DNA of 40,844 nucleotides from Chloroflexota bacterium (lineage in GTDB: Bacteria > Chloroflexota > Dehalococcoidia > JACPPT01). Shown piece by piece: positions 1 to 40,844 of this stretch (the stretch's first letter is position 1; every line of letters starts with the position of its first letter). Position numbers and translations under genes: made by a program. The notes under the pieces are model-generated. The model saw nothing but the letters and a program-made list of their open reading frames with translations, searched no databases and had not been told where the DNA came from. The DNA lies in assembly GCA_016190815.1 (NCBI GenBank), contig JACPPT010000017.1, positions 1-40,844 on the forward strand. The letters run 5' to 3'.

Positions 1-1
1 C

Positions 2-106
2 AAGGCTGGATTGGCCGACAGGCCGGAGGACTACGATTGGTCTTCCTACCGGGCCTGTATCTTGGGGGAACCAACGTCAATAGATGTAGACCCGTTGCCA
101 TGGTAG
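2..106 (+). CDS. C-terminal fragment of a REP-associated tyrosine (IS200/Y1-like) transposase, truncated by window edge
   Basis: Frame 2 reads KAGLADRPEDYDWSSYRACILGEPTSIDVDPLPW*, resembling RAYT C-termini ('..RPEDY.WSSYRAY.G'). A REP-like palindrome follows immediately. Confidence 0.7.
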   Translation, partial: KAGLADRPEDYDWSSYRACILGEPTSIDVDPLPW

Positions 107-116
107 GCGCTGGGCA

Positions 117-138
117 GGGCAGGTTGGGAAACCTGCCC
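117..138. repeat. REP-like palindrome GGGCAGGT-TGGGAA-ACCTGCCC
   Basis: 8-bp perfect stem; the same palindrome recurs at 22842-22863 and about 38802-38822. Confidence 0.85.
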
Positions 139-253
139 TACTTAATTGTGACTGCAACATAAGAAAAATAGGTATATTGCCAACTCCATGCTTGTCGTGG
201 GGATTATTGTAACTCTGGTTTGGACGCTTGTCGTGGCTGGCTAACAGCTTGAC

Positions 254-910
254 TTAGTTTGATTTACCAGGCCTTATAGAAATCTCCAGGCTCCTCACCT
301 CTTCGACTTCCTTCAACGCCGAGGCCATTCCCACAAGCACTTTGACGATGATTTTCTTCATAAAGGAGCCTACGGGGACGGAGCTACCGTTGACGGTTAG
401 AAAGACCTCGTCCTCTCCTTCCTTTCTCAAGAACCTCTTCACAACAAGGTCGATGATTTTGGGGGCGTCATCTCGCGAGCACTGCCATACGGGCACATCG
501 AGAGGCTCATCGGTGGCGATGGCAACAAGCTCCGCCGGCTGGCACATAAGCCCCTTGCCTTCGCCCTTGCTATACACCTCTATTTTAGGGGCTTTGGTCG
601 ACTTGAATCCTTCGCCGATCACTATGTCAAAGCTAGCGCCCAGGTCGGATGCCAGCTCCTCCAGTTCCTTGTCACGGTCAACCATGGCGAAGCGAGCCAT
701 TCTTTCAGGAGAGCTAACAACCACGGCATCGCTCCCTGCTTCCAGAAGACGCCAGCTATCCTTGCCGGGTATGTCTACCTGGAAGCCGTGGGGAGTGTGC
801 TTGATGGCAGCTACACGGTAGCCGCGGCTTTTCAATCCGCTTACCAGCTTGCACAATAGCTCCGTCTTCCCGGCACTAGACCAGCCGACTATTGATAGCA
901 AAGGAGTCAT
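254..910 (-). CDS. mobB: Molybdopterin-guanine dinucleotide biosynthesis protein B
   Basis: MTPLLSIVGWSSAGKTELLCKLVSGLKSRGYRVAAIKHTPHGF: MobB P-loop and AxKH motif. Confidence 0.88.
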   Translation of the reverse strand: MTPLLSIVGWSSAGKTELLCKLVSGLKSRGYRVAAIKHTPHGFQVDIPGKDSWRLLEAGSDAVVVSSPERMARFAMVDRDKELEELASDLGASFDIVIGEGFKSTKAPKIEVYSKGEGKGLMCQPAELVAIATDEPLDVPVWQCSRDDAPKIIDLVVKRFLRKEGEDEVFLTVNGSSVPVGSFMKKIIVKVLVGMASALKEVEEVRSLEISIRPGKSN

Positions 911-928
911 TTCCGTTTCCCCCTCAGA

Positions 929-1399
929 CTAAGGCTTTATGAGAAGAATGGGTATTCCTGCTTCCCGCAGGACCCGGTCGGCCACGCTTCCGAAAACAAG
1001 TTTGCCGAGCCCGCTCCTTCCGTGAGTGGCAATGGCGATGAGGTCTACAGACCGCTCCCTGGCGCACTCGAGGATCTCCCTGGCTGGCTCCCCTTGCCTT
1101 ATTTCTGCCGGCATGTGCAGGCTGTATTCCCCCAATTTCTCTCTCACCCCCAGCAGGTATTGCTTTGCCTGTTTCATCTCCTCGTCCAGAACCTGCTCAA
1201 CGCTTCTTGCGTGTATCTGGGGAGCCATTCCCAGGTCTCCTGCCCCTACAGCGGCTATCCCCAGGTCTCGTGGGCTGGTGGATACCACCCGTAGGAGAAC
1301 AAGCTCCGAGTTGAACCTGGCGGCGATGGCCACTGCGTAGGGTAATACGCTGGCTGCCAGCTCAGAGCCATCCAGTGGGACGAGTATTTTTCTATACAT
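929..1399 (-). CDS. Universal stress protein, UspA family
   Basis: MYRKILVPLDGSELAASVLPYAVAIA... IAIATHGRSGLGKLVFGSVADRVLREAGIPILLIKP. The internal Met is preferred over the ORF-track start. Confidence 0.92.
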   Translation of the reverse strand: MYRKILVPLDGSELAASVLPYAVAIAARFNSELVLLRVVSTSPRDLGIAAVGAGDLGMAPQIHARSVEQVLDEEMKQAKQYLLGVREKLGEYSLHMPAEIRQGEPAREILECARERSVDLIAIATHGRSGLGKLVFGSVADRVLREAGIPILLIKP

Positions 1400-1539
1400 T
1401 ACTGCTCCTTTCTGGGAAAAAAGACCTTGCTCATGGCACACATTATAAGGGCTTGCAAAAGAATAAAAAAGCCGAGTTTTGGGGAAGTGGCACAGGGTTG
1501 ACGAGGGTGTTTTTCCTAAGTATCATCGCCCTGGTGGAT

Positions 1540-2346
1540 ATGATGAAAGGTGAACCCATAACAGAGGACTTCACGTCGGAAAGCATAGCCAGAGCCTTGC
1601 GAACAAGATTCATCGGTAGGAACCTCCTGTTTTACCCTTCCGTACCTTCAACCATGGAGGAGGCACACCGAGTGGCCAGAGAAGGAGCCGCGGAAGGGAC
1701 TGTTGTCCTGGCCGATGAGCAGACGTCGGGGAAGGGGCGATTCGGAAGGGTATGGCACACTCCGAAGGGCACAAGCATTGCGGCATCAGTGATACTCCGT
1801 CCAAGCCTCAAGGAGTTACCTCGACTCAACATGGTGGCCTCCCTGGCGGTGGTGAAGAGTATAGAAAAGGTGGCTGGTCTCAAGGCAAGAGTCAAATGGC
1901 CCAACGATGTGCTTATTGGAGGCAAGAAGGTCTGTGGGATACTCGTGGATAGCTCGCTCAGAGGTCAGGAGCTGGAGTACGCCATCATTGGCATTGGGCT
2001 TAATGTAAACCTGGACACGCGAAGTTTGCCTGATATTAGCACAATAGCTACCAGCCTCTCCAATGAAATGGGTCAAGGAATCTCCCGGCTAAAAGTCTTG
2101 CTCTCTCTTTTTAAAGAGATGGAGGCATTGTATCTGGAGCTTAAGAAGGGCAAGCCGCTACACAAGAAGTGGCGGAGTTACCTGGTGACCCTGGGCAAGG
2201 AGGTTATGGTAAAGCGGGGAGATACGGTTTTGGAGGGCCGTGCAGAGAATGTAGACGAGGGCGGAGCACTCCTTCTCCGACTTCCTGATGGAAGCATGGA
2301 GAGGGTCGTTTCGGGCGAGGTGACGCTCACGCTCGATCAGAGGTAG
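1540..2346 (+). CDS. birA: Biotin--[acetyl-CoA-carboxylase] ligase
   Basis: VLADEQTSGKGRFGRVWHTPKGTSIAASVILRP ... VKWPNDVLIGGKKVCGILVD; the start at 1540 is likelier than 1375. Confidence 0.9.
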   Translation: MMKGEPITEDFTSESIARALRTRFIGRNLLFYPSVPSTMEEAHRVAREGAAEGTVVLADEQTSGKGRFGRVWHTPKGTSIAASVILRPSLKELPRLNMVASLAVVKSIEKVAGLKARVKWPNDVLIGGKKVCGILVDSSLRGQELEYAIIGIGLNVNLDTRSLPDISTIATSLSNEMGQGISRLKVLLSLFKEMEALYLELKKGKPLHKKWRSYLVTLGKEVMVKRGDTVLEGRAENVDEGGALLLRLPDGSMERVVSGEVTLTLDQR

Positions 2347-2373
2347 AGCGCGAGCGTCACACCGAGCGAGGCT

Positions 2374-3177
2374 CTATTCCATCTCCTCCTCGGGCGGGCG
2401 TCTTTGGGGCTTCTCCGTGGAGCTTCTGTGCGGCATGAATGCCCTCAAGATGTCTATGGGCAGGGGGAAGACCACGACGTTGGTCTTCTCTGTGGCTATC
2501 TGGGTCAGGGTCTGAAGGTAGCGAAGGTGCAAGGTGGCAGGCTCAGTGGCTATTATCTTGCCTGCCTCGGTGATCTTTTCCGCAGCCATATACTCACCCT
2601 CGGCGTGGATGACTTTGGCCCTTTTCTCTCGCTCGGCCTCGGCCTGGGCCGCCATGGCTCGCTGCATGGTTTGGGGCAGCTCCACGTCCTTTATCTCCAC
2701 CACGCTCACCTTCACACCCCAGGGGTTGGTCTGCTCGTCTATGATTTGCTGGAGCCTCTGGTTAAGCTTCTCCCTGTGGGACAGAAGCTCATCCAGGTCA
2801 GATTGGCCCAAGACGCTCCTCAGCGTGGTCTGGGATATGAGGGATGTGGCCTTCATAAAGTCCAGGGCCTTGACCACAGCGGCCTGGGGGTCTATTACGC
2901 GGAAGTAGACCACGGCGTTTACCTTAACTGTAACATTGTCTTTGGTGATGGCCTCTTGCGAGGGGACATCCATGGTAACAATACGCAGGTCGATCTTCTG
3001 CATTCTCTCCACATAGGGTATCATGAAGATGATCCCAGGCCCCCTGGTTCCTACAAGCCTGCCGAGCCTGAACATGACGCCCCGCTCGTACTCCTGGACA
3101 ACCCTCACCGCCGCTGTGATGAGCACTATGAAGAGGAGCACTACGATTACAATTAATGCAACACTGATTGGTGACAT
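2374..3177 (-). CDS. SPFH/band 7 (stomatin/slipin) family membrane protein
   Basis: [69 protein letters not shown]. Confidence 0.93.
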
Positions 3178-3190
3178 ACATCCCCCTTTC

Positions 3191-4534
3191 TTACTTTTTT
3201 CTCACCCAGAGCTTGAGTCCCTCTACCCTTGTTACTATGACCTCATCACCCTCGGCGACTTCGCCCTCCTCGAGCCTAGCTGACCAGCGCTCACCCTCCA
3301 CGAAGACTGTTCCGCCGGGGTTTAGGGGTGTTCTAGCCACGGCTATTTTCCCCACAAGCCCCTCTATCCCAGTCGTGGCACGCCTGCGATGGGCCTGCAC
3401 AATGGCTCGTAGCACGAAGACGAAGAAAGCCGCAAATCCCACAGCTACGACTGCGATGAGCCGCCAGTCCACACTCAAAGCACCAGCGGGGCCGCCCCTG
3501 AAAAGTATTAGCGAGCCAAATATAAAGGATGCCAGTCCACCAACGGTCAAAATGCCATGGCTGGTAACAAAAATGTCCGCAATAAATAGAATGAAGGCCA
3601 GGGCGATAAGGAGCACTCCAGCCCAGTAGACCTCAAGGGTTCCCAGGGAATAGAGAGCAAGGAGGAGAGAGATTCCACCTATAACACCCGGCAAAATGGC
3701 CCCCGGGTTGGATAGCTCCAGAAGAAGGCCGATCATAGCCAGGCTCAGGAGGATGTAGGCGATATTAGGGTTGCTTATGGCGAACAGGAAGCTCTGAAAG
3801 GGGTTCATGTTTACGATGGTAACAGTGGCTCCCTTAGTTTGAATGATTACCTTCTCGGTCAAAAGGGAGACCTCTTTGCCATCAAGCTGAGCCAGGAGCG
3901 AGTCCAGGTCTGTTGCCTGGTAATCTACTATGTGCTCCTTCAGCGCCTCGTCGTGATGGAAATCTCTGGCCTCTCGGACCATCGACTCAGCAAGCTGGAC
4001 GTTGCGTTGTCTTTGGGTCGCCAGCCCCCTCATATAGGCTGCGGCGTCTTCCATGACCTTGGCTTTCATGGTTTCTGGTAGCTCCTGGGCCTCGCCTGAG
4101 CCGCCGATGCTGACCGGAGACGCCGCTCCGATGGTCGTGTTGGGAGCCATAGCTGCTATGTGAGCGGACATTGTTATGAATGCTCCAGCAGAGGCAGCCC
4201 TTGCTCCGGGCGGATACACATAGACTGCGATGGGCACCCTGGATATGAGAATGCGCTGGATGATGTCTCGCATCGACGAATCGAGGCCACCTGGTGTGGC
4301 AAGTTGAATGACAATGAGAGACGCACCTTTGGACTCTGCGAAATCAATTCCTCGCATTATGTAGCTTGCCAGGGGTGGGGTTACAGCTCCTTTAGCATTG
4401 AGAACATAGACCCTTGGACCATTAGCTGCTGCAGCGCTTGTAAAGAAAAGAGATGCAATCAAAGCAAGAGCAAAGAGTACTACTAGCAATGGAAGGAATA
4501 TACGCATGCGCTTTTGCATTTTATAGGTCACCAT
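3191..4534 (-). CDS. NfeD-type ClpP-class membrane serine protease
   Basis: Signal peptide, ClpP-like region ([55 protein letters not shown]), TM segments and C-terminal OB-like NfeD domain; adjacent to slipin. Confidence 0.92.
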
Positions 4535-4675
4535 AAGATTATAGCCCCTGGCTCTTATTTTTGAAAGCGTGTGTACTCGTTCAGGTTATTAAGTGACACT
4601 TTCTCGCTGCAGAAGTTAGCTGGTCACCTGCTATGCAAGGCTCATCTGGCTCAAATGCGACAGGGATGAAAGAAT

Positions 4676-5143
4676 TTACACAGCCTGGATTTCCTGTTTT
4701 CCTCTCCGGATTCTAAGAACGATGCTGCCCACTGCTCCCACCAAAAAGGCAATCGGGCAAACGAAAACTGCTATCAAAAAGAAGAAAGGCTCGTCGCCTA
4801 TGCCTATTCTCTCCCAAAAGTCCTCACCAAACAACAGAATAAAAAGCCCGTAAACGAGACCGTGCAGGAGAATACTTACAAAGATCGCCACTGAGGAGGA
4901 GCTGGTTAGTAATAGAAACTTCTTGAGCGTCTTATCTATTGTTGCCCTGAGTGTCAAAATCAGAAGCACCAGTCCCAACAGAAAGACGGCTCCCCATAGA
5001 AGCAAGAAAAGTTGAGGTGGTGGCCCCAATACCCTGCGATAGAGTAGGGGGCCCACCATAATGTCGAAAATCGGGACTGCGAAAACTACGAGAAGCGCCC
5101 AAAACACAGGCCATATATACCTGTTCGCCATCTTTTCCCCCAT
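4676..5143 (-). CDS. Hypothetical multi-pass membrane protein
   Basis: About four hydrophobic segments; no family recognised. Confidence 0.6.
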   Translation of the reverse strand: MGEKMANRYIWPVFWALLVVFAVPIFDIMVGPLLYRRVLGPPPQLFLLLWGAVFLLGLVLLILTLRATIDKTLKKFLLLTSSSSVAIFVSILLHGLVYGLFILLFGEDFWERIGIGDEPFFFLIAVFVCPIAFLVGAVGSIVLRIRRGKQEIQAV

Positions 5144-5396
5144 ACCGCTCCGCCAGTTGCAAACTCATTCTAGTCCTTAGCCAGCAACTTGTAAATACAC
5201 CAGAGGGACAAGAGTTCCTGCTGCCACTATGCTTGCAAGTCCTGCTCACCGGTTCTCCAGGCCTTTTTGGAGGGTTGTTTCCTATCACCTTCGGCAATGA
5301 CTTCAAGCAGCGGCGGCTGCAAAAATGTATACTATGGCGGAGGAAAAGCTTGGACGGGTATTCTATGCACGTCAAAAATGGGGTGTGAGGATTGCC

Positions 5397-6275
5397 ATGC
5401 CTGAAAAACATAAGAGACACAGGGTGAGAATAGAGAAAATAACATACGAGACAAAAGACTCAAGGGCGTTCATTTTTGTTCCGATGGATTCCGAGGAAGG
5501 CCTTTTCAGCTACATGCCAGGCCAGTTCTTTGTCCTGGAGAGTCAGGTAACGAGACCCAGGACCTTTGTCTACGACAAGAGTAAGGGTACGATGGTGGGC
5601 ATCGGGGAGACTGCTACGGTTGTGGACAAAAGGGCCTTTTCCATCGTTTCGTCCCCTGCGGAACACGAATACATAGAGCTTCTCCTAAAGAGCGAGGAAG
5701 GTCTATTTGTCCCCTACTTTCTTGACGAGGACAAAGCCGGCAACATATGTACCTTGATAGGTCCTCAGGGGAAGTTTATGCACAACCTCCTTGAGAACAA
5801 GGAGAAGCTCATTGCATGCTGGTCTTCGGGAAGCGGGATAGCATCCACAATCAGCCTGATGCAATACACGCTGGACATGGGGCTTGACTCTAAAATAATA
5901 GTATTCGATAGCAACAGGACTGAGGATGACATAATATTCTATGAGCGCATAAAGAGGTTGGTAAGCGAATCAGAGAATTTTTACGCTGTTTTTACGGACA
6001 CAAAGGATAACAAAATCCCCATATCTGACCACCCGCGCATTTTCTACCGCAGCGGCAGGTTCTGGGTCAATGGTGAAAACCCTCTCGAAAAGTACGCTGG
6101 CAGCAACTGGCGAGATTACTTTAATACTATATGCGGAAGCTCAAGCTTCATAAACGGGAGAACTCGGGACAAGCAGGGAAGGTCAGTCAAGCTAGGTAAG
6201 GGTATAGAGGATCATCTGCTGGAGGCTGGAATCCCCCAAAGCAGAATCGAAAAAGACCAGTTCTACCTGCTATAG
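5397..6275 (+). CDS. FAD/NAD(P)-binding ferredoxin reductase-like oxidoreductase
   Basis: FNR-like layout: YMPGQFFVLES... RAFSIVSSP... LIACWSSGSGIASTISLMQYTLDMGLDSKIIVFDSNRTEDDIIFYERI. Start could also be 5325. Confidence 0.75.
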   Translation: MPEKHKRHRVRIEKITYETKDSRAFIFVPMDSEEGLFSYMPGQFFVLESQVTRPRTFVYDKSKGTMVGIGETATVVDKRAFSIVSSPAEHEYIELLLKSEEGLFVPYFLDEDKAGNICTLIGPQGKFMHNLLENKEKLIACWSSGSGIASTISLMQYTLDMGLDSKIIVFDSNRTEDDIIFYERIKRLVSESENFYAVFTDTKDNKIPISDHPRIFYRSGRFWVNGENPLEKYAGSNWRDYFNTICGSSSFINGRTRDKQGRSVKLGKGIEDHLLEAGIPQSRIEKDQFYLL

Positions 6276-6354
6276 GCCTCCGCAAGCTCATCTCCCTTCT
6301 TACTTAGCTTGGAGAAACTTGTGGGATAGAAAAGACTGCCAGGAGGCAGAAATC

Positions 6355-6915
6355 ATGAGTGCTAGACCGACGGATATGCTGGAGGAAGAGCATCGCTACA
6401 TCCAGAAGGTGGTGGGCGCAATGGCTGTGATGGCTGAAGCGCTGGAGATGGGCCAGAAGGTTGATGTGGAAACCCTCAAGGGCATCGTTGAGTTCATGCG
6501 CACCTTCGCGGACAAATGTCATCACGGGAAGGAAGAGGCATACCTCTTCCCAACCCTGGTTGGAAAAGGCGTGCCTGTACGCGGCTGCCCCCTGGCGATT
6601 CTCACCGCCGAGCACCTCCGGGGCAGAACCCTCGTGAGGGAGCTATCAGAGACCACCGAGGCGTATGCAAAGGATGGCCCCGAGGCGAAAAGGGCACTGG
6701 TGGAATGCCTTCGGGACATGACGAACCTCTACCCAAATCATATATGGAAGGAAGACTACCTTCTGTTCCCCATGACCAACAAGATATTGACTTCAGAGGA
6801 ACAGCAGGAGCTTCAAGACAAATTTGAAAAGGTGGAGGAGTCCATTGGAAGGGATGTGCACCACCGGTTTGAGCGAATGGCTTTGGCGCTGGAGGAAAAA
6901 ACGCGGAAATCGTGA
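6355..6915 (+). CDS. Hemerythrin HHE cation-binding domain protein
   Basis: MSARPTDMLEEEHRYIQKVV ... FADKCHHGKEEAYLFPTLV ... LTAEHLRGRTLV ... NHIWKEDYLLFPM. Confidence 0.88.
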   Translation: MSARPTDMLEEEHRYIQKVVGAMAVMAEALEMGQKVDVETLKGIVEFMRTFADKCHHGKEEAYLFPTLVGKGVPVRGCPLAILTAEHLRGRTLVRELSETTEAYAKDGPEAKRALVECLRDMTNLYPNHIWKEDYLLFPMTNKILTSEEQQELQDKFEKVEESIGRDVHHRFERMALALEEKTRKS

Positions 6916-7044
6916 GAGGCGTTAGAGGATATTAGAGGCAATATTCTTACCAATCCCTGACCCTACCAGTTCGCTATCGGCACCAAAACTTGCTGGCTAA
7001 CCATTATCCAGTGAACTCAATGAATAACAGTAGATGATAGCTGA

Positions 7045-7830
7045 ATGGAATATATAGTCATATCAATAACAGCGCTATTTGTTTCTTCTCTAACGCTATT
7101 TTCAGGCTTCGGCCTGGGGACGGTGCTCATGCCGGCCTTTGCCCTTTTCTTCCCCGTGCCGGTGGCGATAGCCGCCACTGCAGTAGTCCATCTGGCTAAC
7201 AATATTTTCAAGGTAGTCCTTGTGGGGCGCAACGCAGACTGGGGAGTGGTCGTTCGCTTTGCCCTTACTGCGGCTCTGGCGGCCATCCTCGGTGCCTGGC
7301 TGCTGGGACAGCTATCTTTCATACCTGCTGTCACTTCCTATCAAATCGGTGAGCGGACATTTGATGTGACCCTGGTGAAGTTAGCTATTGGCGTGCTGAT
7401 AATCGGCTTTGCTATGTTCGACCTGGTACCCAAGCTGCAAAAATTAGCCTTTGACCGGAAATACCTGCCGCTGGGCGGCATACTATCGGGCTTTTTTGGA
7501 GGGCTGTCGGGCCATCAGGGGGCCATGCGCTCTGCCTTCCTGCTAAAAAGCGGCCTGGATACGAAGGCTTTCGTCGGCACCAGCGGAGTCTGCGCCTTTC
7601 TCGTTGACCTGGTCCGCCTGGCCGTCTACAGCGCCACTTTCTACACGGCTAATTTCGCCTTGATTAGCGGAGATGTCGGGAGACTCGTGCTACTTGGCAT
7701 ATTTTTTGCCTTTATCGGGTCGTTTGTTGGAGCGCGCCTCGTGAAGAAAGTGACCTTGCATACCGTGCAGTATATCGTCGGCATCATGTTGATAGTTGTC
7801 AGCGTTGGGCTGGTGACGGGGCTGATTTGA
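7045..7830 (+). CDS. TSUP family (TauE/SafE-like) membrane transporter
   Basis: Hydrophobic; LTLFSGFGLGTVLMPAFALFFPVPVAIAATAVVHLANN and GGLSGHQGAMRSAFLLKSGL motifs. Confidence 0.88.
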   Translation: MEYIVISITALFVSSLTLFSGFGLGTVLMPAFALFFPVPVAIAATAVVHLANNIFKVVLVGRNADWGVVVRFALTAALAAILGAWLLGQLSFIPAVTSYQIGERTFDVTLVKLAIGVLIIGFAMFDLVPKLQKLAFDRKYLPLGGILSGFFGGLSGHQGAMRSAFLLKSGLDTKAFVGTSGVCAFLVDLVRLAVYSATFYTANFALISGDVGRLVLLGIFFAFIGSFVGARLVKKVTLHTVQYIVGIMLIVVSVGLVTGLI

Positions 7831-7834
7831 TGAA

Positions 7835-7904
7835 TGCGCTGCGCACCCTGATGACTCAGGCTCATGTGCCGCAAGGCATCGGGGTTCGAGTCCCGCTTAA
7901 GCCC
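7835..7904 (+). pseudogene. Possible degenerate tRNA-Leu-like 3' fragment
   Basis: ctcatgtgccgcaaggcatcggggttcgagtcccgcttaagccc resembles a class II tRNA variable arm, T-loop (GGTTCGAGTCCC) and acceptor strand. The T-stem is imperfect and there is no good 5' half. Confidence 0.25.
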
Positions 7905-7962
7905 ATCAAGAAATTCTTGCTGAACGGATGTCAGCAAGGGCACGGCCCAGTCGACGACTCCG

Positions 7963-8493
7963 TTACCTCTCTGTCTTTAGTTCGTAAGCCCTCTGGATTA
8001 CGGCGATCGCATCGTGTACTTGGGACTTATCGTTAATTTCGAATCGAGAGTAGGAAGCCCGATCTTTTTTCATATCGAGGGCGGTCTTCATGTCTGAAAA
8101 CAGGTGTGGCTCCCCATAAACCGTGACCGTGACATGGCTTTCGCGCTTGTCAGCGACCATCAATGCAACGAAGTTGTTTGGTCGCATCACCCAACGCTGC
8201 CCCTCCTTTTTCAAGGTACAGTGGGTTGAAATCTTGGACATCCTCAGCAATAGCTGATCTAAGATGGCCTGAACCTCTGGCTTATGACTCAGGGGAACCT
8301 GTTCACTTGCTTGTCGGTTCCCCTGCACATGGGCAACTAGGCTGTCTCTGCTTTCCACCTCGTCCTCTAGGTGGTCTATTCCGAGAACACGTCTTAGAAC
8401 TTGATTAGGAGTGCCAAAGACCAAGCGGCGTGAGACAGCCTCCTCTTGCAACCGTCTCATCACATCATTGTCGACTCGGATCGTAGGTGTCAT
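7963..8493 (-). CDS. Small DNA-binding (ribbon-helix-helix-like N-terminus) protein with a DUF5655-like C-terminal region; likely autoregulator
   Basis: MTPTIRVDNDVMRRLQEEAVSRRLVFGTPNQVLRRVLGI (RHH/SeqA-N-like); C-terminal NNFVALMVADKRESHVTVTVYGEP...DAIAVIQRAYEL; SD ggagga before ATG. Confidence 0.6.
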   Translation of the reverse strand: MTPTIRVDNDVMRRLQEEAVSRRLVFGTPNQVLRRVLGIDHLEDEVESRDSLVAHVQGNRQASEQVPLSHKPEVQAILDQLLLRMSKISTHCTLKKEGQRWVMRPNNFVALMVADKRESHVTVTVYGEPHLFSDMKTALDMKKDRASYSRFEINDKSQVHDAIAVIQRAYELKTER

Positions 8494-8515
8494 AATTTTT
8501 TCCTCCAGTATATAT

Positions 8516-8551
8516 TTGACACAGTGTAACACTGGATACGACTCGTGTCAA
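8516..8551 (-). promoter_or_regulatory. Promoter with nested operator-like palindromes for the 7963-8493 gene
   Basis: On the minus strand TTGACA(8551-8546)-17 bp-TACACT(8528-8523). Palindrome CAGTGT-A-ACACTG at 8522-8534; outer inverted repeat TTGACAC(8516-8522)/GTGTCAA(8545-8551). Confidence 0.65.
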
Positions 8552-8793
8552 GAGGATGTGTGGCCTATTGTAAGGCGGACCTCAAAAATTCTGTCTTTAT
8601 TCCCAACACTCCATCGGCCGCGTCACGAACCGCTGTCCAAGAGTCGCCTCAAGTTAAGCACCCGGTCAGGTTCCAGAAAGTTCGAGAACTGACCACTTTG
8701 GCCCAACACAAAGGTTCTCTTTTTTGATAACCTCCCATACATTCCGCCTTTCCCTTGTGGAGTGCCCTTCGCTATGCTAGGATGAATGTAAAT

Positions 8794-10662
8794 ATGGAAC
8801 AGAAATACATACGCAACTTCTGCATAATCGCTCACATTGACCATGGCAAGTCAACTCTGGCGGACAGGCTTCTGGAGTACACAGGCACCATCCCCGGAAG
8901 GGTGATGGCGGACCAGTTCCTCGACCAGATGGACCTGGAGCGCGAGCGGGGCATCACGATAAAAGCCCAGGCCGTGAAAATGCTGTACAAGGCCCAGATT
9001 GGCGAGCACGAGCTTAACCTCATCGATACCCCGGGGCACGTGGACTTCACCTACGAGGTCTCCCGAAGCCTCGCTGCCTGCGAGGGCGCTATCCTGGTGG
9101 TGGACGCATCCCAGGGGATTCAGGCCCAGACCCTGGCCAATGTGTATCTGGCCTTGGAACACAACCTCGCCATCATTCCCGTCATCAACAAAATCGACCT
9201 TCCCAATGCCGAGTCGGAAAGGGTAGCCAGGGAAATAGAAGACACTCTGGGGTTTCCCCGCAGCGAGATGATCTTCGCCTCTGCTAAAGAGGGAATTGGC
9301 ACCAGGGAGATCCTCGATGCTGTTATCCAGAGAGTACCCCCGCCTTCGGGGGAACCAGATAAGCCCCTGCGAGCACTCATCTTCGACTCCAAGTATGACT
9401 CATATAAAGGCGTCATAGCCTACATTCGCGTGTTCGATGGCGCAATAAGCCTCAACCAGCGCCTGCGACTGATGTCAACGGGCAAGTCTATGGAGACGCT
9501 GGAGATAGGCGTTTTCAAGCCCTGGCTAACCCCTGTGGACTCCCTTTCCGCTGGCGAGGTGGGCTACATTGCGACCGGCCTCAAGAATGTGAGAGACTGC
9601 CAGGTGGGAGATACCATAACCTGGGACGAAAGGCCAGCCCAGAAGGCCCTGCCGGGTTATCGGCCCCTCAAGCCCATGGTATTTGCTGGCCTCTATCCTG
9701 TGGAAGGACGGGAGTATCCCCTGCTCCGGGACGCTCTGGACAAGCTCAAGCTAAACGACGCCTCGTTAACCTATGAGCCCGAAAGCAGCCTCGCCCTGGG
9801 CTCGGGCTTTCGCTGTGGGTTCCTGGGATTACTGCATATGGACATTGTTCAGGAGCGCCTCGAAAGGGAATACAATCTCAGTCTCCTTGCCACGGCCCCC
9901 AGTGTGGAGTATCAGGTGGTAAGATATGATGGCTCCGAAGAGCTTGTGGACAACCCTTCGGCCCTCCCCCCAACCCTTCAAATCCAGGAGATCCGGGAGC
10001 CCTGGCTGAATGTAACCATTCTGACCTCCAGCAAATACATCGGCGCTGTTATGGAGCTGGCGACGGGAAGAAGAGGGGAGTATAGAAAGATGGAGTACCT
10101 GGGGTTGGGGACTGCCCCCGTTTGGGGAGAGCAGAAGCGTGAAGTTCGGTCCCAAAGCCAGGAAACAGGCGCAGAGGAAAAAAGGGTTCTTCTGGAGTTT
10201 GAGCTGCCCCTATCTGAAACCCTGGTGGATTTTTATGACCAGCTAAAGTCCCGCACCCAGGGCTATGCATCCATGGACTACAGCTTTTCCGGATACAAAC
10301 CTGCACCTCTGGTCAAGCTGGATATACTTGTAAACGACCAACCTGTAGACGCCCTCTCTTTGATAGTTCATAAGGACAAGTCCTACGAGCAGGGTAAGGC
10401 CATAGTAGAGAAACTGAGAAGCCTCATACCTCGCCAACTCTTCGACGTTCCCATCCAGGCGGCTGTGGGGAGCAAGATCATAGCGAGGGAGACCATCAAA
10501 GCTCTGCGGAAGAATGTGCTGGCCAAGTGCTACGGAGGGGATGTGACCAGAAAGCGCAAGCTCTTGGAGAAGCAGGCCGAGGGGAAGAAACGGATGAAGC
10601 GCATAGGGCGCGTCGAGATTCCTCAAGAGGCCTTTCTGGCCCTGCACAGACTAGGGAAGTAA
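8794..10662 (+). CDS. lepA: Elongation factor 4 (LepA)
   Basis: [31 protein letters not shown] ... [22 protein letters not shown] ... VINKIDLP ... C-terminal [19 protein letters not shown]. Confidence 0.97.
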
Positions 10663-11553
10663 CTTTCCCGGTGGCTTGAAGTCTCTGGTGCTCAGCTCCC
10701 TCAAGTACTCCTTAAGCCCAGGAGCTACTTCGGGGTTGCGAAGGGCAAGCCCCACCGAGGCCTTGAGAAAGCCAAGGGGAGTCCCGGCATCGTAGCGGAC
10801 GCCCTCGAATTCATAGGCATATATGGGCTGTCTCTTGAGCAAGTGTGTTAGGCCATCTGTTATTTGAATCTCCCCCCCAGCGCCAGGCTTTACTGACCTG
10901 AGAGATTTGAAGATGTCAGGAGTCAGTATGTATCTCCCCACTATACCCAGGTTGGAAGGTGCCTCCGCGGCGCTGGGTTTTTCCACGAGGCTCAAGGCTC
11001 GATAGACTCGATGGTCAACCCGCTCAGGCTCCACAACACCATAGCTCCTGATTGTCTCCCTCGATACCTTCTCTACAGCCACCACGCTCGCGCCGAAGCG
11101 CTCAAATACCCCTATCATCTGCTTCATTGCAGGCACATGGCTATCTATGATGTCATCCGGAAGGAAAACGGCGAAAGGCTCCTTGCCCACGAGGGCTTCC
11201 GTTATCATAATGGCGTGACCCAGGCCTAATTGTTCCTTCTGTCGAATGTAACACACGTCTGCCAGCTCGGAAATCCGCCGTATCTCCCTGAGAAGCTTCT
11301 CTTCGCCCTTCTGCTCCAGAACTTGCTCTAGCTCAAAGGAGCGATCGAAGTAATCCTCTATGGCCCGTTTGCCGTGAGCGGTAACTATGATTATCTGCTC
11401 GATGCCCGAAGCCACAGCCTCCTCCACCACATACTGAATCATGGGTTTGTCCACCAGGGGAAGGGTCTCCTTGGGCTGAGCCTTGGTCGCTGGGAGAAAC
11501 CTTGTTCCCCATCCAGCCGCCGTGATAACTGCCTTTCGAATCTTCATCTTCAC
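10651..11553 (-). CDS. galU: UTP--glucose-1-phosphate uridylyltransferase
   Basis: [47 protein letters not shown]; tail-to-tail 12-bp overlap with lepA. Confidence 0.95.
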
Positions 11554-11606
11554 TCCAGCCTATTTCTTCCTTGCCTGATTTTAGATAAAAAGCTTTCTCA
11601 ACGCAA

Positions 11607-12542
11607 TTACTTTTGAACAACACCTTTAATAGGTAGGGCCGTTACATAGTAGTCAGCCGCCTTGGTAAAAAAGCCGAGGTTGGTAGCAAGTAGCACTCCA
11701 CCCATAAAATCGAGGCTGGTTGGTCCGTTGAAGCCCCTGGTGCTCACGCTGGCGAGCCGTTGACCAGCGGGCGAAAAGGCCAGGACGGCATACTCCTTGC
11801 TGGCTGGGCTGACCACCCACAGGTTACCGTCGGGGCCAAACATGATTCCATCGGGAACGGTTATCCCCTCGGCGAAGGTGCTTATCTGTCCTGCACTGCC
11901 GTCTGGGTTGACCACTATCTTTACAATGGTGCCCTCTCCCGAATTTGCGACCAGCATGGCATCCTCATCAGGCGTAAAAGTGATGCCGTTAGCACCGAAA
12001 GGAAGCTCTTTGGTGCTGATGAGTCTGACGTCCTGTTTCCATATCGTGACCTGACCTACACCTGTTATTCTCCAGACCACCCCCTGAAAGGAATCGGAGA
12101 CGTAGAGAACACCTTTCTTGTCCAGGGCCAGCCCATTCGGTGCCGGGGGCTGATTGGCGGGGCCAGGCACCACATTGGGCAGGTCAGGGAGCCGGGCAAA
12201 AACACCGACACTATTATCAGAGGTGACTCGCAGGATTCGCCCGTTGCCGAAATCCGCCGCATATATATCCCCATCTTTCCACAGCACGCCCAGCAGGGGA
12301 GAAGGAACCTTGTCCATTACTGGAATATCCCTTATCAGCCTGCCCTTACTGTCGAACACAAAGACATGGGACTGGCCTTCGGAGTTGAAGGTGCCTACTG
12401 CAACGTGGCCATCAGGACTTATACTTATTCCCTCCGCCATACCAGGACTGGGGATATTTGCAAAGCGGGTGACTCTCGCTGGGTCTTTGGCCCTCATCCC
12501 TGATCTCCTGAGATGTTTATTCTTTGGCTCTTTTGAAAGCAT
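11607..12542 (-). CDS. SMP-30/gluconolactonase-like (NHL-type) beta-propeller protein
   Basis: Repeated motifs such as PNGLALDKKGVLYVSDSFQGVVWRI, GANGITFTPDEDAMLVANSGEGTIVKI, PDGIMFGPDGNLWVVSP. Confidence 0.8.
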   Translation of the reverse strand: MLSKEPKNKHLRRSGMRAKDPARVTRFANIPSPGMAEGISISPDGHVAVGTFNSEGQSHVFVFDSKGRLIRDIPVMDKVPSPLLGVLWKDGDIYAADFGNGRILRVTSDNSVGVFARLPDLPNVVPGPANQPPAPNGLALDKKGVLYVSDSFQGVVWRITGVGQVTIWKQDVRLISTKELPFGANGITFTPDEDAMLVANSGEGTIVKIVVNPDGSAGQISTFAEGITVPDGIMFGPDGNLWVVSPASKEYAVLAFSPAGQRLASVSTRGFNGPTSLDFMGGVLLATNLGFFTKAADYYVTALPIKGVVQK

Positions 12543-12615
12543 CTCTACAATAGTAGGCAGCCATTGCTACTTGTCAACCCCTGGCTTTGCACATAAAGCC
12601 TATCGGCAGACCGCT

Positions 12616-12710
12616 GTCACCCTGAGCCCTTCGGCCCCGAGCGGGCCTCGAGGACAGGCTCCGCGAAGGGTCTGCTCCTTAGTTAGATTCTTCGCTGCGC
12701 TCAGAATGAC
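12616..12710. repeat. Imperfect inverted-repeat element (GTCACCCTGAGC ... GCTCAGAATGAC), dispersed-repeat-like
   Basis: Ends GTCACCCTGAGC / GCTCAGAATGAC are inverted (10/12), with an internal cccttcgg ... cgaaggg pairing. Confidence 0.6.
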
Positions 12711-12777
12711 TTTTTGTGAAAGGCGTCAACCCCTGTACTTTATTGACACTGTGCCCACCCTGAGATAGTATTTAAGT

Positions 12778-13046
<269 letters not shown>

Positions 13047-13945
13047 TATAAGAATGAGGAGGTATCGATCTCCCTACCGAACCTTTCGGCAGAAAAGGAA
13101 TCTCCCGTCGCCGAGCTAAAAGGGCTTCTTCATCGCTACGGCCTCAGGGCCAGGAAGGGGCTGGCTCAGCACTTCCTCGTTGATAGGGGAGTCCTGGGCA
13201 AGATTGTGGCTGCCGCCGAGCTTTCCCCCGCGGATACTGTCATAGAGGTTGGCCCAGGGCTGGGTGTTTTGACAAAGGAGCTGGCCAAACGGGCAAAGCA
13301 AATAATCGCCATTGAAATAGACGAAAAGCTCGTCTCTGTACTTTCCGAGACCTTAAGACCCTTCTCAAACGTTGCCATCGTGAACGCAAACGTTCTGGAG
13401 GTGGACCCAGCCAGGCTTCTTTCTCAGTATGCTGGCTCTACAACAACCTGCACGACAGACTACAAAATGATTGCAAACCTCCCTTACTACATAGCAATGC
13501 CAACGCTCCGTCATTTTTTAGAAGCATCTCTAAAACCCACTCGCATGGTGGTCATGGTGCAAGAAGAGGTGGGAAGGAACATAGTCGCCCGGCCTGGTGA
13601 GATGAGCATCCTCAGCGTGAGCGTTCAGCTATACGGAAGCCCTTCCATCGTCCATCGGGTACCAGCCGGCAGCTTCTATCCCAGGCCCAAGGTAGATTCG
13701 GTGGTTGTGGCCATCGACGTCTTCGATAAGCCCCAGGCTGACGTGGCAGATGTGGAAAGGTTTTTCCGGGTCGTCAAGGCTGGATTCAGCGCACCCCGCA
13801 AGCAACTGCACAACGCCCTGGCAAAGGGGCTGAGCATCAAACCACTGGAGGCACATGATCTGTTGACATCGGTTGAGATAGACCCCAAGCGCCGGGCCGA
13901 AACCCTCAGCATCGAGGAGTGGGCACGGCTCTCCAAGAGTGTGAG

Positions 13946-14794
13946 ATGACTAGGCTTTCTCTGCCAGCGTATGCAAAAATCAACCTGACCCTGGAGGTCC
14001 TGGGGAAACGCCCCGATGGCTATCACGAAATAGCCAGCATTATTCAGACCATAGACCTCGCCGATGTTTTAGTTATTGAAGAGGCGGAGGAGATAGAGTT
14101 CAGTTGTGACCTCCCGGAAATCGACAACCCTTCCAATCTGGTTGTACAGGCAGCGGAGCTTCTCAGGAAAAGGACAGATACACACAAGGGCGCTAGAATC
14201 CTCCTCAGAAAGAGAATACCTTTGTCAGCAGGCCTTGGCGGAGGAAGCAGCGACGCTGCGTCAGCCCTTGTGGGACTGAACGAGCTATGGGGCCTGAGCC
14301 TTCCTCGTGAGGAGCTTCTTGCAATGGCGTCGGAGCTGGGAGCCGATGTCCCGTTCTTCCTCTCTGGCGGCACTGCCCTGGTGGAGAGCAAGGGTGAACG
14401 AGTCCTCCCCCTGCCTCCTTTCCCTAGCTCCTGGGTTGTTCTTCTGAAGCACTCACTACAGCTTGAAAGCAAGACAAAAAGGCTCTATGAAAGCCTGAGA
14501 CCTGAGCACTTTACCCTTGGCGAGTCAACCTATGAACTCTGGCGACTCCTAAGACACCGCAGTGACATAACGCTGCCCTACTTTCACAATGTCTTCGAAC
14601 TGGTGGCCTTCGATATTTTCCCTGGCCTCAAGGAGCACTGGGAACAGTTTCTGGCGGCCGGCGCTGAAAGCGTACACTTGGCAGGCACAGGCCCGACTCT
14701 ATTCTCCCTGGAGAGGGAAAAGGAGCGAGCCGAGGAGGTGTGCTCAAAGCTGATGGGCCTGGGATTCGCCGTTCATCTGGCAAAGACTCTATAG
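13946..14794 (+). CDS. ispE: 4-diphosphocytidyl-2-C-methyl-D-erythritol kinase
   Basis: LPAYAKINLTLEVLGKRPDGYHEIASIIQTIDL ... RKRIPLSAGLGGGSSDAASALVGL; ATGA overlap with rsmA. Confidence 0.95.
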   Translation: MTRLSLPAYAKINLTLEVLGKRPDGYHEIASIIQTIDLADVLVIEEAEEIEFSCDLPEIDNPSNLVVQAAELLRKRTDTHKGARILLRKRIPLSAGLGGGSSDAASALVGLNELWGLSLPREELLAMASELGADVPFFLSGGTALVESKGERVLPLPPFPSSWVVLLKHSLQLESKTKRLYESLRPEHFTLGESTYELWRLLRHRSDITLPYFHNVFELVAFDIFPGLKEHWEQFLAAGAESVHLAGTGPTLFSLEREKERAEEVCSKLMGLGFAVHLAKTL

Positions 14795-14807
14795 ATGGAG
14801 CTCTGAT

Positions 14808-15218
14808 GTGATATTCTTCGCCGGGGTGGCCTGCGGTCTTATCATGGGGATGGCATTTATAGGCCTCGGTGCCATTATGCTTGTTCCGATTTTAGGAAGC
14901 CGCTCCGCTCAACACCGGCCAATACCGAGAAGTGTAAATCTCACCTACATAATATTACCCCTGTCCTTCTTCATCGTCCTACTGTGGGGAGTTATAGGCG
15001 GCTTGTTCGGACTGGCATACGAACTTGTGACCAACGCTATTCCCGGCCGTGGCCTCGGCAGCCCGAACCTCGTCTTCACTGCTTTCATATTGCTCCTTTC
15101 CGTGGGGTCCGGGGTGGCAATTATGCTTGTTCAAAGAAGGGTGCAATGGGAATCCCAAACACTGGTTCTGGCCTTTGCAGGCATATTTGGATGGCTTATG
15201 CCGTGGCTCGCGAGTTAA
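14808..15218 (+). CDS. Small hydrophobic membrane protein, function unknown
   Basis: Four predicted TM segments; closely follows ispE. Confidence 0.65.
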   Translation: MIFFAGVACGLIMGMAFIGLGAIMLVPILGSRSAQHRPIPRSVNLTYIILPLSFFIVLLWGVIGGLFGLAYELVTNAIPGRGLGSPNLVFTAFILLLSVGSGVAIMLVQRRVQWESQTLVLAFAGIFGWLMPWLAS

Positions 15219-15267
15219 AGCATCTCTCGTTTGACTTCACCCTTTCGTGTAATTAAAATAGTCCAGA

Positions 15268-15957
15268 ATGCCAACAATAATTGATTTGCACGTTCATACC
15301 ACCAAAGGAGGGGCGGACAGCAGTCTCAGGCCTCTCCAGCTTGTTCATGAGGCCACCAGAGTAGGGCTTTCTGGAGTATGCCTCACCGAGCACGGAGGAG
15401 GCTGGGACAAACGGGAGTTCGAGGCTTTCGCCCAGGGGCAGAACATTCTTCTCATAAGGGCGCTTGAGGTAGAGACCGAGTTGGGCCATATGTCTGTCTT
15501 TGGGCTGGACGGCTACAGGAGCGGGATTCACAGGGCGGAGGAACTGCGAAGGGTCGTGAATGAGCTGGGTGGGTTCATGGTCCTGAACCACCCCTTCAGA
15601 CGTTTCTTCGACAATGCGACCCTGCGTTCCCAATACCGGCCCACAACTATAGCGGAAATCTGCCAGGACCCTGTCTTCCAACTAGTTGACGCCATAGAAG
15701 TGGCCAACGGGGCCAACTCCCCCAGGGAGAACTCCATGGCTCTGGAAGTAGCAAAAAAGCTGGGAAAGCCCGGAACAGGGGGTAGCGACGCTCATTCCAC
15801 AAGCGGCCTGGGGTGCTACGTTACCGTCTTCGAAAAAGAGATAAGGAGAGAAGAGGAGCTGATAGCAGAGCTCAGGGCAGGCAGGTTTTACCCGGCCTTC
15901 GGTCCCAGGGATGGCGACACAAGCCCATACACGGGTGAGACAGCCGCAACACTTTAG
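15268..15957 (+). CDS. PHP-domain metal-dependent phosphoesterase
   Basis: TIIDLHVHTTKGGADSSLRP ... LTEHGG ... GGFMVLNHPFR ... GTGGSDAHSTSGLG. Confidence 0.9.
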   Translation: MPTIIDLHVHTTKGGADSSLRPLQLVHEATRVGLSGVCLTEHGGGWDKREFEAFAQGQNILLIRALEVETELGHMSVFGLDGYRSGIHRAEELRRVVNELGGFMVLNHPFRRFFDNATLRSQYRPTTIAEICQDPVFQLVDAIEVANGANSPRENSMALEVAKKLGKPGTGGSDAHSTSGLGCYVTVFEKEIRREEELIAELRAGRFYPAFGPRDGDTSPYTGETAATL

Positions 15958-15969
15958 CCTTGATTTCCA

Positions 15970-16881
15970 GTGGAAAAACCCAGGCCCTCGTACCACCAGA
16001 CCGATGCTTTTGGACAGATGCATATAACTGTAACTCAGCCGCTGAGCCTAGGCTTAACTCTTGAGTGCGGTCAGGCCTTTCGATGGCAACGCACGGGCGT
16101 TCGGCGTAGCTCACGCCAGGGGAAATGGTATTACGGTGTCATACACGGTAGCTTAGTGAAGCTGAGACAGTGCCCCGGTGGAGTAGAGTTCCGCAGCTCC
16201 CCCAAAACCGAAGTTGAAATGGAAGGCCTCATAAAAGAATACCTCAGACTGGGGGACGACCTGTCGAGAATATACACTTACATAGGCCGGGATGAAGTAA
16301 TAGGACAGGCCATATCCCAGTGCTACGGGCTCAGGCTGCTGAAACAGACCCCCTGGGAATGCCTTATCTCTTACCTCTGCTCCATCAACACAAGCATTCC
16401 GAGAATAAACGACTCCATAGAGAAGCTATGCGAAAAATTCGGGGAAAGACTTGCGCTGGAAGGGCACGTACGCTACTCCTTCCCGCAGCCGGACAGGCTT
16501 GCCGAGGCTGGGGAGCGAACCCTCAGAGCTATGAGATTTGGCTTCAGGGCCAGATTTATAGCAGAATCGGCAAAGGCCATCTGTGAGGACAAAGTGAACC
16601 TTGAGAGCTTGAGAAAGAAGACATACGAGGAGGCCAGAGGGGAGCTTATGAGCCTGCCGGGCGTGGGGGAAAAGGTGGCGGACTGCGTGCTCCTCTACTC
16701 CCTGGACAAGCTCGAGGCTTTCCCTGTGGACAGGTGGGTCAGAAGGGCGGTGGAAGACTGGTATTTCGGGGGAAAGAGCCTCAGTTACAAAAAGATCCGT
16801 GCCTGGGCCGGCGAACACTTCGGGGCTTATGCAGGCTACGCCCAGCTATTCCTTTTCCATAAGCGGAGGATGGAAGGATAG
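15970..16881 (+). CDS. OGG1-type 8-oxoguanine DNA glycosylase/lyase
   Basis: LSLGLTLECGQAFRW (OGG_N); PWECLISYLCSINTSIPRI; LMSLPGVGEKVADCVLLYSLDKLEAFPVDRWVRR (HhH-GPD with catalytic K/D). Confidence 0.9.
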   Translation: MEKPRPSYHQTDAFGQMHITVTQPLSLGLTLECGQAFRWQRTGVRRSSRQGKWYYGVIHGSLVKLRQCPGGVEFRSSPKTEVEMEGLIKEYLRLGDDLSRIYTYIGRDEVIGQAISQCYGLRLLKQTPWECLISYLCSINTSIPRINDSIEKLCEKFGERLALEGHVRYSFPQPDRLAEAGERTLRAMRFGFRARFIAESAKAICEDKVNLESLRKKTYEEARGELMSLPGVGEKVADCVLLYSLDKLEAFPVDRWVRRAVEDWYFGGKSLSYKKIRAWAGEHFGAYAGYAQLFLFHKRRMEG

Positions 16882-16974
16882 AAACCCACACCAAAGACGA
16901 AGGAACGATGACGCTTTTTGTCATCCTGGGGCATCGCTGGGGTAGCCCAGAGCTCAATCTTAATTGCCTTATTA

Positions 16975-17003
16975 TTGACAGTTTACGCCACTTTAACTAT
17001 CAT
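16975..17003 (+). promoter_or_regulatory. Consensus-like sigma-70 promoter upstream of the three-gene island
   Basis: TTGACA (16975-16980), 17-nt spacer, TATCAT (16998-17003); 44 nt before the ATG at 17048. Confidence 0.75.
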
Positions 17004-17047
17004 ATTACATAAACGCTTCATTTTTTGAGGTACAGAAAAGTGTAACT

Positions 17048-18283
17048 ATGTTTTCAAGTTTTGTAAACATTTGCGAGTTATTAGATAAGCCTTTTACGTT
17101 TGCCCTGGGTGGTCCACGTACCGGAAAAACTACATTGCTTGAGAAATACGTTCTGCCTCAGGTAGCTCAAAGTTTCCAGAACAAGCCTTACCTACTCTCG
17201 CTCATCAAGATTCGCACTTATTGGACAGAGACAGAAGAGATTAGAAGCCGTGTCTCTGCGGCACTCTTGCGAGGCATACTTTTGTATTCTGAGCATCTTC
17301 ACAAGGAGGCAAAAGAAGCGATTTCAAAGAACTTGAAGCAGAATTTATCAAACCTTGGCATTCCATCACAAGTCTCGCCTCAATTCATAGAGTTATATCT
17401 TGGTGAGTATTGGAATAACAAGGCAAAGCAGCAACAAATCGACCCACTTAGATGGTCTCTGGAAATGTTTCGCAATATTGCTTCGGACTTAAATGCAACT
17501 CCCTATTTATTGCTCGACGATGCCGATTTTCAGATCCGGACTGGTATACTAGGAGAGGTTCTTCATTTGTGCAAAACTTACCAAGTAGGCGTACTTGCTA
17601 GTGTAAGAAGTCTTTGTGATTCTAAATTTGACAGCGAAAATTTACTAGCAGAATATGCCCGTGTAGCGGATTTTCTATGTCTTGATTTCCTGCCGACAGA
17701 CCCTATGTTCAGGTCATTGTGTACGTCAATACTAAATGAGCAGGCACAGAGTGAAAAGGCTGAGCTTAAACGGACTGCAAATAGGGTTCAACTTGACGAT
17801 GAACTGTTTGATACAAGTGTAATGCTTTCCGGCGGACAGATAGGGAGATTCAGGGAAGTTATCCAATTCATGGCATCATTACAGGACGATTCTCGCAAAT
17901 GGTATTTCCCAAATCGTCTGCAGATAGTTGATTTCTGTGAGTCTAGAGTAGGGCAAATGCTCCAAAGAGAAGGTGACTCTTCTATCAAAGAGATGCTCAA
18001 GCAATGGGTGACCAATTTTGATCAGGCATTGGAAAGCAGTACAACAACATTAACTTGGCTCAAACTACCAGTAGATCAAATCGATGAAACGCAACTCGCC
18101 CGTGTGCTTTCGATAGTTCGGAGCGGGGTTCTTGTATGGGTACTTCAATGTGATAAAGAAGAACGCATCAATGTCGCAAAGCAGACCAGATTCATCCCAG
18201 CTCGTTTCAAGCTCTCGCCTCTTGCTGCAATAGCCGGAGGAATTTCTTTAAAGAAAGCATTAGGATCGAGCCTATGGAAATAG
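17048..18283 (+). CDS. P-loop ATPase (ORC/CDC6- or STAND-like), putative defence switch
   Basis: Walker A FALGGPRTGKTTLLEKY, Walker B PYLLLDDADFQ, following GVLASVRS; all-helical C-terminal half. Confidence 0.75.
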   Translation: MFSSFVNICELLDKPFTFALGGPRTGKTTLLEKYVLPQVAQSFQNKPYLLSLIKIRTYWTETEEIRSRVSAALLRGILLYSEHLHKEAKEAISKNLKQNLSNLGIPSQVSPQFIELYLGEYWNNKAKQQQIDPLRWSLEMFRNIASDLNATPYLLLDDADFQIRTGILGEVLHLCKTYQVGVLASVRSLCDSKFDSENLLAEYARVADFLCLDFLPTDPMFRSLCTSILNEQAQSEKAELKRTANRVQLDDELFDTSVMLSGGQIGRFREVIQFMASLQDDSRKWYFPNRLQIVDFCESRVGQMLQREGDSSIKEMLKQWVTNFDQALESSTTTLTWLKLPVDQIDETQLARVLSIVRSGVLVWVLQCDKEERINVAKQTRFIPARFKLSPLAAIAGGISLKKALGSSLWK

Positions 18284-19335
18284 AAAGACAGCTTACAGTA
18301 GAGGAACTAAGACGGCTGGATGAAAGAAGAGCAAGATCTACACAAGCTCCCGTGAAACACGCTTTTTGGGCAGGGCCCATGCCAGACCCTAATGTGAGGC
18401 CTCCTTATCATGAGACCATCAAGAGACTCTACGATGATTTTCTTGACCCGCACTTAAAATATGTGGATGCTTATCATCTTATTATGAGCGGTTCACCAGT
18501 TTTTAACGAGACCATACAGAATATCCTGATTAAAAACGCAGAATATATAGTGGCGGATTTGTCACTCCCACGGCACGATGTTATATTCGAGACAGGCTTT
18601 GGATTAGGTGCTGGTATTCAGACAATTCTTTACATTGATGTTAAAAGCTCAATCCGGCGCAGCTATCCAGGTGATGTGCTGAAATTCACCAAATTCGACG
18701 ATATTAAGAAACAACTTCCGCCGCAAATGCAGGATTGTTTATTTGTCCAGCCACCACGACGGGTTCCTGAGGGAGTAAAGGCTACAAAAAGAGGTGCACT
18801 TCAAGAGCTAGCAATGGGGTTCAATGAAAATGTCCATACGCCTGGACTTCAAATCACCAGACGCCGATGCTGTAAAATCCACTTTGAGGACAGAGAATGT
18901 GAATTTGTAAAAGAGTTGGTTAAACTTTCAAGGCCCAGAAGTGGTTACTGCCTTGTAGGTTTCCAAGATGACCACGAAGAACAGAAGGAGCGTGCCATAA
19001 ATATTTTCAAAAGAAGAGGTTTCAAATTCGTAGAGGAACTCGATGACGTTGTGGAAAACGAGGCCCCACTTTGTCGTACTTGCTTTTTTTTGAGAGTTGC
19101 CAACCGGATAATTGTAGATGGAACTTCTGCGGAAGTGTATAATGAAGAGTCTGCTGAATCCGCCTTTGTACTAGGAATGGCTGTGGCGATAAAAGCAAAA
19201 TATGAAAAATCTACAAAAATCAAGATGCTTTTTGATGAACGAGTAGGGCCGATAGGTATGTTCGCGGGCGGTAGGGCTGGCTGGCAATCAGAGAGATGGC
19301 GTGACCAAATTGACCGCGAGCTACAAGACTGGTAG
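18274..19335 (+). CDS. Protein with tandem TIR/nucleoside 2-deoxyribosyltransferase-like regions, putative effector
   Basis: First: ILIKNAEYIVADLSLPRHDVIFETGFGLGAGIQTILYID. Second: RVANRIIVDGTSAEVYNEESAESAFVLGMAVAIKAK. Overlaps the upstream ORF by 10 bp. Confidence 0.65.
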   Translation: MEIERQLTVEELRRLDERRARSTQAPVKHAFWAGPMPDPNVRPPYHETIKRLYDDFLDPHLKYVDAYHLIMSGSPVFNETIQNILIKNAEYIVADLSLPRHDVIFETGFGLGAGIQTILYIDVKSSIRRSYPGDVLKFTKFDDIKKQLPPQMQDCLFVQPPRRVPEGVKATKRGALQELAMGFNENVHTPGLQITRRRCCKIHFEDRECEFVKELVKLSRPRSGYCLVGFQDDHEEQKERAINIFKRRGFKFVEELDDVVENEAPLCRTCFFLRVANRIIVDGTSAEVYNEESAESAFVLGMAVAIKAKYEKSTKIKMLFDERVGPIGMFAGGRAGWQSERWRDQIDRELQDW

Positions 19336-19349
19336 AATGGGGAGGTCAT

Positions 19350-20417
19350 ATGTATAACAATCTGGCTAATGAAGCTAACTTCTGTACCACAACGGTGGTT
19401 GCACCATTGAAAAGAGCTCACGGTGGTGAAGTGCTTTTCATAGCTAGCTCAAGCTTTGAGAAACGCTGCACCCACGTAGCTCAAAATCTGACAAAGGATT
19501 ATGTTGCAGATGTAGCTCTGATATGTGATTTCCGAGGCGACTACGAACTTCAGCCCTCGCATCAGAGAAGCTTGGAGAACCTAAAAGCAAAGATGCAGTT
19601 TAATGTTAAGTCCATAAAGCTATGTAGTTTGAAGACTTACAATGCACAAGGGACTATACCAACACTAAGTAGCCAGCTTAGAGAGCTAGCAGATAATCAC
19701 AGGATAACACATATAGACTTCGATGTAACCACATTTACAAAGCAGTACATTCTGATAATGCTTAGGCTAATAGAAAAAGAATTCCCCAAGAGTTCGGTGC
19801 GAATTCTATATGCACCGGCAAGCCGGTATGGCATGCCCGGGACAAGAAAAGCATTAACTAAACATGTGCGAGATATAGTAGCAATTCCAGGGTTCGACAT
19901 GTTCAGAGACGGTAGCGATGCTCCTTTGAGTCTAGTTGTATTTCTTGGATTTGAAGAGGAACGTGTTCTGAATCTCCTAGACGCCCTAAGCCCTGTTGTA
20001 TGCATACCTGTCCTGCAACTAAGAAGGAACACACATTTTGGTTCTTTGGTGCCTTTCGAAAGCAACGGGAAGCTACTTAATCTAATCAGGACCAGGTACG
20101 GTGAAGGACCACGCTTTGTGGATGCCGAAAATCCAGTAAACAGCGCCAAATTTCTTCTCGAAACTTATCAGGAATACGTGAAGCGGAAGGGGACTGTTCT
20201 GCTAATAGCTCCTCACGGTTCCAAAATGCAAACTGTTGGCATATATCTGTTTAATCGAGCAGTGAACGACTCCAAGAATGTCGGGGTGGTTTATGCTCTT
20301 CCACAAATGTACCATAAGAGACAATACAGCGGGGAACCTATCGGGTACATTGCTGAGTTTACATGGCAATCTGAAAGTGCGAAAGTTGCTTCTACACCTA
20401 CTGTTGCCCTCGCGTAA
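19350..20417 (+). CDS. Uncharacterised Rossmann-like protein, possible CARF-like sensor
   Basis: VLFIASSSFEKRCTHVAQNL ... VALICDFRGDYE ... ITHIDFDVTTFTKQYILIML ... TVLLIAPHGSKMQTVGIYLFNRA; 14 nt after the preceding gene. Confidence 0.6.
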   Translation: MYNNLANEANFCTTTVVAPLKRAHGGEVLFIASSSFEKRCTHVAQNLTKDYVADVALICDFRGDYELQPSHQRSLENLKAKMQFNVKSIKLCSLKTYNAQGTIPTLSSQLRELADNHRITHIDFDVTTFTKQYILIMLRLIEKEFPKSSVRILYAPASRYGMPGTRKALTKHVRDIVAIPGFDMFRDGSDAPLSLVVFLGFEEERVLNLLDALSPVVCIPVLQLRRNTHFGSLVPFESNGKLLNLIRTRYGEGPRFVDAENPVNSAKFLLETYQEYVKRKGTVLLIAPHGSKMQTVGIYLFNRAVNDSKNVGVVYALPQMYHKRQYSGEPIGYIAEFTWQSESAKVASTPTVALA

Positions 20418-20498
20418 TGCATAATTATCTAGACACAACATGTGCTCTGGCGAAAAATATAAGAGGTTCCAATCCTAGCCTAACCTGAATGCTCGTTG

Positions 20499-20726
20499 TT
20501 ATCTTTGCCAAGAACCTGCGCCTTGTGCCTGCTCGCAAGCCCGGCACACGAAGCCTATGGCCGTGGACGTCTCATGCACCCAGAGCCTGCCGCAGTTCTG
20601 CACCTGGGATCGCGTGTCCCAGGCGAAGTGAAAGCCCCTGCCGCACAGATTGCAGGTAGAGACGTTCTCTTCATCTAAGACCTCGCCACAGACGTGGCAG
20701 CTTTGTGAAGACTCGCCTTCTTTCAC
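20499..20726 (-). CDS. Small zinc-ribbon protein
   Basis: Three CxxC pairs: CHVCGEVL, CNLCGRGFHF, CRACEQA; start overlaps the stop of the CCA-adding enzyme gene. Confidence 0.7.
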   Translation of the reverse strand: MKEGESSQSCHVCGEVLDEENVSTCNLCGRGFHFAWDTRSQVQNCGRLWVHETSTAIGFVCRACEQAQGAGSWQR

Positions 20727-22012
20727 CGGGTTTCGGCCCTCCCGTCCAGCGATGTTTCCCTATCTGAGAGCCATCTCCGAACAAAAGATTCCTCATCCCC
20801 GCGAGTCTTCACGAACCCGTCCAGCCTGGCCTTGTGCAGGGCGTGGAGGACAATGCCCATCTCAGGCCCCTGGGAGATGCCCATCCTTTTCAGGTCTTCA
20901 CCGTCAAGAAGCGATTTTACATAACGCAACTTTCGGAGATATAACTTCAGCTTTTCTCTAACCTCTCTGGGGTCACAGGCTACTTCACAGGCTCGGAGAG
21001 CAGGCAGGGAGTACGCCTTCAAGATTTCAAAGACGCTGCTTGGAAGAGTCGCGGCCTCCATGTCTTTCTGGCGCGCTTTAAGGGCAACGGTATCTCTCAT
21101 GGCCTGGACTGCCTTTCCAGGAAAGTTCAGGTGCTTGCTCAGAGCCTCGACCCCCCCGGGGCTGGCCCGAAAGACAAGCAGACATAGGTAAACCGACTCG
21201 ACACCTGCCACATAGAATCTCCGAGCGCTCTGGAATTTCTCCTTGAGCCACTCATCCCCCCTGAGAAAAGGGGCTATCTCTCCAAGCGCTCCCAGTTCAT
21301 ACGCCCGCATCAGGGCAAGCTCGGGCTGTTTCTCCCGTAAAATAAGCTCCAGCTCGTGCCTCAGTCTATCGCCGCTTATAGTCTTGAGGTAGCTTTTGTC
21401 CTTTCGAAGCAGCATCTCCGTTGACTCTTCCAGTCGAAACCCGAGGCGCTGTTCATAGCGAATAGCCCTCAGTATGCGGGTGGCGTCATCGATGAAACTC
21501 CTGTCGTGCAGAACCCTGACAATGCCCTTTTGCAGGTCCTCAAGCCCGTTGTGAGGGTCGAGGAGCTTGCCGAAATTAGAAGGGTTAATAAAGATAGCCA
21601 TGGCGTTGATGGAGAAATCGCGCCTCCCCAGGTCGCTTTCTATGGAGCCCGGGCCTACAACGGGGAGAGCGCCAGGCTGCGGGTAGCTCTCCGAGCGGGC
21701 CGTGGCGAGGTCTATGCTCCTGTCGCCGCTCCGAAGCTTTGCCGTTCCAAAGCGGCGATGGACGATGAGCTTGCCCTCAAGGTGCCGGGCGATTTCTTCC
21801 GCTATGGCAAGGGCGTCCACCTCCACTACCACGTCTATGTCTTTGGTGGGTCGTTCAAGAAGGAGGTCTCGCACCACACCTCCAACAATGTATGCCTGGC
21901 ACCCCCTTCTAGAGGCAGCTTCCCCAGCGGTTCTCAAAAGGCTTACCAGCTCCTGCGGGAGCCTGCTCTCGATAAGGGCACCGAAGTCAATGGGGTGTGA
22001 TAGTTTTCGCAT
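20723..22012 (-). CDS. CCA tRNA nucleotidyltransferase / poly(A) polymerase family
   Basis: AYIVGGVVRDLLLERPTKDIDVVVEVDALAIAEEIA ... GRRDFSINAMAIFINPSNFGKLLDPHNGLEDLQKGIVRVLHDRSFIDDATRILRAIRYEQRLGF. Confidence 0.92.
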   Translation of the reverse strand: MRKLSHPIDFGALIESRLPQELVSLLRTAGEAASRRGCQAYIVGGVVRDLLLERPTKDIDVVVEVDALAIAEEIARHLEGKLIVHRRFGTAKLRSGDRSIDLATARSESYPQPGALPVVGPGSIESDLGRRDFSINAMAIFINPSNFGKLLDPHNGLEDLQKGIVRVLHDRSFIDDATRILRAIRYEQRLGFRLEESTEMLLRKDKSYLKTISGDRLRHELELILREKQPELALMRAYELGALGEIAPFLRGDEWLKEKFQSARRFYVAGVESVYLCLLVFRASPGGVEALSKHLNFPGKAVQAMRDTVALKARQKDMEAATLPSSVFEILKAYSLPALRACEVACDPREVREKLKLYLRKLRYVKSLLDGEDLKRMGISQGPEMGIVLHALHKARLDGFVKTRGDEESFVRRWLSDRETSLDGRAETR

Positions 22013-22083
22013 CAATTCAACTTCCCTCAGAGGCTCAGCAATTATAGCACAGATGCTGTAATTGAATCGGTGATAGAATAAGG

Positions 22084-22842
22084 GTGATGACTCCTGAACG
22101 AAGTTATGCATCCCAAAAATATATGGCAGACCTGACTTCCCTCCAAAAGAGAATGGATTTTGTCTTTAAGAACAAAGACCTGCTCCGGCAGGCGTTGGTC
22201 CACAGCTCGTATCTAAATGAGAACCCAGACCTCGGACTTCCTTCCAATGAGGCGCTGGAGTTTCTGGGAGATGCCATTCTCGGCTTCGTGGTGGCATCCA
22301 GGCTATACCTTGATTGCCCTGGTTTTTCAGAGGGACAACTGACCACGGCACGGGCATCTGTGGTAGCAGGTAAGACTCTCGCAAAGGCGGCAGCCCGTCT
22401 TGAGCTGGGCAAGCACCTATACATGGGTCATGGCACAGAGGTGGCCGGCGGCAGGGATAGAGAGAGGATCCTTGCCGGTGCATTAGAAGCTCTCGCTGGA
22501 GCCGTCTTTCTGGACTCCGGGCTTGACGCTGCGGAGAGGTTCATCCTTGGAACTCTCGGAAAGGAGATTAAGCGGGCGGAAGCAAAGGACTACCAGAAGG
22601 ACTTCAAGTCCAGGCTCCAGGAGGAGGTACAGGGGAAATGGAGGGTAACGCCTGAGTATATAGGGGTTGAATCGGCTGGCGGAGAATATGCCTGGGAGTT
22701 CACCGTTGAAGTCCTGGCAAAGGATAGGGTGCTGGGGAGAGGCTCCGGCAAAACCAAGCGCGAGGCCGAGATGGAAGCTGCAAAAGCGGCCCTGGAGAAT
22801 CTTGAAGGCAGGTCTCCCGAAATCAGCGATTGGCCTCTGTAG
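22084..22842 (+). CDS. rnc: Ribonuclease III (start may be 22123)
   Basis: LVHSSYLNENPDLGLPSNEALEFLGDAILGFVVASRLY ... dsRBD GKTKREAEMEAAKAALENL. Confidence 0.95.
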   Translation: MMTPERSYASQKYMADLTSLQKRMDFVFKNKDLLRQALVHSSYLNENPDLGLPSNEALEFLGDAILGFVVASRLYLDCPGFSEGQLTTARASVVAGKTLAKAAARLELGKHLYMGHGTEVAGGRDRERILAGALEALAGAVFLDSGLDAAERFILGTLGKEIKRAEAKDYQKDFKSRLQEEVQGKWRVTPEYIGVESAGGEYAWEFTVEVLAKDRVLGRGSGKTKREAEMEAAKAALENLEGRSPEISDWPL

Positions 22843-22922
22843 GGCAGGTTTCCCAACCTGCCCACCCGCGACGGTCGGGTTAGGAAACCCGACCTACTAC
22901 AAATTCAATCGCTATTCTTGGG
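22841..22922. repeat. Composite REP/BIME-like element: palindrome A (22842-22863) plus palindrome B (22873-22894) plus conserved flank
   Basis: gggcaggt-ttccca-acctgccc and ggtcgggt-taggaa-acccgacc, then attcaatcgctattcttgg. A reverse-complement copy lies at 38748-38823. Confidence 0.9.
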
Positions 22923-22994
22923 AGGTCTGCGCTTTCCTTGACCATACCTGAAACGAATGATACTATAGCTGGGATTTGGTAAAGGAGGAAAAAC

Positions 22995-23948
22995 CTGTTC
23001 AGGTTATTGCGGCGGGCGGACAAAATACAAGAGGGGCTCAAACCCACAAGGGAGAGCTTCTTTGGAAAACTGGTTGGCCTTTTCCAGCGCTCAAAGATAG
23101 AGGAGGAGCTGTGGAATGAGATGGAAGAGCTCCTTATTGCCGCCGACGTGGGAGTGGGCACCACCCTTAATCTCATCGGTAGGATGAAGGAAAGGGTAAA
23201 AAGAGAGAACATATCAGACCCACAAGACGCAAAAAACATACTCAAAGGGGAAATAGTAAGAATACTAATGCTGGGGGACGCTTCTGGCCACCCGCTCAAG
23301 TCGAGCATAAACTTCTCCGATTCCGGCCCCACAGTCATTCTGGTTGTGGGCGTTAACGGTTCAGGTAAGACCACCAGCATAGCCAAGCTGGCCCATGCGC
23401 TAAAGGAGGACAGGAAAAAGGTCATCCTGGCCGCCGCCGATACTTTCAGGGCTGCTGCCATAGACCAGCTTAAGATATGGGCGGAACGTATCAGGACCGA
23501 GGTCATTTCTCACCAGCCAGGCGCTGACCCAGGTGCCGTGGTTTATGACGCCATTCAAGCCGCCAAGGGGCGAGGCACAGACGTCCTCATCATCGACACA
23601 GCAGGGCGTCTCCAAACCAAGTTCAACCTTATGGAGGAGTTGAAAAAGATTCAGAGGGTTGTGGCTCGCACCTACCCAGAGGCTCCCCACGAGGTTCTTC
23701 TTGTCCTAGACGCTACTACCGGGCAGAATGGCTTAAGCCAGGCTAAATACTTCACAGCGGCGGTGGGCGTTACCGGGATAATCCTGGCTAAGCTCGACGG
23801 CACAGCTAAAGGTGGTATAGTCATTGCCATCTGCGAGCAACTGAAGCTTCCTATCATCTTTGTCGGCACCGGCGAAAGAGTGGAAGATATGGCTCCCTTC
23901 AACGCTGAGGATTTTGTTGAAACCCTCTTTGCCGACAAAAACAATTAG
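22995..23948 (+). CDS. ftsY: Signal recognition particle receptor FtsY (proposed CTG start; ORF track starts at TTG 23007)
   Basis: VILVVGVNGSGKTTSIAKLAHALKEDRKKVILAAADTFRAAAIDQL ... IDTAGRLQTKFNLMEEL ... LAKLDGTAKGG; AAAGGAGG at 22981-22987 region. Confidence 0.93.
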   Translation: MFRLLRRADKIQEGLKPTRESFFGKLVGLFQRSKIEEELWNEMEELLIAADVGVGTTLNLIGRMKERVKRENISDPQDAKNILKGEIVRILMLGDASGHPLKSSINFSDSGPTVILVVGVNGSGKTTSIAKLAHALKEDRKKVILAAADTFRAAAIDQLKIWAERIRTEVISHQPGADPGAVVYDAIQAAKGRGTDVLIIDTAGRLQTKFNLMEELKKIQRVVARTYPEAPHEVLLVLDATTGQNGLSQAKYFTAAVGVTGIILAKLDGTAKGGIVIAICEQLKLPIIFVGTGERVEDMAPFNAEDFVETLFADKNN

Positions 23949-23982
23949 TATCTCCAGCTAACGATAGCTCGAAGGAGAATCG

Positions 23983-26349
23983 TTGGCCAACATCCTGCTC
24001 TGGTGGATAGGCGTCGAGGTGGTGGGCATTCTAGCCCTCCCCATAACTCTTGCCTTCCTCAAGAACCTGCCAGATAGGGGATATATTTTCTCCAAGCCCC
24101 TGGGCCTGCTCATCGTTTCATATCTGCTTTGGCTCGCAGGGACAGCCAGGGTCCTGCCCAATACGCGCCTCAGCATCCTCCTGTTGCTTGCCCTCCTTGC
24201 CATCGCATCGTCTTTCATATTGAGTCGGCAATGGAGAGAGTTCCTGGCCTTCCTGAAAAAGGAACGAGCCATGATAGTAGCCAGCGAAGTTCTTTTTACC
24301 CTTCTCTTTGTCCTCTGGGCAGTTCTAAGAGCTTATGACCCTCACATAGCCGCTACGGAAAAGCCCATGGACTTCGCCTTCCTGAACGCCATCTTGAGAA
24401 GCCAGTATTTTCCACCCCACGACCCCTGGCTCAGCGGCTACACCATAAACTACTATTACTTCGGCTACCTCGTCATGGCAACCCTGACCAAACTGACAGG
24501 GGTGACTTCCAGCATATCCTTTAATCTGGCCAATCCCCTTCTTCTGGCTCTCACGGCCACATGTGGGTTCAGCCTGGTTTGCAACCTGGTTCGGAAGCAC
24601 AAAGGCGAGGAGAAACTAAGAGAAGCGATTGGAGTCGGAATTGCAGGGGCTATCCTTATTGGGATTATGGGGAACCTGGAGGGCATCCTGGAGTTTGCCC
24701 ACGCTCGTGGGATCGGGAGCCCGGGGTTCTGGCAATGGATCGGCATACGGGGAATCGAAGGGCCTGCAACAGGCACATCCTGGTTTCCAAACTCCACCTG
24801 GTGGTGGTGGCGAGCTACACGTGTGATAAACACCATCTCAGGGAGCCAAGACCTGGACTACACAATAGAGGAGTTCCCGTTTTTCAGCTTCCTACTGGGG
24901 GACATGCACCCGCACGTCATGGCTCTTCCTTTTGTGTTGCTTTCGTTAGCTATAAGCCTGAACCTGTTCTTTTCACTCCAGAGCTTCAGCCTCGCCTCTC
25001 TAATAAGGAATCCCCTCCCTTTTCTTCTCATTTCTCTCTCTCTGGGTGCCCTGGGCTTCCTGAATAGCTGGGACTTCCCCACCTATGCCGCGATTTTCAT
25101 GGCCCTTCTGGTGATTCATGGGTTACTTATGCCCCGAATAAGCTTCTGGAAAGTGTTAAGGGAAAGGCTTGCCCTGGGGATTGTCCTTCTTTTGATAGCT
25201 ATTTTAATCTACATACCGTTTTATCTCTCCATTGAAGCGCCCAGGCAGGGCATCTTTCCGGTGCTGGGAGTTGGCACTCGCCCTATCCATTACGCCCTCT
25301 TCTGGGGGATTTTGCTCTTTATTGGCGCTTCTCTGATTTTACAGCAGGGCTGGCATGCACTGAAAACGCGCCCATTCTTACGGGCAGGGGTCTTTTGGGC
25401 GCTGGCCTTGCTGATGTTTCCTTTTGTCCTCTGGGCAACCGCGAAGCTCCTGATAGGGACGCTAGAGGAAGGCATATGGGGAGGACTCAGAGACATAAGC
25501 CAGAGGTTGGGACTTCTAATCCCATTAATTCTGTTAATATTTTTAGCCGGTTATGCCCTCATAAGAAGGCTTAAGGCCTATGCTGAAGGTTTGAGCACAG
25601 ATAACCGAAGCCTGTGCTTCGCATTGGCGCTCCTCTTCTTCGGCTTCCTCATAACCCTGGGGACAGAGCTTTTCTATATCGAGGACCTTTTCGGCACCAG
25701 GATGAACACAGTTTTCAAGTTCTATTATCAGACTTGGGTGATCATTGCCATAGCTTCGGCCTTCGGGCTATACTATCTGAGGTATGCATGGTATGAGCTT
25801 AATGGCTGGCGAAGAACGGCCGTCGGGCTATGGTGGGGGAGCGCCATCGTTCTTTTGGCAGGGTCGCTCCTGTATACCTTCTCGGCTACGTACAGCAAGG
25901 CTGAGGGATTCGGAGCAAGCCCGACCCTGGACGGGCTTGCTTTTGTCAAAAGAAGCAACGCGCCAGAATACGACGCAATAACCAGGCTCAACAATGAGGT
26001 GAAAGGGACGCCTGTCATACTGGAGTCCACGGGCGGAGAGTATAGTCCTTATGCTAGAGTTTCGTCTCGCACCGGCCTGCCCACGGTCCTGGGGTGGGCC
26101 GGCCATGAGCTTCAGTGGCGTGGAACAGAAAGAGCCTTCCGGGGAAGGGCTGAGGACATAGATTTGATGTACAGCAGCGAGGACGTGGAGCTAACCCAGG
26201 CACTTATGAGAAAGTACCAAGTCCGCTATGTCTTCATAGGGGACTTGGAAAGGTCCAGATACGGGGAAAAACCATTGGAGAAGTTCGCCGGCTTTATGGA
26301 CACCTTCTTCCAGAAGGACGGCGTTACAATCTACAGGTTAAGGGAATAG
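23983..26349 (+). CDS. YYY-type (DUF2298, Chlor_Arch_YYY) membrane protein
   Basis: Multi-TM; FPPHDPWLSGYTINYYYFGYLVMATLTKLTG; EEFPFFSFLLGDMHPHVMALPF; C-terminal VRYVFIGDLERSRY. TTG start. Confidence 0.88.
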   Translation: MANILLWWIGVEVVGILALPITLAFLKNLPDRGYIFSKPLGLLIVSYLLWLAGTARVLPNTRLSILLLLALLAIASSFILSRQWREFLAFLKKERAMIVASEVLFTLLFVLWAVLRAYDPHIAATEKPMDFAFLNAILRSQYFPPHDPWLSGYTINYYYFGYLVMATLTKLTGVTSSISFNLANPLLLALTATCGFSLVCNLVRKHKGEEKLREAIGVGIAGAILIGIMGNLEGILEFAHARGIGSPGFWQWIGIRGIEGPATGTSWFPNSTWWWWRATRVINTISGSQDLDYTIEEFPFFSFLLGDMHPHVMALPFVLLSLAISLNLFFSLQSFSLASLIRNPLPFLLISLSLGALGFLNSWDFPTYAAIFMALLVIHGLLMPRISFWKVLRERLALGIVLLLIAILIYIPFYLSIEAPRQGIFPVLGVGTRPIHYALFWGILLFIGASLILQQGWHALKTRPFLRAGVFWALALLMFPFVLWATAKLLIGTLEEGIWGGLRDISQRLGLLIPLILLIFLAGYALIRRLKAYAEGLSTDNRSLCFALALLFFGFLITLGTELFYIEDLFGTRMNTVFKFYYQTWVIIAIASAFGLYYLRYAWYELNGWRRTAVGLWWGSAIVLLAGSLLYTFSATYSKAEGFGASPTLDGLAFVKRSNAPEYDAITRLNNEVKGTPVILESTGGEYSPYARVSSRTGLPTVLGWAGHELQWRGTERAFRGRAEDIDLMYSSEDVELTQALMRKYQVRYVFIGDLERSRYGEKPLEKFAGFMDTFFQKDGVTIYRLRE

Positions 26350-26358
26350 CCCGAACTA

Positions 26359-28467
26359 TTGAACTTTTCAGGCGGGAGTAGGAAATTGGAAGAACAGGCT
26401 AAAAGGGCTGATGAGAAATCCGGCTTAGATGTTATTTCCCTGTCTGTTGGCAGGTTCACCCTCCACTGGGAGGAACTGCTATATCTACTCTTGGTTGTAA
26501 TAGCTGGCGTAATGAGGTTCTGGGACCTGGGCGCCAGGACCTTCTCTCACGATGAGAGCCTTCACGCCACCTACAGTTGGTATATATATGCCGGCCGAAG
26601 CTATGAACACAACCCAATGATGCACGGCCCATTCCAGTATTACGGCTCCGCTTTGGTATTCAAACTTTTTGGAGCTAGCGACTACACAGGGCGTGCACTA
26701 TATGCCCTCTTCGGGGCGATACTGGTGGGGATGCCATACTTCCTTCGCCAATACCTTGGACGAGGCGGCGCATTGACCGCCGCTGTTCTTCTGGCTTTTT
26801 CGCCCTCTTTGTTCTACTTCAGCCGCCTGGCGTGGATGGACATCTATATCCTTGTGTGGACACTGTCGCTGATAATCTGTATCTGGAGATACATGGATAC
26901 AAAGAAGCCCCTCTACCTTTTTCTCGGGGCACTCTTCCTGAGCCTGAGCTTTGCCACCAAGGAGGTAACATTCATCACCGTTCCAATACTGGGCATATTT
27001 TTATTCGTCCTCTCCATCAAAGAATGGCTTCTTATGGTGCGGCGCAAAATAGGCCCGTCCCAGATTTCGCCTGTCGGCTCATTCCTCCTTCTCCTCTTCA
27101 CCCTTTCCCTACCCCAGTATTCGGCTGGGGTGAGCATCTTCCAGCGCTGGATAGGGGTAACCCTGGCCAACCCAGCATCCCAATGGACCAAAGGCCCTGT
27201 GGGAATGCCTGTGGGCGAAGGCCTTTACATCGCTACAGCAATTATTGTTATTTTCCTCGTCATCTCCCTGGTCATAGGGTTCCTGTGGAACTGGCGTATG
27301 TGGCTGGCCTGCGCCGCCATTTTCTACGGCGTGTACGTCTTGCTTTTCACGTCGTTCTTCTCCAATCCCCTGGGGTTCTTCACTGGCATATGGCAGTCTC
27401 TGGGCTACTGGCTTGCCCAGCAGCCTGAAGCCAGGGGAGGCCAGCCATGGTTCTATTATTTTACGCTCCTTTCGGTTTACGAGTTCCTCCCGTTTTTCTT
27501 GGCCATTGCGGCCGCCATTTACTATTCCATAAAAAAGGGCGACGCCTTTTCATGGTTTCTCATCTACTGGAGCGGCATTTCTCTTATCCTCTACTCCTAC
27601 GCCGGCGAGAAGATGCCTTGGCTCATTGTGCATCTCGCCTTTCCACTTATTTTGCTGGGTGGCAAGTTTGTTGGGCAGATGTTTGAAGGAGTGAGGTGGA
27701 GGGAGCCAGTCATGCGAAGGGGCATCCTGTTCGGGCTATTTGCGCCCCTGATACTTCTGGTCCCCTGGGCTGTCCTCTCTGCCCCAGTTGAAACCTCACC
27801 TTCCACTGTTACTCTGGGTTACATAATTATAGCCATTATCCTGCTTGCCATTGCGGAGGCTTTGTTTCTCTTAAGGGAGGGCCTCGGGCGCAAGGCAAGC
27901 GCTGGCGTGCTGGGGGTGGCAGCCCTCGCTGTACTGTTCTTCTTCACAGCCAGGGCAGCATGGAACGCGGGCTACGAGTACAATGACCCGCTGGATATGT
28001 TCGTTTACTCTGGAGAGTCTATAGATGTGAAGGTGATAGCAGGAGACATAGAAAGACTCGCCTCTCTTACAGGAGAAGGGAAGAATTTGAAGATAACCGT
28101 TGACGGGAGCGACGGCTACGCCTGGCCGTGGGCTTGGTATTTGAGGGACTACAAATACGTAGGGTATCCGGGGCTGGAGCAAATGGACTCGCCTCCTGAC
28201 GGAGATGTCCTCCTTTTGAACATGAGAAACCAGGGGGTCGCCCAGCCATATTTAAGTAAGTACGGAGAGGGAAAGCCTTATCATATGAGACAGTGGTTCC
28301 CCGAGGTCTACGATAATCTAACAACGAGGCAGGTCCTTCAGGGAATTGGCCGAAGGGAGAGTTGGAGTAAGCTTCTGGACTACTTCCTGTATCGCAGGAT
28401 GGATACATCGATGTGGTCAAGCGAGGCCATAGCCTACTTCCCAAAGGATTTCAAACAGACGCCCTGA
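26359..28467 (+). CDS. Agl23-like flippase activity-associated / dolichyl-phosphomannose mannosyltransferase-like membrane protein
   Basis: WDLGARTFSHDESLHATYSWYIYAGRSYEHNPMMHGPFQYY; DIYILVWTLSL; YAGEKMPWLIVHLAFPLILLGG. Matches my recall of the family paired with YYY proteins. Confidence 0.85.
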   Translation: MNFSGGSRKLEEQAKRADEKSGLDVISLSVGRFTLHWEELLYLLLVVIAGVMRFWDLGARTFSHDESLHATYSWYIYAGRSYEHNPMMHGPFQYYGSALVFKLFGASDYTGRALYALFGAILVGMPYFLRQYLGRGGALTAAVLLAFSPSLFYFSRLAWMDIYILVWTLSLIICIWRYMDTKKPLYLFLGALFLSLSFATKEVTFITVPILGIFLFVLSIKEWLLMVRRKIGPSQISPVGSFLLLLFTLSLPQYSAGVSIFQRWIGVTLANPASQWTKGPVGMPVGEGLYIATAIIVIFLVISLVIGFLWNWRMWLACAAIFYGVYVLLFTSFFSNPLGFFTGIWQSLGYWLAQQPEARGGQPWFYYFTLLSVYEFLPFFLAIAAAIYYSIKKGDAFSWFLIYWSGISLILYSYAGEKMPWLIVHLAFPLILLGGKFVGQMFEGVRWREPVMRRGILFGLFAPLILLVPWAVLSAPVETSPSTVTLGYIIIAIILLAIAEALFLLREGLGRKASAGVLGVAALAVLFFFTARAAWNAGYEYNDPLDMFVYSGESIDVKVIAGDIERLASLTGEGKNLKITVDGSDGYAWPWAWYLRDYKYVGYPGLEQMDSPPDGDVLLLNMRNQGVAQPYLSKYGEGKPYHMRQWFPEVYDNLTTRQVLQGIGRRESWSKLLDYFLYRRMDTSMWSSEAIAYFPKDFKQTP

Positions 28468-28521
28468 GGAAGTAAAGTCTCACCATTGCCCAAAAAACCG
28501 AACTAAACTATAATGCCTTGA

Positions 28522-29637
28522 GTGCTGTTTCCGATGAGGTTTTGCCCCAGGGGGAGAGACAATTTGTTAAAAAGCCGTGGATTCTGGATAGGGCTTGTTG
28601 TCAGCCTTTTCTTTCTTGCCTTGTTCCTCTACCGCACGAATTTCGCCGAAATGGGCAGGGCCCTGCGAAGCGCCAACTATGTTTATGTGGTGCCCGGCGT
28701 GTTGGTTTACTTTGTGGCCGTATGGTTTCGGGTCATACGCTGGCGATACCTCCTCAACCCCATCAAAACCATCTCTCTTTCTCGCCTCTTTCCAGTCCTG
28801 GTCATCGGCTACACGGCCAATAATGTTTTGCCTGTAAGGCTTGGCGAGCTGGTGCGGGCCTATTTTTTGGGTCAAAAGGAGAAAATCAGCAAGACCTCAG
28901 CCCTGGCCACCATTGCCGTGGAGCGCCTCTTTGACGGGCTCGTGCTCGTGTTCTTCATAGTGGTGATCTGGCCTTTCCTTCCAGTATCCAGGGCGCTCCA
29001 CGATATGGCCCAGAGCATAGGCACGTCGGAGACTGTCCTGGCAGCATTTATGGCAGGCCCCTTTTTGGTCGCTTTTATTCTTCTTCTGGGCATAGCGCTC
29101 TCCCCCGCTTTGACCCTGAAGGTTGCAGGCATACTATCGCTGCTCCTGCCCAAGCGCTGGCGCCCCCTGACACTGGAGTTGGCAGAGCGCTTCGTCCACG
29201 GTCTCAAGGTGCTCCGCAGCCCGGGCAAACTTCTCACCGTCTTCATCCTATCCATACCCGTATGGCTCGCCGAGGCAGCAACGTTCTACATCATCACCTT
29301 CTCCTTTAACATCGTTCAACCCACACAGGTGATATTGCTTTCAACAGCAGCCGCCAACCTGGTGACTGTTCTGCCCACCACAGGGGGAGGAATTGGACCC
29401 TTTGAATGGGCCGTGAAGGCTGTGCTCGTCTCCTTCGGGGTAGAGAGTGCCCTCGCCGTAGCCTATACCATAGCCCTCCATGCTGCACTTCTTGTGCCGA
29501 TTACTATCCTGGGGTTAATCTATATATGGTCGGAAAATCTATCTCTTAGAGAAGCGACCCGAACTGACATTGGAAATGACACCTCAAAAGATTACAGGAC
29601 GAATCCTGTTTCAATAGATGGGGATGGTGGAAGGTGA
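28522..29637 (+). CDS. Lysylphosphatidylglycerol synthase TM region / AglD-like flippase family protein
   Basis: FAEMGRALRSANYVYVVPGVLVYFVAVWFRVIRWRYLLNPI ... GYTANNVLPVRLGELVRAYFLGQKEKISKTSALATIAVERLFDGLVL ... LPTTGGGIGPFEWAVKAVL. Confidence 0.92.
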   Translation: MLFPMRFCPRGRDNLLKSRGFWIGLVVSLFFLALFLYRTNFAEMGRALRSANYVYVVPGVLVYFVAVWFRVIRWRYLLNPIKTISLSRLFPVLVIGYTANNVLPVRLGELVRAYFLGQKEKISKTSALATIAVERLFDGLVLVFFIVVIWPFLPVSRALHDMAQSIGTSETVLAAFMAGPFLVAFILLLGIALSPALTLKVAGILSLLLPKRWRPLTLELAERFVHGLKVLRSPGKLLTVFILSIPVWLAEAATFYIITFSFNIVQPTQVILLSTAAANLVTVLPTTGGGIGPFEWAVKAVLVSFGVESALAVAYTIALHAALLVPITILGLIYIWSENLSLREATRTDIGNDTSKDYRTNPVSIDGDGGR

Positions 29638-30947
29638 ACATAGGCATAATCGGCGGTGGGGTTGCAGGGCTAACTGCCGCCTATGAGCTTACCAGAAAAG
29701 GGCACAAGGTAAGCATTTTCGAGGCAAGCCCGTATCTAGGCGGGCAGGCTGCCACTTTTGAGGTAGGCGGCGGGCGTCTCGAGAAAGCATACCATCACCT
29801 TTTCAAAAGCGATACCGTGATAATCGACCTCATAAATGAGCTAGGGTTGGGCTCCAAGCTTTACTGGCTAGACTCTAAGGTGGGCTTTTACTGCAAGGAG
29901 AGAATTCATAACTTTGTGACACCCTTTGACCTGCTGAAGTTCACCCCAATAAGCATAGTGGACCGCCTTCGCCTTGGGCTGGTGAGTCTGTACCTCCAGC
30001 GCCTCAATGACTGGCCAAAACTGGAAGGTATAACTGCTAAGGACTGGATAATTAAATATGCGGGAAAACAGAACTACGACATGGTATGGGGACCGCTTCT
30101 TCGGGGAAAGTTCGGGGATGCGGCAGAGGAAGTCGGGATGGTCTGGTTCTGGGGAAAGATACACCTCCGCTTCGGCTCCAGAGGTAAGACCATGCAGAAG
30201 GAGAAACTGGGCTACCTTATGGGGAGCTTTGGTCAGGTTATAGACGCCCTTGAACAGGAGATTAGAAAAAGGGGCGGAGAAATACATATCTCCACGCCAG
30301 TCCAGCGGATAGCAGTAGCAGATGGGAGGGTTATGGGCTTGGAGCTCAAAGCCTCATCAAACCCAGTTCCATTCGACGCTGTCATCGCTACCGTCCCGTC
30401 ACCTATTTTCCTGCGCCTGGTGCCCGAATTGCCCGAACAGTATGCCTCGAAGCTGAGGCAAATCAAGTATCAGGCAGCCGTCCTTGTCGTTCTGCTCCTT
30501 AAAAGGTCCTTGAGCCACATATATTGGCTTAACGTCAGCGATCGCGCTCTGCCGTTTCTGGCAGCCATAGAGCATACCAATTACATCGGCCGCTCCGAAT
30601 ATGGCGGCAAGCACATCGTATACCTATCCAACTATCTGGCCAGGGAGCACCCCATTTACAACAAGAGCGGGGATGAGCTTCTTCAAATATATCTACCCCA
30701 TCTGCGGAAGCTCAACCCAGAATTTTCGCCGGACTGGATAGAAAAGTACTACTACCACAGAGAAGATTCCGCCCAGCCCATCATAACCACCAATTACTCG
30801 GCAAAGATCCCAGACTACAGAACACCCATCCAGGGGCTTTATCTGGCCAACACCACGCAAATCTATCCCGAGGACAGGGGGATGAACTACAGCATACGCC
30901 TGGGACAGAGGGTGAGTGGGATTGTGGCTCCAGGCCTTGAACGGTAA
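29634..30947 (+). CDS. FAD-dependent amine oxidase/protoporphyrinogen oxidase-like protein (GTG start)
   Basis: MNIGIIGGGVAGLTAAYELTRKGHKVSIFEASPYLGGQAATFEVGG; C-terminal GLYLANTTQIYPEDRGMNYSIRLG. Confidence 0.88.
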   Translation: MNIGIIGGGVAGLTAAYELTRKGHKVSIFEASPYLGGQAATFEVGGGRLEKAYHHLFKSDTVIIDLINELGLGSKLYWLDSKVGFYCKERIHNFVTPFDLLKFTPISIVDRLRLGLVSLYLQRLNDWPKLEGITAKDWIIKYAGKQNYDMVWGPLLRGKFGDAAEEVGMVWFWGKIHLRFGSRGKTMQKEKLGYLMGSFGQVIDALEQEIRKRGGEIHISTPVQRIAVADGRVMGLELKASSNPVPFDAVIATVPSPIFLRLVPELPEQYASKLRQIKYQAAVLVVLLLKRSLSHIYWLNVSDRALPFLAAIEHTNYIGRSEYGGKHIVYLSNYLAREHPIYNKSGDELLQIYLPHLRKLNPEFSPDWIEKYYYHREDSAQPIITTNYSAKIPDYRTPIQGLYLANTTQIYPEDRGMNYSIRLGQRVSGIVAPGLER

Positions 30948-31013
30948 CGCGGGTATGTGGTAATATACGGCGAAAATAGTTAGAAATATCACGAACTCTA
31001 AAGGGAAGATGCC

Positions 31014-31469
31014 ATGAGAGAAAAGGTGGAGAAGGTCATCGACTCTATGAAAGGGAAGAAACCAACCATCCTCTCTGCCCTTTTGGCTATACAGGAGGAG
31101 ATAGGCTATATCCCCAAAGAGGCCATTCCAGAAGTAGCCGGGCTGGTTGGTGCCTCTGCCAACGAGGTATACGGCGTGATCACCTTCTACACCCACTTTC
31201 GCCTCGAGCCACCGGGAGAGCATTTTGTGGAGGTCTGCTGGGGCCCTTCCTGTCATGTTTGCGGCGGCAAGGAAGTGATGGATGCGGTTCTGGAGGAGCT
31301 AGGGCTATCTTCCGACGGTACCACAAAGGACAAGAAGCTGACTCTTAAACGCACCTCCTGCGCGGCAGCCTGCGCCCAAGGGCCCGTGATAAGCATTGAC
31401 CACAATTTGAGGGGACGGATGACGCCCGAAAAGGCCAGAGAGATGTTGGCCAGGGTAAAAAGTCGCTGA
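31014..31469 (+). CDS. NuoE-like [2Fe-2S] thioredoxin-fold subunit
   Basis: ALLAIQEEIGYIPKEAIPEVAGLVGASANEVYGVITFYTHFRLEPPGEHFVEVCWGPSCHVCGG ... TSCAAACAQGPVISID. Confidence 0.92.
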   Translation: MREKVEKVIDSMKGKKPTILSALLAIQEEIGYIPKEAIPEVAGLVGASANEVYGVITFYTHFRLEPPGEHFVEVCWGPSCHVCGGKEVMDAVLEELGLSSDGTTKDKKLTLKRTSCAAACAQGPVISIDHNLRGRMTPEKAREMLARVKSR

Positions 31470-31479
31470 AAGAGCAAAG

Positions 31480-33174
31480 ATGCCGCTTTCCTTTGACGAG
31501 CTCCAGCAAAAAGCCCAAAAGGAATGGGAAGCTTTCCAGCGGGCCGCTCCATCGACTCGAATTCTTGTCGGGACGGCCACCTGCGGAAGAGCCGCAGGCG
31601 CCCAGAATGTAGTAGAGGCTTTTCGCAAAGCCCTGGCTCAAGAGGGGATCCATGCGCTTATCCACGAGGTTGGCTGCCTGGGACCATGCTATGCGGAGCC
31701 AATAGTAGACATAATAAAGGCGGGGCATCCGCGCATAACCTATGGAAATATTACCCCTGAGATCGTACCTCAGCTTGTAAGGGACTACCTCATAAACGAC
31801 AATCCCCGGGCGGACATGGCCCTGGGCATCCATGGCGATGGCAAGATAGATGGCATTCCCAATTTATTTGAGATCCCTTTCTTCAAACTCCAGATGCGTA
31901 TAGCCCTGCGTAACAGCGGCATCATAGACCCCATAAACATATACCACTACATCGCCAATGGAGGGTATTCAGGCCTCAAAAAGGCCCTCGAGATGACGTC
32001 CGAGCAGGTGGTGGCTGAGGTCCAGAAGTCAGGTCTGAGAGGCAGGGGAGGGGCAGCCTTCCCCACAGGGCAGAAGTGGCAGTTCCTCCTGGGGGCACCT
32101 GGCCCCACGAAATACATACTGTGCAACTGCGAGGAGGGAGACCCCGGCGCCTTCAATGACAAAGCTATCCTTGAGAGCGATCCCCACACCCTGCTCGAGG
32201 GAATGGTTATAGCTGGCTACGCTACAAAAGCCACCAACGGTTACGTCTTCATACGCTACGAACACAGAGAAGTAATAAGGCGCACCCAGATGGCCATAAA
32301 CCAGATGAGGGAGTTTGGGCTTCTGGGCAGCAATATCCTGGGCACCTCCTTTGGCTTCGACATATCCATCGCCCTGACAGGGGAGTCGTATGTCTCGGGA
32401 GAGGAGACAGCCCTTATGGAGGCCATAGAGGGAAAGCGCGCCATGCCCAGGCCACGCCCGCCTTTCCCGGCACAGGTCGGGCTTTGGAGAAAACCCTCCA
32501 ACATAAACAACGTGAAGACCCTGTCCTATGTCCCGGAAATCCTGCGCAGGGGGGGAGAATGGTATGCAGGAATAGGCACCGAGAGGAGCAAGGGCACAGC
32601 AATTGTCTGTCTTTCAGGAAACATCAATAGACCAGGCCTGGCTGAGGTCCCTATGGGTACCTCCCTCAAGAGCGCGATTGAGGAAATAGGTGGAGGGGCG
32701 CCCAACGGTAAACAAATCAAGCTCCTCCAGACGGGGGGGCCTCTGGGTGGCATCATCTCGGCATCTCAAATAGAAGTACCTCTGGACTTCGACGCTATGG
32801 CAGGCAAGGGCGCCATTCTCGGCTCAGGTGGCATCATCGTTGCGGACGAACGCACCTGTGTGGTGGAACTCCTCAAAATTCTATGCACCTTCATATACGA
32901 GGAATCATGCGGCAAGTGCTTCCCATGCCGAATAGGGACAGCACATATCCTGGATCTAGTTAAGGATATAACAGAGGGCAGGGGAAGACCCGGAGACACC
33001 GAGCGACTGCTGGCCATGGGGGAGACGTTGACCTCCTCACTCTGCGGACACGGCCAACTGACCATCAGCCCAATACGCTCAGCTATAAACTACTTCGGTG
33101 ATGAGTTCAAGGCACACATCGAAGAAAAGCGATGCCCAGCAGGTGTGTGTAAAGCTCTTGGACGCCAGGGCTAG
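31480..33174 (+). CDS. NuoF-like FMN/NAD-binding subunit with N-terminal thioredoxin-like [2Fe-2S] domain
   Basis: KSGLRGRGGAAFPTGQKW ... CNCEEGDPGAFNDKAILESDPHTLLEGMVIAGYA ... ESCGKCFPCRIGTAHILDLV. Confidence 0.94.
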   Translation: MPLSFDELQQKAQKEWEAFQRAAPSTRILVGTATCGRAAGAQNVVEAFRKALAQEGIHALIHEVGCLGPCYAEPIVDIIKAGHPRITYGNITPEIVPQLVRDYLINDNPRADMALGIHGDGKIDGIPNLFEIPFFKLQMRIALRNSGIIDPINIYHYIANGGYSGLKKALEMTSEQVVAEVQKSGLRGRGGAAFPTGQKWQFLLGAPGPTKYILCNCEEGDPGAFNDKAILESDPHTLLEGMVIAGYATKATNGYVFIRYEHREVIRRTQMAINQMREFGLLGSNILGTSFGFDISIALTGESYVSGEETALMEAIEGKRAMPRPRPPFPAQVGLWRKPSNINNVKTLSYVPEILRRGGEWYAGIGTERSKGTAIVCLSGNINRPGLAEVPMGTSLKSAIEEIGGGAPNGKQIKLLQTGGPLGGIISASQIEVPLDFDAMAGKGAILGSGGIIVADERTCVVELLKILCTFIYEESCGKCFPCRIGTAHILDLVKDITEGRGRPGDTERLLAMGETLTSSLCGHGQLTISPIRSAINYFGDEFKAHIEEKRCPAGVCKALGRQG

Positions 33175-33216
33175 TTTCGCAAAACACATTAAAATAAGCA
33201 CAGGAGAAGCAAAAGG

Positions 33217-35976
33217 GTGGCAAAAGGCTCAGACATCATAACTCTTATCATAGATGGCAGAGAGGTAAAGGCCCGAAAGGGTGCAACCATTATAGAGGCG
33301 GCTCGAGAGGCAGGCATATATGTGCCTTTCCTGTGCTATCACCCCCAGCTTAAGCCCTATGGAGCGTGCAGAGCATGCGTGGTGGAAATCGAAAAGGTGC
33401 GGGGCTTTCCCACTTCTTGCACAAGCCCCGTTGCTGACGGGATGGTGGTTAAGACCCAGAGCACCGCCCTTGACAAGCTTCGAAGGGACATCATGAACCT
33501 GGTCCTGTCGGAGCACCCTCACGGGTGTCTTACCTGCCACAGGATCGAGCACTGTGGCCCCAGCGACATATGTCTGCGCCACGTGGCGGTAACAGATAGA
33601 TGCGTGGTCTGTCCCCAGAACGAGCGCTGTGAGCTACAGGATGTAGTCTACCGCATGGAATTTGCCACCGGCAAACCGTTTCCATTGAAGTACACCTACA
33701 GAAACATACCCCTAGATACCCGGAACCCCTTCATCGACCACGATATGAACCTTTGCATTGTTTGCGGTCGGTGCATCAGGATCTGCTCTGAGGTGGAGTG
33801 GGCTGATGTTCTGACCTTTGTCCAGAGGGGGAAGCACACCGTTGTGGGCACCTCTCTGGGGGGGCTGCTCTCCGACTCGGGATGCACCTTCTGTGGGGCA
33901 TGTGTTGATGCCTGCCCCGTGGGGGCAATAACAGAAAAAGACTACAAGTTCTCCGGTGCTCCAGAGCGCACCGTTACAACAACTTGCACCCACTGCAGCG
34001 TGGGCTGCCAGCTTAACCTACTGGTCAAGGATGAGAAGGTCATTAGAGTTATCCCAAGCCTGGAGGGACCAACAAGCAAAGGTGAGGCCTGCGCCAAGGG
34101 CAAGTTCGGACATAGGTTTATCAATTCTCCCCAACGTCTAACCACGCCCCTTGTGAGAAAGAACGGCACTTTTGTCAAGGCCTCATGGGAAGAGGCCCTG
34201 AAGATAGTTACTGATGGGCTTGCAAGGCACAGAGGAGCCCAGTTCGCAGCCATCGCCTCCTCCCGGATAACCAATGAAGAGGCATACCTATTGCAGAAGT
34301 TCACCAGGGGCATTATGGGCTCGCCAAATATCGATCACATTGATACCATTTGTCACCCCCAAAACGTGTCTGGCCTGGTGGAGACCTTCGGCTTGCCCGC
34401 CATGACCAACTCCTTAAGGGAGCTAAGGGATTCGTCCTGCATCCTCGTTTTTGGTAGCGATATAACCTTTGACCACCCCGTGGCTGGCCTGCAAATCAAA
34501 GAGGCTGTGAGAAGAGGTGCAAGCCTCATTGTCATAGACTCAGCCAGGACAGAGCTATCCCCCATGGCAACTTTGCACCTGAGGCCGCATCCCGGGACTG
34601 AAGTCAACCTCCTGGGAGCCTTTATACGCACCATAGTTGAAGAGGGGCTTTTCGACAAGCCCTTCATGGAAGGGCGCTGCGAGGGCTTCGACGCCTTGAA
34701 GGACTCGCTTTCGTCCTTCGACATCGGTGGTGGTGAAAGGACGTGCGGTGTTTCTAAGGAGCTTTTAGTCGAGGCTGCCAGGACGTACGCCAAAAGGAAG
34801 CCCGCTGCCATAGTGTACTCCGGCCATTTCCTGCAAAACGGCAACAGAAAAAGCGTCTCTTCGGCCCTGGCCAACCTGGCCATGCTCACGGGCAACATCG
34901 GGAAGTCATCATCAGGCCTGTATCCTATGGTGGGCGAGGCCAATAGCCAGGGTGTTATGGATATGGGCTGCACGCCCGACGCTTTGCCAGGTTATCAGGC
35001 CGCCGCTGATCCCCTCGTGAGAGAGAGATTTGATAAAGCATGGAAGACTGCGCTACCCGACGAGAGGGGTCTAACCACAGAGGGCATTATAGAGGCGATC
35101 CGCAAGAAGGAAGTAAGAGCTCTTTGTATTCTGGGGAATGGGCAACCTTCCTTCCTGCCAGAGCTTGAATCTGTACTTGGGAACCTGGAGTTTCTGGTGG
35201 TGATGGACAACCATATGAGCAGGGCGGCACATCTCGCTCAGGTGGTTTTGCCCCAGTGCACATTTGCCGAAATGGACGGGACCTTCACAAATTCAGAGAG
35301 GCGTGTTCAGAGGATTCGCAAAATCATTGAACCTGTAGGAGAGTCAAGACCATCCTGGTGGGTGATTTGCGACCTCGCAAGAAGACTGGGAGGCAATGGC
35401 TTTTCCTACGAGCTCCCCTCAGAAGTGATGGACGAGATAGCCAGAGTCGTCCCCATCTACGGTGGCATATCATATGAGCGTCTGGAGAATGGAGGGCTTC
35501 AGTGGCCCTGCCAGGACCCAGGCCACTCCGGAACAGCTATCCTCCACCAGGAGGGATTCCCAAGAGGGAAGGGTAAGCTTGCGCCTCTGCAATACGAGCC
35601 TCCTTCAAAAGAATACGAGGATAAGGAGCATCCATATCTCCTCTTTTCTACCACCATAAGGGAGATTCAGGGTAAAATAGAGTTGAGACATGAGAACATC
35701 CTGGAGCTTCACAGAGAAGATGCCATATCTGAAGGCATATCTGAGGGCGATTTGGTAGAGGTAAAACTGGAAAATATCGCAATAAAGGCGAGGGTAAAGC
35801 TCGGAGAGAACCCCCATAGAGGAGTCGTATTTCTGAGCTTCCCCCACACAGAAAGCACATCGAATCTTCTGAATAACCTTTTGTCCGAATTAAGCCCCCG
35901 TTCCTCCGACCTGAACGGGCGGCGAGTAAGGGTGGAAAAAATATCGGCATCCGGAACAAAACATGAGGTGAATTAA
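33217..35976 (+). CDS. FdhA-like molybdopterin oxidoreductase with N-terminal NuoG-like Fe-S domains
   Basis: 2Fe-2S plus His-Cys3 and 2x[4Fe-4S] N-terminal region, TTTCTHCSVGCQLNLLVKDEKV, HIDTICHPQNVSGLVETFG, LTGNIGKSSSGLYPMVGEANSQGVMDMG, FAEMDGTFTNSERRVQRIRK. Confidence 0.9.
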   Translation: MAKGSDIITLIIDGREVKARKGATIIEAAREAGIYVPFLCYHPQLKPYGACRACVVEIEKVRGFPTSCTSPVADGMVVKTQSTALDKLRRDIMNLVLSEHPHGCLTCHRIEHCGPSDICLRHVAVTDRCVVCPQNERCELQDVVYRMEFATGKPFPLKYTYRNIPLDTRNPFIDHDMNLCIVCGRCIRICSEVEWADVLTFVQRGKHTVVGTSLGGLLSDSGCTFCGACVDACPVGAITEKDYKFSGAPERTVTTTCTHCSVGCQLNLLVKDEKVIRVIPSLEGPTSKGEACAKGKFGHRFINSPQRLTTPLVRKNGTFVKASWEEALKIVTDGLARHRGAQFAAIASSRITNEEAYLLQKFTRGIMGSPNIDHIDTICHPQNVSGLVETFGLPAMTNSLRELRDSSCILVFGSDITFDHPVAGLQIKEAVRRGASLIVIDSARTELSPMATLHLRPHPGTEVNLLGAFIRTIVEEGLFDKPFMEGRCEGFDALKDSLSSFDIGGGERTCGVSKELLVEAARTYAKRKPAAIVYSGHFLQNGNRKSVSSALANLAMLTGNIGKSSSGLYPMVGEANSQGVMDMGCTPDALPGYQAAADPLVRERFDKAWKTALPDERGLTTEGIIEAIRKKEVRALCILGNGQPSFLPELESVLGNLEFLVVMDNHMSRAAHLAQVVLPQCTFAEMDGTFTNSERRVQRIRKIIEPVGESRPSWWVICDLARRLGGNGFSYELPSEVMDEIARVVPIYGGISYERLENGGLQWPCQDPGHSGTAILHQEGFPRGKGKLAPLQYEPPSKEYEDKEHPYLLFSTTIREIQGKIELRHENILELHREDAISEGISEGDLVEVKLENIAIKARVKLGENPHRGVVFLSFPHTESTSNLLNNLLSELSPRSSDLNGRRVRVEKISASGTKHEVN

Positions 35977-37443
35977 ATGGCGTTCAAGAGATTACCAGCG
36001 CTATGTACGATAAAGTGCCCCGCGGGAATAGACGTCCCGCGTTACATAGGCTTTATACAGCAAGGCAAGTACTCCGAGGCCGTGGCTGTGATTCGAGAGC
36101 GTATACCGCTTCCTTCGATATGCGGCTATGTATGCTACCGTACCTGTGAGCCCTGGTGTCGGCGAGGCAAGCTGGACGAGCCTGTGGCCATTAATGCCCT
36201 CAAGCGCTTTGCCACAGAGCACGGTAAAGAAACATGGCGCGAAAAGTCGAAGATAGTGCCGCCCACGGGAAAGAAAGTCGCTGTAATCGGGTCAGGGCCG
36301 GCCGGGCTTACGGCAGCCTACTATTTGAGGAAGCTCTGCGGCCACGCAGTTACTGTCTTCGAAGCCCAGGACAAGCCCGGCGGACAGCTTAGAATAGGCA
36401 TCCCATCTTACAGGCTGCCCCGCCGTGTCTTGGAGGGGGAGCTGGACGTAATAAAAGAGACGGGCGTGGAGATAGCGTGCGATAAGAGGATCGCATCCCT
36501 GGACGAGCTTCTTAGGGAAGGCTACGACGCCATTTTCATTGCAGCCGGAACCACAAAGCCTCAGAGGATGAGGATAGAAGGGGAGAACGACCCAGCAGTT
36601 ATAGAGTGCGTCAACTTCCTGAGAGATGTGAATTTCGGCAAGGCACAGAACATAGGCGAGAAGGTAGCAATCATAGGATGCGGAAACGTGGCAATGGACG
36701 GGAGTCGAACAGCCCTCAGGGTAGGTGCCCATGATGTAACCATCGTTTACAGGCGAACCCGAAACGAGATGCCCGCCCATGAATTCGAGTTGGAGGAGGC
36801 ATTGGCAGAAGGGGTAAAGACCATGTTCCTGACTCTGCCCACAAGGATCCAGAGGAAAGACGGCCACCTGCAGATGGAGTGTGTGAAGATGAGGCTGGGA
36901 GAGCCGGATTCCAGCGGCAGGCCCAGGCCTGAGCCTATCCCAGGAAGCGAGTTCGCCCTGGATGTGGATACAGTCCTTCTTGCCATAGGGCAGGTGCCTG
37001 ACGTACCGCCTCAATGGGGGCTGGAGCTTAACCCTAACGGCACCATAAAGGTGGACCCCAAGACCATGTTGGCCAGCAAAGAGCGCATATTCGCTGGTGG
37101 GGACATCGTTACAGGGCCCGTCAGCGTTATCCAGGCTATCGCAGGGGGGAGAGCTGCCGCAGTAGCTGTAGACAAGTACCTGGGCGGAGATGGCAACATT
37201 GATGAAGTCCTGGCGCCCCCGATGGAGGAAATAACGGATTTGCCCTACATCGACGGCGAGGGCCGGAGAGCTCATATGCCGGAGAGGTCCGTTTCAGAGA
37301 GGCTCAAGGGATTCGATATCGTTGAACTGGGGTTGACGAAGGACATGGCTATTGCTGAGGCCAATCGCTGCCTCCGCTGCGACCTCTGGAGGCTCAAAGT
37401 CCCCTTGGTCTGGAAGGAAAAGAAGAAAGGCGAAGAGGAGTAG
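35977..37443 (+). CDS. GltD-like NAD(P)H/FAD Fe-S oxidoreductase subunit
   Basis: CTIKCPAGIDVPRYIGFIQQGKYSEAVAVIRERIPLPSICGYVCYRTCEPWCRRG ... KVAVIGSGPAGLTAAYYLR ... VAIIGCGNVAMDGSRTALRVGA ... IFAGGDIVTGPVSVIQAIAGGRAAA. Confidence 0.93.
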   Translation: MAFKRLPALCTIKCPAGIDVPRYIGFIQQGKYSEAVAVIRERIPLPSICGYVCYRTCEPWCRRGKLDEPVAINALKRFATEHGKETWREKSKIVPPTGKKVAVIGSGPAGLTAAYYLRKLCGHAVTVFEAQDKPGGQLRIGIPSYRLPRRVLEGELDVIKETGVEIACDKRIASLDELLREGYDAIFIAAGTTKPQRMRIEGENDPAVIECVNFLRDVNFGKAQNIGEKVAIIGCGNVAMDGSRTALRVGAHDVTIVYRRTRNEMPAHEFELEEALAEGVKTMFLTLPTRIQRKDGHLQMECVKMRLGEPDSSGRPRPEPIPGSEFALDVDTVLLAIGQVPDVPPQWGLELNPNGTIKVDPKTMLASKERIFAGGDIVTGPVSVIQAIAGGRAAAVAVDKYLGGDGNIDEVLAPPMEEITDLPYIDGEGRRAHMPERSVSERLKGFDIVELGLTKDMAIAEANRCLRCDLWRLKVPLVWKEKKKGEEE

Positions 37444-37457
37444 GAATGAGATCAAAA

Positions 37458-37486
37458 GCCCCACGATTTTATCGTGGGGCTTTTTT
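37458..37486 (+). terminator. Rho-independent terminator
   Basis: gccccacgat-ttt-atcgtggggc followed by tttttt; 10-bp perfect stem. Confidence 0.95.
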
Positions 37487-37519
37487 GTGCCATAGACCAC
37501 GCCCAGGATTGCAATCCTT

Positions 37520-37789
37520 TTATCTCCTCCTCGCTGGCTTTTCCATGGGTTCCTCGGAGATCGGGGTAACCGTTGAAGTGCAACGGGTGAAGCCTGGAGT
37601 CAAAAAATCCTGAACAGCTCCGATGGTGTCTGCCTCCAGAACATACCAGATGGTATGCTGGGGATAAGCACCAAATACAGCCCTCACCTTTACCCCTTTG
37701 GCTTTATCGTCCCTCAGAACCTTCGAGCCGCCGGCTTCCCCTATTGGGCACCTATCCGGCGTATGCACCTGTGTTACCATGAAAAGCAT
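37520..37789 (-). CDS. Small hypothetical protein (DUF3303-like)
   Basis: MLFMVTQVHTPDRCPIGEAGGSKVLRDDKAKGVKVRAVFGAYPQHTIWYVLEADTIGAVQDFL. Confidence 0.6.
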   Translation of the reverse strand: MLFMVTQVHTPDRCPIGEAGGSKVLRDDKAKGVKVRAVFGAYPQHTIWYVLEADTIGAVQDFLTPGFTRCTSTVTPISEEPMEKPARRR

Positions 37790-37828
37790 CTCTTTCTCCT
37801 TTCTGCCACGAACCTGATATACCTTAAC

Positions 37829-38539
37829 CTACCATGCCCTGCGGGCTATCCAGCCCCCTACTATCAGTGCCCAGAGGAGGGTTAGACCGGAAAGGACCAT
37901 AAAAAGGGTGTTGGTCACAAGGGTGCTGGGGCCTGTCAGGGCCTGGGGCAATCCCACGGCCACCACCGTCACGACCCCCAGAATGATACCTGCCCAGCCG
38001 AACCATCTAGGATAGACAGTGCTGAGAGCCATCCCGATCCCCAGGAAGAGGAGAGCTAGCCAGTACACGATGATGCTCATGCTGAAAAGGGTGAAGTCCA
38101 GCTTGTAAAGGGACGAAGCCACTAGAAAGAGCGTGGTCTTAGCAGGCTCTGAGCTTGTTGCCCAACTCTCCACTACCAGAGGCATACCAAGCCCGAAGAC
38201 GGCGAACAAAACGGTAAATAGGGTGGTCCCCACAGTAACCCCGTAGAAGCCGAGACGCGCCCATACCGCACCCATACCTGTGGATATAGAGCGATAAATG
38301 CCCACCACGCCAATCATCAGGGCCCAGATCCCGACAGCCAGGAGCAGGAAGTCTATCTGGACAAAGCCAACCCCAGCGTCTGCCATCCGCTGAAGCGACT
38401 CTCTGGCGTTGGCATAGGATGGGTCAGCCGCCCGGGGAAGGATGGCATTGAAAACCGCTGTCAAAATTGCCCCTACAATGAACGAAATGCCAGCCAATCT
38501 TTGGAGAACGTCGCCTTTGGAAATCGCTTGCTGCATCAT
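37829..38539 (-). CDS. Multi-pass membrane protein (DUF4386-like)
   Basis: LQRLAGISFIVGAILTAVFNAILPR ... six or so TM segments ... YPRWFGWAGIILGVVTVVAVGLPQAL. Confidence 0.65.
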   Translation of the reverse strand: MMQQAISKGDVLQRLAGISFIVGAILTAVFNAILPRAADPSYANARESLQRMADAGVGFVQIDFLLLAVGIWALMIGVVGIYRSISTGMGAVWARLGFYGVTVGTTLFTVLFAVFGLGMPLVVESWATSSEPAKTTLFLVASSLYKLDFTLFSMSIIVYWLALLFLGIGMALSTVYPRWFGWAGIILGVVTVVAVGLPQALTGPSTLVTNTLFMVLSGLTLLWALIVGGWIARRAW

Positions 38540-38747
38540 TTCTCCTTTCTTTTCCCAGGCATATATATTTTTGATAACGCAAAGAAATCCATGTACGTTT
38601 AATGATGAATTTTCTTAGTTACATATACTCACCTCCATTGTCATTATTCGTTGCAGATATAATGAAATAATGTGCATATTACCTTGTGCATCTGATACTG
38701 TCAATCCTAAACTCACTCGTAGAAAATTGAACACAATCTCCTTGGCT

Positions 38748-38823
38748 CCAAGAATAGCGATTAAATCTGTAGGTCGGGTTTCCTAACCCGACTGTCGCTG
38801 AGGCAGGTTGGGAAACCTGCCCT
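38748..38823. repeat. Composite REP/BIME-like element, inverted copy of 22841-22922
   Basis: ccaagaatagcgattaaatctgtaggtcgggtttcctaacccgactgtcgctgaggcaggttgggaaacctgcccta; its reverse complement aligns over the whole length with 22841-22922. Confidence 0.9.
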
Positions 38824-38900
38824 ACGGAGGTCAATCGCTGTTTTAGGGTTGGCAGAACCGCTAGCCATGCAGATGAGTCTGGGTTAAAATTAGCCTTAAA

Positions 38901-40844
38901 ATGAACAGACATAGTTCAGCCCCAGCCCCCATAAGACATCAGTACCTGAGAATAAAACAACACTACCCCGATGCCATCCTCTTATTCCGCCTGGGCGACT
39001 TCTACGAGACCTTCGAAGAGGATGCTAGAATTGCATCCCGGGAGTTGGGCATAACCCTCACCTCCAGAGAGATGGGCAAAGGACAGCATTTCCCCATGGC
39101 CGGCATCCCTCATCACGCCCTGGATAACTATCTGGGCAAGCTCATAGGCCGGGGATACAAGGTCGCCATATGTGAGCAGATAAGCGACCCAACAGCTTCA
39201 AGGGGGCTGGTGGACAGGGATGTAGTGCGGGTGGTCACCCCCGGCACTGTGGTGGAGCCTCAGCTTCTGGAGCAGAAGGCAAATAACTACCTTGCCGCCC
39301 TCGTCCTGGATGAAAAAGGGGCAGGGCTGGCATATGTTGACATAACAACCAGCGAGTTCTCCACCACTCAACTGGCCCAGGGCCAGGTCCAGGCGGAGAT
39401 GGAGCGCCTGCGCCCCTCGGAGGTTCTAGTGCCCAAAGACGTAAGGTTTCCAGAAACCTGGCTCACGGGTACTCGTACTTTCTTGGACAAAAGCTGGTTC
39501 GAACCGGAGTCCGCCCGCCAGCTCCTCCTGGAACATTTCGGGGCTAGTACTCTTGAGGGCTTCGGGTGTGAGGGACTCCCCCTGGCCACAGCAGCCGCGG
39601 GAGCCATAGTTCACTACCTCCAGGAGACTCAAAAGGGTGCTCTGGGCCAGCTCACCCGCCTTTCGACTTACTCAACGCAGGCATTCATGACCCTGGACCC
39701 CCAGACCCGCCGGAACCTGGAGCTTTTTCAAAGCAGCAGCCTTGTAAGTCCCGCCAACTCCCTTCTTTCCGTGCTGGACATCACTAGGACTCCCATGGGG
39801 GGCAGGCTTTTAAGAAAATGGCTGGGACAACCCCTTCTGGACTTGCAAGAACTTGGCAAAAGGCAAGAGGCTGTAGAGTGGTTCTATAAGAGAGCTATCC
39901 CCCGGACAGGTGTCCTCTCGGCCCTATCTCGCATTCCCGACCTGGAACGCCTCGTCAATCGAATAAAAGGCCGAATCGCAATCCACAAGGAAGTGCTGGC
40001 CCTCCGCCGCGGGTTGGAGATGCTCCCTGAACTTGAAGGGATGCTGAAAGAAAAAGGTGAGGCCGACAGCCCCGACATATCATGGCTCACCAGAGAGGTA
40101 AAACCCTGTAATGACATCGTGGCTCTCATCTCCAAGGCAATAGCAGACGAAGCACCTGCAAGCATCGGGGAGGGCGCGGTCATAAAAGCAGGATTCTCGG
40201 AGGAGCTAGACAGCCTCAAAGCCGCATCCAGGAACGCCGCCGAATACATAGCCGGACTGGAGCGAAAGGAGCGGGAAAGCACAGGCATCAAGTCCCTCAA
40301 GGTGGGCTACAACAAGGTCTTCGGCTACTACATCGAGGTTAGCAAGCCCAACCTTAGCCAGGTCCCCAAGGAATACATACGAAAGCAAACTCTGGTGAAC
40401 GGGGAACGTTTCTTCACCCCGGAGCTTAAAGAATACGAATCCCTCATCCTCAACGCCCGGGAGAGGATTGAGGAGCTGGAGACCGCCCTTTTCCGTCAAG
40501 TTTGCTTCCAGATAGAGACATCTGCTGAGCGCATCCTCACCACAGCCTCAGCACTGGCGCACATAGATGCATTCTCTGCCCTGGCAGAGGTTGCGTCCCG
40601 CCATAGCTATGTTCGCCCCACGCTGACACGGGACGACACCATTTCCATTATCGGGGGACGGCACCCGGTTGTCGAAAAAGCTCTACCTCAGGGGGAGTTC
40701 GCCCCCAACGACACACACCTTTCTAACAAGGACACGCAGATTGTGATCCTCACAGGCCCCAACATGTCCGGCAAGTCCACCTACCTGAGGCAGGTGGCCC
40801 TCATCGTGCTCATGGCCCAGATAGGGAGCTTTGTCCCAGCCGAA
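38901..40844 (+). CDS. mutS: DNA mismatch repair protein MutS, truncated by window edge
   Basis: IRHQYLRIKQHYPDAILLFRLGDFYETFEEDARIASRELGITLTSR ... AGIPHHALDNYL ... TGPNMSGKSTYLRQVALIVLMAQIGSFVPAE. Confidence 0.97.
   Translation, partial: MNRHSSAPAPIRHQYLRIKQHYPDAILLFRLGDFYETFEEDARIASRELGITLTSREMGKGQHFPMAGIPHHALDNYLGKLIGRGYKVAICEQISDPTASRGLVDRDVVRVVTPGTVVEPQLLEQKANNYLAALVLDEKGAGLAYVDITTSEFSTTQLAQGQVQAEMERLRPSEVLVPKDVRFPETWLTGTRTFLDKSWFEPESARQLLLEHFGASTLEGFGCEGLPLATAAAGAIVHYLQETQKGALGQLTRLSTYSTQAFMTLDPQTRRNLELFQSSSLVSPANSLLSVLDITRTPMGGRLLRKWLGQPLLDLQELGKRQEAVEWFYKRAIPRTGVLSALSRIPDLERLVNRIKGRIAIHKEVLALRRGLEMLPELEGMLKEKGEADSPDISWLTREVKPCNDIVALISKAIADEAPASIGEGAVIKAGFSEELDSLKAASRNAAEYIAGLERKERESTGIKSLKVGYNKVFGYYIEVSKPNLSQVPKEYIRKQTLVNGERFFTPELKEYESLILNARERIEELETALFRQVCFQIETSAERILTTASALAHIDAFSALAEVASRHSYVRPTLTRDDTISIIGGRHPVVEKALPQGEFAPNDTHLSNKDTQIVILTGPNMSGKSTYLRQVALIVLMAQIGSFVPAE

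What the first reader, a model, noticed from the sequence alone, without database searches (positions are those of the whole stretch)
34351..34970. FdhA-like subunit retains Cys-His but appears to lack the formate dehydrogenase catalytic Arg and Gln
Seen: molybdenum ligand region HIDTICHPQNVSGL (Cys at 34351-34353, a Cys rather than Sec form) and YPMVGEANSQGVMDMGCTPDALPGYQ. Established knowledge: E. coli FDH-H uses Sec140, His141, Arg333 and Gln335, the last two lying in the conserved PLRGQNNVQGACDMG. By-eye alignment places Val (codon 34930-34932) at the Arg and Glu at the Gln. Inference: the enzyme may not oxidise formate and could have another substrate.
Basis: partly seen in the sequence, partly recalled or inferred. 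Interest (0 to 1): 0.7.

Follow-up and report, generated by a model that had tools for sequence, protein, structure and literature searches.

The report
Formate-dehydrogenase relic acting as NADH-dehydrogenase subunit
The gene looks like a formate-burning enzyme, but its active site has decayed while every iron-sulfur wire is kept, so it most likely now only passes electrons from NADH onward (probably into the respiratory complex I of an oxygen-using relative of Dehalococcoides) rather than acting on formate or a new substrate.

Summary
The 919-aa product of 33217-35976 keeps the Mo-ligand Cys and the His (34351-34356), but has Val for the catalytic Arg (34930-34932) and Glu for the catalytic Gln (34936-34938). 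'Not a formate dehydrogenase' is well supported; 'another substrate' is not. With active-site columns masked, the protein falls in a 32-member Dehalococcoidia clade (support 100/99) in which the Mo site is eroded differently in nearly every member. Cys-His is absent in all 31 others, and Lys44 is lost in some. A 13-residue conserved loop of the cofactor-binding domain is deleted in the window's own 7-member subclade. All 23 iron-sulfur Cys and the N5-type His are kept in all 30 members checked. The partner NuoF also lacks the two-cluster ferredoxin tail of bifurcating relatives. The genome has two 11-subunit complex I sets without NuoEFG, and the window's NuoF is the only one found. Clade genomes carry heme-copper oxidase (26/26) and almost never FdhD (1/26). 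Best reading: an FDH-derived, catalytically silent NuoG-type subunit, probably the NADH-input arm of complex I, with a GltD-type NADPH flavoprotein. The main rival is a Stn-like soluble transhydrogenase. Docking to complex I is inferred, not shown.

The parts
31014..31469 (+). NuoE-type [2Fe-2S] subunit
   Evidence: Pfam PF01257 E 2.4e-42; closest NCBIfam FDH gamma / NuoE, below cut-off
31480..33174 (+). NuoF-type FMN/NADH subunit with thioredoxin-like N-terminus; ends 90 aa after the start of ESCGKCFPCR, without the C-terminal 2x[4Fe-4S] ferredoxin tail
   Evidence: PF01512, PF10589; tail comparison; only NuoF found in the genome
33217..35976 (+). FDH-derived NuoG-type subunit (919 aa): NuoG-like Fe-S N-terminus plus degenerate FdhA Mo domain
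33334..34092 (+). Fe-S ligand region (residues 40-292: 23 Cys plus His100), kept in all 30 checked members of the clade
34351..34356 (+). Mo-ligand Cys and adjacent His (FDH-H U140/H141), retained together only here within the 32-member clade
34819..34851 (+). SGHFLQNGNRK in place of the FDH stretch AMGITQHSHGT
34930..34932 (+). Val codon at FDH-H Arg333
34936..34938 (+). Glu codon at FDH-H Gln335
35644..35676 (+). site of the 13-residue deletion of the FDH HxHTGTMTR loop (C-terminal cofactor-binding domain)
   Evidence: deleted in all 7 members of the window subclade
35977..37443 (+). GltD/NfnB-like Fe-S flavoprotein, predicted NAD(P)H site; starts directly after the stop of the FDH-like gene
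   Evidence: PF14691, PF07992; NCBIfam GltD group

Best explanation
The protein descends from an NAD-dependent, NuoEF-linked formate dehydrogenase of Dehalococcoidia and has lost Mo catalysis. It now works as a NuoG-type electron wire. NADH gives electrons to FMN in NuoF, and they pass through the [2Fe-2S] and [4Fe-4S] clusters of NuoE, NuoF and the N-terminal half of this protein. The most likely acceptor is NuoI of an 11-subunit complex I encoded elsewhere in the genome, so that NuoEF plus this protein form its NADH-input (N) module. The GltD-like flavoprotein encoded next to it probably adds an NADPH entry or exit. The C-terminal Mo domain is a structural relic, as in ordinary NuoG. Shown: residues, operon, clade, retained Fe-S ligands, missing NuoF ferredoxin tail, gene content. 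Inferred: no cofactor or no turnover at the Mo site, and docking to complex I.
For: Mo site eroded differently across the clade, from KCHVE (window) and KCPRD to QFPLE, WFLRE, QMRRE, KSPRE and K-RYG, against K(C/U)HR(Q/H) in canonical FDHs. Clade 100/99 with these columns masked, window subclade 100/98. 29 of 108 FDH-invariant Mo-domain columns changed, with the HxHTGTMTR loop deleted. Yet 23/23 Fe-S Cys plus His100 are kept in 7/7 and 23/23 relatives. NuoF lacks the ferredoxin tail in every clade member where it could be read, while FDH operons of the same type mostly have it or a GltD fusion. The genome has two 11-subunit complex I sets without NuoEFG and one NuoF, in this operon. A single NuoF is also seen in 21 of 26 clade genomes. 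COX1 in 26/26 clade genomes against 2/11 canonical-FDH genomes; FdhD in 1/26 against 9/11. In a related lineage (L047, L048, L170) a degenerate FDH-like gene lies directly after NuoI.
Against: The operon is not linked to nuoA-D/H-N in this genome, and the genome is only about 71% complete. Cys and His are retained here, so a bound Mo cofactor is not excluded. NCBIfam NuoG scores below its cut-off (353 against 470). The neighbouring GltD (or FNR in other members) suggests an NADP(H) role that complex I does not need. The genomes compared were picked by me from search hits and are related to each other.
Confidence: 0.6

Rival explanations
1. Soluble Stn/Nfn-like transhydrogenase: NuoE+NuoF handle NAD(H), GltD handles NADP(H), and the FDH-like chain is a dead scaffold wire between them, as in StnABC of Sporomusa ovata.
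For: Domain content equals StnABC, and StnC also carries a catalytically inactive FdhF domain (PMC10482914). GltD is encoded directly downstream. PntB was not found in the window genome or in the 6 other genomes of its subclade.
Against: The NuoF lacks the C-terminal ferredoxin clusters, so bifurcation with ferredoxin is unlikely (StnB has three [4Fe-4S] clusters). GltD is absent or replaced by FNR in most of the wider clade. StnC is a much more distant sequence match than FdsA (259 against 556 bits). The genomes would then have no other NuoF-type NADH input for complex I.
Confidence: 0.22
2. Molybdoenzyme with a changed substrate: Mo-bisMGD is bound through the retained Cys, and V/E reshape the pocket.
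For: Cys, His, Lys44 and the proximal [4Fe-4S] ligands are kept; 79 of 108 FDH-invariant Mo-domain columns are kept; MobB is encoded in the window.
Against: All other clade members have lost the Cys-His pair, and several Lys44; the HxHTGTMTR loop is gone; no shared replacement motif marks a new function at the R/Q positions; the genome has other Mo enzymes that explain MobB.
Confidence: 0.1
3. Still a formate dehydrogenase with altered kinetics.
For: Cys-His retained; TIGR01591 is the best NCBIfam match, though below cut-off.
Against: Both Arg333 and Gln335 replaced; no FdhD found in the genome; COX1-positive lineage.
Confidence: 0.03
4. Ordinary complex I NuoG inherited vertically from other Chloroflexota.
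For: Same fold family; canonical NuoG of other classes is 33-36% identical.
Against: NuoGs from nuoABCDEFGHIJKLMN operons form a separate group, and the window clade sits on the FDH side (support 100). Holding it with Dehalococcoidia FDHs gives a better tree (lnL +19, p-AU 0.71).
Confidence: 0.05

Closest known systems
NAD-dependent formate dehydrogenase FdsABG / FdhA-NuoEF (R. capsulatus FdsA, PDB 6tg9)
   Same: Same domain order, partners NuoE/NuoF, Fe-S ligands, Mo-ligand Cys-His; best sequence match (about 556-566 bits) and fold match
   Different: Lacks Arg333 and Gln335 equivalents and the HxHTGTMTR loop; no FdhD found in the genome; clade members lose the Mo ligand
Complex I N-module NuoEFG (NuoG)
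   Same: Fe-S wire with a molybdoenzyme-derived C-terminal domain lacking the catalytic site; partners NuoE and a tail-less NuoF
   Different: Separate operon, different lineage (from FDH), below the NuoG model cut-off, GltD neighbour
Stn transhydrogenase StnABC (Sporomusa ovata, PDB 8oh5; PMC10482914)
   Same: NuoE-, NuoF-, NuoG- and GltD-type parts with an inactive FdhF domain
   Different: GltD is a separate gene, NuoF has no ferredoxin tail, FDH part not closely related
Dehalococcoides FDH-like CISM subunit DET0187 (PMC5736913)
   Same: An FDH-like subunit without FDH activity in the same class
   Different: That one is an FdnG-type membrane enzyme linked to Hup hydrogenase and reductive dehalogenase; no NuoEF
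nuoEFG in a separate operon beside an 11-subunit Nuo (SAG An-B22, PMC5736913)
   Same: Same genome layout reported for a deep-sea Chloroflexi cell
   Different: The FDH origin and Mo-site decay of NuoG are not discussed in the sections read

Membership tests
NAD-dependent Mo/W formate dehydrogenase (FdhA/FdsA, TIGR01591) | Cys/Sec Mo ligand followed by His | tested here: met
   TGT CAC at 34351-34356
NAD-dependent Mo/W formate dehydrogenase (FdhA/FdsA, TIGR01591) | Catalytic Arg (R333) and Gln/His (Q335) | tested here: not met
   Val and Glu
NAD-dependent Mo/W formate dehydrogenase (FdhA/FdsA, TIGR01591) | Curated model cut-off | tested here: not met
   565.6 bits against 666.25
NAD-dependent Mo/W formate dehydrogenase (FdhA/FdsA, TIGR01591) | HxHTGTMTR loop of the cofactor-binding domain | tested here: not met
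   13-residue deletion
NAD-dependent Mo/W formate dehydrogenase (FdhA/FdsA, TIGR01591) | Maturation protein FdhD in the genome | tested here: inconclusive
   Not found, but the genome is about 71% complete; two clade genomes with an extra canonical FDH also lack it
NAD-dependent Mo/W formate dehydrogenase (FdhA/FdsA, TIGR01591) | Formate oxidation | not testable with these tools
   needs assay
Complex I NuoG (TIGR01973) | NuoG-type Fe-S ligands ([2Fe-2S], His/Cys N5-type, further [4Fe-4S]) | tested here: met
Complex I NuoG (TIGR01973) | Curated model cut-off | tested here: not met
   353.1 bits against 470.05
Complex I NuoG (TIGR01973) | Encoded with NuoE and NuoF | tested here: met
   31014-33174
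Complex I NuoG (TIGR01973) | Encoded in the nuoA-N operon | tested here: not met
   complex I sets lie on contigs C19 and C81
Complex I NuoG (TIGR01973) | Common descent with canonical NuoG to the exclusion of FDH | tested here: not met
   weak opposing signal (support 72) noted
Complex I NuoG (TIGR01973) | Physical docking to NuoI/NuoCD | not testable with these tools
   needs complex prediction or purification
Stn transhydrogenase | NuoE-, NuoF-, NuoG- and GltD-type parts with inactive FdhF domain | tested here: met
Stn transhydrogenase | GltD fused to the NuoG part in one StnC chain | tested here: not met
   separate genes 33217-35976 and 35977-37443
Stn transhydrogenase | StnB/HydB-type NuoF with extra [4Fe-4S] clusters | tested here: not met
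   no CxxCxxCxxxC in the NuoF tail
Stn transhydrogenase | Electron-bifurcating NADH/NADPH/ferredoxin activity | not testable with these tools
   needs assay

The most novel reading that the evidence does not exclude
Dehalococcoidia that took up oxygen respiration independently rebuilt the NADH-input arm of complex I from their own bifurcating, NuoEF-linked formate dehydrogenase: they dropped the NuoF ferredoxin tail and let the Mo site decay. This would repeat the ancient FDH-to-NuoG transition, with the window protein as an intermediate that still holds the Mo-ligand Cys-His.
Probability: 0.42. Interest if true: 0.75.

Novelty: new variant of a known kind. Interest (0 to 1): 0.55.

Why it matters
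Complex I is thought to have been assembled from modules, with NuoG derived from a formate-dehydrogenase-like molybdoenzyme; intermediates are rarely seen. This clade offers a graded series from working FDH to a subunit with its Mo site gone, linked to heme-copper oxidase, and makes the module-recruitment idea testable in living lineages. Practically, such genes would be misannotated as formate dehydrogenase in aerobic Dehalococcoidia genomes and lead to false claims of formate metabolism.

Tried and rejected
One Pfam call failed because of a wrong frame; its main proteins were rerun. The genome-contig scan gave only 4 loci, so the genome search was used instead. An order-level search held only this genome, so no close relative could show whether V-G-E is fixed within its order. 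I first thought the second complex I set (C81) lacked NuoI; a finer ORF scan found it at L174 5789-6265, so both sets have 11 subunits. A NuoG-rooted quick tree placed the degenerate clade near the root of the FDH side, which could be long-branch attraction; the AU comparison found a better tree with the clade held with Dehalococcoidia FDHs, so I keep FDH descent but not its exact branching point. Absence of PntB was too patchy in the wider clade to decide between rivals. No model coordinates were available for measuring distances around the Mo site.

Full report
OBSERVATION. Five independent phmmer alignments to solved FDHs place V opposite the catalytic Arg and E opposite Gln/His. A multiple alignment with E. 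coli FDH-H from MG1655, whose U140, H141, R333 and Q335 were checked, gives K44-C-H-V-E.

ANATOMY. The protein has a NuoG-type N-terminus ([2Fe-2S], N5-type His/Cys motif and further 4Fe-4S clusters) followed by an FdhA-type Mo domain. It scores below the curated cut-offs of both TIGR01591 FDH-alpha (565.6 against 666) and TIGR01973 NuoG (353 against 470). Upstream are NuoE (31014-31469) and NuoF (31480-33174). Directly downstream is a GltD/NfnB-like flavoprotein (35977-37443), and at 38901 mutS. The AF2 model (mean pLDDT 82.6, pTM 0.84) matches NAD-FDHs best and complex I NuoG next.

RELATIVES. Searches of 400 Chloroflexota genomes, 100 relatives and 393 genomes of the class gave 122 distinct homologues. 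Canonical ones carry K44, C/U140, H141, R333, Q/H335. A second set is eroded: window KCHVE, L158 KCPRD, L159 QCPLE, L006 QFPLE, L099 WFLRE, L039 QMRRE, L137 KSPRE, and a large group such as K-RYG or K-RFG. With active-site columns masked, 32 of these form one clade (100/99), with the window in a 7-row subclade (100/98). The window protein is the only one of the 32 to keep Cys-His. Rooting matters: a quick tree with canonical NuoG placed the clade near the base of the FDH side, but holding it with Dehalococcoidia FDHs gave a better likelihood (+19, p-AU 0.71). Descent from FDH rather than from canonical NuoG is therefore favoured, though not proven.

WHAT IS LOST AND WHAT IS KEPT. Of 108 Mo-domain columns invariant in canonical FDHs, the window protein changes 29. 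These include the stretch AMGITQHSHGT, now SGHFLQNGNRK, and a 13-residue deletion that removes the HxHTGTMTR loop in all seven members of the subclade; that this loop contacts the pterin cofactor is my knowledge of the fold, not tested. In contrast, all 23 Fe-S Cys and His100 are kept in 7 of 7 subclade members and 23 of 23 sister members. Constraint is thus held on the electron wire and released on the Mo site. The partner NuoF lost something too: where readable, canonical FDH operons of this type mostly have a C-terminal tail with two CxxCxxCxxxC motifs or a fused GltD, whereas every readable NuoF of the degenerate clade, including the window's, ends without them. In HydB/StnB-type enzymes such extra clusters belong to the bifurcating module (PMC10482914, plus general knowledge).

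GENOME CONTEXT. The window genome has two 11-subunit complex I sets (contigs C19 and C81), neither with NuoE, F or G, and a single NuoF, the one in this operon. Of 26 genomes with a member of the clade (24 in the tree, 2 obvious near relatives), 21 also have a single NuoF. COX1 is present in 26 of 26 against 2 of 11 canonical-FDH genomes, and FdhD in 1 of 26 against 9 of 11. Fisher p values are 4e-7 and 4e-6, but genomes were hand-picked from hits and are related, so these are descriptive. Two clade genomes (G122, G362) carry a separate canonical FDH as well (L050, L051). In L047, L048 and L170, a related but separate lineage, a degenerate FDH-like gene follows NuoI directly. In other Chloroflexota, canonical NuoG lies inside nuoABCDEFGHIJKLMN operons. 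The third partner varies: GltD in most of the window subclade, plant-type FNR or nothing in the rest.

INTERPRETATION. The best explanation is an FDH-derived NuoG-type electron relay, most likely the NADH-input module of complex I, with an NADPH flavoprotein attached. That it is not a working FDH I hold at about 0.9; that it serves complex I at about 0.6. The main rival is a Stn-like soluble transhydrogenase: StnC unites GltD, a NuoG domain and a catalytically inactive FdhF domain (PMC10482914). The missing NuoF ferredoxin tail argues against bifurcation, but not against simple NADPH/NAD exchange, and both functions could coexist. A changed substrate at Mo is unlikely given the decay in sister proteins, but the retained Cys-His means bound Mo is not excluded.

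NOVELTY. nuoEFG in a separate operon beside an 11-subunit Nuo has been noted for a deep-sea Chloroflexi cell (PMC5736913), as has an FDH-like subunit without FDH activity in Dehalococcoides (same paper). My searches of open-access papers did not turn up a report of an FDH-derived, Mo-decayed NuoG in this class. I rate it a new variant of a known kind.

Noticed in passing
window 17048-20417: Three adjacent ORFs; the third (19350-20417) matches PADLOC CARF6 models (E 4e-29), the other two match no Pfam or PADLOC family: possibly a cyclic-oligonucleotide-responsive defence cassette.
   Followed up: partly
window 254-910 (-): MobB (Pfam E 1.8e-38): the genome makes molybdopterin guanine dinucleotide and has at least three other Mo oxidoreductases; the two typed are DMSO-reductase-like.
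   Followed up: partly
L109, L110, L111, L093, L113, L100, L156, L167: In many canonical Dehalococcoidia FDH operons NuoF has a C-terminal tail of about 555 aa that looks like a fused GltD; in L025 a GltD-like domain sits inside the NuoG/FDH chain.
   Followed up: partly
L047, L048, L170: NuoI (in L047 also NuoB) lies directly upstream of a degenerate FDH-like gene (RVAPE/RVAPD), with no NuoF nearby.
   Followed up: partly
L131, L161, L133, L136: Other FDH-like proteins with Ser (KSHLQ) or Asp (RDHRE, RDRRA) at the Mo-ligand position, next to GltD or NuoF.
   Followed up: no
L112, L116: FDH-like proteins with His141 replaced by Asp but Arg and Gln kept (KCDRQ).
   Followed up: no
G000 contigs C19 and C81 (L173, L174): Two separate 11-subunit complex I gene sets in one genome, a pattern shared by many relatives (6 antiporter-like subunits).
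   Followed up: partly
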